In this document: positions 1 to 64,000 of the stretch, piece after piece
How the letters are laid out: every line of letters starts with the position of its first letter
Numbering within the stretch: position 1 is the first letter of the stretch
NCBI GenBank assembly: GCA_013215055.1
Contig: JABSRQ010000015.1
Location: 1-64,000 of the forward strand
Source: Pseudomonadales bacterium
GTDB lineage: Bacteria > Pseudomonadota > Gammaproteobacteria > Pseudomonadales > DT-91
DNA length: 64,000 nt
Direction of reading: 5' to 3'
Notes under the pieces: model-generated
Seen by the model: the letters and a program-made list of their open reading frames with translations, nothing else
Databases searched by the model: none
Told to the model about the DNA's origin: nothing
Position numbers and translations under genes: made by a program

Positions 1-1707
1 CAGTGGGGACATGACTTTCGCGCCGATTATTTGAAATTACATTGCCTGCAAACCTATTTCCCGCAGGTGCCTAAAATTGCACTGACCGCCACCGCCGATG
101 AACAAACCCAAAAAGACATACTGCTGCGCCTGGATATTCAACATGCCAAGACCTTTGTTGCGGGTTTTGACCGGCCCAACATCCGTTACCACATCCACGA
201 TAAAAACAACGCGCGCAGCCAATTATTACGTTTTATACGCACAGAACACGGCGAAGATGCCGGCATTGTGTATTGTCTGTCACGTAAAAAAGTTGAAGCC
301 ACAGCTGCATGGCTAGTGGAGCAAGGTTTTGATGCTCTGCCCTATCATGCGGGTTTGCCACAGTCGTTACGCCAATTTAATCAGAAGCGTTTTTTGCGTG
401 AAGAAGCCGTGATTATTGTTGCCACCGTGGCCTTTGGCATGGGTATAGACAAACCCGATGTACGTTTTGTCGCGCACCTGGATTTACCCAAAAGCATAGA
501 AGCCTATTATCAAGAAACCGGCCGTGCTGGCAGAGACGGTAAAAAAGCCAATGCCTGGATGGTGTATGGCCTGCAAGATGTAATCAAACTGCGCCAGATG
601 ATGGAAAACTCACAAGCCGATGAAGCCTTTAAACGTATAGAGCGCTATAAACTCGATGCAATGTTAGGCCTTTGTGAAATCACCAGCTGCAGACGCCAGG
701 CCCTGTTAAATTATTTTGGTGAACACGATACTCCCCCCTGTGGCAACTGCGATGCCTGCCTAAACCCGACCATCACCTGGGATGGCACCGAGGCTGCGCA
801 AAAAGCGCTGTCCTGTGTTTATCGCACCGGCTCACGTTTTGGGGTTAATCATCTGATTGATGTTTTACGGGCAGGCGATACCGAAAAAATTCGCCAATTT
901 AAACATCAAACAATAAGCACCTACGGCATAGGTAAAGAACTCAGCACCAATCAATGGCGCAGTGTTTATCGCCAACTGATCTCGCGCGGATTCTTAAATG
1001 TTGATCTACAAGGTTTTGGCGCATTGTTACTCACCGATAAATGCCGCCCGGTTTTACGCGGCGAAGAAACCGTACATCTGCGTAAAGAAATGCAAGCGCC
1101 CAGCACAAAAAAAACCGCCAAGGCTAAATCTCAGAACCTCAGCAATGAAGATCAGCAACTGTGGCAGGCATTACGAGAATGCCGCAAGAAACTGGCTGCA
1201 GAACATGAAGTGCCCCCCTATGTGGTCTTCCATGATTCCACATTGATGGAGATGTTGCGTTATCAACCCAGCAACGAAAGCCAGATGTTAAAAATCTCCG
1301 GCGTAGGTGAACAAAAGCTGCAACGTTTTGGGCATGCCTTTATCGATACAATTGCCGACTTTATGGCCGACAATCACGATGATGCTTTGGCCTCTTCGCA
1401 GCAACAACAAAAGATCCTGCAGCTATGCAATGCGGGGTTCAGCGCCTTTAGCATTGCCGAACAACTGCAGCTCAAGGAATTCCAGGTATACAATATGTTG
1501 GCGGAATTAATTGAGATGGCAGCAATTCCATTAATTAAAGCCGTACAGCTAGGCCAGGATCAGCAAAAACTGATAGAAGAATGCCTGTTAGCCACCGGTG
1601 ATTTAGAAGATGAGCCATTTAATTACAAGGCCTGCAAAGAACTGTTAGGCCAAGAAATTAACAGCGGTATTCTGCGCTGTGTACGTGCACATTTATTGGT
1701 TGGCTGA
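1..1707 (+). CDS. recQ: ATP-dependent DNA helicase RecQ (5' end cut by window)
   Basis: This is a superfamily II 3'-5' DNA helicase that unwinds recombination and replication intermediates. The frame is open from base 1. The first residues, SQWGHDF-like ([10 protein letters not shown]), are the aromatic-rich RecQ loop just after the Walker B box, so roughly the first 140-150 residues, including Walker A and DEAH, lie outside the window. Seen in order are the TATA motif (about residue 33), the helicase C domain with [18 protein letters not shown] and the [10 protein letters not shown] motif VI, the zinc-binding cysteines (CGNCDAC), an RQC winged helix and an HRDC domain ([12 protein letters not shown]). 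A further C-terminal extension with an HTH-like character follows. Its A+T content and codon use match the neighbouring core genes. Identity is very secure; only the start is missing. Confidence 0.97.
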
Positions 1708-1791
1708 AACACCATTAAGAATTAACAAACCGTAAGCTTTTCCGGCTTTGTTATTGACTATAATGACCTTTTTTTCGAATACGCCATTGAT

Positions 1792-3465
1792 ATGCTAAAA
1801 AAACTTATCGACAAAATACGTTTCCGTGAAGCGTATAAAGAAAATAATATCATTATTGCTAACGCCGAGGCTCAGCAATGGGATAAAACCGTCGATGTGG
1901 CGATTGCAGGTTTTGGTGGTGCAGGCGCGGCAGCAGCGTTAGAAGCTCACGAGCAAGGGCTGGACACTCTGGTGATAGACCGCTTTGGCGGCGGTGGCGC
2001 GACAACTATCTCTGGCGGCGTTTATTATGCCGGTGGTGGCACCCGCATTCAAAAAGAAGCAGGCATGGAAGATGATGCCGACAATATGTACCGTTATTTA
2101 AAACAGGAAGTACAAGGTGCGATCGGCGATAAAACCTTAAAAGACTTCTGTGATAACAGCATCGATAATTTCGACTGGATGGAAAAACAAGGTGTGCCTT
2201 TTGATGCCAGTTTCTGTGATTTCAAGACATCCTACCCACCGGATCATCTGTTCTTCTATTATTCGGGTAATGAATCTTTCCCGCCTTATTCCAACACCGC
2301 AACCCCGGCTGCACGAGGCCATAGAGGGCATAAAAAAGGCGTCTCGGGGGCGGCGATTTTTGAACCCATGCGTGATTCGGTATTAAGCAAAAACATCGAT
2401 GTACAAACCCAAACCAAGGTTGTTGCTTTGATCGCCAGCGAAGACGGTGAAGTATTAGGTTTAAAGGCGATTCAATTAAAAAATAATCGCATGGCTGCGC
2501 TGGCGCATAAGATGCTTTATAAGCTACAAACCTTGCTGCGTTATATGGCCCTATTTTGGCCACCACTGTTTAATTTATTGGCCGCCTGGTGTGAAGCGCT
2601 GGAAAAGAACTGCGGCGAAACGATTTATGTACGCGCCAAAAAAGGCGTAATGCTGGCCACCGGCGGTTTCTATTCGAATCAAACCATGATCAAGAAATAC
2701 GCACCCCAATTCTTGGGAGGCAGCCCGTTAGGCACCATGGGTGATGACGGTTCAGGCATTCAGATGGCGATGGACTTAGGGGCAAAAACCGAACTGATGG
2801 ACAGCGTATCGGCCTGGCGTTTTATCAACCCACCGATGTCCTTTGTCAAAGGCATTTTAGTTGGCCCTACAGGCACACGTATCTGCAATGAGATGTTATA
2901 CGGCGCGCAAGTAGGCGAACGAATGATGAAAGACCACGATGGCAAGGCCTATATCATTCTGGATCAGAAACAATATAAACAAGCGGCGAAAGACCTGCGC
3001 TTCGATAAGGCCTTATGGTTCCACATTATGTTGGGCGCTTTTTATCTGTTTTTTGGTTGTAAAAAAGCCAACTCCATTCGTGTATTAGCCAATAAGTTAA
3101 ATATCGACCCGGATGCACTACATCGCACCTTTACCGAATATAACCGCGTAGCCGCATCTGATGAAGAAGATGCCATGGGTAAACCCAAGGCTTATATGCC
3201 AGAGTTAGGTGAAGGGCCGTATTATGCAGTCGATGCATCCTATGATTATTTCTTTGTGCCCTGCCCGTCTCTAACACTGGGCGGCCTTAAAGTTAATGAA
3301 GCATCCGGCATCGTAGTTAACAAACAAGGTCAGGATATAAAAGGTTTATATGCCATAGGTCGTACTGCGGTAGGTGTGCCTTCTAAGGGATATGTCAGTG
3401 GTTTATCCATTGCCGATTGTATCTATGCGGGCCGACGCGCCTCACGCCATGCGGCTAAAAAATAA
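1792..3465 (+). CDS. FAD-dependent oxidoreductase, KstD/fumarate-reductase flavoprotein family
   Basis: A 557-aa flavoprotein. A dinucleotide-binding Rossmann motif (VAIAGFGGAGAAAALEAH) starts near residue 37 and ends with the acidic ribose-binding position in VIDR. A glycine-rich SGGVYYAGGG segment follows. Near the C terminus the GGLKVN and GLYAIGRTAVGVPSKGYVSGLS segments form the second FAD-binding part. This layout is that of fumarate reductase-type flavoproteins, and the C-terminal YVSGLSIADC block resembles 3-ketosteroid delta-1-dehydrogenases. Substrate is inferred, not shown; a steroid or other hydrophobic ketone would fit the KshA-like Rieske gene elsewhere in the window. A hydrophobic stretch near residues 240-262 may contact the membrane. 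It stands alone between recQ and a coiled-coil protein. ATG start at 1792. Confidence 0.8.
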   Translation: MLKKLIDKIRFREAYKENNIIIANAEAQQWDKTVDVAIAGFGGAGAAAALEAHEQGLDTLVIDRFGGGGATTISGGVYYAGGGTRIQKEAGMEDDADNMYRYLKQEVQGAIGDKTLKDFCDNSIDNFDWMEKQGVPFDASFCDFKTSYPPDHLFFYYSGNESFPPYSNTATPAARGHRGHKKGVSGAAIFEPMRDSVLSKNIDVQTQTKVVALIASEDGEVLGLKAIQLKNNRMAALAHKMLYKLQTLLRYMALFWPPLFNLLAAWCEALEKNCGETIYVRAKKGVMLATGGFYSNQTMIKKYAPQFLGGSPLGTMGDDGSGIQMAMDLGAKTELMDSVSAWRFINPPMSFVKGILVGPTGTRICNEMLYGAQVGERMMKDHDGKAYIILDQKQYKQAAKDLRFDKALWFHIMLGAFYLFFGCKKANSIRVLANKLNIDPDALHRTFTEYNRVAASDEEDAMGKPKAYMPELGEGPYYAVDASYDYFFVPCPSLTLGGLKVNEASGIVVNKQGQDIKGLYAIGRTAVGVPSKGYVSGLSIADCIYAGRRASRHAAKK

Positions 3466-3596
3466 GCCATATTAGACAGTTACGCGCTTATTTTACCTCT
3501 ATTACCCGGTTGTTGATTGCCATATCGACCGCTGGGTTGTTATGATAAAGATCACAATAAAAAAAATAATGTATTTTTATCATCAACATCATATCC

Positions 3597-4604
3597 ATAC
3601 CGCAGTTTTTTATTGCGGTATTCATCGCCTCCTTACTTTCCTGTCTCCCCGTTCAGGCAGAAGAGCTATTGACGGAAGAAATTGCCCATCTAAAACAAAC
3701 GATCTCGCTTAAAGAACAACGCCTGATTACCTATCAAGAAAAACTTAACGCCCAGGGTATGTCGATTCGACAAACGGAATCGCAGATCAGCATCAGGGAT
3801 ATTGACTTAAGAAAAATTAAACACCAAATTCGAAAAGTACAATCATTGGCCAGCAATCCTCCCAGCGGCAATGACACACAACAACTCAGTAAATTGGCCT
3901 ATAAAGAAAAAGTCGCCAAGAACAGCTATAGTAAAACCGAAAGACAGCTAGATGCGCTGTTTAATCAACAGCGTAATACGCTGACACGCCTGCAACGATT
4001 AACCAACCTGCTGGATGACCTGAACGCAGAGCTAAATCACAAACAGACTCTCTACAACAACAGTATGCAGGTGGTTGCGGTGCAACAAAAAGCCGCTAAA
4101 GCCAAACGCCTGGCAACCCAAAAAGCCACGCAAAAAGCCGCACAAAAACAAGCGCAGGCCCGCAAGCAAGAAGAAAAACAAAAACAACAGGCCATGACCC
4201 AGCAAAAACAATTAAACGCCGATAAAAAACGCCGGGACGAAGCGCTGGCCCTGCTACAAAAAATCGCCAATATGCCACAGGCAGAAGCCGCGTTGACCCG
4301 GGCAGAATATATTGCCAAACAAGATAAAAAAGCCGAAGCGGTGTTTGGAAACTCAGTCACGCTTTATATTTCCAAGCCTATAGGTTCAACACCTGTGGCT
4401 ATTGCTCAGCTGCAGCACCTGGGCAACAATCAATACAGCGCCAATATAAACGTTAAAAAAGGCCTGCAGCGTTATAGCGTCGGGGATTTTACTTTTGAAA
4501 AATCTATCCCCAAAAGTTTACATGGTTCCCGCTGCTTGATTCTTATTGATGCCAGAGACACAAACGTACAATTTCAAATCATCAAACAGAGAAAACCCCG
4601 CTAG
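3597..4604 (+). CDS. Secreted coiled-coil protein with no canonical start codon for its signal peptide
   Basis: Unknown periplasmic protein. The frame encodes a signal-peptide-like stretch (PQFFIAVFIASLLSCLPVQA followed by EE) from about 3600 to 3662, then long Lys/Gln/Ala-rich coiled coil (about residues 30-230) and a small C-terminal globular part of about 90 residues that begins near the EAVFGNSVTLYI segment. The first standard start codon in frame is TTG at 3669, which would drop the signal peptide. The frame is open back to a TAA at 3567, and only ATA, ATT or ATC codons are available there; the ATA at 3597 is used here as a placeholder. An out-of-frame ATG at 3569 suggests an alternative: a one-base frameshift between 3569 and 3600. 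Function is not recognised; the coiled coil suggests an envelope-spanning or scaffold role. Confidence 0.6.
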   Translation: MPQFFIAVFIASLLSCLPVQAEELLTEEIAHLKQTISLKEQRLITYQEKLNAQGMSIRQTESQISIRDIDLRKIKHQIRKVQSLASNPPSGNDTQQLSKLAYKEKVAKNSYSKTERQLDALFNQQRNTLTRLQRLTNLLDDLNAELNHKQTLYNNSMQVVAVQQKAAKAKRLATQKATQKAAQKQAQARKQEEKQKQQAMTQQKQLNADKKRRDEALALLQKIANMPQAEAALTRAEYIAKQDKKAEAVFGNSVTLYISKPIGSTPVAIAQLQHLGNNQYSANINVKKGLQRYSVGDFTFEKSIPKSLHGSRCLILIDARDTNVQFQIIKQRKPR

Positions 4605-4685
4605 ACATCATAATATTGCCGCCGCTGCGCTTGATCATAGCTCGCCATGATCATAAAATACGCTTTTTACTGATGTGAATAAAGC

Positions 4686-5186
4686 ATGAGCAATAACCAG
4701 CCTGAGCAAAATACCAAGCAAAAACTCCAACAAATTCTTGTTGCCTATATTGCCTTGGCAAAATCAGAACTCAGTGACGATGAGTTCAATAAAATCGACA
4801 TCAAACAATTACAGCGTTTTTTAGCCATTTTAGCCGAAGCCCTGCCGCTGGAATATCTTATTGATCCGGTATTAATTCGCCATGGCCTGGAAATCCTCGT
4901 GGCAGGCAGAGCTCCGGAAGAGGCGGTGATGCATGTTTTTGTTTTATATATCTACCGCAAAATATCTGAAGGCAGTAATCATCCACTTGAAGTGGGCATT
5001 ATTCGCCAGCAAATTCTGGGTATATTACCGATGTTTGAAACCGCGCTGAATAACGGTGCCATAGCCACCCAAAGCTACGATAAAAATGCCGATGCGCTGG
5101 TACATATTGCCGACAGCACCGGTGACGTACCCGAAATTATCGAAGCCCTTTCTTATGAATACCTGCGGTTAAAAAAATCATGTTAA
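4686..5186 (+). CDS. Hypothetical protein, translationally coupled to a TerB-like gene
   Basis: A 166-aa, mostly helical soluble protein with no signal peptide and no motif I recognise. It begins with an ATG at 4686 after a short A-rich leader. Its last seven bases overlap the next gene (TerB-like, 5180), so the two are very probably made from one transcript and act together. The sequence is rich in Leu, Ile and acidic residues and has no obvious catalytic residues. It could be a partner or adaptor of the TerB-like protein. Function unknown. Confidence 0.75.
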   Translation: MSNNQPEQNTKQKLQQILVAYIALAKSELSDDEFNKIDIKQLQRFLAILAEALPLEYLIDPVLIRHGLEILVAGRAPEEAVMHVFVLYIYRKISEGSNHPLEVGIIRQQILGILPMFETALNNGAIATQSYDKNADALVHIADSTGDVPEIIEALSYEYLRLKKSC

Positions 5187-5635
5187 AAGCGATTCAAAAA
5201 CTGTTTAGCACCCAACTGCATAGCGAGGATAGCAAAACCGGTCAGCAGCAATTAGATTTGGCGGCGGCAGCCTTATTAACCGAGGTAATGATTGCCGACC
5301 ACGACATCTCTGAACAGGAACTTATTCAGCTTAAACAGCTCTTACTCAACGAATATTCTATCGCGGCTGAGCAAGTGGATGAGTTGGTGCAGCTGGCGAT
5401 ACAGGAAGTTGACGAATCTAACGATGTTTATCAATTCACCAAACTGATCAACGATCATTATGAATATGCGGATAAATGTAAGCTGATACAATCGTTATGG
5501 CACTTGGCTTACGCCGATGCGGTATTGGATAAATACGAAGAATATACGATCCGCAAAATTTGCGAGCTGATCTATGTATCCCACGGTGATTTTATTCAGG
5601 CCAAGATGGCCGTGAAAAACGCCAGAAATCACTAA
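5180..5635 (+). CDS. TerB-like (tellurite-resistance/DjlA-type) helical protein
   Basis: 151 aa. The pattern of paired acidic helices (LTEVMIADHDISEQELIQLKQLL, then WHLAYADAVLDKYEEYTIRKICELIYVS) is the TerB fold, a four-to-five-helix acidic domain seen in TerB and in the N-terminal part of DjlA. TerB domains are proposed to bind metal through the Asp/Glu-rich loops D-H-D and D-x-Y-E. Here both loops are present (ADHDISEQE and DAVLDKYEE). It overlaps the preceding gene by seven bases and is followed 32 bases later by an LpxL-type acyltransferase. No other ter genes are near, so a classical tellurite operon is not supported; a general envelope or stress role is more likely. Confidence 0.8.
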   Translation: MLKAIQKLFSTQLHSEDSKTGQQQLDLAAAALLTEVMIADHDISEQELIQLKQLLLNEYSIAAEQVDELVQLAIQEVDESNDVYQFTKLINDHYEYADKCKLIQSLWHLAYADAVLDKYEEYTIRKICELIYVSHGDFIQAKMAVKNARNH

Positions 5636-5667
5636 GCACCTACAGCCTTTAACACAGCGAAAACAGA

Positions 5668-6594
5668 ATGAACGCATTAGATAAAAGCCTGCTTCACCCG
5701 CGCTACTGGCTTATTTGGCTGGCCTATGCATTGCTACGTGCCATTCTTTTATTACCGTACCCTTGGATTCAAAAACTGGGTTTATGGCTGGGTTATAAGC
5801 TGGCCCCAGTCATTAAAGGTCGTCGTCGTGTGGTCGAAGTGAATATCGGCCTCTGCTTCCCCGATATACAAGGCGAAGAAAAAACCCGTTTAGTTGACGA
5901 TATCATGGCCAATAATATCCTCGGATTTTTTGAGACCGCCTATGGCTGGTGGGGAAATGATGCGGTGATTAAAAAGCACAGTAAAGTGGAAGGTTTAGAA
6001 CATATCCACAAAGCCCAACAAGAAGGCCGCGGTATTCTTTTAATTGGCGCGCATTTTACGACATTGGATCTCTCTGGCCGCGTGATGACATTAAGAGAAA
6101 AAGCCGATGTCACCTACAGAAAACAGAACAACCCTTTATTTAACTATCTGATTAATCATGGCCGTTCACGTATTTTCACTCATCTGATCGAAAAGAGAGA
6201 GATGCGTAAAATGATACGTGGCCTGCGTAAAGGTAAGATGATCTGGTATGCCACCGATCAAGACTTTGGCCGTAAAAATTCGGTTTTTGCACCGTTCTTC
6301 GACGTTCCCACTGCCACCCTCACATCGATTTCAGACCTGATTCGCATGACCGGTGCCAAACCCCTTTTTTATAGCTGCAACCGGGTAGGCAAAGGCAAAG
6401 ACACGATGTATATAGGCACCGTATCAGATCCCTTCGAAGATAAATTCTCCGATGACAATGTCGCCAATGCGACATTATTAAACAAAGCCCTGGAAGACAG
6501 CTTAAAACAAGACCCCAGCCAATATATGTGGGTACACAGACGCTTTAAAACTCGTCCCGATCCAGAGTCACCCAGCTTCTACGCCAAGAAATAA
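5668..6594 (+). CDS. lpxL: Lipid A biosynthesis acyltransferase, LpxL/HtrB-LpxM family
   Basis: 308 aa. These inner-membrane enzymes transfer a secondary acyl chain from acyl-ACP to the Kdo2-lipid A precursor. The sequence shows an N-terminal membrane helix (about residues 15-40, LIWLAYALLRAILLLPYPW), the catalytic HX4D motif (GAHFTTLD, near residue 129) and the downstream RKQNNPLFN and ATDQDFGRK blocks typical of the family, with usual length. Which chain it adds (lauroyl or myristoyl) cannot be told from the sequence. It follows the TerB-like pair closely and ends before a strong terminator at 6636. The ATG at 5668 gives the family-typical N terminus. Confidence 0.92.
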   Translation: MNALDKSLLHPRYWLIWLAYALLRAILLLPYPWIQKLGLWLGYKLAPVIKGRRRVVEVNIGLCFPDIQGEEKTRLVDDIMANNILGFFETAYGWWGNDAVIKKHSKVEGLEHIHKAQQEGRGILLIGAHFTTLDLSGRVMTLREKADVTYRKQNNPLFNYLINHGRSRIFTHLIEKREMRKMIRGLRKGKMIWYATDQDFGRKNSVFAPFFDVPTATLTSISDLIRMTGAKPLFYSCNRVGKGKDTMYIGTVSDPFEDKFSDDNVANATLLNKALEDSLKQDPSQYMWVHRRFKTRPDPESPSFYAKK

Positions 6595-6635
6595 TCAGCG
6601 ACTCACCCCACATTGATTTTGGGGGAGCATAAATA

Positions 6636-6656
6636 AACCGGCCATAGCCGGTTTTT
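6636..6656 (+). terminator. Rho-independent terminator after lpxL
   Basis: A perfect 7-base stem, ACCGGCC with a weak loop closing on GCCGGTT (AACCGGC/GCCGGTT), is followed directly by a run of T. It ends the lpxL transcript and separates it from the degraded glnE segment. Confidence 0.85.
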
Positions 6657-6689
6657 TCAATTTAAGTTTTCGTTTATTTAAGCGGCGAT

Positions 6690-7300
6690 AAGCACTCCGG
6701 AAATTCCTTACGGCGGTCTTTTAACCTGATCGAAATACACCTCCAATGGGGCCAACAGCATGATTTGGCCTCGTTAACTACCTTAAATCGCTACCAACAA
6801 GACTTGACTGGGTATTGGGGTTCAAACTAATTACATCTGCGCTCAACCAGCTTATCATCGCGAATATGCCCATATTCCCCCCTAAATTGGAAAAAGTTAG
6901 GAATATTGGCCAGCTAATAAAAGAAGTACGGGAAATAAGACACAAAATGCGCGATAATCTAGGCGCTCAAAGCGCGGGGAAGACTCAACTTAAGCAAGAT
7001 GCCGGTGGCATTGTCGACAGTGCATTTATAATACAGTACCTGGTACTGACTCACTCGACACCCCTTTCTTTGCTTCAATAGACAGATAATGTGCGCCTGT
7101 TAAGTACCCTAGGGGAGACAGGCGCAACAAGCGAAGCTTTTACCCGGTCTATAGAACCTAAGTGCCCACCGCTCATTGGCACACAGTAGGGCACTGTAGC
7201 ATCAAAAATTACTGCATAGCCCCAGTGAGCCAGCCCAAGCTTAAGTTAACAGCTCTCATCACTACGGTTAAAACGCTTTGGCAGAACATTATGAATTCAG
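6690..7300 (+). pseudogene. glnE: Decayed 3' end of a second glnE copy
   Basis: Translation of the plus strand gives scrambled but collinear pieces of the C-terminal part of GlnE, the same region present intact at 8524-11478. In order: an SGNSL piece (near 6696, matching the RPSG.. loop); LNRYQQDLTGYWGS in frame 1 (matching FEKYQNEEAWTWEH); then, after a frameshift, EVREIRHKMRDNL, DAGGIVDSAFIIQYLVL and, beyond a TAG at 7079, TDNVRLLSTLGETG (intact gene: RGGIVDIEFMVQYAVLL and YTDNIRILEKLTEAG). The TAG sits exactly where the intact protein has Tyr. A KTLWQN piece near 7275 may be the terminal MWQKLF. Several stops and frame changes exclude a working protein. The piece lies just upstream of and in the same direction as ilvE. 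Confidence 0.8.
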
Positions 7301-7403
7301 CGCAGGTGAGTTGCTTAACTCTCTGCGACACCGTATTAATGCTCATAGAATAGTGAGCCAGGAAGCTGCTTAAGGTTTCCGTGTTTAAAGTTAGGAATAG
7401 AAA

Positions 7404-8399
7404 ATGGCCGCATTTGGAACAGTCTTCATGCCGAAAATGGCACTGGCGACATTCGAAAAACATTCATGGACAGCTTCAAGTATTGTTCCATCCGACAAAC
7501 TGGAGCTTCACCCAGGTGCCCATGTCTTACATTATTCAAGCACTTGCTTTGAAGGCTTGAAGGCGTTTAAACACGAAGATGGTAGCGTGAATATTTTTCG
7601 TATGGATGCAAACATCCAGCGCATGTGTCAAAGCAGTGAATTATTGAGCCTGCCTGAGATTAATAAAGATCAGCTCGCTCAAATGATCAAAGAGACTGTT
7701 GGCCTATATGCTAATGATGTGCCGAACCCACCCGGTTCTATGTATATTCGACCCACCCATATCGGTACGGAGCCTGCCATTGGAAAAGCAGCGGTGCCTT
7801 CGGATTCATCGCTTTTATATGTGCTTTTATCACCCGTAGGTGATTATTTTTCCGGCGGTGCAAAACCATTAAGACTGTTACTGGAAGAAGATGGAATGCG
7901 TTGTGCGCCCCATATGGGCATGATTAAAAGCGGCGGTAATTACGCCAGTGCACTAGGTCCTATTTCCAGAGCGCGCAAAGAATGTAATGCCGATCAAATT
8001 CTTTTCTGCCCTAACGGCGATGTTCAAGAAACGGGCGCGGCTAATTTTATTCTGATTGATGGCAATGAAATTATCACCAAGGCATTGGACAGCACGTTTT
8101 TACACGGCATTACTAGAGATTCTATTTTAACCATAGCGCGAGATGCGGGTATGACGGTTACCGAGAGAGACTTTACCGTGACTGAACTGCTAGAGCGCGC
8201 CAAGAAACCCGGTACCGAAGCGGCGCTTTCTGGAACCGCTGCGGTTTTAACACCTGTTGGCACCCTGATTCATAATGGCCAAGAGTTTTCTGTTGGCTCT
8301 GGAGAAGCAGGGCATACAACATTGAAATTACGCCAGGCCTTGAATGATATTCAGTGGGGCAAAGCTGAGGATAAATACGGCTGGCTGGAAAAAATTTAG
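7404..8399 (+). CDS. ilvE: Branched-chain amino-acid aminotransferase
   Basis: 331 aa, PLP-dependent fold-type IV transaminase that makes Leu, Ile and Val from their 2-oxo acids with glutamate as amino donor. The PLP-binding lysine is K175 in MIKSGGNYASALGP; the DVQETGAANF motif and the SGTAAVLTPVG segment bind the cofactor phosphate. These features and the opening HYSSTCFEGLKAF block place it in the longer BCAT group related to the eukaryotic and Pseudomonas enzymes. ATG 7404 follows a TAGGAA ribosome-binding site. It faces glnE convergently, with a shared terminator between them. The decayed glnE piece upstream suggests ilvE once followed glnE directly. Confidence 0.95.
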   Translation: MAAFGTVFMPKMALATFEKHSWTASSIVPSDKLELHPGAHVLHYSSTCFEGLKAFKHEDGSVNIFRMDANIQRMCQSSELLSLPEINKDQLAQMIKETVGLYANDVPNPPGSMYIRPTHIGTEPAIGKAAVPSDSSLLYVLLSPVGDYFSGGAKPLRLLLEEDGMRCAPHMGMIKSGGNYASALGPISRARKECNADQILFCPNGDVQETGAANFILIDGNEIITKALDSTFLHGITRDSILTIARDAGMTVTERDFTVTELLERAKKPGTEAALSGTAAVLTPVGTLIHNGQEFSVGSGEAGHTTLKLRQALNDIQWGKAEDKYGWLEKI

Positions 8400-8478
8400 C
8401 CTTTGTTAATCATTGGTCGATTGGCTAACCCTCACCAAAGGCTTCACATCAAGACTTTTACCCCCCCGTAGCAGCGGG

Positions 8479-8513
8479 AAAGGCACAACACCATGGACGT
8501 CGTTGTGCCCTTT
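8479..8513. terminator. Bidirectional terminator between ilvE and glnE
   Basis: An 8-base perfect stem (GGCACAAC / GTTGTGCC) flanked by AAA on the left and CTTT on the right can stop both convergent transcripts. Confidence 0.8.
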
Positions 8514-8523
8514 ATTCCTTTTG

Positions 8524-11478
8524 CTAATCTGCTTTATCGATAAGACCTATGGCATGCGCAAACAACTTCTGCCACATAGCATCTACTACCGCCCGTTGCT
8601 CTACAACGCCTTCAATAGGCACTTCATTTTTAGCCTGCTTTAAGGCTTGCCTATGTGCGGCACGCCGATAATGCCGATAAGCGTTATTTAACGCTTCAGC
8701 ATCGATGCTTGAAAAAAGACCGGCTTCGGTCAATTTCTCCAGAATGCGGATATTATCGGTGTAGGTCAGCAATTCAGGGAATTTATGTGCCCACAGCAAA
8801 ACTGCGTATTGCACCATAAATTCAATATCAACGATGCCCCCGCGGCTATGTTTTAAATGAAAGAGCTCGGCATTGGCATCTTTGGTATAGGCAGGTGCCA
8901 GATGATCAAACATCTTCAAGCGCATTTTCACCACATCCTGCTGCAAAGCTAGTTGCTCTCTGGGCTGGGCTAATACCTGCTGGCGAATATGTTGAAAGGC
9001 TTTAATAACATCCGATTTCCCGGCCACGGCCCGCCCCCTTACCAGAGCTTGATGTTCCCAGGTCCAGGCCTCTTCATTCTGATATTTCTCAAATGCAGGC
9101 ACGGTGCTAACCAATAAACCTTTGCCACCAGAGGGGCGCAGGCGCATATCCACCTCATAGAGCCGACCCAACATCGTGGTAGTCGTTAACATATGAATAA
9201 TACGTTGGCCCATACGTGTGAAAAACACCTGATTATTCACCGATTTTTCGCCATCGGTATCGCCCTGGTTATCGACCTCATACAGGAAAACCAGATCCAG
9301 ATCCGAACTATGGCTTAACTCCAGGCCGCCTAATTTTCCATAGGCGATAATGGCAAAATCGGCTTCGGTACAGGCGACGCCTTTGACTGTAGGGGTGCCG
9401 TATTTTTCCACCATCTGCAGCCAGGCCAGCTGCAGAACATAATCCAAGATCGCTTCGGCAATAAAACTAAGGTAATCACTCACTTTCATCAAAGGCAGCA
9501 TTCCTGTTGCCTCGGCAATAATAATGTGCAGCTGATGGGCCAGTTTAAAGTAGCGCAACATCTGCATATGCTCTTCCTGGTCATCCACCGCCAAGCGTAA
9601 ACTCTGCTGCTGTAATAGTTCGAGCAGTTCGGGTAATTCAGGTACATGGCCCAGGCCTTCGGCCGAAATTAACTCATCCAGTAACACCGGTTGGCGTACT
9701 AACTGCTGCAATGCCCAGGGACTGGTCTTGGCAATCACAATCAAGCGTTCTAATGCCTGCGGGTTTTCATTAAACAAAACTAAATAAGCCGTTCTACGTA
9801 ATACCGTATCCACCAGATCGCAGAGCCCGGTGACGATATCTGCCCGTTCTTCTGTCGCGTATAAGGCGGATAAAAATAACGGCATAAATGCATTTAATCG
9901 ATCTTGAGAAATACTCTGCAGGCGCTGTATTTTTTTCGTTTCATGTAAGGCGGTTAAGGATTTTATTTCCGGTGAGCTAAAGTCTTTTTCCTGCAGGGAG
10001 ATTTCAAAGCTGTGTTGATCGGGGTCTATCCATATTTGCCGCCACTCGTCCAGCTGGGGTGCATCTTCATCACTGGCGGTCGCCACCACCTGTTCAAATT
10101 CTTCACGCACATGGCTGCGATGTCGATCCAGCACGGAGATAAATTCCAACCAACTAGAAAAACCCAAATGCGTGATAAAACGCTGCTGGGGTTGTTCATC
10201 GATGGGCAGACGCTGGGTTTGTTCATCATTTAAGCTTTGTATCGCATGTTCCGCATTACGCAAAAACTCATAGGCTTTAAATAAGCCCTGTACCGCAGCG
10301 TCACTTAATACACCTCGCTGAGCCAATAAGTGCATCACCTTCACCACGGAGCGTTCTTGCAAGGCTTCATCACGGCCACCATAAATCAGCTGATAAGCCT
10401 GAATGATAAATTCTATTTCGCGGATGCCACCGGCACCCAGTTTCACATCATCTTGTTTGCCTAATCTGCGCACCTCCCGATTGATCATGCCCTTCATATC
10501 ACGTAGCGCCTGAATCGCCGAAAAATCTGTATAACGGCGATAAACAAAGGGGCGTAAACGTAGTAACAATTCAGCACCCGCAACTTTACTGCCCGCCACA
10601 CAGCGCGCCTTGATCATCGCGTAACGCTCCCACTCACGACCCTGATCTTCGTAATACAATTCCATCGCATCAAAATTCAGCGCCAGGGCACCACTTTGCC
10701 CATACGGGCGCAGGCGCATATCGACGCGAAAAACAAACCCATCGGCGGTGACCTGATCCAAGGACTTAATCACCTTCTGGCCTAAACGCAGAAAGAAGGT
10801 TTGATTCGGGATCGATTTTTTCCCACTATCCTGCAGACCCGAGGACTCACCCGATTCAGGGTAACAAAACATTAAATCGATATCGGATGAAAGGTTTAGC
10901 TCATAGGCACCAAGCTTACCCATGCCCAACACAACAAAGGGCTGAATCTCTCCTGAATCGGCACCAATTGGATGGCCGTGTTTACCCACTAATTGCAGAT
11001 AATGCCAGTCGCTGACGGCATCGATACAGGCATCCGCAAACCACGATAACTCTTCGGTTAATTGCACCATCGAGCACAGGCGATTGGCATCACGAAAAAT
11101 AAACCGTGCCTGCTGCACATGTCTGAGGCGGCGAATAACTCTATCCAACGCCATATCAGAGCCAGCAGGTAAATCGGCTAACATTTGTCTTAAAAGATCG
11201 AGGAAATAATCGTTAACAACATCCCTCTGTAAGCTCTCCAGCTGCAGAAACTCACAAAACAGATCCGGCTTCTTCTGCCATAGCTGACTCAAGTATTGAC
11301 TACAGACAATCGTTTTCGCCAGTTGCTGACTAAAAGTTGTATCGGCGATCTTATTGGCAATTAGAATACGCTGCTCAGCATCTGCCGCAGCGATAATATT
11401 CTGCCACTGCGACTCAAAAAAAACCTGTAAATGAACAGGAATTAAAGAGGATTCTATAATAGGCGCAGATAGAGTCAT
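8524..11478 (-). CDS. glnE: Bifunctional glutamine synthetase adenylyltransferase/adenylyl-removing enzyme
   Basis: 984 aa. GlnE adds AMP to, and removes AMP from, glutamine synthetase in answer to PII and glutamine, so it sets nitrogen assimilation. Two nucleotidyltransferase domains are visible: the N-terminal adenylyl-removase with NLSSDIDLMFCYPE and the C-terminal adenylyltransferase with LSHSSDLDLVFLYE, joined by a PII-uridylyltransferase-type helical linker. Length and both metal-binding D-x-D motifs are as expected for an active enzyme. It lies 22 bases downstream of the PilB/GspE-like gene on the same strand, probably one transcript. A degraded duplicate of its 3' end lies beyond ilvE at 6690-7300. 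Confidence 0.97.
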   Translation of the reverse strand: MTLSAPIIESSLIPVHLQVFFESQWQNIIAAADAEQRILIANKIADTTFSQQLAKTIVCSQYLSQLWQKKPDLFCEFLQLESLQRDVVNDYFLDLLRQMLADLPAGSDMALDRVIRRLRHVQQARFIFRDANRLCSMVQLTEELSWFADACIDAVSDWHYLQLVGKHGHPIGADSGEIQPFVVLGMGKLGAYELNLSSDIDLMFCYPESGESSGLQDSGKKSIPNQTFFLRLGQKVIKSLDQVTADGFVFRVDMRLRPYGQSGALALNFDAMELYYEDQGREWERYAMIKARCVAGSKVAGAELLLRLRPFVYRRYTDFSAIQALRDMKGMINREVRRLGKQDDVKLGAGGIREIEFIIQAYQLIYGGRDEALQERSVVKVMHLLAQRGVLSDAAVQGLFKAYEFLRNAEHAIQSLNDEQTQRLPIDEQPQQRFITHLGFSSWLEFISVLDRHRSHVREEFEQVVATASDEDAPQLDEWRQIWIDPDQHSFEISLQEKDFSSPEIKSLTALHETKKIQRLQSISQDRLNAFMPLFLSALYATEERADIVTGLCDLVDTVLRRTAYLVLFNENPQALERLIVIAKTSPWALQQLVRQPVLLDELISAEGLGHVPELPELLELLQQQSLRLAVDDQEEHMQMLRYFKLAHQLHIIIAEATGMLPLMKVSDYLSFIAEAILDYVLQLAWLQMVEKYGTPTVKGVACTEADFAIIAYGKLGGLELSHSSDLDLVFLYEVDNQGDTDGEKSVNNQVFFTRMGQRIIHMLTTTTMLGRLYEVDMRLRPSGGKGLLVSTVPAFEKYQNEEAWTWEHQALVRGRAVAGKSDVIKAFQHIRQQVLAQPREQLALQQDVVKMRLKMFDHLAPAYTKDANAELFHLKHSRGGIVDIEFMVQYAVLLWAHKFPELLTYTDNIRILEKLTEAGLFSSIDAEALNNAYRHYRRAAHRQALKQAKNEVPIEGVVEQRAVVDAMWQKLFAHAIGLIDKAD

Positions 11479-11500
11479 AACACTTCCAATGCGGTGAGGG

Positions 11501-13273
11501 TTATTTGATATTTAAAGGCACTGGTGCCACACGCAATACTTCTTCTACGGTGGTTAAGCCGGCCGCCACTTTTTGTGCCCCAGATAAACGCAGCGTTTTC
11601 ATGCCCTCTTTCATGCCTTGTTTACGCATGCCCGCAAGATCACAGTCTTCATTAATAAAAGCCTGCACCTTGTCCGACATCGGTAAAATCTCATAGATAC
11701 CCTGGCGCCCTTTAAAACCGGTATTCCTGCAATCCAGGCAACCTACGGTTTTATAAACAATCGTAGGCGCCTCTACTTTCCAGGGATATACCAAATCACT
11801 CCAGAGTTTTTCATCCACCGAACATTCTTCTTTGCACTTCGGGCATAAGGTACGCACCAGACGCTGGGCCATCACACCTAATAAGGTGGCGCGAATCAGA
11901 TATGCAGGCAGGCCCACCTCCATCAAACGGGTAATCGCCGTGGGCGCATCATTGGTATGTAAGGTGGTGACCACCAAATGCCCTGTTAATGCGGCTTGCA
12001 CCGCCATCTCTGCGGTTTCCCTATCGCGGATTTCACCGATCATGATGATATCGGGATCTTGACGTAATAAGGAACGTACACCGGTAGCAAAATCCAAACC
12101 GATGGCATGATGCACCTGCATCTGATTAAAGCTTTCCTCAATCATCTCAATCGGATCTTCGATGGTGCAAACATTCACCTCCGGTGTAGCCAGATGTTTT
12201 AACGTGGAATACAAGGTGGTGGTTTTACCCGAACCGGTAGGCCCGGTAACCAGTACGATGCCATTGGGCTTATGGGTCATGGTTTCCCAGCGCTCAAAAT
12301 CCTGATTTGCCAGGCCTAATTGGCTGAAAGAGCGCAAGAGCACATCCGGATCAAAGATACGCATCACCATTTTTTCACCAAAGGCGGTGGGAATGGTGGA
12401 TAAACGTAATTCCACTTCCTGACCATCCGGGGTCTTGGTTTTTAGGCGTCCATCTTGCGGTTTACGCTTCTCGGCAATATTCATGCGGCCCATGGTTTTT
12501 ATGCGGCTGGTCATCGCTACCAACGCCTGCATAGGCATCTCATATACCCGATGCAAGACTCCATCAATACGAAAACGGATATTACCCACTTCTCTTCTGG
12601 GTTCTATATGAATATCCGACGCGCGCTGATCGAAGGCGTATTGAAATAACCAATCCACAATCGTGACGATATGCTGATCACTGGCATCCGGGTCTTTTAA
12701 TTCACCCAGCTCCAGGAAGGCTTCCAGATTACCCATATTCGTCGTTGGCGCCATAGAGCCGGTTGCGCCAGAAATCGATTTGGATAAGGTATAAAACTCA
12801 GTCGCATAACGCTCTATTTCGGCCGGGTTAGCAAACACCCGTTTTACCGGTTTATTTAAGACATGCTCCAGATTGCTAACCCAGTCGGTTTTAAAAGGTT
12901 GAGAGACCGCCACCGTGACCTGATTAAAACCTACATCTACGGCCAGGATTTTATGTTGCTTGGAAAACGCAAACGACATGACCTGCGTCACAGCGGCCGC
13001 TTTTACTTTTAACGGGTCTATATGAAAGCAGTCCATGCCAGCCTTATTGGCCAGCCACTGACTTAGAAATTCGATGTTTAATTGCAGGCCCTTATCACCC
13101 TCTAAACCCTGCTCGGCAATATAGTTAAGTGGGTGCTTACTTGTCTCTGCCGAGGTCTTGGGTTTATTGACAATTTTATCAACAATTTCCTGCGTTAACA
13201 GGCCGTCATTCAGCAAATCTACCAACAAAGATCGCAGGTCTAAAAGTCGCTCAGATTGCATAAATTGCTTCAT
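11501..13273 (-). CDS. GspE/PilB-type secretion or pilus ATPase
   Basis: About 590 aa hexameric ATPase that powers assembly of type IV pili or type II pseudopili. An N-terminal MshEN/GspE-N domain of about 150 residues comes first. The ATPase core follows, with Walker A GPTGSGKTTT (near residue 345), an Asp box, Walker B (DPDIIMIGEIRDRETAEMA) and His box (GHLVVTTLHTND). The tetracysteine zinc motif is CPKC...CLDC in the C-terminal part. No other pilus or secretion genes are adjacent, so PilB, GspE and MshE cannot be told apart. The frame extends to a TTG at 13285; the ATG at 13273 or 13261 is the more likely start. Confidence 0.88.
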   Translation of the reverse strand: MKQFMQSERLLDLRSLLVDLLNDGLLTQEIVDKIVNKPKTSAETSKHPLNYIAEQGLEGDKGLQLNIEFLSQWLANKAGMDCFHIDPLKVKAAAVTQVMSFAFSKQHKILAVDVGFNQVTVAVSQPFKTDWVSNLEHVLNKPVKRVFANPAEIERYATEFYTLSKSISGATGSMAPTTNMGNLEAFLELGELKDPDASDQHIVTIVDWLFQYAFDQRASDIHIEPRREVGNIRFRIDGVLHRVYEMPMQALVAMTSRIKTMGRMNIAEKRKPQDGRLKTKTPDGQEVELRLSTIPTAFGEKMVMRIFDPDVLLRSFSQLGLANQDFERWETMTHKPNGIVLVTGPTGSGKTTTLYSTLKHLATPEVNVCTIEDPIEMIEESFNQMQVHHAIGLDFATGVRSLLRQDPDIIMIGEIRDRETAEMAVQAALTGHLVVTTLHTNDAPTAITRLMEVGLPAYLIRATLLGVMAQRLVRTLCPKCKEECSVDEKLWSDLVYPWKVEAPTIVYKTVGCLDCRNTGFKGRQGIYEILPMSDKVQAFINEDCDLAGMRKQGMKEGMKTLRLSGAQKVAAGLTTVEEVLRVAPVPLNIK

Positions 13274-13502
13274 ATAAATACCCAAACAACAATGGTGTGA
13301 TCTTGATAAAATTCAGGCACAATGGCGGCCGATTCATAAGCTTAGGCTTATGGCATCGATGGTACAACTGAATAGGCGTCATATTCCTAATTAAATGAAG
13401 GGATTAGCGCTGATAACAATGATTTTTTAAAAACCTTGACCTGCCGCTGCACAACAACAAATTAACGCTGCCTCGGGTCCGGTAAACAAAAAGATTGAAG
13501 TA

Positions 13503-14765
13503 ATGGCTATTATTGCTGAGTACAACCAAATTCTTCTTATGCTCGCCGTAGCATTTGCATTTTTTATGGCTTGGGGTGTTGGGGCAAATGACGTGGCAAA
13601 CGCCATGGCAACCTCGGTAGGTTCCAAAGCTATCACCATCAAACACGCGATCATGATCGCCGTGGTGTTTGAATTTTTAGGCGCTTATTTAGCCGGTGGC
13701 GAAGTGACCGGTACTATCCGTAAAGGCATCATCGACGCAGCTGCGCTGGAGGGAAAACCAGAGATGCTGGTCTTTGGCATGATGTCGGCCTTGCTGGCCG
13801 CAGGCACCTGGTTATTTATCGCCAGTCAACGTGGCTGGCCGGTATCAACAACTCACTCTATTGTCGGAGCCATCGTTGGTTTTGCCGCGGTAGGTTTAGG
13901 TGTTGAAGCGGTAAAATGGGGTAAGGTGGGCACCATCGCAGCGAGCTGGATTGTCTCTCCTTTATTAGCCGGTACCATCGCATTTCTGATTTATAAATCC
14001 GTACGTTTCTTAATCCTCGATAAAGAAGATGTTTATAAAGCCGCAGTTAAATACATTCCGGTATATATGTTTTTGGTGGGCTTTATGATCTCCATGGTCA
14101 CCATGGTTAAAGGCCTGAAACATATCGGTCTGGATTTAAGCTTCGCCCAGGCCATTGGTTTCTCGCTGATATCAGGCATCATCATCAGCGGCGTTGGTAA
14201 ATTCTTCATTCACAAGGTGGATATTTTCACCAACCACGGCAGCCAACATCATCCGGTTGAGCGTATTTTTGCAATCCTGATGATCTTCACTGCCTGCGCC
14301 ATGGCCTTTGCTCACGGCTCTAATGATGTTGCCAACGCGGTAGGCCCTCTTGCAGCCATTTATAATGTCTTGGAAAGCGGCGGCGAAATCTCTGCCACAT
14401 CTACCATGCCCGCCTGGATCTTATTGGTGGGTGGTGCGGGTATCGTATTAGGTTTAACCACCTTCGGCTTTAAGGTTATGGCAACAGTCGGCAATAAAAT
14501 CACCGAATTAACTCCAAGCCTGGGGTTTGCAGCCGAGCTTTCTGCAGCCTCCACCGTGGTTCTTGCATCCGGCATCGGCTTACCAGTATCTACCACACAC
14601 ACGTTAGTGGGTGCGGTTCTGGGTGTGGGTCTGGCGCATAACAAAGACAAGCTGAACTGGGGTGTATTGAGGTCTATAGCCCTATCCTGGGTTATCACCA
14701 TTCCTGTAGGTGCGGGTCTATCTATCGTGTTCTATTACATTATTAAAACCGCCTTTGGTGCATAG
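13503..14765 (+). CDS. pit: Low-affinity inorganic phosphate transporter, Pit family
   Basis: 420-aa membrane protein with about ten hydrophobic segments. It has the two inverted PiT signature blocks, WGVGANDVANAMATSVG near the N terminus and AHGSNDVANAVGPLAAI in the second half, and the matching GWPVSTTHSIVGA and GLPVSTTHTLVGA repeats. Pit transporters bring in metal-phosphate with protons or sodium. It heads the cluster Pit-argE-argA. In many relatives a PhoU-like (DUF47) gene precedes such a transporter; here the upstream neighbour is instead the divergent PilB-like gene. A terminator follows at 14792. Confidence 0.95.
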   Translation: MAIIAEYNQILLMLAVAFAFFMAWGVGANDVANAMATSVGSKAITIKHAIMIAVVFEFLGAYLAGGEVTGTIRKGIIDAAALEGKPEMLVFGMMSALLAAGTWLFIASQRGWPVSTTHSIVGAIVGFAAVGLGVEAVKWGKVGTIAASWIVSPLLAGTIAFLIYKSVRFLILDKEDVYKAAVKYIPVYMFLVGFMISMVTMVKGLKHIGLDLSFAQAIGFSLISGIIISGVGKFFIHKVDIFTNHGSQHHPVERIFAILMIFTACAMAFAHGSNDVANAVGPLAAIYNVLESGGEISATSTMPAWILLVGGAGIVLGLTTFGFKVMATVGNKITELTPSLGFAAELSAASTVVLASGIGLPVSTTHTLVGAVLGVGLAHNKDKLNWGVLRSIALSWVITIPVGAGLSIVFYYIIKTAFGA

Positions 14766-14791
14766 GTTAAATAGCTTGCTCTGAATATCAA

Positions 14792-14819
14792 AAACGGTGG
14801 CCTTGGCTGCCGTTTTTTT
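14792..14819 (+). terminator. Terminator after pit
   Basis: A short GC stem (AACGG / CCGTT with an inner GGC/GCC pairing) is followed by eight T. It closes the pit transcript before argE. Confidence 0.75.
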
Positions 14820-14895
14820 ATGCCTAATATTTTTTATCTCCAGGCCTTTTCAATGCTAAGCTAGTCAAAACAACGGAACATAAAAGCAAGCAGCC

Positions 14896-16080
14896 ATGGC
14901 CTCCTCCCTTAGTCCCTCCTTACAACAACGCATCAATAGCCTGATCAGCATCGCATCGGTGAGCTCGGTTAGCCCGCAGTGGGACATGGGAAATCGCCCG
15001 GTAATAGATTTACTGGCGGCGTGGTTTTCTGAACTGGGTTTTAATATCCATATCCAGGATTTAAGCAATAACAAGGCCAACCTGATAGCCTGTAAAGGCT
15101 CAGGGCCGGGAGGGCTGGTTTTATCCGGCCACAGCGATACCGTGCCTTTTGATGAAGCCCGCTGGGCTAGTAATCCGCTGGCTGCCACCGAAAAAAATGG
15201 TCGTCTCTATGGCCTGGGTACGGCGGATATGAAAAGCTTTTTTGCATTGATCATTGAGGCGGTTATGCCTTTATTAGAACAAGACTTTCAGCAACCGTTG
15301 ATTATACTCGCCACCGCCGATGAAGAATCATCCATGAGTGGAGCCAAGGCTTTATCGCAGATCAGCAGTGCCGAAGGCATTTATTTAGGCCAGGCCAAGG
15401 CGGCGATTATTGGTGAACCCACCGGCTTAAAACCGATATATATGCATAAAAGCATCATGATGAATGCGCTGGAAGTGACCGGCCAGTCTGGCCATTCCTC
15501 CGATCCATCATTAGGCCACTCGGCATTGGAAGCCATGCATGATTTGATCACCGAACTCAAATCTTATCGAGATGAAGTACAAGAGCAACACAGCATGAGT
15601 GAATTTAAAGTGCAGGTGCCTACCCTCAACCTGGGCTGCATTCACGGCGGCGATAATCCCAACCGTATTTGTAATGCCTGTGAATTACATTTTGATTTTC
15701 GCGGCCTGCCAGGCATGAATAACGCCGCCGTGCGTGAACAGCTGCAGGCACGTTTGCAGCCGATTGCCGATCAACATCAGGTTGAATTGAATTTTCGTTC
15801 ACTGTTTGGTGGTGTTGATGCGTTTGCCGAAGACAAAACCAGCGAGCTGATTCAAATCGCCGAACGGCTATCAGGCTCAGACAGCGAAGCGGTGGCATTT
15901 GCCACCGAAGCGCCGTTCTTAAAAGCGATGGGTATGGAAACCGTGGTTTTTGGCCCAGGCTCTATAGACCAGGCCCATCAGCCCGATGAATTTATCGACA
16001 TTAAACAAATGCATAACAGCGTTAAAATCTTACGCCAGTTTATTCAACACTATTGCCTAAAGTCAGCTGCAAGTGCATGA
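14896..16080 (+). CDS. argE: Acetylornithine deacetylase
   Basis: 394 aa M20 metallopeptidase-family enzyme that removes the acetyl group from N2-acetylornithine to give ornithine in arginine synthesis. The di-zinc ligands are in LSGHSDTVPFD (His and the bridging Asp in GTADMKSFFA), the DEESSMSGA glutamates and the C-terminal FGPGSIDQAHQPDEF block, whose histidine is the last metal ligand. The dimerisation domain lies in the middle (about residues 180-290). Length agrees with ArgE. argA follows 37 bases later, so both are likely one unit. The ATG at 14896 gives the family N terminus. Confidence 0.95.
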   Translation: MASSLSPSLQQRINSLISIASVSSVSPQWDMGNRPVIDLLAAWFSELGFNIHIQDLSNNKANLIACKGSGPGGLVLSGHSDTVPFDEARWASNPLAATEKNGRLYGLGTADMKSFFALIIEAVMPLLEQDFQQPLIILATADEESSMSGAKALSQISSAEGIYLGQAKAAIIGEPTGLKPIYMHKSIMMNALEVTGQSGHSSDPSLGHSALEAMHDLITELKSYRDEVQEQHSMSEFKVQVPTLNLGCIHGGDNPNRICNACELHFDFRGLPGMNNAAVREQLQARLQPIADQHQVELNFRSLFGGVDAFAEDKTSELIQIAERLSGSDSEAVAFATEAPFLKAMGMETVVFGPGSIDQAHQPDEFIDIKQMHNSVKILRQFIQHYCLKSAASA

Positions 16081-16117
16081 TTAACCCACTATTTCTATTT
16101 CCATAAAGAGAACAATC

Positions 16118-17404
16118 GTGAGCACATCCGAGGACAATAGCCATTTCATCCACGCCTTTAGGCAGTCCTCGCCGTATATCAATGCACATCGAAAAAAGAC
16201 CTTTGTTATTTATCTTGATGGCCATACGCTGCGTCATACCAGCTTGTCTAGGATCATTCATGATATAGCGCTGCTTAAAAGCTTAGGGGTCAAAATCATC
16301 CTGGTTTATGGCACTAAACCACAGATTGATGATGCGCTAAATCAACAACAAATCGAGCATGAAACCCATTTAGGTAAACGCATCACCAGTGCCGATGCAC
16401 TGGATGTGATTAAACAAATTTCCGGTAAGGCCCGCTTTGAATTAGAAGCACAGTTCTCCAATGGCCTGCCCAATACACCGATGTTTGGTGCGAATATCCG
16501 TACACTTTCGGGTAACTTTGTTATTGCCAAACCCTTAGGCATTATTGACGGCCACGACTTCCAATTCACCGGATCCGTTAGGCGCATCGATGTAGAATCG
16601 ATTCAACTATTGCTGGATGACGATGCCGTCGTCTTGATTCCCAATATCGCCTTTTCTGCCACCGGCGAATGCTTCAATATCGCCGCCGAAGAAATTGCGG
16701 TAGAAACCGCCAGAGCCATGCGCGCCGAAAAACTGATTGTTTTCAGTGATGACAAGTCCCTGGAAAATCTACCTCACGAGCTTTTACCCGCCGAAGCCGA
16801 AACACTATTAAGCCAGCAAAAGAATCCTGCTCTTGCCTGTATTTACCAAGGCTGCATGGCTGGCATCAATCGCAGCCATCTGATTTCCTATGAAAAAGAT
16901 GGTGCATTACTACTGGAATTATTCAGCCGTGACGGGGTGGGCGTATTACTCAGCAAACAGGCGTTTGAAACGACCCGCGCCGCCTCCATTGCCGATGTTG
17001 GCGGCATTATGGAATTGCTGGAGCCGTTGGAACAACAAGGCATATTAGTTAAACGCGAGCGCGAATTATTAGAACAGGAAATAGCCCACTTTATCGTCGT
17101 AGAACGTGATGGCATCATTATCGCCTGCTCAGCCCTCTACCCCTTTCAGAATAGTGCTGAGATCGCCTGCGTGGTCACACACCCGGATTATCGCAGTGGT
17201 AAACATGGCGCCCAAATGCTGGCCTTTTTACAGCAAAAAGCCGCCAACGATGGCATTAAAAACGTATTTGTTTTAACCACACAGTCGGCGCACTTCTTTA
17301 TTGAGCAAGGTTTTATCGAAACCTCGTTACAAGAATTACCGGCGGCCAAACAAGAACTGTATAATTTCCAGCGTAAATCCAAAGTTTTCAGCAAGCAACT
17401 ATAG
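16118..17404 (+). CDS. argA: N-acetylglutamate synthase (amino-acid acetyltransferase)
   Basis: 428 aa. It makes N-acetylglutamate from glutamate and acetyl-CoA, the first step of the acetylated arginine pathway. The N-terminal two thirds is an amino-acid-kinase-like fold (KTFVIYLDGHTL..., IILVYGTKPQI) that in this family binds arginine as feedback inhibitor rather than catalysing phosphorylation. The C-terminal third is a GNAT acetyltransferase with the acetyl-CoA loop region HPDYRSGKHGAQML. This two-domain layout is the classical ArgA of gammaproteobacteria. The start is GTG at 16118, preceded by an AAGAGAA ribosome-binding region. Confidence 0.95.
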   Translation: MSTSEDNSHFIHAFRQSSPYINAHRKKTFVIYLDGHTLRHTSLSRIIHDIALLKSLGVKIILVYGTKPQIDDALNQQQIEHETHLGKRITSADALDVIKQISGKARFELEAQFSNGLPNTPMFGANIRTLSGNFVIAKPLGIIDGHDFQFTGSVRRIDVESIQLLLDDDAVVLIPNIAFSATGECFNIAAEEIAVETARAMRAEKLIVFSDDKSLENLPHELLPAEAETLLSQQKNPALACIYQGCMAGINRSHLISYEKDGALLLELFSRDGVGVLLSKQAFETTRAASIADVGGIMELLEPLEQQGILVKRERELLEQEIAHFIVVERDGIIIACSALYPFQNSAEIACVVTHPDYRSGKHGAQMLAFLQQKAANDGIKNVFVLTTQSAHFFIEQGFIETSLQELPAAKQELYNFQRKSKVFSKQL

Positions 17405-17474
17405 ATTGAGCATGTAAGGCTTTCGTACACCTGCTATTATATGCGCCTAATTTATCCCTGTTCAGAGGCCTGTT

Positions 17475-19319
17475 ATGCCAGTGTATCGCTCTAAAACCTC
17501 CACCGCCGGCCGCAATATGGCGGGTGCCAGATCCCTTTGGCGTGCCACCGGCATGAAAGATGAGGATTTCTCTAAACCCATCATTGCCGTCTGTAACTCT
17601 TTTACCCAGTTTGTGCCCGGGCATGTACATTTAAAAGACATGGGCCAACTGGTTGCACGCGAAATCGAAAAAGCCGGCGGTGTAGCCAAAGAATTTAATA
17701 CCATCGCAGTTGATGATGGCATCGCAATGGGCCATGACGGCATGCTATACAGCTTACCTAGCCGCGACATTATCGCCGACTCGGTGGAATATATGGTGAA
17801 TGCTCACTGTGCCGATGCGATTGTCTGCATCTCTAACTGCGACAAAATCACACCGGGCATGTTAAATGCGTCCATGCGCCTTAACATTCCGGTTATCTTT
17901 GTATCCGGTGGCCCTATGGAAGCCGGTAAAACCAAGCTTTCCGAACACAAACTGGATTTAGTTGACGCGATGGTTATCGCGGTTGATGATTCGGTTTCCG
18001 ATGAAGACGTCGCTGAAATTGAACGCTCGGCTTGTCCTACCTGCGGTTCTTGCTCAGGCATGTTCACCGCTAACTCGATGAATTGCTTAACCGAGGCGCT
18101 AGGCCTTTCATTACCCGGTAACGGTTCCATGCTGGCGACCCATGCCGATAGAGAGCAGCTGTTCCTGCAGGCGGGGCGTACCATTGTAGAAATCACCAAA
18201 CGTCATTATGAAGAAGATGACTATTCAGTTTTACCCAGAAATATTGCCTCATTCAAAGCCTTCGAAAATGCCATGTGCCTGGATATATCCATGGGGGGTT
18301 CCACCAATACGATTCTGCATTTATTGGCTGCCGCACAGGAAGCCGAAATCGACTTCACGATGAAAGATATCGATGAACTCAGCCGCCGCATTCCACAATT
18401 ATGTAAAGTAGCCCCCAACACGCCCAAATATCATATGGAAGATGTACATAGAGCTGGCGGTGTATTTGCCATTTTAGGTGAATTAGGTCGTGCCGGCGTT
18501 TTACATACAGACATTCCTACCGTGCACAGTAAAACCCTGCAAGAAGGCTTAGATAAATGGGATATCATGGTCACGGCCAATGAGAACGTAAAAAAATTCT
18601 ATAGAGCGGGCCCTGCAGGTATTCCGACGCAAACCGCATTTAGCCAGGATACACGCTATAACTCCCTGGATGCCGACAGAGAAAATGGCTGTATTCGTTC
18701 ACTTGAAAATGCCTTTTCACTGGAAGGTGGCCTGGCTGTTCTACATGGCAATATTGCCGTTGATGGCTGCGTCGTTAAGACTTCCGGTGTTGATGACAGC
18801 ATCCTGATTTTTGAAGGCCCTGCACATGTGGTTGAAGCACAGGAAGATGCTGTTGCCGATATCTTAGAAGGTAAAGTGAAAGAAGGTGATGTGGTTATCA
18901 TCCGCTACGAAGGCCCTAAAGGCGGCCCGGGTATGCAGGAGATGTTATATCCCACGTCTTATCTTAAATCCAAAGGTCTGGGTAAAGCCTGTGCATTATT
19001 AACCGATGGTCGTTTCTCAGGTGGCACGTCTGGCTTATCGATTGGCCATGCATCGCCAGAAGCTGCAGCCGGTGGCGCGATAGCCCTAGTAGAGCAAGGT
19101 GATATCATCAAGATCAACATCCCTGAACGTACCATCAATGTGGACATCTCTGATGAAGAGATGGCTAAACGTAGAGCGGCGATGGAAGCCAAGGGTAAAG
19201 ATGCCTGGAAGCCGGCGAAGGTTCGCCCACGCAAGGTTTCTGCTGCATTAAAAGCCTACGCCATGATGGTGACCTCAGCCGATAAAGGCGCGGTACGTGA
19301 TTTAAGCCTGCTGGACTAA
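17475..19319 (+). CDS. ilvD: Dihydroxy-acid dehydratase
   Basis: 614 aa iron-sulfur enzyme that dehydrates 2,3-dihydroxy acids to the 2-oxo precursors of valine, isoleucine and leucine. The three cluster-binding cysteines appear in the blocks [13 protein letters not shown] and [19 protein letters not shown]. The [20 protein letters not shown] block near the C terminus is part of the active site. The sequence is of the E. coli-type (IlvD/Edd family) length. It is monocistronic between argA and a strong terminator at 19342. It works with ilvE, elsewhere in this window, in the same pathway. Confidence 0.97.
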
Positions 19320-19341
19320 TCTGCAGCGCAGATTTATACCG

Positions 19342-19381
19342 CCGCTTTTCTTTATTTAATCGATAAGAAAAGCGGTTTTTT
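19342..19381 (+). terminator. Terminator after ilvD
   Basis: An 11-base perfect stem (CCGCTTTTCTT / AAGAAAAGCGG) with a 12-base loop is followed by six T. Confidence 0.88.
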
Positions 19382-19385
19382 CAAT

Positions 19386-19511
19386 TCATTTTTCACTGAT
19401 AAAACTGCTGCGTGGATCTTGCGGCAAAAAAATCTCTTTAGGCTGGCGGTGATAGCTGCTGCGATTTCTAGCGTGTTTCTGTTTCACTTTTTTTCTTTGA
19501 TTAGCTCTCAT
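19386..19511 (-). CDS. Small basic ORF, 41 aa
   Basis: An ATG-started frame reading MRANQRKKVKQKHARNRSSY and so on, ending SSFISEK. It is strongly basic (about one third Lys, Arg or His in the first half) with no hydrophobic segment. It lies between the ilvD terminator and the response-regulator gene, on the strand of the latter but downstream of it. No clear ribosome-binding site is visible. A nucleic-acid-binding or ribosome-associated small protein would fit its charge, but this is only inference. Confidence 0.35.
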   Translation of the reverse strand: MRANQRKKVKQKHARNRSSYHRQPKEIFLPQDPRSSFISEK

Positions 19512-19592
19512 GCTGGCCTCGGCTTATGAAGTTGATGACAGAAACTGCCATAATATTAAACTTCGGCCACCCTGGCCTGATCATCCCTTACA

Positions 19593-19955
19593 TCAGTTTA
19601 CTTGTAGACCCACGTCTTCTAACGCACACTTTAAGTCTTGCCACTCGCCCTTCATAAGCACCGCTTGATAATCCAGGGCAAGCGTCTTTAAAGGCAGATT
19701 CTCAATAGCCCCCGAGATAATAATATAAGGGCAGGAGATGGCTTGATTCTTTAAGACCAAAACGATCTCCGTTAACTCCGCATCGGGTAAATGAGCATCG
19801 GTTATAATCACATCAAAATCATCTTGCCAGTGCTGCGACAAATCTTTTAAACGTTCTATCAATACACATTCAAAATCACCCAGCCACTTACCTAATTGCC
19901 GGCGCAGCAACATCGCATCACAGAGATTATCTTCTATCAGTAATACCTTAATCAT
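19593..19955 (-). CDS. Single-domain response regulator (CheY-like)
   Basis: About 120 aa with only a receiver domain. The acidic pocket is E8-D9 (LLIEDN), the phospho-acceptor is D53 (VIITDAHLP) and the conserved Lys follows in VLMKGEW. No output domain is present, so it must act through protein contact or pass phosphate on. The ATG overlaps the kinase stop by one base (TAATG), which supports this start rather than the upstream ATG at 19976. It is the partner of the kinase just upstream. Confidence 0.88.
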   Translation of the reverse strand: MIKVLLIEDNLCDAMLLRRQLGKWLGDFECVLIERLKDLSQHWQDDFDVIITDAHLPDAELTEIVLVLKNQAISCPYIIISGAIENLPLKTLALDYQAVLMKGEWQDLKCALEDVGLQVN

Positions 19956-21208
19956 TAATGAAATCCGGACGGCCAAGACAAAATAAATTTTGCCCCGTTA
20001 TTGACCTCGGCATAATAATCGATGTTGGCCCCGTGTTTATCAACAATACGTTTACAGGTTGCCAAACCTATACCTGAACCTTCAAATTCGCTGCTGCTAT
20101 GTAAGCGAGTAAAAACAGAAAAAAGTTTCCCGGCCACCGCCATATCAAAACCGGCACCATTATCCGCTATAACAATTAAATGTTTATTACCCTCAAAACT
20201 TTCGCTCACAGATATTTCAGCCTGCGGAGTGTTGCCGGTGTATTTCCACGCATTGGATAAGAGATTGGTGAACAGCAGCCGACACAAGCCCGCATCGGCA
20301 TCAATATAGAGTTTCTCTGCAATGTTTAATTTCACCTGACGCTGGGCATCGTGTTTTTGTAAATCATTGAGAATATCGACACAAAGGGCCGAGAGATCTA
20401 ACTGTTCTTTGTGAATATCGGTTAAAGAAATTTTGGATAATTTCAGCATATCATCGATGATAAATTGCATTTTGCAGGCATTGTCTTGAATCATTTGCAG
20501 GTATTGTATGCCTTCTGCAGGAAAATCTCGGCCAACGTCTTCCAACAAAGCCTCACTGAAGCCCCGTATAGCACGTACCGGGGCCTTTAAATCATGGGAC
20601 ACAGAATGGCTAAATGCGGTTAGTTCTTCATTGGCGATAGCAAGTTCCTCTGTACGCGCCTCAATACGCTGCTCCAACTCCTCATTGAGTTGCTGTAACT
20701 TTACGGCACTTTCACTGCTTTCAATTTCAGCCGCTATGCGGCCGGCAAACAATTCAAAGACCGATTTCACATACTCATCCTGCTCCAGAGGGGCGCAATA
20801 AAGCCCCACAACCAAACCCAAGACCTGATGTTTTCTATCGTATAAAGGTGCGCCTATATACGCTTCTATGTCCATATTCTGCAGTAATATGTCTTTGGGG
20901 AATTTTTCACAAACATCCTGCTTATGAATACAGGTATTTTCATCTACAACATTTTCGCAGGGCGTATCTAATAAGACATAGGAGATATTATCGACAATCT
21001 GATCAGCCTGACAAAGGGCCACGGTTGTTACCGAATGTTGATCTTCAGAGACTCGGCCAATAAACGTGAAATCGGCACCGATACAACGTGCCAACTGAGT
21101 GGTTATTGCATTAAAAAAATCTTGCCCATAGGTATTGGAGACACCCTCCATAACAATAGGTAAGACATCTTGATAGCGGGATATTGTAGACAGCTCTGTC
21201 ACAAGCAT
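19955..21208 (-). CDS. GAF-domain sensor histidine kinase
   Basis: 417 aa, no signal peptide and no membrane helix, so a cytoplasmic sensor. A GAF domain (about residues 25-165) is followed by a coiled coil, a HisKA domain with the phospho-acceptor H205 (FSHSVSHDLKAPVRAIRGF, a phytochrome-kinase-like H-box) and an ATPase domain with the N box (NLLSNAWKYT) and G boxes (DNGAGFDM, GSGIGLATCKRI). The GAF ligand is unknown; the phytochrome-type chromophore cysteine cannot be confirmed. The kinase is translationally coupled to a stand-alone receiver protein, so the pair forms a two-component unit. Confidence 0.9.
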   Translation of the reverse strand: MLVTELSTISRYQDVLPIVMEGVSNTYGQDFFNAITTQLARCIGADFTFIGRVSEDQHSVTTVALCQADQIVDNISYVLLDTPCENVVDENTCIHKQDVCEKFPKDILLQNMDIEAYIGAPLYDRKHQVLGLVVGLYCAPLEQDEYVKSVFELFAGRIAAEIESSESAVKLQQLNEELEQRIEARTEELAIANEELTAFSHSVSHDLKAPVRAIRGFSEALLEDVGRDFPAEGIQYLQMIQDNACKMQFIIDDMLKLSKISLTDIHKEQLDLSALCVDILNDLQKHDAQRQVKLNIAEKLYIDADAGLCRLLFTNLLSNAWKYTGNTPQAEISVSESFEGNKHLIVIADNGAGFDMAVAGKLFSVFTRLHSSSEFEGSGIGLATCKRIVDKHGANIDYYAEVNNGAKFILSWPSGFH

Positions 21209-21373
21209 AACAACACCTATAAAGATTACCTACTAACTATAGGTGTCTTTAAGCGGTGTTTTTATACTTTATCACCATGAAGGACTTGAAGCTTAAGAAC
21301 CGATATCTATTAATATCAACATCGGCCATTTAATGCTTCAGCAGCGCGGGAGATTAAAAAAAAGCTAAAGACC

Positions 21374-22105
21374 TTACAAGCCTTCCTTCCACTTATCAGA
21401 TACAGGGCCAAATACCAGGCGCACTGGATACGCATTATTCTTAGGATTATCCCAGTCTTTGCCGGAACGGAAATCAATCGATTGCGCAGTTTTAGTTAAC
21501 AATGGCGACAGATTTCCCGCCCAGTAGAAGGTTTTCTGCGTATTAGGGAAAAAATATTTGGCAATAAAGACGGTGCTTAGATCTTCACAGGTTTCTTTAT
21601 TCGTGGTGCAAACAACCAGGGTTCCCAGCTCACTCTGGCTAGGCATACGCCAGCTTAATCCTGACTCATTGCGATCTGGATCACATAAGACCGGGTTTGC
21701 GGTATTTTTATCAGCCACATAAGATTTTGTATCACAGCCATTAACCGTAAGAGTACAATCCCCACCATCTTCAGTCCCTGAATTTTGCTTTGCCCCATCA
21801 TCGGGATCGATATAAATATCAAACCAGGTATATGTATTAGCCGAGCTATTGGCATCGACATTTCTATCAATCGCATTACCTTTAACTTCCCAAACTAGGC
21901 CAGTATCTTCATCCAGAACACAGGACCATTGACTATGAACATCCTCCGAGCCCCGCGGATCCCAAGTTACCGTTTGATCAAATAACGTTGAACCGCCAGC
22001 ATCCAATTTTACATAGGGTAATGCTTCAGGTGGCGTAATAGGCACTTCATTACAAGCACTTATAAGCATTGCTGCTAATAACAGGCCGGCCATTTTATAC
22101 AACAT
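21374..22105 (-). CDS. DUF1566-like lipoprotein
   Basis: About 243 aa from the ATG at 22105. The N terminus MLYKMAGLLLAAMLISAC is a lipoprotein signal with lipobox LISAC, which places it in the envelope. The frame runs further up to 22153, but that start would put sixteen extra residues before the signal. The body has the DUF1566 character: D-x-x-TGLVWE near residue 60, a Cys-rich loop and a final region with SFPV/AYPVRLVFG. Proteins of this family are surface or periplasmic and of unknown role. It is alone, downstream of the two-component pair on the same strand but with its own upstream region. Confidence 0.75.
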   Translation of the reverse strand: MLYKMAGLLLAAMLISACNEVPITPPEALPYVKLDAGGSTLFDQTVTWDPRGSEDVHSQWSCVLDEDTGLVWEVKGNAIDRNVDANSSANTYTWFDIYIDPDDGAKQNSGTEDGGDCTLTVNGCDTKSYVADKNTANPVLCDPDRNESGLSWRMPSQSELGTLVVCTTNKETCEDLSTVFIAKYFFPNTQKTFYWAGNLSPLLTKTAQSIDFRSGKDWDNPKNNAYPVRLVFGPVSDKWKEGL

Positions 22106-22153
22106 ATGATAAATCCCAGGATGACATAGCGCACTGAAGGCTATAAAAAGCAA

Positions 22154-22916
22154 AGGTTTTGGCTACACGTTTACGCGTAGCTCTTATTATTTCCCCTATC
22201 ATAAAAGAAATTCCATCTGTTCACAATTCGAGCTGAAAGCAATAGCTTACAAAGACACAATTCTTTAACAAATTCACCACACGATATTGCTTACAACTTT
22301 CATCAATATGCACCTCTTTTTTCAGAATAAATTGCAATATAAACAGCCTGTTGTATTCCAGAGATTGAGCTAGACTTGAATTAGGCAATGGATGATTTAG
22401 ACGGGCTATATCACTAAGGGCGCAGCTATCCCAGCGACTCTGGAAAAAGGTATAACGCTATCAGCGCCAAAAAAACAAGACAGGTCAATATTAAGACCAA
22501 GAACGTGAAGAAAAGCGTGAAGAAAGACCGGTTAAGATAGAGACCTATTCGGTATAGAAAACGGATAAAGCCATCGCCAATAAGATCGGTTTTTAACTGA
22601 CCTTTTAAAAAACGCGACTAAGCCGCGCTAAAAATAAAATTAACCCGGTAGTGATTTTATCGGGTTAATTATCTGCCTGTTCATTATAAAACCTTTTTAT
22701 ACATCCTCTCTATACCGCCTAAATGTGCCCTTTATTGCCCAACGGTGTAAAAGATTGTCAGCCACTTCACCTCGTACCACCCGCCTTAAACCTCATCCTC
22801 ACTAAAACATGTACAAAAAAATTATTTCAACCTGGCTAGATAATTGCTTATGTCGTGTGATAGAGAGCAAAAAAACTGCGTCACACAATGAATATTGGGA
22901 AGTATAAAAATACATA
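22154..22916. other. 763-base gap with a hairpin and possible degraded coding
   Basis: No intact gene is visible. Between about 22380 and 22600 the plus strand has short stretches that read as coding but are broken by stops (an EREEKREERPVKIETY-like segment near 22500, then KTDKAIANKIGF), suggesting a decayed gene that I cannot name. An inverted repeat (ATTAACCCG / CGGGTTAAT) at 22639-22669 could form a hairpin but lacks a T run. The last 200 bases are A+T-rich and probably carry the promoter of the next gene. Confidence 0.35.
22639..22669 (+). terminator. Hairpin, possible weak terminator
   Basis: A perfect 9-base stem (ATTAACCCG / CGGGTTAAT) with a 13-base loop. There is no T tract behind it, so factor-independent termination is doubtful. 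Confidence 0.45.
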
Positions 22917-23741
22917 ATGGATACGCTTAGCACCACTTATCAAATTTCTCTGCTAGATAATGAGAATCAAAAAAAACGCACAGAGACATTTCACTTTATT
23001 TTTGAAGAGCAGAGCTTTGAACTTTTAGCCTCAGACAACAGTGAAACTGGCGCCCTACCTTTTTGGACTGAACTTGAATACCGGCAATGCAGCCACTGCC
23101 CGCTGTCTACCGATACACATACACATTGCCCTATTGCCAGCCAATTGCATCAGGTTGTCAGCCGCTTTGATGATTGCAGCTCGATTGATACGGTTGAACT
23201 TGAGGTGATTACCAGCGATAAACGAGTGATTCAAAACACCGATTTACAACATGCCATCACTTCGATGTTAAATTTAATTTTTCCCAGCTGCGGCTGCCCC
23301 CAAACCCAGAAACTAAAACCGTTGGCACGATTTCATCTGCCGATGATTTCGGAGGAAGAAATCATTTTCCGTACCACTAGCATGTTTTTATTGGGCTCTT
23401 ATTTTCGCCAAGATAAAAACGATGAGACGGCTAATTTTTCGCAGTTAACCGCGTTTTATCAGCAAATGCATATATTGAATAAAGCCCTGGCAAGCCGGCT
23501 ACAAACAGCCACACAGTCCGATGCCTGTAAAAACGCCATCACGCTGCAAGATATGTACGCCACGTTAATCCCGGTTTTATTGGAAGATCAACTGGTTGAA
23601 ATGCGTCAATTTTTTCAAGACTTCATTCTCGACGATAAAAAAACCAGCCTAAGCGCCGACACGCAGGGTTTCTCCCTAAGTTTAAGTCCGCTTAATGAAC
23701 CATCACAGAGCAAGGCCGTTTACACCCTGCCCGATAATTAA
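22917..23741 (+). CDS. Cys/His-rich hypothetical protein
   Basis: 274 aa, soluble, no signal peptide. Two cysteine-rich places stand out: CSHCPL followed by a His-rich stretch and HCPIA (about residues 59-78), and FPSCGCPQ (near residue 125). This spacing could bind a metal or a small cluster. The rest is helical and acidic. I recall similar CxHCPL...CPIA proteins of unknown function (DUF6901-like) in gammaproteobacteria, but this is memory, not a search. It has an ATG at 22917 after an A-rich leader and is not clearly in an operon. Confidence 0.6.
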   Translation: MDTLSTTYQISLLDNENQKKRTETFHFIFEEQSFELLASDNSETGALPFWTELEYRQCSHCPLSTDTHTHCPIASQLHQVVSRFDDCSSIDTVELEVITSDKRVIQNTDLQHAITSMLNLIFPSCGCPQTQKLKPLARFHLPMISEEEIIFRTTSMFLLGSYFRQDKNDETANFSQLTAFYQQMHILNKALASRLQTATQSDACKNAITLQDMYATLIPVLLEDQLVEMRQFFQDFILDDKKTSLSADTQGFSLSLSPLNEPSQSKAVYTLPDN

Positions 23742-23996
23742 ACCACGCTCTTTTTCACACCTGCACCCCAGATTTATTCATGGCGTTTATCGCCATGCGG
23801 ACGGGATCATAATATCCCCCCCCTTTCCAAGGCCAAATGAAGCCATCACGCTCTACCGGAGATGGCCTCTGATAACCCTCCAAAGAAGCACAGCCGCAAT
23901 TCTAGCAAGTTTTTTATAACGAATAATTTCAAGGGATATTGCAGATCAGGTAATAAAGAGCGCGGAGTTATAGCTTATTTATTGTCTCTAGAGATT

Positions 23997-24028
23997 AAGC
24001 CTGCCCCCCTCCGAAGAGGGGCAGGCTT
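23997..24028 (-). terminator. Strong hairpin terminator of the Rieske gene
   Basis: An 11-base GC-rich stem (AAGCCTGCCCC / GGGGCAGGCTT), only 33 bases beyond the minus-strand stop at 24061. The T run is weak on either strand, so it may act in both directions or with a factor. The stretch between 23742 and 23996 contains a small hairpin (CATGGCG / CGCCATG at 23779-23797) and nothing else I can name. Confidence 0.7.
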
Positions 24029-24060
24029 AGCGGAAAGCCGAAAACGTAAAATCGTTTTAA

Positions 24061-25089
24061 TTAAGACACTTCTTTGATGTTAACCAGGTTATCTGGCACT
24101 TCATCATATTCAACGTAGAACTTGCTATACCACTTACGAAACTTAGCAATCGGGCCATCACCATCACATAAAATAGGAATCGGGCGGTAAACCTTGTTCT
24201 GCCAGATCGGCCTATCTTCTTCCAGTTGCTGAATAATATCGGCTTTAATCGCCGCATTAACACCCCCGGCAGGCACCACTCCGTTGACTTTTTTCTGTAA
24301 GAAACCGAAGTTCACTTCAATGTTCTCTTCATCAATCGGCGTCATATTACCCATTAATATCGTGTCACAAATGCCACCAAAAGTGGTTACTGCCTGGCCT
24401 GGGCCATTGCTATAAAAAGCAATATTACCGTCTACCTGACCCCGAGGAGTATCTAACTTAGAGGTTAAGACCACGTTACGTGCATAACCATCAAACACTG
24501 CCTCACCCACATCGGGGATATGCGCAGTGCCATGTACATAGCAAAAATGCGCTGGATCTGCTCCATTTTCAGCAATTTCCTGAATATGGGTGCCTATGTG
24601 ATAGCGATGATTTTCAATTTCGCCCCACTCATCACTATCAATCGCCGCTTCCGGTAATTCACGCACTTCAAATAAAGGCTTTTGTTTAGGATCAGGATGA
24701 TACCAAACCCAAATAACCTGGTTACGCTCTACAACATCATAAGCAGGCATACACTGCTTATCTTTTACTTTAGGTGGAATGTTTTTAGCGTAAGGCACAT
24801 CTTTACATTCGCCGTCACCGTTAAACTTCCAGCCATGGAAAGGGCATACAATCGTCTCACCCTGAACTTCACCGCCATTACCATTAAACTCATGAATGCC
24901 GTAACCCAAATGTGCCCCCATATGTGGACAATAGGCATCGATACATTTAACCGCACCGGATTCAGTACGGAATAAAACCCTATCTTTAGCGAAATATTTA
25001 ATCGGTTTGGCTTCGCCTACAGCTAACTCGCTGGAATAAGATACGTGGAACCAACCAAATGGAATAGGCATCGGATAGCGTTTAGACAT
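24061..25089 (-). CDS. Rieske non-haem iron oxygenase, KshA-like
   Basis: 342 aa. The Rieske [2Fe-2S] ligands are C54-x-H56 and C82-x2-H85 (CPHMGAH and CPFHGWKF). The mononuclear iron site is in the block ENGADPAHFCYVHGTAHIPD with N175, D178, H181 and H186. This arrangement and the length are typical of 3-ketosteroid 9-alpha-hydroxylase oxygenase and related enzymes, which need a separate ferredoxin reductase not present nearby. Steroid substrate is inferred from family resemblance. It is divergent from ccoN and shares its 164-base promoter region. It starts at ATG 25089 with GGAGACAAATT upstream as the ribosome-binding site. Confidence 0.85.
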   Translation of the reverse strand: MSKRYPMPIPFGWFHVSYSSELAVGEAKPIKYFAKDRVLFRTESGAVKCIDAYCPHMGAHLGYGIHEFNGNGGEVQGETIVCPFHGWKFNGDGECKDVPYAKNIPPKVKDKQCMPAYDVVERNQVIWVWYHPDPKQKPLFEVRELPEAAIDSDEWGEIENHRYHIGTHIQEIAENGADPAHFCYVHGTAHIPDVGEAVFDGYARNVVLTSKLDTPRGQVDGNIAFYSNGPGQAVTTFGGICDTILMGNMTPIDEENIEVNFGFLQKKVNGVVPAGGVNAAIKADIIQQLEEDRPIWQNKVYRPIPILCDGDGPIAKFRKWYSKFYVEYDEVPDNLVNIKEVS

Positions 25090-25182
25090 AATTTGTCTCC
25101 TGAATTCTGCTCTCTTTTTAAACTAATCTATATTGATCTATAATTTACGTTGCCTATTTTGTCTGTTAGCAGATTTTCTACT

Positions 25183-25196
25183 TTGATCTACATCAT
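25183..25196 (+). promoter_or_regulatory. FNR/ANR-type box upstream of ccoN
   Basis: TTGATCTACATCAT matches the FNR consensus TTGAT-N4-ATCAA except the last base. It lies 57 bases upstream of the ccoN start, in the intergenic region shared with the Rieske gene. Oxygen control of cbb3 oxidase genes by FNR/ANR proteins is well established. Confidence 0.65.
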
Positions 25197-25253
25197 AGAA
25201 GTGTTACTTTGCGCCGTGGACAATAGTCGCATTGTTTTTCTTAGGAGCCACTC

Positions 25254-26678
25254 TTGAAACTCGACCACCCCGAATACAATTATAAAGTCGTCCAACAGTT
25301 TGCAGTCATGACTGTAATCTGGGGCGTAGTAGGCATGTTGGTAGGCCTCACCATTGCCGCACAGCTAGCCTGGCCTGCATTAAATTTTGACCTGCCTTGG
25401 TTATCGTTTGGACGATTACGTCCATTACACACCAACACAGTCATCTTTGCCTTTGGGGGATGTGCGTTATTCTCCACCTCTCTCTACGTTGTACAACGCA
25501 CCTGTCATGTACGCCTGTTTTCAGACAAGCTTGCATCGGTTGTGTTCTGGGGCTGGCAGCTGGTTATCTTGCTTGGCGTCATTACATTACCTATGGGTTT
25601 CACCTCGGGTAAAGAATACGCCGAATACGAATGGCCTATAGACATTTTACTCGCCGTCGTCTGGGTGCTGTATGCGGTCTTGTTCTTCGGCACGATCACT
25701 AAACGCAGAACCAGCCACATCTATGTAGCCAACTGGTTCTTCGGTGCATTTATCATCACCGTTGCCATATTACATATCGTTAACAGCGCGGTTGTTCCGG
25801 TCACCCTGACCAAGTCTTATTCAGTGTATGCCGGTGCCGTGGATGCCATGATTCAATGGTGGTATGGACATAATGCAGTAGGTTTCTTCTTAACCGCCGG
25901 TTTCCTGGGTATCATGTACTACTTCGTACCTAAGCAAGCTGAACGTCCGGTTTATTCTTACCGTTTATCGATTGTGCATTTCTGGGCGCTGATCTCTGTT
26001 TACATCTGGGCCGGCCCACATCATCTACATTACACCGCATTACCTGATTGGACTCAGAGCCTGGGTATGGCGATGTCTATGATCCTGTTAGCGCCTTCTT
26101 GGGGCGGCATGATCAACGGTATGATGACCTTATCGGGCGCTTGGCATAAACTACGTACCGATCCCATTTTACGCTTCCTGGTTGTTTCTTTATCTTTCTA
26201 CGGTATGTCTACATTTGAAGGCCCCATGATGGCAATCAAAACCGTTAACGCCTTATCGCATTACACAGACTGGACCATCGGCCATGTACATTCCGGCGCC
26301 TTAGGTTGGGTTGCCATGGTTTCTATAGGCGCGGTTTACCATATGATTCCACTGGTATTTGGCGCGACCGCCATGTACAGCACCACATTAATCAATATTC
26401 ACTTCTGGTTAGCGACTGCAGGCACGGTTCTTTACATCGCCTCCATGTGGGTTAACGGCTTGATACAGGGTCTGATGTGGCGTGCATACAACACCGACGG
26501 TACCTTGACCTATAGCTTTGCTGAATCGGTATTAGCCAGTCATCCGGGTTATGTTGTACGTTTCCTTGGTGGTCTATTATTCCTGACTGGCATGTTATTT
26601 ATGACTTACAACATGTTTAAAACCATTCAAATGGCCAAGAAAAACACATCTGATACAGCGATGGAGCCAGCAGCATGA
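25254..26678 (+). CDS. ccoN: Cytochrome cbb3 oxidase subunit I
   Basis: 474 aa, about twelve membrane helices. This is the haem b/haem b3-copper B subunit that reduces oxygen to water and pumps protons with high oxygen affinity. Visible are histidine-bearing blocks typical of the family ([74 protein letters not shown]). The start codon is TTG at 25254, with AGGAG at 25243 and a six-base spacing; no ATG gives a better N terminus. Its last four bases overlap ccoO. An FNR-type box lies upstream. Confidence 0.97.
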
Positions 26679-27283
26679 ACCATGATCTAGTAGAAAAAAA
26701 TATTGGCTTAATGATGGTACTGATCGTGGTTGCGATCAGCTTCGGAGCCCTGGTTGAAATTGTGCCATTATTTTTCCAGGCCGAAACCACCGAACCTGTT
26801 GAAGGCTTAAAGCCATTAAACGCCCAGCAGCTAGAAGGCCGTGATATCTACATCCGTGAAGGCTGTAATGTTTGTCACTCGCAGATGATTCGTCCTTTAC
26901 GTGCTGAAACCGAGCGCTACGGTCACTACTCGGTTGCCGGAGAGTCTGTTTATGAACATCCATTTTTATGGGGCTCCAAACGTACAGGCCCTGATTTAGC
27001 CCGTGTAGGTGGACGTTATTCTGATGATTGGCACAAACTGCATCTATATAACCCACGTGATGTTGTTCCTGAGTCAAATATGCCTTCATTCCCATGGTTA
27101 TGGGAAAACAAGATTGACTCAGAAATCACCGGTAAACGCATGGCCGCACTTAGAATGGTGGGTGTACCTTACACCGATGAAGATATCGCCGGTGCCGCCG
27201 CTAAAACCAAAGATCTACTTGAGATCGACGCGCTGGTAGCGTACCTGCAGCAGTTGGGTACCGTTATCAAGCATCGTCGCTAG
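26675..27283 (+). CDS. ccoO: Cytochrome cbb3 oxidase subunit II (monohaem cytochrome c)
   Basis: 202 aa, N-terminal membrane anchor (residues about 8-32, [24 protein letters not shown]), then a periplasmic cytochrome c domain. The haem c attachment motif is [12 protein letters not shown], and a distal methionine is available in the [10 protein letters not shown] block. It passes electrons from CcoP to CcoN. It overlaps ccoN by four bases (ATGA), so translation is coupled; ccoQ starts nine bases after its stop. Confidence 0.97.
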
Positions 27284-27292
27284 GAACTGGCT

Positions 27293-27445
27293 ATGGATTT
27301 TGATATTAATTTTCTGAGATCAGTCTTCACCTTACTTTTATTTATTGGCTTTGTTTCCATGTCAGTGCTGATTTTCATACGCCCCAAGGGGGCGTATGAC
27401 GAAGCCGCCAATGTACTTTTTGAGGAGCCCAAAGATCATGAGTAG
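27293..27445 (+). CDS. ccoQ: Cytochrome cbb3 oxidase small subunit
   Basis: 50 aa (MDFDINFLRSVFTLLLF..., ending PKDHE) with one membrane helix of about 20 residues and the FIRPKGAYDEAANVLFEEP tail typical of CcoQ. It stabilises the oxidase complex. It lies between ccoO and ccoP and overlaps the ccoP start by eight bases. Confidence 0.9.
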   Translation: MDFDINFLRSVFTLLLFIGFVSMSVLIFIRPKGAYDEAANVLFEEPKDHE

Positions 27446-28352
27446 TTTTTGGAGTTTATGGATTATTATTTTAACAACGACCTGTGTAGGTCTTGTTAGT
27501 TGGCTTTTGTTTATTACCAACCGTGAAAATACCACGGGGGAGACCACCGGTCATGAATATGACGGTATTGAAGAGTATGACAACCCGATGCCATCCTGGT
27601 GGGTCAAGATGTTTGTTGGCTCCATCATCTTTGCCATCGCTTATCTGGTCATCTACCCGGGTATGGGTACATATAAAGGTATTTTTGCTTATATTTCCAG
27701 TGAAGAGGCCTATAAGGATGGCTGGACTTCAGTCGGCCAATGGCAAATAGAACAAGAAGCCGGTGAAGCGCAGTTCATGCAGCAATCCAAAGAATATGTC
27801 GCCGTACCTGCCGCCAGTCTGGTAGAAAACCACGGTGCATTACGTATGGGCCGACGCTTGTTTAAGAGCAATTGTTCCGTATGTCACGGCAGCGACGGCA
27901 AAGGCACTTACGCCTTCCCTAATCTGACTGACGATGTCTGGTTATATGGCGGCACGGAAGAGAACATCAAACAAACCATCACCTACGGTAGAAATGGCAC
28001 CATGCCTTCATGGGGCAAGGTCTTAGGTACCGATTTGGATGCGATGGCAGTTTATATCAAGTCACTTAACAGTGCCGATACACGTAAAGATGCTGAAAAC
28101 AATCCTATGCATGAGAAGTTTCAGATGTTGTGTACGGCGTGTCATGGTAAAGATGCTCAAGGCAGCCAGATTGTTGGCGCACCTAGCTTAACTAACGACA
28201 ACTGGTTATACGGCGGCAGCCTGGCCGAAATCAAACTGACTATCGATCAAGGTCGTAGCGGTGTGATGCCAGCACATGAAAATAAATTATCTAAAGAGCG
28301 TATCCACTTGCTGACAGCCTATGTGATGTCTTTAAGCCACGTTCCAGAATAA
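27438..28352 (+). CDS. ccoP: Cytochrome cbb3 oxidase subunit III (dihaem cytochrome c)
   Basis: 304 aa from the ATG at 27438, which overlaps ccoQ by eight bases. A longer frame begins at 27396, but that start falls inside ccoQ and does not fit the family. After two N-terminal membrane helices (about residues 3-22 and 55-80, with MPSWWVKMF before the second) come two cytochrome c domains: CSVCHGSDGKG and CTACHGKDAQG, with MPSWGKVL and GVMPAHENKL carrying the axial methionines. It receives electrons from soluble cytochrome c. The operon ends with a hairpin terminator at 28382. Confidence 0.97.
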   Translation: MSSFWSLWIIILTTTCVGLVSWLLFITNRENTTGETTGHEYDGIEEYDNPMPSWWVKMFVGSIIFAIAYLVIYPGMGTYKGIFAYISSEEAYKDGWTSVGQWQIEQEAGEAQFMQQSKEYVAVPAASLVENHGALRMGRRLFKSNCSVCHGSDGKGTYAFPNLTDDVWLYGGTEENIKQTITYGRNGTMPSWGKVLGTDLDAMAVYIKSLNSADTRKDAENNPMHEKFQMLCTACHGKDAQGSQIVGAPSLTNDNWLYGGSLAEIKLTIDQGRSGVMPAHENKLSKERIHLLTAYVMSLSHVPE

Positions 28353-28381
28353 TCTTTTCATCCGGCCTGTAATGGCTAGCT

Positions 28382-28423
28382 AATCCCGGCCTCTTATTTT
28401 ATCGATAAATGCCGGGATTTCTT
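28382..28423 (+). terminator. Hairpin terminator after ccoNOQP
   Basis: A perfect 9-base stem (AATCCCGGC / GCCGGGATT) with a 20-base loop, followed by TCTTT. It may lower transcription into ccoG, the first assembly gene. Confidence 0.7.
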
Positions 28424-28443
28424 TACCTCTGATACCTGCAGCT

Positions 28444-29811
28444 ATGAGCGAATCTGACTCCTTTTACGCTAAAAGAAAAGCCATACACCCCAAACAAATC
28501 TGGGGAAATAGCCATAAATGGCGAGTCTATGGTGGCACGGTATTATGCAGTTTATTTTTCTTTACGCCCTGGATCACCTGGAGCGGAAGACCCCTGGTCT
28601 ATTTTGATCTGACCCTCAGACAATTTCATATCATCAATATGACGTTCTGGCCCCAGGATTTTTTCTTCCTGGCCTGGTTTATGATTATCGCCGCATTTGC
28701 CCTGTTTCTCTTTACCACTATTGCCGGCAGGCTTTGGTGCGGTTTCACCTGCCCACAGACGATATGGACCTTTATCTTTGTTTTTATCGAAGAAAAAATC
28801 GAAGGCCCAGCCAATTCACGCAGGAAACGTGAAGGACAAAAGCTGACAAACCAGGAAAAATCCAAAAAAGTACTTAAACATATTATCTGGCTGATCATCG
28901 CTCTGGCAACCGGCCTCACCTTTGTCTCGTTCTTTTACCCGATCAGAGAATTATTACACGATGCGATAAACCTGCAGATGCCGCTAACCGCAGTTTTCTG
29001 GATCAGCGTATTTACCTATCTTACCTATATGGATGCCGGCTGGTTACGTGAACAAGTTTGTATTCATATGTGTCCCTATGCGCGCTTTCAATCGGTGATG
29101 TACGATGAAGATACCCTGGCTGTAGCCTATAACCCCGGCTGTGGTGAACCCCGACTATCCAAGTCTAAATCAGATTTTGAAGAGACCGGTCAAAGCCAAT
29201 GTATAGACTGCACACTCTGTGTACAAGTATGCCCAACCGGTATCGACATTCGTGACGGCATGCAAGTTGACTGCATCAACTGCGGCTTATGTGTTGATGC
29301 CTGCGGCGATGTTATGGAATCCATAGGCCGCCCCAAGAATCTGATCACGTTTAATACCCTAAACCGATTAAAGGGCCTTAAAAGCCGCATCATTCGACCC
29401 AAGTCAGTGGCTTATCTGACAGTATTAGTGATTATGAGCAGTTTATTTCTGTATCAATTATTAAACCGCAGCGACATCGAAGCCTCTATGACCCACAATA
29501 GAGACCGCATGTTTCAGATGACCAAGAGCGGCAGCATCCTCAATTACTATACGTTTAAAATCGCCAATAAATCGCAATCCGAGCACCGCTACACTGTATC
29601 GATCACCAGCGATAACTTTACACTGCGAGAATCCAAGACTATATCTTTAAATAAGGGGCAATTCTTGGAAACCTTTTTTACGGTTGAGAGTCAGTTAACT
29701 GACGGACAAGAAACCCACGGAAGCCAAATAATAATATTCGAGGTCAAAGCCGCAGATGGCAGCAGCCATAAACAGCTTGAATCTCGCTTTATCTACCCGT
29801 CACGCCGCTAA
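28444..29811 (+). CDS. ccoG: Polyferredoxin CcoG, cbb3 oxidase assembly
   Basis: 455 aa. The family (CcoG/RdxA/FixG) reduces copper for delivery to CcoN. Several N-terminal helices carry a CPQTIW motif near residue 103. Two 4Fe-4S ferredoxin motifs follow (CIDCTLCVQVCP and CINCGLCVDAC), then another helix and an IgG-like periplasmic C-terminal domain (FixG_C). It lies after the oxidase structural genes and ahead of ccoH, ccoI and ccoS, which is the standard order. Confidence 0.95.
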   Translation: MSESDSFYAKRKAIHPKQIWGNSHKWRVYGGTVLCSLFFFTPWITWSGRPLVYFDLTLRQFHIINMTFWPQDFFFLAWFMIIAAFALFLFTTIAGRLWCGFTCPQTIWTFIFVFIEEKIEGPANSRRKREGQKLTNQEKSKKVLKHIIWLIIALATGLTFVSFFYPIRELLHDAINLQMPLTAVFWISVFTYLTYMDAGWLREQVCIHMCPYARFQSVMYDEDTLAVAYNPGCGEPRLSKSKSDFEETGQSQCIDCTLCVQVCPTGIDIRDGMQVDCINCGLCVDACGDVMESIGRPKNLITFNTLNRLKGLKSRIIRPKSVAYLTVLVIMSSLFLYQLLNRSDIEASMTHNRDRMFQMTKSGSILNYYTFKIANKSQSEHRYTVSITSDNFTLRESKTISLNKGQFLETFFTVESQLTDGQETHGSQIIIFEVKAADGSSHKQLESRFIYPSRR

Positions 29812-29850
29812 AGCGAGACCACAAGATAAAAAATAGACGAGGCAGTACAC

Positions 29851-30453
29851 ATGGAACTCATTAATAGCAGTAAAACTCCTCTTAACAACCCACACAGCAA
29901 CACCGCCAAAGACGTAAATATGCAACAAAATGACAAATTCATAAACGCCGACGGAAACGACACCCTGCCATGGTATAAGCAGTTCTGGCCCTGGTTTATA
30001 TTTGGCTTGCCCGGCGTTGTTGTTATTGCCGCTCTCGCCACGGTTTATCTTGCGGTTTACAATGCCGATTCCATGGTCAGCGATCAATATTATAAAGAAG
30101 GCCTGGCTATCAATGCCGTGGTTGCTGATTTAAACCATGCCAAGGCCATGGATCTATCTGCCGAAATTAATGTTGATATCAGCATCTGGCAGGTACAACT
30201 CAGTGCCAATACCACCATGAATGACGATCACTTAATTGTCGAATTACATCATCCTGCCGATAGCGACAAAGACCTTCAGTTCACGCTGTTTAATGCGGGT
30301 AATCAGATCTACCGTGGCACACTGTCTGACGTAGAGATGAATCGCTGGTATATCGACATTTCCCCCCATGGCAAAGAAGGCACTGATGCCAACTGGCGCT
30401 TAAAAGGCGAAATCGATTTATCCAATAAAACCACAAGGCTTAAAAATCACTAA
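29851..30453 (+). CDS. ccoH: CcoH/FixH family assembly protein
   Basis: 200 aa with one membrane helix (about residues 45-70, WPWFIFGLPGVVVIAALATVYL) and a periplasmic domain beginning with the DQYYKEGLAIN signature of FixH. The role is stabilising early oxidase intermediates. The N-terminal extension before the helix is long and polar, so a later ATG (29920) could be the true start; family proteins are usually about 25 residues shorter. Its stop overlaps the ccoI start by one base (TAATG). Confidence 0.85.
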   Translation: MELINSSKTPLNNPHSNTAKDVNMQQNDKFINADGNDTLPWYKQFWPWFIFGLPGVVVIAALATVYLAVYNADSMVSDQYYKEGLAINAVVADLNHAKAMDLSAEINVDISIWQVQLSANTTMNDDHLIVELHHPADSDKDLQFTLFNAGNQIYRGTLSDVEMNRWYIDISPHGKEGTDANWRLKGEIDLSNKTTRLKNH

Positions 30454-32825
30454 TGAGCCAAAGCGCAGTATGCTTTCATTGTGAAGAACCCGTACCATTG
30501 GACAGCCACTTTCAACTCAGCATTAATCAGCAACACGCTGATTTTTGCTGCCCGGCCTGCCTGGCCATTTCAGAGACCATCTATGCGGCAGGGCTGGATA
30601 ACTATTACCAAAGCCGCGCACAACACGCGCATAAGCCTGAGCAACATGATTTTTCCCATTGGGACAATGCCAAGCTGCAAAAAGAATTTGTCGACACACA
30701 CGACGAGCCAATAAAAACCGCCCACCTCTATATCGAAGGCATGCACTGCACCGCCTGTGCCTGGTTGATAGAACAGCATTTGCAGAAACAAGCCGCGGTT
30801 ATTGAAGCCAAAATCAGCTACCAGGAACAGAAGTTGACGATTCGCTGGCATGACGACAAATTACCGCTTAGCCAACTTATGCAAGCCATTAATGCGATAG
30901 GTTATATCCCACACCCCTATCAAGACAGCGAGATTTACGCGGCCCAAAAAGCCCAGAACAAAAAACAGCTAACACGTATTGGCATCACCGCCATATTGAT
31001 GATGCAGGTCGGCATGTTAGCCATAGGCCTTTATCTGGGTGACTACCTAGGCATTAGCGATCAATACCGCCAACTATTAAAAACCGCCAGCCTGTTTTTT
31101 TCGCTGCCGATCTTATATTTCTCCGCCCTACCGTTTATCAGCTCGGCTTACACCGGCTTAAAACAACGCAAAATCAATATGGATTTTAATATCTCCCTGG
31201 CCATTATCGGCCTCTATGGCAGCAGCGTGTACAGTGTTTATAGTAAGTCCGGCGATATCTACTTCGATTCCGTCGCCATGTTATGCCTGTTTATTCTTAT
31301 TGCCCGCTATATTGAAATGCGCTCACGGCAAAAGCTGTATCAGCAACAAGGCCTATTGCCTAAAACCGCCACCAAGGTCATTGACGAGCACTATCAAGAA
31401 CTCCCATTAGCAGAAATTGTTTTAGGTGATTTTATACTGATTAAACCTGGAGCAGATATAGCGCTTGATGGCAGGGTCGTCTCTGGCTATAGCAGTATTT
31501 CAGAAGCGGCCATCAACGGTGAATCCAGAGCTATCAATAAAAAAATCGGAGATGAGGTTTATGCCGGCAGCCAGAATCACGATGGTTTATTAACCGTAGA
31601 AGTCACCGCCACCGCCGAACACTGCCTGATCAACAAAATTGCCGAGTTATGCAATCAGCAGGAATCCGATAAAAGCCAGGCACAGAACAGCGTCAATCGA
31701 ATTGCCAGCATCTTTACCTTTAGCGTCTTTCTTTTGGCGATTGCCAGCTATGTTTTCTGGTTTCTAAAAGGTCATGATGAAGCCTTCTGGATTGCGCTGT
31801 CGGTATTAGTGATCAGCTGCCCCTGTGCCCTATCGCTGGCGGCCCCCACTGCACTGTCGGCGGTGCAATATCGCCTGCGCCACAGCGGCCTATTAATTCG
31901 CAGCCCCGAGGTTTTACCGCTACTGAACCAATTAACCGATGTTATTTTTGATAAAACCGGCACCTTGACTCACGGCCAGATTCAATTACAGCACACACAT
32001 ACGCTGAGCCATTTTAACAAGCAAGAGCTTCTGGCGATTGCCAGCAGCTTGGAAAGCACCTCTCAGCACCCTATCGCCAAAGCCTTTAACGATAAAAGTT
32101 TATTAGCCCAGGATTGCAATATATTCACCGGTTTAGGCATTGAAGGCACGGTGAAGCAACAACGTTATCGCATAGGCAGCGTTGAATTTTGCCAGCAGTG
32201 GCACTCCGGTGCCACACCACCTGACACACCACATATGCTGATTGGCCTGGCCGACAAACAACAGATGATCGCCTGGTTTGAACTCAGCGATAGCATTCGC
32301 CCAGAAGCCCTGCCACTAACCAAATACCTGAAAAAACTGGGCCTCCAACTGCATATTCTTAGCGGCGACAGCTCCGATGATGTAAAACAAACCGCCAACA
32401 CCCTGGGCATAAGCAACTTTCACAAACACTGCAGCAGCCAGGATAAGCTGGATCAATTAAATCGCCTGCAGGAAAAAGGTGCCATCACCATGATGGTTGG
32501 AGATGGTATCAACGATGCACCGGTTTTACGTAAAGCTCAGGTCTCGGTCGCCTTTTTTAATAGCAGCCAATGGCTGAAAAATAACGCCGACATCATCTTG
32601 TTAAACAATGACCTAAGCAAGATTCAGGATTGCTTGAACTACGCCAAGGCTTATCAACGGGTTTATAGGCAGAATTTCGGCTGGGCATTATTGTATAATG
32701 CCATCGCCATCCCGTTTGCGATGAGTGGCTGGGTGACACCGTTAATCGCCGCACTGGGAATGTCATTCAGCTCCATCGTCGTTGTGTTAAACTCACAGCG
32801 ACTGCTCAAGAAAAAGTCGGATTAA
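30453..32825 (+). CDS. ccoI: Copper-exporting P1B-type ATPase for cbb3 oxidase
   Basis: 790 aa. Cysteines at the start (CFHCEEP and FCCPAC) form the FixI-type N-terminal metal-binding region, followed by a heavy-metal-associated domain with GMHCTACAW. Eight membrane segments, the ion site SCPCALSL, the phosphorylation motif DKTGTLTHG, a GDGINDAP hinge and the usual phosphatase loop (GESRAI) are all present. It delivers copper for the CuB centre across the membrane, with CcoS and CcoG. Start ATG 30453 coupled to ccoH. Confidence 0.96.
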   Translation: MSQSAVCFHCEEPVPLDSHFQLSINQQHADFCCPACLAISETIYAAGLDNYYQSRAQHAHKPEQHDFSHWDNAKLQKEFVDTHDEPIKTAHLYIEGMHCTACAWLIEQHLQKQAAVIEAKISYQEQKLTIRWHDDKLPLSQLMQAINAIGYIPHPYQDSEIYAAQKAQNKKQLTRIGITAILMMQVGMLAIGLYLGDYLGISDQYRQLLKTASLFFSLPILYFSALPFISSAYTGLKQRKINMDFNISLAIIGLYGSSVYSVYSKSGDIYFDSVAMLCLFILIARYIEMRSRQKLYQQQGLLPKTATKVIDEHYQELPLAEIVLGDFILIKPGADIALDGRVVSGYSSISEAAINGESRAINKKIGDEVYAGSQNHDGLLTVEVTATAEHCLINKIAELCNQQESDKSQAQNSVNRIASIFTFSVFLLAIASYVFWFLKGHDEAFWIALSVLVISCPCALSLAAPTALSAVQYRLRHSGLLIRSPEVLPLLNQLTDVIFDKTGTLTHGQIQLQHTHTLSHFNKQELLAIASSLESTSQHPIAKAFNDKSLLAQDCNIFTGLGIEGTVKQQRYRIGSVEFCQQWHSGATPPDTPHMLIGLADKQQMIAWFELSDSIRPEALPLTKYLKKLGLQLHILSGDSSDDVKQTANTLGISNFHKHCSSQDKLDQLNRLQEKGAITMMVGDGINDAPVLRKAQVSVAFFNSSQWLKNNADIILLNNDLSKIQDCLNYAKAYQRVYRQNFGWALLYNAIAIPFAMSGWVTPLIAALGMSFSSIVVVLNSQRLLKKKSD

Positions 32826-32838
32826 TAACAGGTTTAAC

Positions 32839-32991
32839 ATGCAAAGTTTATATATTCTTTTACCCATCGCCCTATTCTTCTGCTTTGCAGGCTTGGGTTT
32901 GTTTGTCTGGTCTATGAATAGCAAACAATTTGACGACCTGGAACGTGAAGCTCAACGTATCCTGGAAATTGACACCCCACCACGCGATTAA
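32839..32991 (+). CDS. ccoS: cbb3 oxidase maturation protein CcoS
   Basis: 50 aa (MQSLYILLPIALFFCFAGLG..., ending in PRD). One membrane helix and the short FVWSMNSKQFDDLEREAQRIL tail match CcoS. It is needed for haem and copper insertion into CcoN. It lies 13 bases after ccoI and six before the SafE-like gene. Confidence 0.9.
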   Translation: MQSLYILLPIALFFCFAGLGLFVWSMNSKQFDDLEREAQRILEIDTPPRD

Positions 32992-32997
32992 GTTTTC

Positions 32998-33780
32998 ATG
33001 CCAACCGAATTAATTTTCACCGCCCTTCTTTTAGGGCTGGCCAGCTCTGGCCACTGTATTTTTATGTGCGGCGGCATCTCCTGCGCATTAAGCCAGCAGA
33101 GTGACAGCTCACAAAAAAAATCACTGCTTAACAACAGCCTGCGTTTGCTATTATTTCATCTCGGGCGTATCAGCTGCTACGCCTTTTTAGGCCTGATTTT
33201 TGGTTTATTTATCCAACTGCTAAACCCGGACGCCCCTATCTTTAGCACGATCTTGCGTCATATCGCGGCCCTATTGATTATTGCCATGGGGCTTTATATC
33301 AGCGGATTAAATAACACTTTGAAAAAGATCGAAGCCAAGCTCGGCTTTATCTGGAAAAAGTTACAACCTATCAGCAGCAAACTGATGCAAAGCCACGGCA
33401 CGGCAACCCGCTTCGCGTTGGGATTTGTCTGGGGATTTTTGCCCTGCGGCATGATTTACAGCACCGTGTTATGGGCCAGTACCGCAGCCAATAGCAGCGC
33501 TTCGACTTATGGTGCGATAAGCACGGCCTTGCTGATGTTTATTTTTGGCCTGGGAACATTACCCAGCTTATTGATATTAAATCTGGCCAGCCTAAAAGCC
33601 GGAGAGAAAATCAGCCGATTTTTTCGCTTAAAAAACAGTAAAAAAGCTATCGGATTTTTATTGATACTCTTTGGTGTATGGAGCTTGCTGGCCATCTACC
33701 TGCCTATGCCCAGCATCTTACATAATATGCCAACCTCGGAACAAGGCGGCGATGAAGCCATGCACCATCACCACCATTAA
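32998..33780 (+). CDS. TauE/SafE-UreH-like membrane protein of the cco cluster
   Basis: 260 aa with six or more membrane helices. The opening block GLASSGHCIFMCGGISCALS and the WGFLPCGMIYS block near residue 150 are the internally repeated half-motifs of the UreH-type (sulfite exporter TauE/SafE) family that often follows ccoS. The glycine, His and Cys residues of the first motif may bind a metal. The C terminus is GDEAMHHHHH, a natural run of five His. Function in oxidase biogenesis, perhaps copper handling, is inferred from context. Starts at ATG 32998, six bases after the ccoS stop. Confidence 0.85.
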   Translation: MPTELIFTALLLGLASSGHCIFMCGGISCALSQQSDSSQKKSLLNNSLRLLLFHLGRISCYAFLGLIFGLFIQLLNPDAPIFSTILRHIAALLIIAMGLYISGLNNTLKKIEAKLGFIWKKLQPISSKLMQSHGTATRFALGFVWGFLPCGMIYSTVLWASTAANSSASTYGAISTALLMFIFGLGTLPSLLILNLASLKAGEKISRFFRLKNSKKAIGFLLILFGVWSLLAIYLPMPSILHNMPTSEQGGDEAMHHHHH

Positions 33781-33813
33781 ACCGCTTTTAGCCTAGCGCC
33801 TTCATTATTATCA

Positions 33814-34296
33814 TCAATGGCCTTTGCAACCGGATAAACATGATCCAGCACCTGCCAGTGTTGCAGCCGTTAACATTATTTCACACAGTTTAAACAGCTG
33901 AGTCTGTTCTCTATTGATATACTGAATATGCTGTTTCACATAATGATTAACCGCAGACATCATCACCGTTTTTTTACCGTCATCCAGTAAATATTCCTGA
34001 ATACGCACAAGCAGTAACTCACTAAAAACATCCAGCATCTCATGATCGCCGAGCATATTATCCACTAGCTGCTGACTGACTTCATCCGGACTTTGCATCA
34101 ACTCCTCCACTAAATGATGTGCACCAGCAATCAAGACATCTAGCTGCACCAGCTTTTCATTCAACTGATTAATCACCAGACGTTTTTTCCGATCATTGTT
34201 ACAAGACTGCTGCGCCAGCGATAAAAGCTGAAACAATAGCTGACTAATATCTTTATGTTCGCCACGCTGGCAAGTAATAACCGCTGCCATAAACAT
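33814..34296 (-). CDS. Hemerythrin-like helical protein
   Basis: About 160 aa from the ATG at 34296. The frame continues to 34374, but that part lies opposite a decayed globin gene, so the shorter form is preferred. Spaced His and Glu residues (QRGEHKDISQLL, AHHLVEELM, MLGDHEML and YVKQHIQYINREQTQLFKL) resemble an HHE cation-binding domain, which binds a di-iron centre and oxygen or nitric oxide. The pattern is not complete, so this is a modest call. The end CLSGCKGH adds a possible Cys/His site. Placed next to the microaerobic oxidase cluster, an oxygen/NO-related role is plausible. Confidence 0.5.
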   Translation of the reverse strand: MFMAAVITCQRGEHKDISQLLFQLLSLAQQSCNNDRKKRLVINQLNEKLVQLDVLIAGAHHLVEELMQSPDEVSQQLVDNMLGDHEMLDVFSELLLVRIQEYLLDDGKKTVMMSAVNHYVKQHIQYINREQTQLFKLCEIMLTAATLAGAGSCLSGCKGH

Positions 34297-34309
34297 CTCT
34301 CTTCTTTTG

Positions 34310-34647
34310 CTCGATTTAAACAATAACAAATATGAGGCGATGGATGATTTACCCGAAGCCGAACATATTCGCAAAATGCATGCACAATCGCTTAGCGATA
34401 TTAAAGAAAAATTATTTGAATACCTCAGTGGCTGGGTAGCCCGGATTTATACAATCAAAAATACGGCAAGATTTGCTTAACCTATCCACATCAATCTTTT
34501 GAAATTTCTGACGATGCCAGAGATCAATGGCTCTATTGCTGGGATACCGCAATGAATAAAATTGGCGCAAGTGACGAAGCCAAGGCGATGATTAAAGACC
34601 CCATCTTCCAAATGGCCAATTTTATGGTTAATCAGCGCCCGTCTTAA
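34310..34647 (+). pseudogene. Group II truncated haemoglobin, 5'-incomplete and frameshifted
   Basis: Plus-strand frame 2 reads YEAMDDLPEAEHIRKMHAQS and continues to KEKLFEYLSGW (about 34330-34435). Frame 1 then continues DLYNQKYGKICLTYPHQSFE and DARDQWLYCWDTAMNKI to a TAA at 34645. Together they form a group II truncated haemoglobin (pattern PEA..IR.MH...L....KLFEYLSGWLG.P.LY...YG; then W-L-x-C). The frame change lies in GGCTGG-GTAGCCCGG, where an expected GGTTGGGT-type stretch is missing about four bases. The N-terminal part, including the usual start, is not visible. So the gene does not produce a normal globin. Confidence 0.75.
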
Positions 34648-34648
34648 G

Positions 34649-34975
34649 TTAATGCAGTATACGCCCCGCTAAACAGGTTTTATAAAAGTGCTGCAGGGTT
34701 TTAGCATCGGCATGCTGAATAAAGACTAAATAATCATTTAGGCTATCGGCCGCATCACTACGATTGGTATGCGGCCCTAATTCCCAACCTTCGCGGGTAT
34801 GGATAAACCAGCACCCTTCTTGCAATGTGAAGCGGCCATGGCGGCCACCGGTATACACACCACACTCACTCTCTCTATGTAAAATCATCGTACAAGCCTG
34901 CATGTAAACCGCATCGATATTTAATATATGGCACAGGTTCAGGCCGTGGTCAAAATCAAACTTGTTGATTTTCAC
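34649..34975 (-). CDS. Hypothetical protein, 108 aa
   Basis: A small soluble protein, perhaps of the DUF6316 type (GRFTLQEGCWFIHTREGWELGP followed by SLNDYLVFIQH), but this is a weak memory match. Tyr, Trp and Gly are frequent. No signal peptide is seen. It stands alone: its 3' end meets the 3' end of the globin pseudogene (34647), and it is divergent from the DUF4105 gene. Confidence 0.55.
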   Translation of the reverse strand: MKINKFDFDHGLNLCHILNIDAVYMQACTMILHRESECGVYTGGRHGRFTLQEGCWFIHTREGWELGPHTNRSDAADSLNDYLVFIQHADAKTLQHFYKTCLAGRILH

Positions 34976-35020
34976 AAAAACATGATACTTTCATAACAAT
35001 CAAACCATTAACGCCACTTT

Positions 35021-35878
35021 ATGATTTATTCCGTGCTAAAAAAACGCCCTTTTTATATTATTATCGGCTTAATACTTCTGCTTTTTATCCTCAGTTTTTT
35101 CACCCCCAAAGCCAGCAATAATAAAGACTGGTCAACACCTTTTAAGCAGCTACCTATAGCCTCCGTTAACGGAGATATATTAAGTATTAAAAACCAACGT
35201 GACTTTCGTTATAGTGCCAATCAAGATGATTCTGGCGATAATATTTTACAAGCCCGATATATTCACAGAGACTATAAACTCTCTGACCTCAAGCAACTCT
35301 GGTATGGCATCTCACACTTTGGCCCCTATGGCTTGGCGCATGTTTTTGTCAGCTTTGAATTTGCAAAGAATCAGTTTTTAGTGGTTTCTATCGAAGCCAG
35401 ATTGGAGCAAGAACAGCAAGGTGGTTATAACCCGATTTTGGGCCTATTTCGCCACTATCAAAAAACGGTGGTGCTGGCGACAGAAGAAGATGTTATCGGT
35501 TTGCGCAGCCATTTACGCCAGGAAAAAGTCTATCTCTACCCACTGCAACTCTCTACCATTCAATTACGCACCTTGTTATTTAACTATCTACGCCTCAACG
35601 AAGATTTGCAGCAACATCCTGTATTTTATAATTCCTTTACCGATAATTGCATGACCGGTTTATTAAGAGCAACATCCAGATTAAATCAATGGTGGCAATG
35701 GCTGGATTATCGCATTATTTTACCCGGATTCTCTGACCGATTACTGTATGAAAAAATGCTAAGCAATAACACTATTTCATTTAAGGCATGGCAAGATAAA
35801 CACCTTATCAATCCAGCTTTCAGCAACATCGAGAGCCCGTCGTTTTCATCCGCCATTAGAACCACCATAAAGGACTAA
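35021..35878 (+). CDS. DUF4105 (Lnb N-terminal-type) periplasmic protein
   Basis: 285 aa. The N terminus has one membrane helix (about residues 11-28, FYIIIGLILLLFILSFF) that anchors it or acts as an uncleaved signal. The middle shows the DUF4105 signature: HFGPYGLAHVFVSFEFA, VVSIEARLEQ, GLFRHYQKTVVLATEEDVI and FYNSFTDNCMTGLL, with the conserved Cys in NC. The fold is papain-like in relatives such as Lnb, so the His and Cys may be catalytic. The DUF4105 domain is often in outer-membrane or lipoprotein processing contexts. It is followed two bases later by a patatin-type protein and is probably cotranscribed. Confidence 0.75.
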   Translation: MIYSVLKKRPFYIIIGLILLLFILSFFTPKASNNKDWSTPFKQLPIASVNGDILSIKNQRDFRYSANQDDSGDNILQARYIHRDYKLSDLKQLWYGISHFGPYGLAHVFVSFEFAKNQFLVVSIEARLEQEQQGGYNPILGLFRHYQKTVVLATEEDVIGLRSHLRQEKVYLYPLQLSTIQLRTLLFNYLRLNEDLQQHPVFYNSFTDNCMTGLLRATSRLNQWWQWLDYRIILPGFSDRLLYEKMLSNNTISFKAWQDKHLINPAFSNIESPSFSSAIRTTIKD

Positions 35879-35880
35879 AC

Positions 35881-38121
35881 ATGCTGAAACTCACCTCAGC
35901 AAAACAGCTTATTACTCTGATAACGTCTTGCATCTTATTCAGCCTTTTTTTTAGCCCATCTGCAACGGCCAGGCCTAAAATTGGTTTGGCCTTAAGTGGA
36001 GGCGGGGCCAAGGGTTCTGCCCATGTCGGCGTATTAAAAATACTCGAAGAAAATAACATCCAGATTGATTATATCGCCGGCACCAGCATTGGTTCCTTTG
36101 TTGGAGCCATGTATGCATTAGGTTATAGCGCCGATGAAATCGAGGCGATTATGCTCAACACACCCTGGGAAGAAGGTTATTCAGATGCGATTCCCAGGGA
36201 AGACTTACCCCTGCGCATCAAACAGCAAAACGATCAGTTTAATATCCCGCTGACATTAGGCATAGACAAGGGCAAAGTTAAAATGCCCGGCGGCTTTTTA
36301 CGGGGCCAAACCATGTCTGAATTATTACGTGAGGCCTTGGGTTTACACCCCGACTTTGACAGCTTTGATGAGCTCGCTATTCCCTATCGAGCCATTGCCA
36401 CCGACCTGGTTAACAACGAAGCCGTGGTGTTAAAAAAAGGCGATTTAGTCGCCTCCGTACAAGCCTCTTCAACCGTACCCGGTGCGCTGGCTCCGGCGCA
36501 AATTGACGGCTATTTATTGGTGGATGGCGGCATCAGCAACAATATGCCGGTGGATGTGGTAAAACAAATGGGGGCAGATATTGTGATTGCCGTTGATATA
36601 GGCAACGATCTGCGTAGAAAGGATAAATTACATGGCACATTTGCGGTGTTAGGCCAGCTATCCGCATTTTTGACCACCGCCACCACCGAGCTACAAAAAC
36701 AAAAATTGGATAAAGAAGACATCTTATTAAAACCCGATATCCAGGGGCTGGGTACTACCGACTGGAGCATCTTAGATAAGGCCTTAATCAAAGGTCAGGA
36801 AGTCGCCAGACAACATCTAGAACAATTACAGCAACTGCGTAGTGATGATGAAAGTTACGCAGCTTATCTACAACAGAAAAAGAAAGACCACCTGGCATTA
36901 CTTATCCGTGCCTCGGCTCCTATTGCACGTGTCAAAATCGATAATAACTCGCCGGTGCATTCTGCACTTATCCATAAAAAAATGAAATTACACGGGCAAA
37001 ACCGCTTAACAGCCAAGCAAATTAACCTGGCGATTGATGAGCTGTATTCCATCGATGAATTTCAGCGTGTGGATGCACGTATGATACAAACACCCACCGG
37101 CAATGAATTACAAATTATTCCGCGAAAAAAATCCTGGGGGCCTAACTACATCGCATTTGGCCTGGGCTGGGAAAGTGATTTCAGCCTAAATTCGAATTTA
37201 AACTTTGACCTGGCCTATACCAAAAAAGATATCACCCGTTATGGCGGAGAATGGCGTAGTCAAATCGAACTGGGCGCAGAACGTGCGTTAAATACCGAAC
37301 TTTATCTGCCGCTGACGCCAACACGTTTATTATATAGCCGCAGCTTTTATAGCTATGACTTTTTAAATTGGGATGTCTTTGATCAAAATCAGTTACTGCT
37401 AGATATTCAACAAAAAAGCCATTCCATAGAACAGGGTTTTGGCTGGAACTGGACGCAAAGCGGCGCGCTGGAATTAGGCATGAGTGCAGAAACCGGCGAA
37501 TTTGAAAATGAATTGGTTTTTGAAGAAAAGCTCAAATACGACAGCTATGGCGGTTATCTTCTTTTTACCTACGACGCCCTGGACAGCATCAGTTTCCCCA
37601 CCCAAGGCAGTTATTACAGTGCCCAGATTTACGCCAGAAAAGAAGAGAGTAACAGCTTAAATACCAACAATAGCCATCATCTCACAGACTCACTATTTGT
37701 TGAACTCAACTGGAAGGCTGCATTAAATCTCGGCAACCATGCTTTTGTGGGTAAAGCCTCCTACTCTGAAGTTTTTACCCGCAATGATCAAAGCAGCGTG
37801 TATTTTTCCAATTTAGGCGGATTTTTAAATCTTTCGGGTTATCACAAAAATGCCTTAATCGGCAGGCAAAAAGTTTTTGCCAGTGTGGTATACCAATATG
37901 ACCTAGGCAGAAGTTTATTAAAACTGCAGCAATATCCACTCTATGTCGGCTTAAGCGCTGAAACAGGTAATGCCGGAACGGATATTCGCAGCAGTGATTT
38001 GATTGCCGCCAGCACACTCTATGTGGGTACAGATACACGACTAGGCCCTGTCGCTATAGGTTTTGGAGCCAATAGCGCTAATCATCAGGCGGTGTATTTC
38101 TATCTAGGTAAAAACTTTTAA
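35881..38121 (+). CDS. Patatin-like phospholipase with outer-membrane barrel domain
   Basis: 746 aa. A signal peptide (about residues 1-30) precedes a patatin domain: oxyanion loop SGGGAKGSAHVG, nucleophile S69 in GTSIGS, and catalytic D215 in DGGISNN. A POTRA-like linker (about residues 340-420) and a C-terminal Omp85-type beta-barrel follow (many alternating aromatic strands, ending YFYLGKNF with the terminal Phe needed for outer-membrane insertion). This is the PlpD-type (type Vd secretion) layout. Its substrate is probably phospholipid. It is likely in one unit with the preceding DUF4105 gene. Confidence 0.92.
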   Translation: MLKLTSAKQLITLITSCILFSLFFSPSATARPKIGLALSGGGAKGSAHVGVLKILEENNIQIDYIAGTSIGSFVGAMYALGYSADEIEAIMLNTPWEEGYSDAIPREDLPLRIKQQNDQFNIPLTLGIDKGKVKMPGGFLRGQTMSELLREALGLHPDFDSFDELAIPYRAIATDLVNNEAVVLKKGDLVASVQASSTVPGALAPAQIDGYLLVDGGISNNMPVDVVKQMGADIVIAVDIGNDLRRKDKLHGTFAVLGQLSAFLTTATTELQKQKLDKEDILLKPDIQGLGTTDWSILDKALIKGQEVARQHLEQLQQLRSDDESYAAYLQQKKKDHLALLIRASAPIARVKIDNNSPVHSALIHKKMKLHGQNRLTAKQINLAIDELYSIDEFQRVDARMIQTPTGNELQIIPRKKSWGPNYIAFGLGWESDFSLNSNLNFDLAYTKKDITRYGGEWRSQIELGAERALNTELYLPLTPTRLLYSRSFYSYDFLNWDVFDQNQLLLDIQQKSHSIEQGFGWNWTQSGALELGMSAETGEFENELVFEEKLKYDSYGGYLLFTYDALDSISFPTQGSYYSAQIYARKEESNSLNTNNSHHLTDSLFVELNWKAALNLGNHAFVGKASYSEVFTRNDQSSVYFSNLGGFLNLSGYHKNALIGRQKVFASVVYQYDLGRSLLKLQQYPLYVGLSAETGNAGTDIRSSDLIAASTLYVGTDTRLGPVAIGFGANSANHQAVYFYLGKNF

Positions 38122-38122
38122 A

Positions 38123-38197
38123 TGGTCCCCTCTGCTGGAATCGAACCAGCATCTAAGACTTAGGAGGTCCCTATTCTATCCATTGAACTAAGAGGGG
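38123..38197 (-). tRNA. tRNA-Arg (anticodon CCT)
   Basis: The minus strand folds as a cloverleaf: acceptor CCCCTCT / AGAGGGG, anticodon loop CTCCTAA, T arm GCTGG-TTCGATT-CCAGC, discriminator A and encoded CCA at the 3' end. Anticodon CCT reads AGG. Confidence 0.93.
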
Positions 38198-38344
38198 GGA
38201 TAGATTTATCTTAACAGCTGTTTAAACTAAATAGAATCAATGCATTGCCTGTTTATTCCTTAAAACACCATGAATCTTATTTCTCGCGCTACCCGTCATT
38301 CCTTCTATACTGAAAGAGAATCTTAAAAGCTTTAGGAGGTCTCA

Positions 38345-38830
38345 GTGGAACGCCAATATTTTATTTCTAATGATCTGGATGAGCTGGAAGATGCTCAGCA
38401 AGAACTGCTAAAATCCGGTCTCAATGATGAACAGGTTCATGTTCTTAGCGATGACGAAGCCGGCGTTGATGAACACCATATGCACGGTGTTAATGCATTT
38501 TCAAAAACCGACATCATTCAAAGTACCATTCGCGGCGCATTGATTGGCGTTGTATTTTCAGCCATGTCTCTGCTAGTCCCCTATATGTTTGGCCTGATTG
38601 GTGATATCGGCTGGACCCCATTTCTCTTCCTGGCCATTATCGCATTAGGGTTTTCAACCTGGGAAGGTGGCCTATGGGGCATACAGGAATTTAATACACG
38701 TTTCAGCCGTTTTGAATCTCAAATTCACGATGGCAAGCATCTGATGATTATTGATATCGATGATAATCAGCGTAATGCGGTTAATGTGATGGCCAGCCAT
38801 CATCCCAAGCTAATGCCAACCCATTTATAA
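38345..38830 (+). CDS. Two-helix membrane protein, GTG start
   Basis: 161 aa. It begins with a GTG at 38345 preceded by a perfect AGGAGGT at 38334, so the start is well supported. Residues about 60-105 form two membrane helices (ALIGVVFSAMSLLVPYMFGL and WTPFLFLAIIALGFSTWEGG); acidic soluble parts flank them. The N terminus resembles a nucleotide- or stress-related domain but I recognise no family with certainty; DUF1269/magnesium-sensing-type proteins are one possibility. It stands alone. Confidence 0.7.
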   Translation: MERQYFISNDLDELEDAQQELLKSGLNDEQVHVLSDDEAGVDEHHMHGVNAFSKTDIIQSTIRGALIGVVFSAMSLLVPYMFGLIGDIGWTPFLFLAIIALGFSTWEGGLWGIQEFNTRFSRFESQIHDGKHLMIIDIDDNQRNAVNVMASHHPKLMPTHL

Positions 38831-38996
38831 GCTCCGCAAGCCATACTCTAACAGGGCATCATGGCCGTGACGCCCTTATAAAAACAGTAATAAACCCTCC
38901 AACCCTCTGGCATCTACCCCAAAAACCTGTGAAAATGACGCTCTTTAATTGCCGGTCATAATAATAGATTTTGACCACCATCGAGACGTCGGCAAC

Positions 38997-40592
38997 ATGC
39001 TAGTATTGGAAAAAAACCCTGCCTGGATGCAGCTTCAACAACATCAGGCCACACTTAAAGATTTATCCCTGCCTCAAGCCTTTGCTCAAAACCCACAAAG
39101 AGCCACACAGCTTTCTTGTCAGGCTGCAGGGCTTTTTTATGACTTTTCCAAGCAACTGATTAATCAAGAAACCTTGCCACTGCTTATTGAGCTAGCCAAG
39201 CAACAAAAATTAAACACCGCTATTGCAGCGTTAAAAAATGGCGAAGCTGTCAATAACACCGAAAATCGCGCCGCATTACATCACTTATTAAGAGCCAAAG
39301 AAGCGCCGCAAGATAATGCCTTTTTAGCCGACTGCTACCAGAAAATTAACGTGGTCAAACAGCGTATGAAAGCGGTTGCCGATGACATTATTTCTGGCAA
39401 ACGATTAGCCCCCTGCGGCAAACCCTTCACCCATATCGTGAATATCGGCATTGGCGGATCAGATCTTGGCCCAACCATGATTTATCAGGCGCTTAAACCT
39501 TATCAGCAAGAAAACATTCGTTGTCACTATGTCTCCAATATCAGCGCCTTTGATTTACAGCGTACTTTTGAGCTGATTGAGCCAGAACAAACCTTGTTTA
39601 TCATCGCCTCTAAAACCTTTACGACATTAGAAACCCTAAAAAATGCCGATGCCGCTAAAACCTGGTTAAGCGCTTATGTGACCGAAGAAAACTTAGGCAA
39701 ACACTTTTATGCGGTAACCAGCAGCCCGGAAAAGGCCGTAACCTACGGAATCGATGAATCTGCGATCTTCCCATTATGGGATTGGGTCGGTGGGCGTTAC
39801 TCTACTTATTCGGCGATAGGGCTTTCTTTAACCATAGGCCTGGGTTATGACAACTTCGAGGCCCTGTTAAACGGTGCCGCCGATATGGATCAACACTTCT
39901 TTAACGCTCCCCTAGAGCAAAATATGCCGGTTATCATGGCGTTAATGGGGGTTTGGTCGGTTAATTTCTGGCATAAAAACACCCTATGTATCGCCCCCTA
40001 TGATGCCAGATTAAGACGATTCCCAGCCTATTTACAGCAACTGGAAATGGAAAGCACCGGTAAATCATCCAGTTTAGACAATCAAAAAATAGGCCATGCC
40101 ACCTGCCCCAGCATCTTTGGTGAAGCAGGCACGAATAGCCAACATTCCTTCTTCCAGCATCTACATCAGGGCACAGACTTTACGCCGGTAGATTTTATTG
40201 TTGCAGCCCAGGGAGTTGAAGGTTATCAAGAACACCAGGACTGGCTTTTCTCAAATTGCCTGGCTCAATCACAAGCATTAATGAGCGGAAAAACCGAAAC
40301 CCAGGCAGGCTTTGAACAACATAAAAGCATGCCCGGCAATCGTCCCAGCTCCACCATTATGATGCAGGCTTTAACACCGAAAGCGTTAGGTGCATTATTA
40401 TCGCTTTATGAACATAAGGTTTATTGTCAGAGTGTGATATGGCAGATCAATGCATTTGATCAATGGGGAGTGGAGTTAGGTAAAAAGATCAGCACCGAGA
40501 TTCATGCAGCCATGTTTGATGACGAAAAACTCAGCCAGTTTGACGCCTCAACCCAGCAATTATTACAGCGTTACAAGCAACAAAAAGGCTAA
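38997..40592 (+). CDS. pgi: Glucose-6-phosphate isomerase
   Basis: 531 aa from ATG 38997. The frame is open upstream to a TTG at 38949, but the ATG gives the usual N-terminal length. Characteristic blocks include IGIGGSDLGPTMIYQAL (sugar-phosphate site), ASKTFTTLETL, WVGGRYSTYSAIG and the C-terminal WQINAFDQWGVELGK. It interconverts glucose-6-phosphate and fructose-6-phosphate, feeding both glycolysis and the nearby sugar-nucleotide genes. It ends 14 bases before a convergent SDR gene. Confidence 0.95.
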   Translation: MLVLEKNPAWMQLQQHQATLKDLSLPQAFAQNPQRATQLSCQAAGLFYDFSKQLINQETLPLLIELAKQQKLNTAIAALKNGEAVNNTENRAALHHLLRAKEAPQDNAFLADCYQKINVVKQRMKAVADDIISGKRLAPCGKPFTHIVNIGIGGSDLGPTMIYQALKPYQQENIRCHYVSNISAFDLQRTFELIEPEQTLFIIASKTFTTLETLKNADAAKTWLSAYVTEENLGKHFYAVTSSPEKAVTYGIDESAIFPLWDWVGGRYSTYSAIGLSLTIGLGYDNFEALLNGAADMDQHFFNAPLEQNMPVIMALMGVWSVNFWHKNTLCIAPYDARLRRFPAYLQQLEMESTGKSSSLDNQKIGHATCPSIFGEAGTNSQHSFFQHLHQGTDFTPVDFIVAAQGVEGYQEHQDWLFSNCLAQSQALMSGKTETQAGFEQHKSMPGNRPSSTIMMQALTPKALGALLSLYEHKVYCQSVIWQINAFDQWGVELGKKISTEIHAAMFDDEKLSQFDASTQQLLQRYKQQKG

Positions 40593-40606
40593 CGACCAGC
40601 GATAGA

Positions 40607-41560
40607 CTAGGATGAAATCACGTCATCCAGCGTATCGCTTAGCTGATATTTTGGCTCAAAACCGCTTTGCCTAATTTTATGATCATCAAACAATAAATGA
40701 TTACTTAACACCTCCACACTAAAACGTGTCAACGCAGGCTCTGCGCCATAGGGGTATATAAACTCAAGTAATCTAGCCAAGCACATAAAAAGCGTTTTTG
40801 GCATATTAAAAACATGGGTTTTCACCTGCAATTTTTTATCTAACCGCCCTTTTAATTGCAGCCAACTTATATCATAACCTTTAACAAAAAAGACTTCGGG
40901 GTCAGAAACTTCTACCGTTAACAGATGCACCATGGCGCGACCCACATCACGAGCATCGATACACGAAAACCGACACTGCCCGCCTAGCATCGCCGGAAAT
41001 AATCGCAATTTAGCCGTGAGTATAAAACTGGGCAGAAAGCTTATATCTCGTTTACCCGCAGCATTACTGGGCCTAAGAATGATCAGCTGGGTTTCTGCCT
41101 CGGCATATTGATCTTTTAAAGCCTGCTCTCTATCGGCAGCAACACGGCTGTAAGCATAAACCGGCTGCAAAACATACGTCTCATCGATGGCCTCAGCTGG
41201 CCTATCAAAACCTACCGCCATCACCGTACTCAGCTGTAAAAAACGCTTTACCTTTGCCTTCTGTGAAAGCTTAAAAAGATGCCGCGTAAGCGTTATTTCA
41301 GTTTTGGCTTTATCTTCATAGCGTGCATGTATACGTGTATCCGCGATACAATTACACACCATATTGGCGCGGGATAAAAAATCTAACAAGGCACTTTCAT
41401 GCTGAAAATCCACCGTCTCTACCGCCACATCAAGGCCATTCAAAAAACCGGCATCAGAGCTTTCTCTTATTAAGCAAGTCACTTGATGACCTGCCAAACT
41501 AAGCTGTTCGGCAATATGGCTACCTAAAAAACCGCTAGCACCGAATACAATGATATTCAT
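40607..41560 (-). CDS. NAD(P)-dependent epimerase/dehydratase (extended SDR)
   Basis: 317 aa. The N-terminal GASGFLGSHIAEQL is a Rossmann G-x2-G-x2-G motif. The active-site Tyr and Lys (Y-x3-K) are not clear: YSRVAADREQ has the Tyr but an Arg in place of Lys. It therefore may be an atypical SDR or bind rather than turn over its substrate. A sugar-nucleotide or 3-beta-hydroxysteroid-type substrate is possible. It lies next to phosphomannomutase and galU on the same strand, but with its own terminator between. Confidence 0.75.
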   Translation of the reverse strand: MNIIVFGASGFLGSHIAEQLSLAGHQVTCLIRESSDAGFLNGLDVAVETVDFQHESALLDFLSRANMVCNCIADTRIHARYEDKAKTEITLTRHLFKLSQKAKVKRFLQLSTVMAVGFDRPAEAIDETYVLQPVYAYSRVAADREQALKDQYAEAETQLIILRPSNAAGKRDISFLPSFILTAKLRLFPAMLGGQCRFSCIDARDVGRAMVHLLTVEVSDPEVFFVKGYDISWLQLKGRLDKKLQVKTHVFNMPKTLFMCLARLLEFIYPYGAEPALTRFSVEVLSNHLLFDDHKIRQSGFEPKYQLSDTLDDVISS

Positions 41561-41585
41561 TTCATCTCAGTCAAATAACAGATAT

Positions 41586-41612
41586 AAAAAAAGGCGGTTA
41601 TCCGCCTTTTTT
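41586..41612. terminator. Terminator between the SDR and phosphomannomutase genes
   Basis: A perfect stem AAAAAAAGGCGG / CCGCCTTTTTT with TTAT loop: runs of A and T on both sides make it efficient in either direction. It lies downstream of the phosphomannomutase gene and just upstream of the SDR gene. Confidence 0.85.
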
Positions 41613-41630
41613 ACAAATTGGAAGTGTCAA

Positions 41631-42986
41631 TTAACAACCTTCAATTAAAGCCAGCAACATCTTGGTTTTCTCTTGCATCAGGGCTTCATCCGCCCTTGAT
41701 TCCACATTCAATCTAACCACTGGCTCAGTGTTAGACATGCGCAAACTAAAACGCCACTGATCATAACTAAAGCTTAAGCCATCGGTGTAATCGGTATCAT
41801 TCGCTGAATCTGCCAATGCCACTTTAACTTTCTCTAACGCGGCCTGTGCATCATTAAGCTTACGATTAATTTCACCTGAACAGGGGTAAGCCTTCATACG
41901 CTCGGCAACCAGCTGTGATAAAGGTTTACCGGTTTTACTGACCAGCTCCGCCACTAATAGCCATGGAATCATGCCACTATCGCAGTAGGCGAAATCACGG
42001 AAATAATGGTGTGCACTCATCTCACCCCCATAGATCGCATCTTCTTTACGCATACGCTCTTTAATAAACGCATGCCCGGTTTTACTTTGAACAGCCCGGC
42101 CACCTAAAGCTTCAACGATATCGATGGTATTCCAGGTTAAACGTGGATCATGAACAACCGCCTCACCTGGGCTTGCTAGCAAAAATGCTTCGGCTAACAG
42201 GCCAACAATATAATAACCTTCGATAAACTCACCACGTTCATCAAATAAGAAACAGCGATCAAAATCACCGTCCCAGGCAATACCAAAATCGGCACCATGT
42301 TCTTTTACCGCAGCGATGGTCGAGATGCGATTTTCTTCTAACAGAGGATTAGGCACACCGTTAGGGAACTCACCATCCGGTTCATGATTGACCTTGATAA
42401 ATTCTACATTCGGCATCAGCGGCTCTAATAAATCAATAACCGTACCCGCACCACCATTACCGGCATTCACCACCAGTTTTAAAGGTTTAAGTGCAGGTAA
42501 ATCGATATAGGTCAGCAAATGCGCCGGATAAGACTGGATAATATCCAGATCAAACATCTGGCCTTTTTTTGCGACTTGCGGAAATTCGTTTTTCTCCGCC
42601 AGGGCTTTGATATCCAGCAGACCGGTATCGCCACTGATGGGCCTGGAACCTTCACGAACAAACTTCATGCCGTTATAGTCTTTAGGGTTATGGCTGGCCG
42701 TCACCGCAATACCGCCATCAAACTCATGATGGAAAGTAGAGAAATACACCTGCTCGGTACCCGATAAACCAATATTATAAACATCCACCCCTGAATCCAT
42801 CAGGCCATCGGCAACAGCTTGGCAAAATTCCGGGCTGGTGAGTCGAATATCGTAACCCACAACCACCTTCTTAGGTTTTACCACTTCGGCAAAAGCACGG
42901 CCTATGCGGTAACAAATATCAGCATTGATTTGATTAGGGATTTGGCCTCGTACATCGTAGGCCTTAAAACACGTTAGCTCAGTCAT
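41631..42986 (-). CDS. Phosphomannomutase/phosphoglucomutase
   Basis: 451 aa. The active-site serine is in [15 protein letters not shown], the magnesium loop is WDGDFDRCF, and the sugar-binding loop is [10 protein letters not shown]; the phosphate-binding loop is [14 protein letters not shown]. This is the ManB/CpsG/AlgC family, which moves phosphate between C6 and C1 of mannose or glucose. It supplies glucose-1-phosphate to GalU, whose gene lies 16 bases upstream on the same strand. Confidence 0.95.
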
Positions 42987-43002
42987 AAATTTTCAAATAG
43001 GT

Positions 43003-43830
43003 CTATTTATTATAGATGTTTTCGTAGCAGTAGTTTGTCGCTTCAACAAAGCCATCAACGCTACCACAGTCAAAACGTTTACCTTCAAATTTATACGCCA
43101 TGACACAGCCTTTTTTAGCCTGCACTAATAAGGCATCAGTGATTTGTATTTCACCACCTTTGCCCGGCGGGGTTTCACGCAAAATATCAAAAATATCAGG
43201 GGTTAAAATATAACGGCCAATAATAGCCAGGTTACTAGGTGCATCTTCCTGATTGGGTTTTTCTACCATATCATCCACACGATACAAGCCATCTTTCATG
43301 GATTCACCGGCAATCACACCGTATTTATGCACATCTTCCATAGGCACTTCCATGATCGCAACAATAGAACAGCGGAACTGCTTATACAGTTCGGCCATCT
43401 GCGCCATAACGCCATCCCCATCCTGATTTACACATAAGTCATCAGAAAGCACCACACCAAAAGCATTGTCGCCGATCAGGGTTTCACCGGTTAATATCGC
43501 ATGGCCCAGGCCCTTCATCTCACGCTGGCGAGTAAAAGAAAACGTACCTTGATCTAAGACCTCACGAATTTCGGTTAAATATTCTTCTTTACCCGTACCT
43601 TTGATTTGATGCTCCAACTCGTAGCTGATATCGAAGTGATCGGCAATAGCCCGTTTACCACGCCCGGTAATAAATGCAATATTGGTCATGCCTGCATTAA
43701 TGGCTTCTTCTACGCCATATTGCACCAGCGGCTTGTTAACTATCGGTAACATTTCTTTTGGCATAGACTTGGTTGCCGGTAAAAAACGGGTACCGTAACC
43801 CGCAACAGGGAATAAACACTTATCAATCAT
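43003..43830 (-). CDS. galU: UTP-glucose-1-phosphate uridylyltransferase
   Basis: About 275 aa from ATG 43830, which follows an AAAGGA ribosome-binding site. The upstream continuation of the frame to 43920 has poor similarity. Nucleotidyltransferase motif AGYGTRFLPATKSMPKEMLP binds UTP; VLSDDLCV and EKPNQEDAPSN are also family blocks, and KRFDCGSVDGFVEATNYC closes the protein. It makes UDP-glucose for LPS and capsular sugars. It is upstream of and likely cotranscribed with the phosphomannomutase. Confidence 0.95.
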   Translation of the reverse strand: MIDKCLFPVAGYGTRFLPATKSMPKEMLPIVNKPLVQYGVEEAINAGMTNIAFITGRGKRAIADHFDISYELEHQIKGTGKEEYLTEIREVLDQGTFSFTRQREMKGLGHAILTGETLIGDNAFGVVLSDDLCVNQDGDGVMAQMAELYKQFRCSIVAIMEVPMEDVHKYGVIAGESMKDGLYRVDDMVEKPNQEDAPSNLAIIGRYILTPDIFDILRETPPGKGGEIQITDALLVQAKKGCVMAYKFEGKRFDCGSVDGFVEATNYCYENIYNK

Positions 43831-44067
43831 TTTCAATCCTTTCAAAGAGATAGCGGGCTTCGCACAAAGTCCAGCTGCAATCTTACAGCGCCGAATACGC
43901 AGGGCTGATACTTTAGGCAAATTATGCCTTTAGCGCAAGTTTGCAATTTGGTCAAATACAAACAAAAGTGGCACATTAAAACACCCTGTTTATATAGACA
44001 TCAAATTCCAACAAGGTAAAATGATCCGCTAAGTCTTAATACCCACACAGATGGCATAAGAAGAAAT

Positions 44068-44604
44068 ATGACGATGACAGCTAAACCTCTAACAGATCAG
44101 CACTCTTTCGACAAAGAGCAACTTCTCGACTGCGGTTACGGCCGTTTATTTGGCGAAGGCAATGCAAAACTGCCAGTAGGCAATATGCTAATGATGGACA
44201 GAATCACTAACATCTCGGTCGATGGCGGTGAATTTGGTAAAGGCGAAATTATCGCTGAATTAGACATCAACCCTGATTTATGGTTTTTTGATTGTCACTT
44301 TCCTGGTGACCCGGTCATGCCAGGCTGCTTGGGCTTAGATGCCATGTGGCAATTAGTAGGTTTCTTCCTTGGCTGGAAAGGCAACCCTGGTAAAGGCCGC
44401 GCATTAGGCGCTGGCGAAATTAAATTTACCGGTGAAATATTACCAACCGCAAAAAAAGTTACTTACCATCTACAGTTGAGTCGTGTTATTGAACGCAGAT
44501 TAGTCATGGGTATTGCAAACGGCACCGTCGCAGTTGATGGTGAAGTTATCTATACCGCCAACGACCTGAAAGTAGGCCTATTTACGCCAGAACAAAGCAG
44601 GTAA
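44068..44604 (+). CDS. fabA: 3-hydroxydecanoyl-ACP dehydratase/isomerase
   Basis: 178 aa hot-dog enzyme that starts anaerobic unsaturated fatty-acid synthesis. The catalytic His is in [24 protein letters not shown] and the Asp in the same block; this is the FabA (not FabZ) signature. The ATG at 44074 is a possible start two codons later. fabB follows four bases after the stop, the usual fabAB pair. Confidence 0.96.
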
Positions 44605-44608
44605 TCAT

Positions 44609-45823
44609 ATGAAACGAGTAGTCATCACCGGCATGGGCATTGTGTCCAGCATCGGCAATAATCAAGACGAAGTTTGTGCCTCTCTTAAAGCAGGCAAGTC
44701 TGGCATTAAGTTCCAGGAAAAATACAAAGAAATGGGCATGCGCAGCCATTTAGCTGGCAGCATAGACATTGACTTAAAAGAGCATATCGACAGAAAATTA
44801 CTGAGATTTATGGGGGATGCTGCCGCATTCACCTATATTGCGTTAACCGAGGCGGTTAAAGATTCAGGCTTGGCTGAAGATCAAGTGTCTAATGTACGCA
44901 CCGGCCTGGTTATGGGTTCTGGCGGCGCATCGTCTTCCAACCAGGTTGAAGCTGCAGACATTTTACGTAATAAAGGCATCAGACGTGTAGGCCCTTACCG
45001 CGTTACCCAAACCATGGGCAGCACCATCTCTGCATGCCTGGCTACACCGTTTAAAATCAAGGGTGTTAATTACTCCATGTCTTCAGCCTGTGCAACCAGC
45101 GCACACTGTATCGGCCATGCGATGGAATTGATTCAGTTGGGTAAACAAGATGTGGTATTAGCCGGTGGTGGTGAAGAAGAACATTGGACGCTTTCGTGCT
45201 TATTTGATGCAATGGGTGCGCTTTCGACCCGTAACGACACACCTGAAACCGCTTCACGAGCTTACGATGCAGACCGCGATGGCTTTGTTATTGCCGGAGG
45301 TGCAGGAGCATTAGTGGTTGAAGAACTTGAACATGCTAAAGCACGTGGCGCTACCATTTATGCTGAACTGGTAGGTTACGGTGCAACCTCTGACGGCCAC
45401 GATATGGTCGCCCCAAGTGGTGAAGGCGCAGTACGCTGTATGCAACAAGCTTTAGGCATGATTGACGGCGATGTAGATTACATCAATGCTCATGGCACCA
45501 GCACACCCGCTGGCGACTTACCTGAACTTAGAGCCATGAAAGAAGTGTTTGGCGACAACGCTCCGAAAATCAGTTCAACCAAATCCTTGACCGGCCATAG
45601 CTTAGGTGGTGCAGGTGCCCAGGAAGCCATTTATTCATTATTGATGATGAAAAATAACTTTATCTGCGCCTCGGCCAATATCGAAAATCTGGATGATGAA
45701 GCGATTGGCATGCCTATCGTTCAAGAAGTTATCAATGATATTACTCTGAATAGAGTCATGTCTAACAGCTTTGGCTTTGGCGGTACTAACGCCTCGTTGA
45801 TCTTCCAGCGCTACGAAGACTAA
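44609..45823 (+). CDS. fabB: 3-oxoacyl-ACP synthase I
   Basis: 404 aa elongation condensing enzyme that with FabA makes unsaturated fatty acids. The active-site Cys is in [16 protein letters not shown], the two His in [14 protein letters not shown] and [15 protein letters not shown], and the C-terminal [14 protein letters not shown] block is conserved. It lies four bases after fabA and ends before a strong bidirectional terminator at 45843. Confidence 0.96.
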
Positions 45824-45842
45824 CGACTAAAAGCAGGTAAAT

Positions 45843-45879
45843 AAAAAGGCCGCCCTATCTTTGATACGACGGCCTTTTC
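45843..45879. terminator. Bidirectional terminator between fabB and moaB
   Basis: A 10-base stem (AAAAAGGCCG / CGGCCTTTT) with a T run on both strands stops the convergent fabB and moaB transcripts. Confidence 0.85.
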
Positions 45880-45905
45880 TTTATTCTGAAAATATTAAAA
45901 CGTGC

Positions 45906-46421
45906 TTACAACTTTAATGAACCCAGAAAATTACAAGGTTTATGCTTACTGGTCAGCTGCTGATGAATAATGCCTGTCCAAGCGGTTTTACAAGCCCCGG
46001 TTGAACCCGGCATACAAAAAATTACGGTTCGATTAGCAATGCCTGCAATGGCCCTAGACTGAATGGTTGAGGTGCCAATTTCCGCATAAGAAAGCTGGCG
46101 AAACAATTCACCAAAGCCATCAATGCTTTTATCAAACAAAGGTCTAATCGCCTCAGGCGTACTATCACGTAGCGTAAATCCAGTGCCCCCGGTCATCAAT
46201 ATCGCCTGAATACCCTCATCTGCGATCCAGTTAGATACCATGGCACGCATTTTATATACATCATCAATCACAATCGCACGTGCAGCCAATGTATGGCCAG
46301 CTGCTTGCAGCTGCTCAGCCAAATAATCACCGGAAGTATCATTACTTTCATCACGGGTGTCAGAAACTGTTAACACCGCAATATTAATAAACTTATCTTC
46401 TTTCATGACCGCAGACATCAA
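45906..46421 (-). CDS. moaB: Molybdenum cofactor biosynthesis protein B
   Basis: 171 aa. The MoaB/Mog fold is shown by [42 protein letters not shown] and [14 protein letters not shown]. It is thought to adenylate molybdopterin or help in molybdenum insertion. There are three ATGs in the first six codons (46421, 46418, 46406); the third gives MKEDKF and a compact N terminus. It overlaps the RmlD-like gene upstream by four bases. Confidence 0.92.
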
Positions 46422-47287
46422 ATATTCACTTCTTCAAAATAATCTTTCACGACCTCGGCTAATAATGCCCGCCAAGGTTTTTGATGAATACCAAAAGTAT
46501 TTAGCAGTTTCTGGCAGTTCAGCACAATAGGCTCAAAATAGAACTCAGAATCTTCCGCATCGTTATGCTCAAAATGCAGGGAGCGCGCATCGATATTGGC
46601 ATCAAACTGTGAGGCCTGCGCAACAATCGCTTCAACAAACTGAAAGCCTATAGCCGCATCCGAAGACGCATAATGATAAAGCCCCCAAGCCTGCGCACCA
46701 CAATCCAGCTGTAACAATATCGCAATCAAGACTCTAGCCACATCATGCACCGAGGTTGGACAACCCTTGCCTGCACTATTAAAACTAATCAGTGTATTCG
46801 CAGAAGCACTACGCACCACCGCAGCTAAAAAGTTATTTTCATCGGCCGAATACACCCAGGAGGTGCGTAATATAATATGCTGGCGAACATGTTTCTGCAG
46901 ATACTCTTCTTGACGCAAGTAAAACTTCGCCTGAGCCAAACCTGAATCACTGCTGTCGGTCTCATTATAATTAAGCTTACCGGGCGCAAAAACCGATGCA
47001 GTCGACAATAAAACCAACGGGGTTTTATTCTCTTTAGCAAAAGCTGCACATAACTTAATAACAGATTCATAATGGCGTAAGTCATCATCTTCAGCAGCTA
47101 TAGGCAACATCACAGCACAAACAATAAAGTCTGGCTGTTGCTGGCGCAGTAAATGCCCTAGATCAACCGATTCACCCACTGCACGCCAATTAACCGGCAA
47201 TTGCGTCACCGACTCAATACGTTGCTGACACTGCGTTCGAACGGAAGCAATCAAATCTTGCTGCTCAGAAATCAATAAAACTTTCAT
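46418..47287 (-). CDS. RmlD-like SDR (sugar-nucleotide reductase family)
   Basis: 289 aa. The extended SDR core resembles dTDP-4-dehydrorhamnose reductase: LVLLSTASVFA, LRTSWVYSADENNFL and WGLYHYASSDA. The first Rossmann motif is changed (LISEQQDLIASV instead of GANGQLG), so cofactor binding may be reduced. I see no rhamnose operon nearby. It overlaps moaB by four bases on the same strand. It is the last clearly core gene before the A+T-rich island. Confidence 0.7.
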   Translation of the reverse strand: MKVLLISEQQDLIASVRTQCQQRIESVTQLPVNWRAVGESVDLGHLLRQQQPDFIVCAVMLPIAAEDDDLRHYESVIKLCAAFAKENKTPLVLLSTASVFAPGKLNYNETDSSDSGLAQAKFYLRQEEYLQKHVRQHIILRTSWVYSADENNFLAAVVRSASANTLISFNSAGKGCPTSVHDVARVLIAILLQLDCGAQAWGLYHYASSDAAIGFQFVEAIVAQASQFDANIDARSLHFEHNDAEDSEFYFEPIVLNCQKLLNTFGIHQKPWRALLAEVVKDYFEEVNI

Positions 47288-47698
47288 AAATTTTACGACA
47301 GCCTAAAATGGTTATAAATACCACGATTGAGAAGTGAGTGAGTGAGTAAACCCGTTTTCTTCTTTAAAATCATGAACTAACCCCATTATAGACATCCTAT
47401 AAAAGTATTTTTGTAACGTTTTCTGTTAAATTTTAGTGCTTTATCACGTCTAAATGTTACAGAAACGTGACTGCACGATAATTAACCCAAAACTGTAAAT
47501 AGTAGGAGAATTCTACCATTTTTAGTCTTATAAGATAGAAATTCATTAAATATGTGACTACAGACTGTAGATCAACTTACAAAATTACCACTGCCCAAGT
47601 TTTTCAACAGATAAAACCTGCTTAACTCCGCCCTCGTAAAAGTATTCTCTATTATTAAACTGAATGATGATTTTACTGCATGCTCGCCCCATACTCCC
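47288..47698. repeat. Gene-free junction with an imperfect inverted repeat
   Basis: No gene is visible for about 410 bases. An imperfect inverted repeat pairs GTAACGTTTTCTGTTA (47413) with TGTTACAGAAACGTGAC (to 47471). A separate CTACAG-A-CTGTAG palindrome at 47558-47570 shares the centre of the C-box at 59351. This stretch marks the change from core to island DNA. Confidence 0.4.
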
Positions 47699-47995
47699 CT
47701 AGGAAAAACGCTCACACACCTTCAATTTATACTTATGATCACCCAGCGCACCTTCAATTGAATAGTATATTCCATCCTCATTACCTCCCGGATATGGAAG
47801 ATTTGATGATAAGCAGCCTCTTAAAACAGTACGATTGATGTAAATAGCAGCAACTGAGTCATCCCCGTTCATCTAAATCATTAACTGACCAAAGCACCCA
47901 TTAGGAATTATCCCCTCAGACGTCACAAAAACGTCGCCCTCAACCCTATAATCCAGCTCCTCAGCTGACACAAGGCTTGAAAAGATGCCAATCAA
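47699..47995 (-). pseudogene. Small secreted protein with an in-frame stop and damaged 5' end
   Basis: The minus strand reads LIGIFSSLVSAEELDYRVEG (a signal peptide with cleavage after SA), continues through VFVTSEGIIPNGCFGQLMI, meets a TAG, and goes on MNGDDSVAAIYINRTVLRGC through GDHKYKLKVCERFS to a stop at 47699. The codon use and signal peptide look genuine, and cysteines are spaced as in exported proteins. The start is only a TTG at 47995, preceded by a stop in that frame; the usual ATG-led signal peptide appears frameshifted away. No known family is recognised. Confidence 0.55.
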
Positions 47996-48042
47996 TAATA
48001 TAATTCAGCGCCTTTTTGCAATAATAGACACATGCACCTGCC

Positions 48043-48660
48043 TTAAAGCCCTGACTGATCAATAAGAACTGAAAAATCACCTAATGCATTTAACTCTCCT
48101 GCGATCGGCATCATCCAATAATTAATCGTGAAATAAAATTGAAGCCTATCATTTGATGTCCAAATCCTTTTATCTCCCCACGGATCAACCTCATAGCAAG
48201 CAACAGCAATCATATTTCCATTAACCCCTACCAACAAGAAGGTCTCATACATCCTGCCATCATCATGTTTCCCACGAGCTTCATCAATATCACTGCCATA
48301 CCTGAGAATTAAACTCTTCTTCAAGTTTTCCAAGGTATCTAAACAATTATCCTTCCCTTGAATGCTTGACGTACCGCTTACATCAAAAACCTTTTGCCCC
48401 TTAAGGTCACTCTTAAAGTGATAGTTTGTGAATGTTTTATTGGGAGTAGGAGGAGCTATATCAAACGAATGATAAAACTCATGTCGCGCCTTTTTATTTA
48501 TATATTTCTTATTAACAGTCGCTTTAGAACCTAGCTTAATACCAAAAGCATCAGTAATTGGCTGAACAGCATTAGACGGCATACTTATAAACAGCATTTG
48601 TATTACAGCAATAAATACGAATAAATTGCCCGCCAAAAATCTCAAAGCCGCTTTTCGCAT
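48043..48660 (-). CDS. Exported hypothetical protein
   Basis: 205 aa with an N-terminal signal peptide (MRKAALRFLAGNLFVFIAVIQ, cleavage near SNA at residue 30). The rest is soluble, with Lys-rich KKYINKKARHEF and two cysteines (NCLDTL and VACYEVDPWG) that could make a disulfide. I do not recognise a family. It is the most downstream gene after the DUF4238/SEC-C protein on the same strand, 81 bases away. Confidence 0.65.
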   Translation of the reverse strand: MRKAALRFLAGNLFVFIAVIQMLFISMPSNAVQPITDAFGIKLGSKATVNKKYINKKARHEFYHSFDIAPPTPNKTFTNYHFKSDLKGQKVFDVSGTSSIQGKDNCLDTLENLKKSLILRYGSDIDEARGKHDDGRMYETFLLVGVNGNMIAVACYEVDPWGDKRIWTSNDRLQFYFTINYWMMPIAGELNALGDFSVLIDQSGL

Positions 48661-48741
48661 TATATACTCCCTACAAATCTAAAATTTTAGTCCATTACTT
48701 ACGATAATATCTATTATCACAAACAGATGAGACTGGAATGT

Positions 48742-51183
48742 TCAGGATTTTTCAGATCTATCGACAAAAATGGCCATTGGAACACTACTCAGATGGATTG
48801 TACTGCCCCAAGAAATTAACAATCTTTGGACGTTTTTATCGCTAAACCCTTGTATTGGAATTATGCAGGAAAGCTTACATTGAATATTTTGCTGATCAAA
48901 GCTCTCTCCGTCGCACCCCAACGCATCGTCGATTGAAGACATTTCTCTTTGAGCAATTGTATGGGCCTTATCATACCGCGCCTCCAGCCCCTTCATGTAT
49001 TTAGAGGTTACAACCTTCCCTTTTGAACCTTTAGCGGCAATCAGCGTCTCCCTAAGAACAGAGCGTATCTCCCCTAACTTACCGGATTTACGCACTCTAA
49101 ATGCAGCAGAACAATTAATATTCAGTAAGAAATCCTTGGAGCTTATTAATGATGCTATGTCCAGCTGGACATCATCAATGGCGCAAGAGGCCAAAATTTC
49201 CATTTTACGGTGCGGGCTGTCCGATAAAATAAACGAGCCCGTTATCTGCGCAATCAACAACGAATATTCAAAATTAGGAGTCAGATTCGTTTTCATTAAC
49301 TGACCACCACCAGCTGAGTAAACATTATCCTGCAATAATGTAAGGGGATCTTCTGCACGCGTTTGGTGTACATGCTCTATTAGCGCCACGACACGCTCTT
49401 CGGGCATGTCAGGATAAGTCTCTAAAATTGACTGCCGATGATATGTATCTGGCATCATCTGGTATGCTCGCTTAGCATCCGCCTCCATTAACATACGCAA
49501 TTGACTGCTTTGCTCTTCATTCACCTCAGTATCTTTCAAGCGCTCCTCTGCCATGGACATCGCCTGTCTACCCAGATATGGATTCGCCACAAAAAGATCC
49601 GGTATTAAATTGATATACCCCTTCTTGATATAAGGCTCCAGCATCAACAGCAACATAATATTTTTCAAAGTATCGTGCTTATATTGATGTGGATTCTCCA
49701 GCGGAGAAAACTCTGGATTCATGAGTGCAGGATTTACAAAAGGGCTCACTACTAATATTTCATCACAATACAACGTCATACTAGTGATCGTAAGTGTAAT
49801 TGCCTGAGGATCCACAATCCCCGTATATAATGCCCTTAATGTGCCATCTGGCTTAGGTAATAAGCTGATGTAATCAGTATCTTTTGGCCAGAGATGACCA
49901 TAAAAACGATAAATCTCCTTAATCTGATCACCGCTCAGCTCCTTTCTTACATCATCCCACGTTTTACCATCATTCAACCCCAGCACATCAGTCACACAGT
50001 TGATAAATGCTAAATTACGCTCCCTTATACTTAAAACAGCTGAAGTGGACTTTTCCTCTTCACGCTTATTAAGACAGCATTTTTTATATTTCTTTCCACT
50101 ACCACAGCGACATAAACTATTCCGCCTCTGTTTTTTTACAGGCTTAACTTTCTGCAAGAATTCACTATCCGGATTTGTGCGCCCAAAGGCATCTTGATAA
50201 TAAGTACTGCCATCTTTGTACCCTACGAACATTTCTCCACCAAAATGAAACATTCCATTTTCCGGAGGTAGTAATACCCCCTTAAGCTCGCCCCAAGTAC
50301 AATTCACAGCCTTCTCTGGATAAAGCCACTCCCGCTCTCCAGCCGCTATATATCGTTTAGCCCTACACTTGACGATATAGTTTATTTTTTGAACGTCTGA
50401 AACACACAAGTTTCTCGACGTAATAAATGCATCAGTCCTTGCCATGCTTTGCGCAAAATGTCGGGCATTGGTTCTTTTTTCCAAGGGATCATTCAGGTCT
50501 GGATTTTTTGCATATTCATAGTTGGTCAAAATCAGGCAATGATCTTGATCAAGAACAAAAATTGTCTGACTGGCCTTCAGTGCAGTAGAGGGCTCATGTG
50601 GGTAGGCACAAGACTCAGAATCAAGTGGACAAGCGTGGTTGTAAACTGTCACTGGGTGATCAGAGACAATAAACTTCACTTCAGAATCTTTTGCTGAAAC
50701 TATCTCACGAACCCCCTCTGCCCACATCGTACAATGCAGAGTCCGCAGCCCTTGCATCTCCAGCATTAGCTCAACTTGATCTAGCTTGGGATATTGAGCC
50801 TGAATCCAGTCCAGCCCCTTGGGAGTACGAAGCTTCTGGGCATCTATAAATTCGAAAAAGTTTTGAAAGTGCTTATGCCATTGCCGTGGGTCATCTGAAG
50901 TAAAAGCCCTTACTGCCGCAGCACCAGTATCATCAATTTCGCCAAAGAGATAATTTTCAATATCATCATTAATGAATTCACCGAAGAATGTTGTATAGAG
51001 GTCAGTCTCAACAAAACTCAGTTTAGGTGACTGCCTTTTCAGGCTGTTTTTTGTACGCTCAACACCATTATGCACCACAACATCTGGAGCTAAATTCAGT
51101 ACATGGAGTTGATGCTGATTATCAGCTAAAAAACCTCTCTGATACCACTGAGGGACGTAATGATTTTCTCTTGTTTTCTTCAC
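48742..51183 (-). CDS. DUF4238 and SEC-C motif protein (candidate defence effector)
   Basis: 813 aa, soluble. Residues 1 to about 290 are DUF4238, starting with MKKTRENHYVPQWYQRGFL and carrying the FIVSDHPVTVY block. Near residue 360 is a SEC-C zinc motif, CRCGSGKKYKKCC, usual at the ends of SecA and of many fused proteins that need a metal knuckle. A further 430-residue C-terminal part has no family I recognise; it is alpha-helical with a cysteine-rich end. DUF4238 proteins are of unknown function and often appear in accessory regions. The gene follows a Lon-like AAA+ ATPase on the same strand with a 196-base gap. Confidence 0.8.
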   Translation of the reverse strand: MKKTRENHYVPQWYQRGFLADNQHQLHVLNLAPDVVVHNGVERTKNSLKRQSPKLSFVETDLYTTFFGEFINDDIENYLFGEIDDTGAAAVRAFTSDDPRQWHKHFQNFFEFIDAQKLRTPKGLDWIQAQYPKLDQVELMLEMQGLRTLHCTMWAEGVREIVSAKDSEVKFIVSDHPVTVYNHACPLDSESCAYPHEPSTALKASQTIFVLDQDHCLILTNYEYAKNPDLNDPLEKRTNARHFAQSMARTDAFITSRNLCVSDVQKINYIVKCRAKRYIAAGEREWLYPEKAVNCTWGELKGVLLPPENGMFHFGGEMFVGYKDGSTYYQDAFGRTNPDSEFLQKVKPVKKQRRNSLCRCGSGKKYKKCCLNKREEEKSTSAVLSIRERNLAFINCVTDVLGLNDGKTWDDVRKELSGDQIKEIYRFYGHLWPKDTDYISLLPKPDGTLRALYTGIVDPQAITLTITSMTLYCDEILVVSPFVNPALMNPEFSPLENPHQYKHDTLKNIMLLLMLEPYIKKGYINLIPDLFVANPYLGRQAMSMAEERLKDTEVNEEQSSQLRMLMEADAKRAYQMMPDTYHRQSILETYPDMPEERVVALIEHVHQTRAEDPLTLLQDNVYSAGGGQLMKTNLTPNFEYSLLIAQITGSFILSDSPHRKMEILASCAIDDVQLDIASLISSKDFLLNINCSAAFRVRKSGKLGEIRSVLRETLIAAKGSKGKVVTSKYMKGLEARYDKAHTIAQREMSSIDDALGCDGESFDQQNIQCKLSCIIPIQGFSDKNVQRLLISWGSTIHLSSVPMAIFVDRSEKS

Positions 51184-51379
51184 AATCCCCTCATTCTTAA
51201 GCTAACATGATAATATTGCAGTGAAGGATGCCAATAAAACCCCCACCACCACATTACCACCTTATGACTTAATACCCTCATACCGCTTAATACCTTTAAC
51301 AAACGCTATAACAACCTTTATAAATAAGACTAAAAAATGAGGAAAAAGGGGCCGTCACCCCCAGTAAACGGACAAAGAA

Positions 51380-52366
51380 CTAATTCGAATTAATAAACCC
51401 CATAACACGTCTACATACCAGCGTTTTCAGCTGTATGTCATCAAGCTGAATTTTGACAGATGATTTCCGTAAATTTTGCAAATTACTAGCACTTTTCCCA
51501 TCCAACGACCTTCGAAGGGCCTTAGCGATTGCAGCTTTCAGTACGCCCTCTACCTGTCTCGGCACCATCAGTGCGCACTTATCACTAACCGCTTTGGAAA
51601 CCTTTGGAGATAAATAAGGGCGAGTCAAATTCAGCTGAGCGTAGATATTCTTAATAACAGCCACCATCTGCCCCTTATCAGGCGTATCGACATAAAACAC
51701 AATGAAACGACTAAGTAATTCTGGCGGTATCTGCTCGATATAATTTGCAGTAGCAATAAAAGAGAATCCGGTCGTATCAAAGTTCACATCAAAGAAGTTA
51801 TCTCGAAACGATTTAGCCGTAATTTTCTCAAGTAACGCTAACCAAGCAGGCAGAATTAGATCTTGCCCAGATGTACCAATTTTATCGATCTCATCAATAG
51901 AACATAGTTGCGCAAACTGAGGGCTCTCGATAATTGCCTTTGAAAAAATTCCGGGAGCCCCATTGGAATACCTAAGATCACTTCCCGCTAAGGACTGGTT
52001 ATTATCAAGCACTCCACCCTGAACATTTACACAATTAATCTGAAGCACATCAGCAAGGATGAGTGCCAATTTGGTTTTTCCAATCCCCGGTGGGCCTATC
52101 ACTAAAATATTGGGGAACTCCACACATCCTTTAGCAACATAAGACTCCAACAAAGCATCAGCTATAGCCATAATAGGCTCCTTAAAGTTAGGCATATCAC
52201 CAACAAGAGCTTCAACTGCTCTAATCTGCTTGAGCGTAACTGGGACGATATCCTTTTCAGGTGGTGTTGTTGTAAGTAAATTCACCAACTTTCGCTGCTT
52301 TGAGTCATATTGACTCATAAAACACTCTAGGCTTGGCTGCTTCCACAAAGGGGCTGACATTTTCAT
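51380..52366 (-). CDS. Lon-like AAA+ ATPase without protease domain
   Basis: 328 aa. Walker A is GPPGIGKT with K98, Walker B is SIDEIDKIG (D158, E159), sensor 1 is ATANYIEQIP (N208) and the arginine finger follows (SR220). The block FRDNFFDVNFDTTGFSFIATAN strongly recalls the AAA module of Lon, where it reads FRDHYL..FDLS.V.F.ATAN. There is no N-terminal LON domain and no Ser-Lys protease. It probably remodels a partner, most likely the DUF4238/SEC-C protein encoded next. A later ATG (52318) gives MSQYDSK and is also possible. Confidence 0.82.
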   Translation of the reverse strand: MKMSAPLWKQPSLECFMSQYDSKQRKLVNLLTTTPPEKDIVPVTLKQIRAVEALVGDMPNFKEPIMAIADALLESYVAKGCVEFPNILVIGPPGIGKTKLALILADVLQINCVNVQGGVLDNNQSLAGSDLRYSNGAPGIFSKAIIESPQFAQLCSIDEIDKIGTSGQDLILPAWLALLEKITAKSFRDNFFDVNFDTTGFSFIATANYIEQIPPELLSRFIVFYVDTPDKGQMVAVIKNIYAQLNLTRPYLSPKVSKAVSDKCALMVPRQVEGVLKAAIAKALRRSLDGKSASNLQNLRKSSVKIQLDDIQLKTLVCRRVMGFINSN

Positions 52367-52857
52367 ATCTTAGGTCTCGACATTATTCAGCCGCAGTACA
52401 TCCACTGCCTGCCACTGAAAAATCAACCTAGCACCAAGTTCTATGCTTCCCTATGCTAGGACATTAATATAAACCTAGCCCACTCACCAGAAAGCAATAA
52501 AGAACTTTAACTATTATCGGTATACTGCTGATATAGTTAAACTTTATTATCAAAATATGAAAAATTATAAAGTGAAATAAATTCCATTTTATTTAATTCC
52601 CAACCAAGCATGCCTACTGACATTTGAGATACGTTAGAAACCAGCATCAGAACAAAATTAATGGGGAAACAAACCAAAATTCACATTCTCACCTGATTAA
52701 AAAAACACCAAAACTACCATTCAATTCTTTAAATGCATTTTCAGGTATAAAAGTGATAAGCTATTGAAATAGCGAACTTTTATAGGCTTTTCCTAACAAA
52801 TAAGACAAAAGCTGTAAATCAAAAGACGGATAACCATTATTCAATGGCAGAATCAGG
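52367..52857. other. A+T-rich intergenic region with operator-like repeats
   Basis: It lies upstream of the minus-strand ATPase and of the plus-strand helicase and probably holds both promoters. It contains an inverted repeat (TTTAACTAT / ATAGTTAAA, listed separately) and another at about 52428-52462 (CCTAGCA / TGCTAGG). A minus-strand open frame at 52761-52958 has no credible protein character. Confidence 0.5.
52506..52541. promoter_or_regulatory. Inverted repeat, possible repressor site
   Basis: Perfect 9-base arms TTTAACTAT and ATAGTTAAA with an 18-base spacer containing a TATACTG stretch. The position upstream of the ATPase gene suits an operator. The binding protein is unknown. Confidence 0.45.
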
Positions 52858-53052
52858 ATGGTAATAGTCAATAAAAATAACGGACGTGTCGGTGAAGAGC
52901 TGAAAAAACACAGCTTTGAAAACTCAAAACTCTCTGTACTCGCCAGCTTATTTACCATTTATGGCTTCTCTTCTCTCAAGAAAGAACTTTCACAATTAGC
53001 TAGCAGCCGCCTATTTTTATCCAATTGGCAGCCGGACGACTTACAAACCTGA
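52858..53052 (+). pseudogene. N-terminal stub of a PLD-like/helicase gene
   Basis: 64 residues: NNGRVGEELKKHSFENSKLS, then VLASLFTIYGFSSLKKELSQ. This resembles the start of PLD-domain/SNF2-type helicases found in defence regions (VGEYLK...LSVVSAYFTIYAY..L...L). It stops at a TGA at 53050 just after the segment that in relatives would lead to the phospholipase D-like fold. No continuation is visible in any frame. So it is likely a remnant left by a deletion or insertion. Confidence 0.45.
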
Positions 53053-53115
53053 TCGGTTCTAGCTATATTTTTATGGAAAAAATCTCCCAATACTCATAAG
53101 GATGTTCAACATAAA

Positions 53116-55977
53116 ATGGAAGACTTGTCGGTAACGCCCAACTTCATTGGAAAACTAATAGGTAAAATTAAAGAAATTCGTACTTCAAATGACGGAATAT
53201 CTTTAATTCACAAAAATAATAACGAAACAACCATACTATTCTCTGAATTAATCGATCTTCCAGTAGTTAAAACGAGCTTTTTAGGAAAAAAACTATCCCT
53301 TCAAACGATAAATGATAACTACAATCTGTCCTTTTTAAATAAAGAGCATTTTCATCAATCGCTCGAGATTATCAATAAAAGAGCTATTCAAGGTATTACT
53401 GAGAATGCTCAAAGAGTCCATTCAATATTTAAGAATAAAGCTATAGATGAATACTTCAGAGATTCTGAAGTAGAGTATTTAAATCAGGCAATCACCCCCT
53501 TAATCACCAATTATGAGTCTTCAAAGGAAAAGTGGAATAACTCATTTGATGCAAATGTTATTGATCAATTATCACTCATCTCTAGTTACATCCCATTAAA
53601 GGATAATATAAATCGAATCCGCAGTGAGTATGAGACGAAAACCCTAAGATTAAGAAAAGAATTTTATGATAAAACTGAATCTAATCCATTAACTGAGCAG
53701 CAAAGACTTGCAGTAATACGGAATAATGATCGAAACCTTGTGTTGGCTGCGGCTGGAACAGGGAAAACCTCAGTTATGGTTGCTAAAGCTCTTGACCTGA
53801 TAGAGTCTGGAAAAGCAAAAAAAGAAGAGATATTAATACTTGCCTACAATAAAGCAGCGTCTAAAGAATTAAAGGAAAGAATTATTCAGCGAGGCAGTTC
53901 ATGTGGAATATCAGAGAATAATTGTCCAAGTATTTATACGTTTCATGCTTTAGGGCGTCAGATTTTGAAAGAAGCCAAAATACAGACATACCTTTCAGAC
54001 TTTTCAGATGACCCCATTAAGCTTGAAATGTGGGTGTCTAAGTGGCTTGTAAATTATATTCAGGCAAGTCCTCAATCTCTAAAAACATTCATCGAACTAT
54101 CATCTCAGCCGATTAACCCATTTGATTTCAACTCTAAAGAAGAGTATGACGCATACGTTAGGGATAATGAGTATCGAACGCTTCAAGGAGAAAGAGTTAA
54201 AGGTTACCAAGAATTATTGATTGCAAACTGGCTTTTCATGAATAGTGTTGAATATGAATATGAAGCACCATACATAACCAAAAGGCGTATTGAAGTAGGC
54301 TTTGATTATCGCCCGGACTTTCACCTAAAGGGTTCGAACATCTACCTTGAACACTTTGGAATTGACAGGAACGGTAACACTAGAAAAGATATTGATAAAA
54401 CTCAATATTCCCTAGAAATGGAGAGTAAAAGACAGTTACATAATGAATGTCAGACGATATTACTTGAGACATTTCATTATGACTGGATTGAAGATAACCT
54501 TGAAGATCGCTTGAAGTATCTCATGGACAAAACGGGGATTGAAATCAAGGAGAAGACACCTGAAGAACTATTTGAAGTCCTTAAGAATACAGGAACCATT
54601 GAAAAATGTGCGCAACGTTATTTAAAATGTTTACAGGCAATTCGAGTCGAGCGATTAGATAAAGAGCTAATTATCGACAGGTTAAAATCCAATAAGATTG
54701 TAAAAGCGGTGCAATATAGTGAAATTCTAGATTCATTACATAGTGATTATGTCAAAGAACTCGATGAACAAGGAAAAATAGATTTTGACGACATGATCAT
54801 AAGGGCAATCAGCACAGTAAATTCCGGAGCTTTTACTCCTTCATGGAAACATATTCTTGTAGACGAATTTCAAGACATATCAAAAGCAAGAATGGACTTT
54901 TTAAATGCTCTTGTTGATCATGGAAAAAATCCGATATTAACTGTCGTCGGCGATGACTGGCAGTCCATCTACAGGTTTTCTGGCGGAAAGCTTGAATTGA
55001 CAACTCGATTTAATGATTTGGTTGGTAGTCACAGCCTAACAAAACTAGAGAAGACCTTCCGTTATAACAATAGTATTGCTAATACAGCTGGTACTTTTGT
55101 GATGAAGAATCCTGAGCAATATGAAAAGCATGTTACCACCCATACACACGTTGACTCTTCCCAAGTCTACCTTTTAGATAGCAAAGTTGATAATAAGAAT
55201 AACTTAGAAGATAAAGCTATTCAGATCATAAATACTATAAAGAAAAATGATCCAACAGGTTCGATTGCTATTCTCGCAAGATATAGATATTTGCTAAATA
55301 ACATAAAAGAAAATGTTAAATCAAACACACCCATTTCTAACGTAAAATACTGGACGTTTCATGGATCAAAAGGGTTAGAGGCTGATTACTGCATTTTAGT
55401 CGGCTTCTTCCAAGGAAAATCTGGGTTTCCTAACATGAATAAAGAAGAAGCTGTAGTTGAATCATTGCTACCAAGCTTGGATAGTTTCCCACATTCCGAA
55501 GAACGCAGATTGCTATATGTTGCAATAACCAGAGCTAAGAAAAAATGTTATTTAATAGCAGACTCAATGGCACCTTCAGAGTTCATCAATGAACTATTAA
55601 CCCCTCAATACGACCTGCATATTGCATCTCAAACGTTTGAAGAACGCTATAGGAAGATATTTAAATGTCCGATATGTACTGATGGATATTTCCGTTTAGT
55701 ATCCGGGAAGTATGGTGAATTTTATAGCTGTTCTTCAGGATCGATATGCAACTCTAAACCAAGAAAGTGTGAAAGTTGTGGTGCACCATCTATAGACACC
55801 CACAAGGAGAGTGTTTGCAATAATGTGACATGCGGGCATAAAAAACCTATTTGCGATCGTTGCGGCAGACCGATGAAATTGAAGGATGGTAAATTTGGAA
55901 AAAAATTTTTTGGGTGTACGGGCTTCGGAATCAAGGACGACCAATGTAAGCATACTAGAAAGTATATTGGTGTTTAA
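53116..55977 (+). CDS. HelD-like superfamily I helicase with nuclease-like insert and zinc fingers
   Basis: 953 aa. A helical N-terminal part (about 190 residues) comes before the UvrD-type core: Walker A AAAGTGKTSVMVAKA (GKT at residue 216), motif II VDEFQDIS (about 582), motif III GDDWQSIYRFSGG, motif V KYWTFHGSKGLEAD and motif VI LLYVAITRAKKK. Between motifs Ia and II an insert has the block FDYRPDFHLKGSNIYLEHFG (D401, E412), like a PD-(D/E)XK nuclease fold also found in HelD helicases. The C terminus has two or three topoisomerase-type C4 zinc fingers (CPIC, CESC, CDRC). Start ATG 53116. It may be a defence or repair nuclease-helicase. Confidence 0.85.
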   Translation: MEDLSVTPNFIGKLIGKIKEIRTSNDGISLIHKNNNETTILFSELIDLPVVKTSFLGKKLSLQTINDNYNLSFLNKEHFHQSLEIINKRAIQGITENAQRVHSIFKNKAIDEYFRDSEVEYLNQAITPLITNYESSKEKWNNSFDANVIDQLSLISSYIPLKDNINRIRSEYETKTLRLRKEFYDKTESNPLTEQQRLAVIRNNDRNLVLAAAGTGKTSVMVAKALDLIESGKAKKEEILILAYNKAASKELKERIIQRGSSCGISENNCPSIYTFHALGRQILKEAKIQTYLSDFSDDPIKLEMWVSKWLVNYIQASPQSLKTFIELSSQPINPFDFNSKEEYDAYVRDNEYRTLQGERVKGYQELLIANWLFMNSVEYEYEAPYITKRRIEVGFDYRPDFHLKGSNIYLEHFGIDRNGNTRKDIDKTQYSLEMESKRQLHNECQTILLETFHYDWIEDNLEDRLKYLMDKTGIEIKEKTPEELFEVLKNTGTIEKCAQRYLKCLQAIRVERLDKELIIDRLKSNKIVKAVQYSEILDSLHSDYVKELDEQGKIDFDDMIIRAISTVNSGAFTPSWKHILVDEFQDISKARMDFLNALVDHGKNPILTVVGDDWQSIYRFSGGKLELTTRFNDLVGSHSLTKLEKTFRYNNSIANTAGTFVMKNPEQYEKHVTTHTHVDSSQVYLLDSKVDNKNNLEDKAIQIINTIKKNDPTGSIAILARYRYLLNNIKENVKSNTPISNVKYWTFHGSKGLEADYCILVGFFQGKSGFPNMNKEEAVVESLLPSLDSFPHSEERRLLYVAITRAKKKCYLIADSMAPSEFINELLTPQYDLHIASQTFEERYRKIFKCPICTDGYFRLVSGKYGEFYSCSSGSICNSKPRKCESCGAPSIDTHKESVCNNVTCGHKKPICDRCGRPMKLKDGKFGKKFFGCTGFGIKDDQCKHTRKYIGV

Positions 55978-55989
55978 TCAGACACATAG

Positions 55990-56017
55990 CCTCCGACAGT
56001 TGAGGCGGGCGTTATAC
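55990..56017 (+). repeat. attC-like 3' end (GCGGGC-GTTATAC)
   Basis: GCCTC-N8-GAGGCGGGCGTTATAC lies just after the helicase stop. The end GCGGGCGTTA is like the 3' end of Vibrio-type attC sites (GTTRRRY core). The 5' RYYYAAC half is not clear. Confidence 0.35.
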
Positions 56018-56035
56018 CTAAATGAGTTCTGCTAA

Positions 56036-57085
56036 ATGTTAGATTTCGAGTACGATTTTCCAATTTATGCGCAACGAATAATCGACAAATTGGTCGAACG
56101 AAATTGGCTGATTCATTCTTTGCGTTTAGACAATAAAAATGACATATATAACCCGGCAGGTTTTTTATACAACGCGGAGTATAATAATCTTGAATATACT
56201 ATTCATTTAGACCTAAATATCTATCAATATGTACTAAGTGCATATAAGAAGAGAAATAAAAAGGATCTACATAGAGATGCCATAGCGCTAATAGTATTTG
56301 CAAAGTTTACAAATATAATTTTTGACCCGACTATCGCTATATATGAAAAATTAAACTATTTAGATGAATGCCCTGATGAAATAATCGATGATCTGTCACT
56401 TTTTAGAAAGATTGATAATTCAAATATGGATGCATTAGCTGATTTCGCTCTAGGTTATTCTAATCAGATTCCATTGGCGGAAATATCACCAATTGAAAGG
56501 GATAAACTAAAATGCAACCTTATTCAATATAGACGATTAAAACGGTGGGATACATTCTATCTGTTCACTCTAAAAATAACTGAACTCTATTATTTCGACA
56601 ATTCTAAAAATGAGGAAAAGGTCAGTAAATTTTTAGATTGGTGTTTTAAAGATTTTCTTTATTCACTTGTAGCAATATCATTTGTTCTAATGTTGCTGGG
56701 TAAAGTACCTTTATCAAAGCTTATGAAGTATAAGCTAAGTATGAGTAATAATGATAAGAGAAAATCACTGGTCAATATGACTTGGGATCTTTTTCTGATT
56801 GATAAATTCTTTGAACAATGGGTACAAAAAGTAAAAGGTAAAGAGTTCCTATATGCAAGTAACGATGCGCCATTAAAGGAAGTTCTGGAAATTGCCATCT
56901 CGATACAAGAAGAAGGCAACGGCAATCATTTACAAGAAGTTATCTCTACATCTCTGATCAATAAAATCAATGAAGTTAGCTGCATGATGAAAGAAACTGA
57001 AGGCAGGAATATAAATGATGTTAGTGATTTTAAAACGTATAGAGATAAGCTAATTAACCAAGCAGAAACGGTTGTTCTGTCATGA
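56036..57085 (+). CDS. PIN-like nuclease-fold protein (inferred)
   Basis: 349 aa, no signal peptide. I recognise no exact family. The order of acidic residues is PIN-like: D59 in IHLDLNIYQYVL (hydrophobic strand, then D-x-N), E104 in AIYEKLNY, D251 in NMTWDLFLIDKFF and D277 in LYASNDAPLKEV near the C terminus. In PIN proteins four such acids bind the metal for RNA or DNA cutting. An internal hydrophobic segment (VAISFVLMLLGKVPLSKLM) lies about residue 218-236. It begins 58 bases after the helicase and could belong to it. The start is TTG/ATG at 56036 (MLDFEYDF). Confidence 0.45.
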   Translation: MLDFEYDFPIYAQRIIDKLVERNWLIHSLRLDNKNDIYNPAGFLYNAEYNNLEYTIHLDLNIYQYVLSAYKKRNKKDLHRDAIALIVFAKFTNIIFDPTIAIYEKLNYLDECPDEIIDDLSLFRKIDNSNMDALADFALGYSNQIPLAEISPIERDKLKCNLIQYRRLKRWDTFYLFTLKITELYYFDNSKNEEKVSKFLDWCFKDFLYSLVAISFVLMLLGKVPLSKLMKYKLSMSNNDKRKSLVNMTWDLFLIDKFFEQWVQKVKGKEFLYASNDAPLKEVLEIAISIQEEGNGNHLQEVISTSLINKINEVSCMMKETEGRNINDVSDFKTYRDKLINQAETVVLS

Positions 57086-57099
57086 ATTCGGCCACACTC

Positions 57100-57145
57100 A
57101 ACAAGTGTAGCCCACTTTTTTTGTCCGCTTAAGCGGACGTTAAAC
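57100..57145 (+). terminator. Terminator hairpin plus perfect palindrome and attC-like end
   Basis: AAGTG-TAGCC-CACTT followed by seven T forms a terminator after the PIN-like gene. Directly after it lies a 16-base perfect palindrome, GTCCGCTTAAGCGGAC (57123-57138), then GTTAAAC. The last part is attC-like (core GTTRRRY), with an ACTCAAC that fits RYYYAAC some 40 bases before it. Confidence 0.5.
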
Positions 57146-57163
57146 TCTAGGAGAGATAGGAAG

Positions 57164-57970
57164 TTGAAGGAGTATCGTTCAATAGATGAATATAAGCTTG
57201 CTGTCGATTCACTGCACAGCGTATGTGGACTTATTCTATTTTCTTTTGCCTCTCATGAGTGCAGCGAAAAGGATATTATCCTAAGAAACTCTGTAGCTAA
57301 GGCATCAATGTCCCTAAAAGGGATTTTTTCTCTTTGGGAAATTGAAAATTATCAAGATTGCTGGGTTCTTTACCGATCATTACAAGATCGCTTTTTTCAT
57401 ATAAACCATTTAAATGAAAACAATCTATTTAAAGAATTTTCTGATTGGTCTTTTTATGAGCAAATGAAGTCCCATAATCTAATGAAAAGTGACTTAGATT
57501 TTAAAGGTACATTCGAAGACATTGCCTTAAATAATTCCTCTAAAAATAAAGACAGGTATAAGTATTTGTCAAAAAACAAGCCCTCATGGAGAAGGCCGAA
57601 AGCCAGAGATGTTGCAAAAGAAATGGATATGGGCTTTTTATATAAATTTGGATACGACTTGGCATCAGCACATGTTCACCCTATGGCCAATGATGGCCAA
57701 GAAGACTTCCATACTATTACGAAGATACCACCAATACACAAATTTCCCTCACATATCACAGTTATCAATAATTCTATTCTCATATGTACCATGATTATTC
57801 AGGAAGCAATGAATGGTAGTTCATTCAAATGGAGAAGAGTGTTGTGGGATTATATCGATCAGATAAGATCTTTTCTGGATGTTGGCTCAAATGATTATCA
57901 GCTTACATTTATAAAACTCGCAAAGTCTCACCAAGAACTGGGCTTATGTGAAGAGGCTGGCGTTATATGA
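57164..57970 (+). CDS. DUF5677-like protein
   Basis: 268 aa, helical and soluble, no signal peptide. The central pattern (AKASMSLKGIFSLWEIENYQ, then LYRSLQDRFFHINHL) is like the DUF5677 family, which has an R-x-L-x-E/D helix and a later His (here SAHVHPMANDG). Role unknown, though such genes are common in accessory regions. Starts with TTG at 57164 after a GGAGAGATAGG ribosome-binding site (57151). Ends in GGCGTTATATGA, a third attC-like end. Confidence 0.55.
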   Translation: MKEYRSIDEYKLAVDSLHSVCGLILFSFASHECSEKDIILRNSVAKASMSLKGIFSLWEIENYQDCWVLYRSLQDRFFHINHLNENNLFKEFSDWSFYEQMKSHNLMKSDLDFKGTFEDIALNNSSKNKDRYKYLSKNKPSWRRPKARDVAKEMDMGFLYKFGYDLASAHVHPMANDGQEDFHTITKIPPIHKFPSHITVINNSILICTMIIQEAMNGSSFKWRRVLWDYIDQIRSFLDVGSNDYQLTFIKLAKSHQELGLCEEAGVI

Positions 57971-57997
57971 CACCTCAATATCCGCTTTAGCCTCTTT

Positions 57998-58029
57998 GCA
58001 GGCATCCGATTAAGCTAACCAATGCCTGC
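57998..58029. repeat. Hairpin between the DUF5677-like and endonuclease I genes
   Basis: Perfect arms GCAGGCAT / ATGCCTGC with a 16-base loop, between two convergent genes. No T run is present. It may be a terminator or part of the nearby attC-like sequence. Confidence 0.45.
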
Positions 58030-58113
58030 TCATAACACCTTCCAACAAGACCAATTAATCGAGAGTTAAATATAGACTGTCAGACTAGTCTGCATACATA
58101 CCTCCATCAAAAC

Positions 58114-58836
58114 TTATTTGCACCGTGCAGCCATAACCCGATTCTTATTACCCTGTATATTTTCAATCCTCACCGCCCGATCACACTCCCACAGACTCAC
58201 CGGATACATTTTATCCCAAGCACCCATCAATTGAGCCTGTGACTTACTCATGCGGTAACGCTTGTACGTTGCATCCATATACAGGTAGGTACGCGCTATA
58301 CGCCCTCTAGCCCCAATAGGCGGCTCTGCCTTCCCGTTAGCTATCTTCATGTCGCAACTACCGAAACCGCTGTCAGCATCAACCTCGGCGACAAAGTTAT
58401 AATTGCTACGCATAGCATTGACTGCACCGATGGCAGGAAACAGGTTGTACATGTCGGATTGCATGTGCCGGTATTCAAGGTTTATCTTTCCTGCGCACTT
58501 ACGCCCCTTAAAGCGCTTTCCTTTACTACTAACACACGCCTTATGCCCTTCTCTCCATTCAGCAAATGTCCGGCCAAAGTTTTCAGCAGGTACAACGTGT
58601 TCCCACTCTACTTTCTTGGCTCGCTTTTTATGCTTCTCAGTGGTGAATCCCAATGGAGGTGTAATGTACTTTTTAGCATCAAAAGCAGCGGCACAGTATA
58701 TGGTTTCACGATGATCAACGTAGACCTCGCGCTCTAAGTACTTTTTGGCCTTACTGAAAGATTGGATTGATTCATTCCCGGCTGCGAAGCTAGAAACAGA
58801 GTACAGCAAGGCTGTAATGATCATTAAGTATTTCAA
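58114..58836 (-). CDS. endA: Secreted endonuclease I
   Basis: 240 aa, signal peptide at 1-18 (MKYLMIITALLYSVSSFAAG). The beta-beta-alpha-metal nuclease block is KKVEWEHVVPAENFGRTFAEW with the catalytic His in EHVVPA; a second conserved part is NLEYRHMQSDMYNLFPAIGAVNAMRSN, followed by the CDRAVRIENIQGNKN end. Cysteines are placed for disulfides as usual in periplasmic EndA/Vvn enzymes. It cuts DNA non-specifically in the periplasm. It is on the opposite strand to its island neighbours. Confidence 0.93.
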   Translation of the reverse strand: MKYLMIITALLYSVSSFAAGNESIQSFSKAKKYLEREVYVDHRETIYCAAAFDAKKYITPPLGFTTEKHKKRAKKVEWEHVVPAENFGRTFAEWREGHKACVSSKGKRFKGRKCAGKINLEYRHMQSDMYNLFPAIGAVNAMRSNYNFVAEVDADSGFGSCDMKIANGKAEPPIGARGRIARTYLYMDATYKRYRMSKSQAQLMGAWDKMYPVSLWECDRAVRIENIQGNKNRVMAARCK

Positions 58837-58916
58837 TTTAATGGGCCTTTACTCTCTCCATTAGGGATGAATTTCATAGCAAAATAACAGGATCTTTAAA
58901 AATCAGAGTAAGATAT

Positions 58917-59282
58917 TTAACCCACCTCATATCCATTTAAAATAAGAATACTCTTCAACTCTTCGAAATCAGTATTATTCGGCATATCAACAATAAAATC
59001 ATTTTTTGTAATATCCTCTAAAAGAAATTCAAGCCTTAAAGATCTTTGAGAGACTTTGATCGAGTTGACCTCAGTTTTTAAAAATTGTTCATATATACCA
59101 CGAGTTCGATGAGTACAACAAAACATGACCCCTTCAGAATGTAAAATTAGCCACAATATAGGAATAGTCGAATTGGGTTTAAATGAGGTTTTTATACCGG
59201 CTCTAAAAGCCCCTTCCTTTATTGATGACAAATTACTAAGTATTTTTACAGGTAACTCTGTTTGATCTTTATATATTTTCAT
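58917..59282 (-). CDS. Small unknown protein divergent from the controller gene
   Basis: 121 aa, soluble. The pattern of short strands (ILWLILHSEGVMFCCTHRTR, SIKVSQRSLRLEFLLED, then a helix near FEELKSILILNGYE) could be a PH-like domain, but I am not sure. It starts at ATG 59282, divergent from the C-protein gene, so its promoter overlaps the C-box palindrome at 59351. It could thus be under the same control as the restriction genes. Confidence 0.6.
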   Translation of the reverse strand: MKIYKDQTELPVKILSNLSSIKEGAFRAGIKTSFKPNSTIPILWLILHSEGVMFCCTHRTRGIYEQFLKTEVNSIKVSQRSLRLEFLLEDITKNDFIVDMPNNTDFEELKSILILNGYEVG

Positions 59283-59350
59283 ACAAGAGACTTCTTTCTG
59301 CTACTTTCTCGGTTATTTAAGCATCTCTTATATCAAAAAAATATTTACAT

Positions 59351-59383
59351 TGCTACTTATAGTCTGTAGACCTATAAGTAGCA
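59351..59383. promoter_or_regulatory. C-box: operator of the restriction controller protein
   Basis: A perfect 12-base inverted repeat (TGCTACTTATAG / CTATAAGTAGCA) flanks TCTGTAGAC. The inner ACTTATAGTC-TGTA-GAC matches the C-box type (GACTTATAGTCCGTG in other systems). It lies 18 bases upstream of the C-protein ATG. Controller proteins bind such sites to time endonuclease expression. Confidence 0.8.
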
Positions 59384-59401
59384 TTATCAATAAGATTAAA
59401 T

Positions 59402-59635
59402 ATGTCCAATAGAAACAAAACCTTAGACTCGCCCCTAATCGAGAATACAGCAAGAAACATTAAGCAGATCCGTTTAAAGCTAGGTCTATCGCAGGAAGAT
59501 TTAGCAGCCCTATCGGGTCTTCACAGAACATACATTGGATCAGTTGAACGTGGAGAAAGGAATATTACTCTTACTACACTAGAAAAATTGTCAGAAACAC
59601 TTGGCGTTGCGCCTGAAAAACTACTTGAGAAGTAA
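59402..59635 (+). CDS. Controller (C) protein of a restriction-modification system, XRE family
   Basis: 77 aa with a helix-turn-helix covering residues 15-72 (NIKQIRLKLGLSQEDLAALS, then GLHRTYIGSVERGERNITLTTLEKLSETL). The pattern is typical of C proteins such as C.AhdI and C.PvuII. A C-box lies upstream, so it is expected to activate and then repress itself and the endonuclease gene. The stop and the endonuclease ATG overlap (TAATG), as in other C-R operons. Confidence 0.92.
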   Translation: MSNRNKTLDSPLIENTARNIKQIRLKLGLSQEDLAALSGLHRTYIGSVERGERNITLTTLEKLSETLGVAPEKLLEK

Positions 59636-60366
59636 TGATGAGTCATGATGAGAAAGGAATTCCAAAGGATATATTAGAACTCTGCAAGAAGGTAACCGCT
59701 AAGAGAGCTAGAACCGTAATTGACCACCTTTTAGTGCATGAGTACATTACAACGGAGGAGCTCAAAAACACATACGGTTACGATCATCCTCCGAGAGCTA
59801 TCAGAGATGTAAGAGAGCAAGGAATCCCTCTTGAGACGTTTAAAGTTATCAGCACAACAACAGGAAGGAAGATTGGCGCCTACAGATTTGATAAGAATAA
59901 TAAAGTAAAGAATGGGAGAATCGGTGGACGTTCTGCTTTCCCAAAATCGTTCAAAGACGCTTTGATTGAAAGGTATGACTCAAGAATCACCACAACTAAC
60001 GAAAAAATAGAACCTCGATATCTTCAAATAGATCATCGAATTCCATACGAAGTAGCAGGAAATGAAGCTGAGCTATCAAACTTAGATGAATTTATGCTAC
60101 TAGATGCTTCTGCTCAAAGAGCAAAAAGTTGGTCGTGCGAAAGTTGTGAAAATTTTAAGCACCTCCATAGTACAGATACCTGTAGACGATGCTTCTGGGC
60201 ATTTCCTGAAAAATATGATCATGTTGCAATGAAGGAAGAAAGGACGTTATCGATTACTTGGAGCCAAGACGAAATCAATGCGTATAACCAATTGTGCAAC
60301 AAAGCTAACAATTTGAAAACTACGCCTCAAGCACTAATAAAACAGTTATTTAAAGACGAAAGCTAG
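59635..60366 (+). CDS. Type II-like restriction endonuclease, HNH family
   Basis: 243 aa. A helical N-terminal part with a predicted HTH (about residues 20-65) is followed by the HNH block: YLQIDHRIPYEVAGNE (D133, H134) and a zinc-binding set C168-x2-C171 and C183-x2-C186. H134 and the following residues should form the cutting site. Cysteines C168 to C186 sit where HNH enzymes carry a structural zinc. It is translationally coupled to the C protein and convergent with the methyltransferase genes. The cut sequence cannot be told. Two ATGs are in the first codons. Confidence 0.85.
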   Translation: MMSHDEKGIPKDILELCKKVTAKRARTVIDHLLVHEYITTEELKNTYGYDHPPRAIRDVREQGIPLETFKVISTTTGRKIGAYRFDKNNKVKNGRIGGRSAFPKSFKDALIERYDSRITTTNEKIEPRYLQIDHRIPYEVAGNEAELSNLDEFMLLDASAQRAKSWSCESCENFKHLHSTDTCRRCFWAFPEKYDHVAMKEERTLSITWSQDEINAYNQLCNKANNLKTTPQALIKQLFKDES

Positions 60367-60428
60367 CAAATAACCCCCTCTTTTTAACGGTAATATTAGA
60401 GTGGATAAGGAAATGTTTCTTCTAGCTA

Positions 60429-61322
60429 TTACGAAAAAATTGCCAGCTGCTCATTTCGCTTAATACCCAATTTATTTTTTTCAACAAGAGCAGGAGATAG
60501 GTAGAGAGACTCTATAGTTATATCATCTCTACCTAATAAAATAGCTTGAGCTGATCGACCAGCATCCAACCCTACTTTCTGCAAATTAAGAAAATCCGGT
60601 AACTCTTTCCCATAAGACTTATCACCGCACGTCCCATCAAATGAGAGCAGGAATGGAACCCCTCTTTTATTCAGATCTGCCATCCCTTCAATCAACAGTT
60701 CTAAATCTAATAAGTACGCATACCTAGAATCTTTTTTATTACTCGTGCCCTGCCAAGGAGGATCCATATAAACAATATCTTCAGCTGCTGCCGAAGATAA
60801 TATTTCCATGAAGTCACCAGCAATCATTTCTGATTTACCCTTTAACATAGAAGATATCATTAATGACTCCTTTTCAACTTTCTTAGGATTCATTCCCAAC
60901 CTTCTATTGTCAGCTGATTGATTAAAGTCTCCATTCCCATTGAATCTAATTGCATTTTTTACGCATCTAGCAACTAAATACAGAAACTGCACTGGATCTT
61001 TATCTTTATTAAACTCATCTCTTATTTTGAGAAAGTAAGCCTTAGGATCATCTAATTGTGCGTGCCATATTGAAGAATATTGTGTAGCCACATATTCGGG
61101 CTGATTGACTATAAGCTTCCACAACTCCACAAGAGGAGAAAACTTATCCCCTATTACGTAGCCGACTCCCATTTTGTTAGCTGCTGACGCTAGAGTTATA
61201 GCTGCTGAGCCAGCAAAGGGTTCATACAAGCGGCCTGTAACATCATATTCAATATTTGTAAGTATTTTTTCAGCTAACTTACGCTTACTACCCTGATATG
61301 GAATAACATGCGGTATTCTCAT
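60429..61322 (-). CDS. D12-class (Dam-like) adenine-N6 DNA methyltransferase
   Basis: 297 aa. Motif X is PYQGSKRKLAEKIL (about 8-21), motif I is YEPFAGSAAITLA (AdoMet site) and the catalytic motif IV is MDPPW (187-190); this order defines the D12/alpha class that makes N6-methyladenine. A specificity part lies between them (about residues 60-180). It is the protecting enzyme of the HNH endonuclease. It overlaps the small HARE-HTH gene upstream by four bases (ATGA). Recognition sequence unknown. Confidence 0.93.
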   Translation of the reverse strand: MRIPHVIPYQGSKRKLAEKILTNIEYDVTGRLYEPFAGSAAITLASAANKMGVGYVIGDKFSPLVELWKLIVNQPEYVATQYSSIWHAQLDDPKAYFLKIRDEFNKDKDPVQFLYLVARCVKNAIRFNGNGDFNQSADNRRLGMNPKKVEKESLMISSMLKGKSEMIAGDFMEILSSAAAEDIVYMDPPWQGTSNKKDSRYAYLLDLELLIEGMADLNKRGVPFLLSFDGTCGDKSYGKELPDFLNLQKVGLDAGRSAQAILLGRDDITIESLYLSPALVEKNKLGIKRNEQLAIFS

Positions 61323-61612
61323 TTTTCTAAATCTCTTTCCAAAAACAATTCGTCAATAAAAACACTGTAATATATTGCTCCTCCCCTCTTTGAGGCCTGA
61401 AACAATAGGGCCTCACCTTTTTCGATTCGCCTCTTTTCTCTCCTATAAATGATTGAATAAAGCGATTTATTAGGTGTTTTTCCAGTGAGGGAGTTAGGAG
61501 AACGATTTATTATATTCTCAACTATTTCATTAATAGTTAATGGCTCTTTTTCTTCCAATAGAACATCAATCATTAACTGTTCTAAAGAGCTAACATTTCT
61601 ATTCCAAGACAT
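61319..61612 (-). CDS. Stand-alone HARE-HTH protein coupled to the methyltransferase
   Basis: 97 aa, all of it one winged-helix domain: SSLEQLMIDVLLEEKEPLTI, then NEIVENIINRSPNSLTGKTP and SLYSIIYRREKR. This is the HARE-HTH pattern (HB1/ASXL/restriction endonuclease HTH) usually found as a domain within restriction enzymes or chromatin proteins. It is translationally coupled to the methyltransferase. It could help specificity of the methyltransferase or the endonuclease, or regulate the M operon. Confidence 0.8.
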   Translation of the reverse strand: MSWNRNVSSLEQLMIDVLLEEKEPLTINEIVENIINRSPNSLTGKTPNKSLYSIIYRREKRRIEKGEALLFQASKRGGAIYYSVFIDELFLERDLEK

Positions 61613-61636
61613 AAGCTTCCAATTTTTTCACATCGT

Positions 61637-61655
61637 AGCATGCCAAAGCATGCCA
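61637..61655. promoter_or_regulatory. Direct repeats upstream of the HARE-HTH gene
   Basis: AGCATGCCA occurs twice with a period of 10 bases, each with a GCATGC palindrome. One helical turn apart, 25 bases before the gene start, suits a repressor or activator site. Confidence 0.4.
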
Positions 61656-61679
61656 CGCCAGAAAAACAACTGTCCATTC

Positions 61680-61695
61680 ATACAGCAGTCTGTAT
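61680..61695. promoter_or_regulatory. Second C-box-like palindrome near the methyltransferase promoter
   Basis: ATACAG-CAGT-CTGTAT is a perfect inverted repeat whose AGTCTGTA is shared exactly with the C-box at 59351. It may let the controller act on the methyltransferase operon. Confidence 0.4.
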
Positions 61696-62000
61696 TTTAA
61701 ATCTGCAAAGACATCTAATCAAGTAACTTTATATTTATCAAATTGTTATTTTTTGACAAACCACCCACAAAATTGAATTATCGCAATTTTTTTCAGATAA
61801 TTCAGAATTACCTAAGCATAACGGGACTCAACAAACTGAGTTCACACTTCGTATAGGCTCAATAATTAAAGAAGTAAAATTTATCCTGTAATAAATTTAT
61901 CGTTCGCCCAGTCCATTAGAACAGGGTAATAGGCCGCTGCCAATTAAACATTCTTAACCTATACTAAAGCTTGTAATATTAGATACTTAGAAGTTCAAAT
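61696..62000. other. A+T-rich intergenic region
   Basis: About 305 bases without any gene. I see no clear hairpin or repeat apart from the C-box-like site before it. It probably holds the promoter of the TM0106-like gene. Confidence 0.5.
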
Positions 62001-64000
62001 ATGTATAAAAAAAATTACTCACTGATCTTCTCCCCCTCTGACCTTACTCAATTTGTTGAAAGCCCATTTGCATCATGGATGGATCACTTTTCTAAAGCCC
62101 ATCCTGAAAAAGCCCCTGAAGCTGATGAAGCCGATAGCATGATGACCCTGTTGCAGGAAAAAGGGGAGGTGCATGAACATCAAGTACTTGAAGGATTGAG
62201 AGCCCAAGGGCTGAGCGTGGTGGATCTATCTACTGCTGAAGATAAAGCTCAAGCCACGGTTGATGCGATGCATTCCGGTGCAGAGGTTATATTTCAAGCT
62301 TGCTTAGAAAAGGCTCCATTCAGGGGATTCTCTGATTTTCTTGTGAAAGTCGCTGGTGACAGTGATCTTGGCAATTATCATTATGAAGTGTGGGATACCA
62401 AGCTTTCTAAGGAAGTTAAACCTTATTTTGTAATTCAACTGTGCTGCTATGAAGACATGGTTGCTCAGATTCAAGGCAGGCGCTCAGAAGAAATGGTCGT
62501 CGTTCTGGGCAATGACATCCATGAACGCTTGAGAACAGACGATTATTACTTCTACTACGAATCCGTAAAGCATGCATTTTTAGCCATGCATGATGGCTTT
62601 GATCCAGACAATCACCCCCACCCTGCTAATTCTACAAGCTGGGGCAACTGGGGATCTTATGTAAAACAACTGCTGATTGAGCAGGATCACCTTTCACAAG
62701 TAGCCAAAATTACTCGCAATCAAATAAAGAAATTTGAAGATGCAGGAATCTCTACAGCTCATCAATTAGCTGAAATCACCGCGCCAAATATATCGGGCAT
62801 TCAACCCGCTGTATTAGAGCGTTTAAAAGCTCAGGCTGCGATTCAAATAGCAAGTGCAGGCAAAGAGGTGCCAGAGTTTATAATTCTCCCTCATGAGGCT
62901 GGGAAGCGGCAAGGGCTGGCGTTAATGCCGCCACATTCAGATCTGGATGTATTCTTCGACATTGAAGGTTGCCCTTTGATTGATGGTGGACTGGAGTACC
63001 TCTGGGGCAATACTTACTTTGATGGCAATGGAGATAAGCAGTTCATAGACTTTTGGGCGCATGATGCTGAACAGGAGAAACTGTGCTTCCAAGATTTTAT
63101 TCGGTGGATTTACGCTCGATGGATAAAAGACCCCAGCATGCATATTTATCATTATGCTAATTATGAGATAGCGGCTTGTCGTAAATTAATGAGCCGCTAT
63201 GGCGTATGCGAATATGAAGTCGACCAGCTTCTGCGCAATGAAGTCTTTGTTGATCTCTACAAGGTGGTAAAAGGCAGTATTCTTCTTGGCGAACCCAATT
63301 ACTCCATCAAAAGTGTTGAACACATCTACCGCTCTAAACGTGAAACTGAAGTGGGCAATGGTGGTGATTCTGTCGTTGTTTATGAACGTTGGCGTGAAAA
63401 CCCTGATGGGCTAACGTGGGACACATCTAAAATTTTGAATGATATTCGTGATTACAATATTGACGACTGTGATAGCACCCAAGAACTTGTGGATTGGCTA
63501 AGGGAACGCCAGCAGGAGCAAGGTATAACCTATCAGGGTAAAACAGAAGTTTTTGAGCCAGAGTTAAGTGAAGAAGTAACTGATCGCACCAAACTGAGAG
63601 ATCGCCTTCTGGATAAATCCGCCACTTTTTTAGCTGTAAAAACGGATGACAACAAAGAAGAAATGTTAAGAAAGTCTGCTCTACATGAAAATCTTGCATG
63701 GATGCTGGAGTTTCATCGCCGTGAAGCCAAACCTGTGTTTTGGCGTTTATTTGATCGCCTTGGATTGAGCCATACCGAACTGATTGATGATCTGGATTGT
63801 TTAGCTAATTGTGAAAGAACTGAAACAGAAGCGTATAAGCTGACTGCAAGAAAGAAAAAACAATGCTTCGAATACAGCTTTGATCCTAGTCAGGAGTTTA
63901 AGCTTGCTAATGCCTCAAATTTTTATTTACTGGGCGAAGAGGATGAAAATGGTAACAGGCCAAAGGTAACGCTTGTTAAAAATGATTCTGACTTTATTAA
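62001..64000 (+). CDS. TM0106-family RecB-like/RNase H-like nuclease, 3' end beyond window
   Basis: 666 residues visible, open to the window end. The RecB-like PD-(D/E)XK core is seen in VWDTKLSKEVKPYFVIQLCCYEDMV (D132, K134, the Q-L-x2-Y motif). A helix-hairpin-helix region follows (KKFEDAGISTAHQLAEI), then an RNase H-like exonuclease domain with DVFFDIEGCP (D320, E322) and IYHYANYEIAACRKL. This order is that of TM0106 proteins, which normally carry a superfamily I helicase next; it should lie past the window. Start ATG 62001. Likely part of a defence or repair function. Confidence 0.87.
   Translation, partial: MYKKNYSLIFSPSDLTQFVESPFASWMDHFSKAHPEKAPEADEADSMMTLLQEKGEVHEHQVLEGLRAQGLSVVDLSTAEDKAQATVDAMHSGAEVIFQACLEKAPFRGFSDFLVKVAGDSDLGNYHYEVWDTKLSKEVKPYFVIQLCCYEDMVAQIQGRRSEEMVVVLGNDIHERLRTDDYYFYYESVKHAFLAMHDGFDPDNHPHPANSTSWGNWGSYVKQLLIEQDHLSQVAKITRNQIKKFEDAGISTAHQLAEITAPNISGIQPAVLERLKAQAAIQIASAGKEVPEFIILPHEAGKRQGLALMPPHSDLDVFFDIEGCPLIDGGLEYLWGNTYFDGNGDKQFIDFWAHDAEQEKLCFQDFIRWIYARWIKDPSMHIYHYANYEIAACRKLMSRYGVCEYEVDQLLRNEVFVDLYKVVKGSILLGEPNYSIKSVEHIYRSKRETEVGNGGDSVVVYERWRENPDGLTWDTSKILNDIRDYNIDDCDSTQELVDWLRERQQEQGITYQGKTEVFEPELSEEVTDRTKLRDRLLDKSATFLAVKTDDNKEEMLRKSALHENLAWMLEFHRREAKPVFWRLFDRLGLSHTELIDDLDCLANCERTETEAYKLTARKKKQCFEYSFDPSQEFKLANASNFYLLGEEDENGNRPKVTLVKNDSDFI

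Follow-up and report, generated by a model that had tools for sequence, protein, structure and literature searches.

The locus described here raises the question of whether three genes lying in a row form one defence system or have simply come to rest side by side. The window, by which we mean the whole stretch of 64,000 nucleotides that was analysed, contains three consecutive open reading frames on the plus strand, coding for proteins of 953, 349 and 268 amino acids and separated by gaps of 58 and 78 bp (Table 1). A preliminary description had seen in them two nucleases and a helicase belonging to a single nucleic-acid attack system, and had also allowed that they might be separate cassettes. 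Our results favour separate units: we consider it probable that these are three separately acquired accessory genes in a low-GC defence island beside a type II restriction-modification set, and that the helicase-nuclease, the PIN-like protein and the DUF5677 protein need not act together. The three genes have a GC content of 32-36%, whereas the figure for the initial 47 kb of the window is 45%. In the neighbouring restriction-modification set, PADLOC recognizes the restriction enzyme (PDLC03566, 1.7e-44) and a Dam-like methyltransferase (PDLC03341, 5e-74).

Table 1. Coordinates of the three genes, of their domains and junctions, and of the adjoining restriction-modification set, in window positions.
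Feature	Position	Strand	Basis or context
SF1 (UvrD / DNA helicase IV-like) helicase, 953 aa	53116..55977	+	ORF, PF00580, NF008276, plasmid homologues
Inserted nuclease domain (predicted), helicase residues 336-480	54121..54555	+	Alignments, AlphaFold, Z scores, T7 endonuclease I profile
C4 zinc ribbons, C851-C944 of the helicase	55666..55947	+	PF01396 in two stretches, invariant Cys
Helicase/349-aa junction, 58 bp	55978..56035	.	Small GC-rich hairpin; without T-run, without attC arms
PIN-like protein, 349 aa	56036..57085	+	ORF, homologues, invariant acids
Codon of D59	56210-56212		349-aa gene
Codon of E104	56345-56347		349-aa gene
Codon of D251	56786-56788		349-aa gene
Codon of D277	56864-56866		349-aa gene
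349-aa/DUF5677 junction, 78 bp	57086..57163	.	Hairpin plus T7, palindrome, ribosome-binding-like site
Terminator-like hairpin plus T7	57090-57122		After the 349-aa gene
Palindrome GTCCGCTTAAGCGGAC	57123-57138		In the 78-bp junction
AGGAGA, ribosome-binding-like site	57149-57154		Upstream of the DUF5677 gene
DUF5677 protein, 268 aa, TTG start	57164..57970	+	PF18928 5.2e-21, conservation
Type II restriction-modification set	59402-61612		Right of the three genes; Pfam, PADLOC

If the three genes did form one attack system, the helicase-nuclease would process invading DNA, the PIN-like nuclease would cut RNA or DNA, and the DUF5677 protein would regulate or assist. The common strand and short gaps, the similarly low GC content and the abundance of defence genes in the surroundings all speak for such an arrangement. 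Yet when loci from elsewhere were searched with profiles of all three families, a member of a second family was found in none of the 20 loci of the helicase, the 8 of the PIN-like protein and the 14 of DUF5677; for the PIN-like protein the sample is small. The loci had mean lengths of 10.4, 10.9 and 3.3 kb, respectively, so that those of DUF5677 show immediate neighbours only; loci taken from whole genomes had flanks of about 1.5 kb. That no two of the three genes occur together in these 42 other loci, that the helicase has no fixed neighbour gene on annotated plasmids, and that a terminator-like hairpin stands between the 349-aa and DUF5677 genes all argue against a joint system, which we regard as improbable. 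Gene cassettes of an integron, bounded by attC sites, are a different matter, and were suggested by what had been taken for attC-like ends between the genes. The genome does contain two full integron integrases above the curated cut-off (contigs C412 and C101), and a palindrome followed by GTTAAAC resembles the end of an attC site. Nevertheless, a scan combining consensus and folding found no attC site at either junction, where complementary outer arms are missing, and the same scan detected candidate attC sites on contigs C101 and C74, both with integron-integrase matches, serving as a positive control. Furthermore, the motif at 57127 occurs only once in the 7.2-Mb genome. We hence rejected the attC reading, and integron cassettes are very improbable here; the proposal of separate cassettes survives insofar as separate units fit the data better, but not in its integron form.

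The junctions also bear on transcription. Terminators had been placed between the genes, which agrees with our observations for the second junction only. There, reading the sequence directly and then folding it revealed a hairpin resembling a terminator, followed by seven T. A formal terminator scan lists none at 57090-57122, probably because the T-run starts three bases past the stem. In contrast, no terminator was found when the 58-bp junction after the helicase gene was scanned and folded, and the helicase and 349-aa genes may therefore share a transcript. Co-transcription is allowed by the common strand and the short gaps.

The first of the three proteins is an SF1 helicase of the UvrD type (PF00580, 9e-42 in a Pfam scan). 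Alignment with its homologues shows that Walker A, Walker B and the further SF1 motifs are intact, the motifs present being AAAGTGKT, LVDEFQD, GDDWQSIYRF, TFRYN, GSKGLEADY and VAITRAK. Its best curated family is DNA helicase IV (NF008276), with a score of 393.4 bits that does not reach the curated cut-off of 543 bits. Judging from these scores the protein is a relative of DNA helicase IV and not an equivalog; the earlier designation as HelD-like is right as regards the SF1/UvrD class and the nearest family. The match to NF008276 is split into two stretches, and the gap between them houses an insert. The SF1 core is the same as that of E. coli HelD (DNA helicase IV), whereas the inserted nuclease domain and the C4 zinc ribbons are extras of this helicase. 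With an E value of 0.04 against NF041254, it is not of the HelD/HelR kind that recycles RNA polymerase. Seven homologues were found on plasmids, with 33-53% identity and a coverage of 83-97% of the protein. Comparison of six sequences (the helicase and five of its plasmid homologues) shows conservation of the SF1 motifs and of the zinc-ribbon cysteines; the latter are invariant, confirming the C4 zinc fingers that had been noticed.

We also considered whether this could be the helicase of a Gabija system. GajB models do match the UvrD core (1e-39), that is, its generic part, but they exclude the insert and the zinc ribbons, and a PADLOC scan of the neighbouring proteins found no GajA, the OLD-family nuclease of that system. 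With no GajA nearby and a GajB match that is generic, the identification was discarded. A search of the literature found no description of this helicase architecture.

The insert had been described as PD-(D/E)XK-like on the strength of D401 and E412, and both residues indeed lie in the predicted nuclease domain and are invariant. E366, D401, E412, K438, R439 and E451 are kept in 12 of 12 sequences (the protein of the window and 11 homologues from viral contigs), and H442 in all but one of them. E366, D401 and E412 are also invariant in the alignment with the plasmid homologues, E366 being a third acid that the preliminary description had missed. Two related helicases (L087 and L088) lack the insert, which is hence modular. 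A model of the insert built with AlphaFold from the 12 sequences reached a pLDDT of 90.8. Structurally, the model comes closest to I-Bth0305I, a homing endonuclease (Z 10.8, rmsd 2.3 over 96 residues), and, among DNA-bound enzymes, to Vsr (Z 8.8, rmsd 3.4 over 118 residues). Foldseek matches to the PDB alone were weak (best E 0.02), and those to viral models included homing, mismatch and restriction endonucleases. Independently of the structural match, the sequence profile of the insert leads to T7 endonuclease I (E 4e-4), with E366, D401 and E412 aligned on the equivalent acids of that enzyme. The model thus predicts with confidence a PD-(D/E)XK fold of the Vsr/EDxHD kind.

This predicted fold would be common to the insert, Vsr, I-Bth0305I (EDxHD) and T7 endonuclease I, and the E..PD..E pattern aligns with that of the last. 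Unlike these enzymes, the insert sits inside a helicase and has no lysine at the expected position: residue 414, two after E412, is Phe or Tyr throughout the family (F414 here), where T7 endonuclease I has Lys. The conserved K438, R439 and H442 of the insert stand further on, and the invariant K438 may take the place of a displaced catalytic lysine. We infer a self-contained helicase-nuclease, which ATP hydrolysis most likely drives along DNA, whose zinc ribbons would hold the DNA, and whose Vsr/T7-endonuclease-I-like insert in the helicase core would cut it, with a catalytic lysine that is either displaced or absent. Such a protein would be a compact helicase-nuclease of marine plasmids and proviruses. 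PADLOC reaches it through the generic UvrD core only, and a single gene suffices to test it.

Scans of Pfam, NCBIfam, PHROGs and PADLOC assign the 349-aa protein to no family. Its own family is rare, with members in 2 of 369 genomes of its class (own genome included), and no homologue was found in phage records. Nine plasmid records contain homologues, and three more were recovered with a relative as the query; they are mostly plasmid-borne and share 19-27% identity with the 349-aa protein. Two pattern matches (L044 and L045) proved unrelated once scored and were set aside. The copy on Burkholderia pYS1 (L007:5854-6963) is spread across two reading frames and appears to be disrupted.

To assess conservation, we aligned the protein of the window with seven homologues, which come from Paenibacillus and from several classes of Proteobacteria. 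Only 11 columns are invariant in these 8 diverged sequences, among them D59, N61, E104, W250, D251 and D277. The presence among so few columns of all four acids that had been proposed to fit a PIN nuclease (D59, E104, D251 and D277) is far beyond chance. The motifs consist of a hydrophobic stretch followed by DxN, a short hydrophobic stretch followed by E, WD, and a hydrophobic stretch followed by (S/T)xD. This order of residues and these contexts are those of PIN motifs I-IV, and the 349-aa protein has them in common with PIN-domain nucleases such as VapC and PIN_8. It differs from them in the spacing between the second and third acids, E104 and D251, which is 147 residues and much shorter in ordinary PIN domains, and in the lack of a Pfam PIN match, which holds for all 8 family members. 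Profile comparison (hhalign) with VapC-type PIN proteins aligned motif I only, with E values of 0.009-0.04; the alignment at E 0.009 scored 19.8, whereas none of 40 column shuffles exceeded 15.2. The same comparison with PIN_8 yielded nothing for the family; VapC against PIN_8, used as a positive control, gave an E value of 1e-4. A profile search of the PDB with the 349-aa protein returned nothing, a search of viral and genome contigs found no homologues fit for structure prediction, and a single-sequence AlphaFold model was uninformative (pLDDT 36.6). Of the initial assignment, then, the four acids are upheld by their invariance, but significant similarity to PIN profiles is missing, and we call the protein PIN-like and no more.

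The surroundings of the homologues give further indications. On a Rhizobium plasmid (L004:5707-10560) the PIN-like gene immediately precedes an IetAS pair (IetA 2e-88, IetS 7e-124), and in Paenibacillus it adjoins, and follows, an LA2681-HEPN gene. DndB is found near it on Vibrio plasmids, HipA in Vibrio lentus, and both HipA and a nucleotidyltransferase-HEPN protein in Caulobacter. No neighbour is constant, and many are of defence or toxin type. A fixed upstream partner was considered and rejected since the upstream genes are mutually unrelated, coding for an alpha/beta-hydrolase fragment, a membrane protein, an exoribonuclease-like, a PLD-like and a HEPN protein. By guilt by association, the PIN-like gene looks like a solo gene of defence islands.

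For both proteins, a different reading has to be weighed. The helicase could be of a repair type, carried on mobile elements, with an insert that has a nuclease fold but is inactive and binds DNA. Its closest curated family, DNA helicase IV, points in this direction, and the insert could be inactive given the Phe or Tyr at position 414, the canonical lysine position of PD-(D/E)XK enzymes. However, the invariance of E366, D401, E412, K438 and R439 is hard to reconcile with a dead site, and the distribution, patchy and mobile, also speaks against this reading; we find it unlikely, and retain that of a helicase-nuclease. In the same way, the 349-aa protein might be a metal-dependent enzyme with four conserved acids that is not a PIN nuclease. 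The lack of a Pfam PIN match in any of the 8 members, the weak profile comparisons and the poor single-sequence model are in keeping with this, but the way in which the invariant residues are ordered and embedded fits PIN motifs I-IV, and on balance we doubt the non-PIN reading. Our own reading, put forward tentatively, is that the 349-aa protein is the founding member of an unrecognized family of PIN-like nucleases associated with defence, in which a large insertion separates motif II from motif III and whose gene stands alone, close to other defence systems, on plasmids found in Proteobacteria and Bacillota. As a PIN-like protein it would most likely be a metal-dependent RNase that acts alone in defence islands, with D59, E104, D251 and D277 binding the metal and the long insertion lying between motifs II and III. 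None of the four family libraries scanned detects this family, which lies close to known defence genes. If its members are RNases it adds a candidate for single-gene defence, and the four invariant acids offer an immediate mutational test. Both this family and the helicase with the Vsr/T7-endonuclease-I-like insert merit follow-up.

The third protein had been called DUF5677-like, and it is a member of that family (PF18928, 5.2e-21), with 75.9 bits against a gathering cut-off of 27.1. The family was found in 13 of 180 sampled genomes, and the protein shows nothing notable in comparison with it. In an alignment of 15 DUF5677 loci, 14 keep R71 and 14 keep H172; as these residues lie 101 residues apart, they do not form the Rx4-6H motif of HEPN proteins, which was thus ruled out. 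That the protein might be an RNase of the abortive-infection type is our guess. In the literature, DUF5677 occurs in one unrelated paper.

Other genes were observed on both sides of the locus. To the left of the helicase gene, the minus strand codes for a DUF4238 protein of 813 aa with a SEC-C motif and for an AAA ATPase that stands alone (48742-52366). The restriction-modification set on the right also includes an HTH regulator and a HARE-HTH protein, and at the end of the window (62001-64000, continuing to about position 65411 of the contig) there begins an ORF of 1136 aa that reads like a RecB-like nuclease protein.
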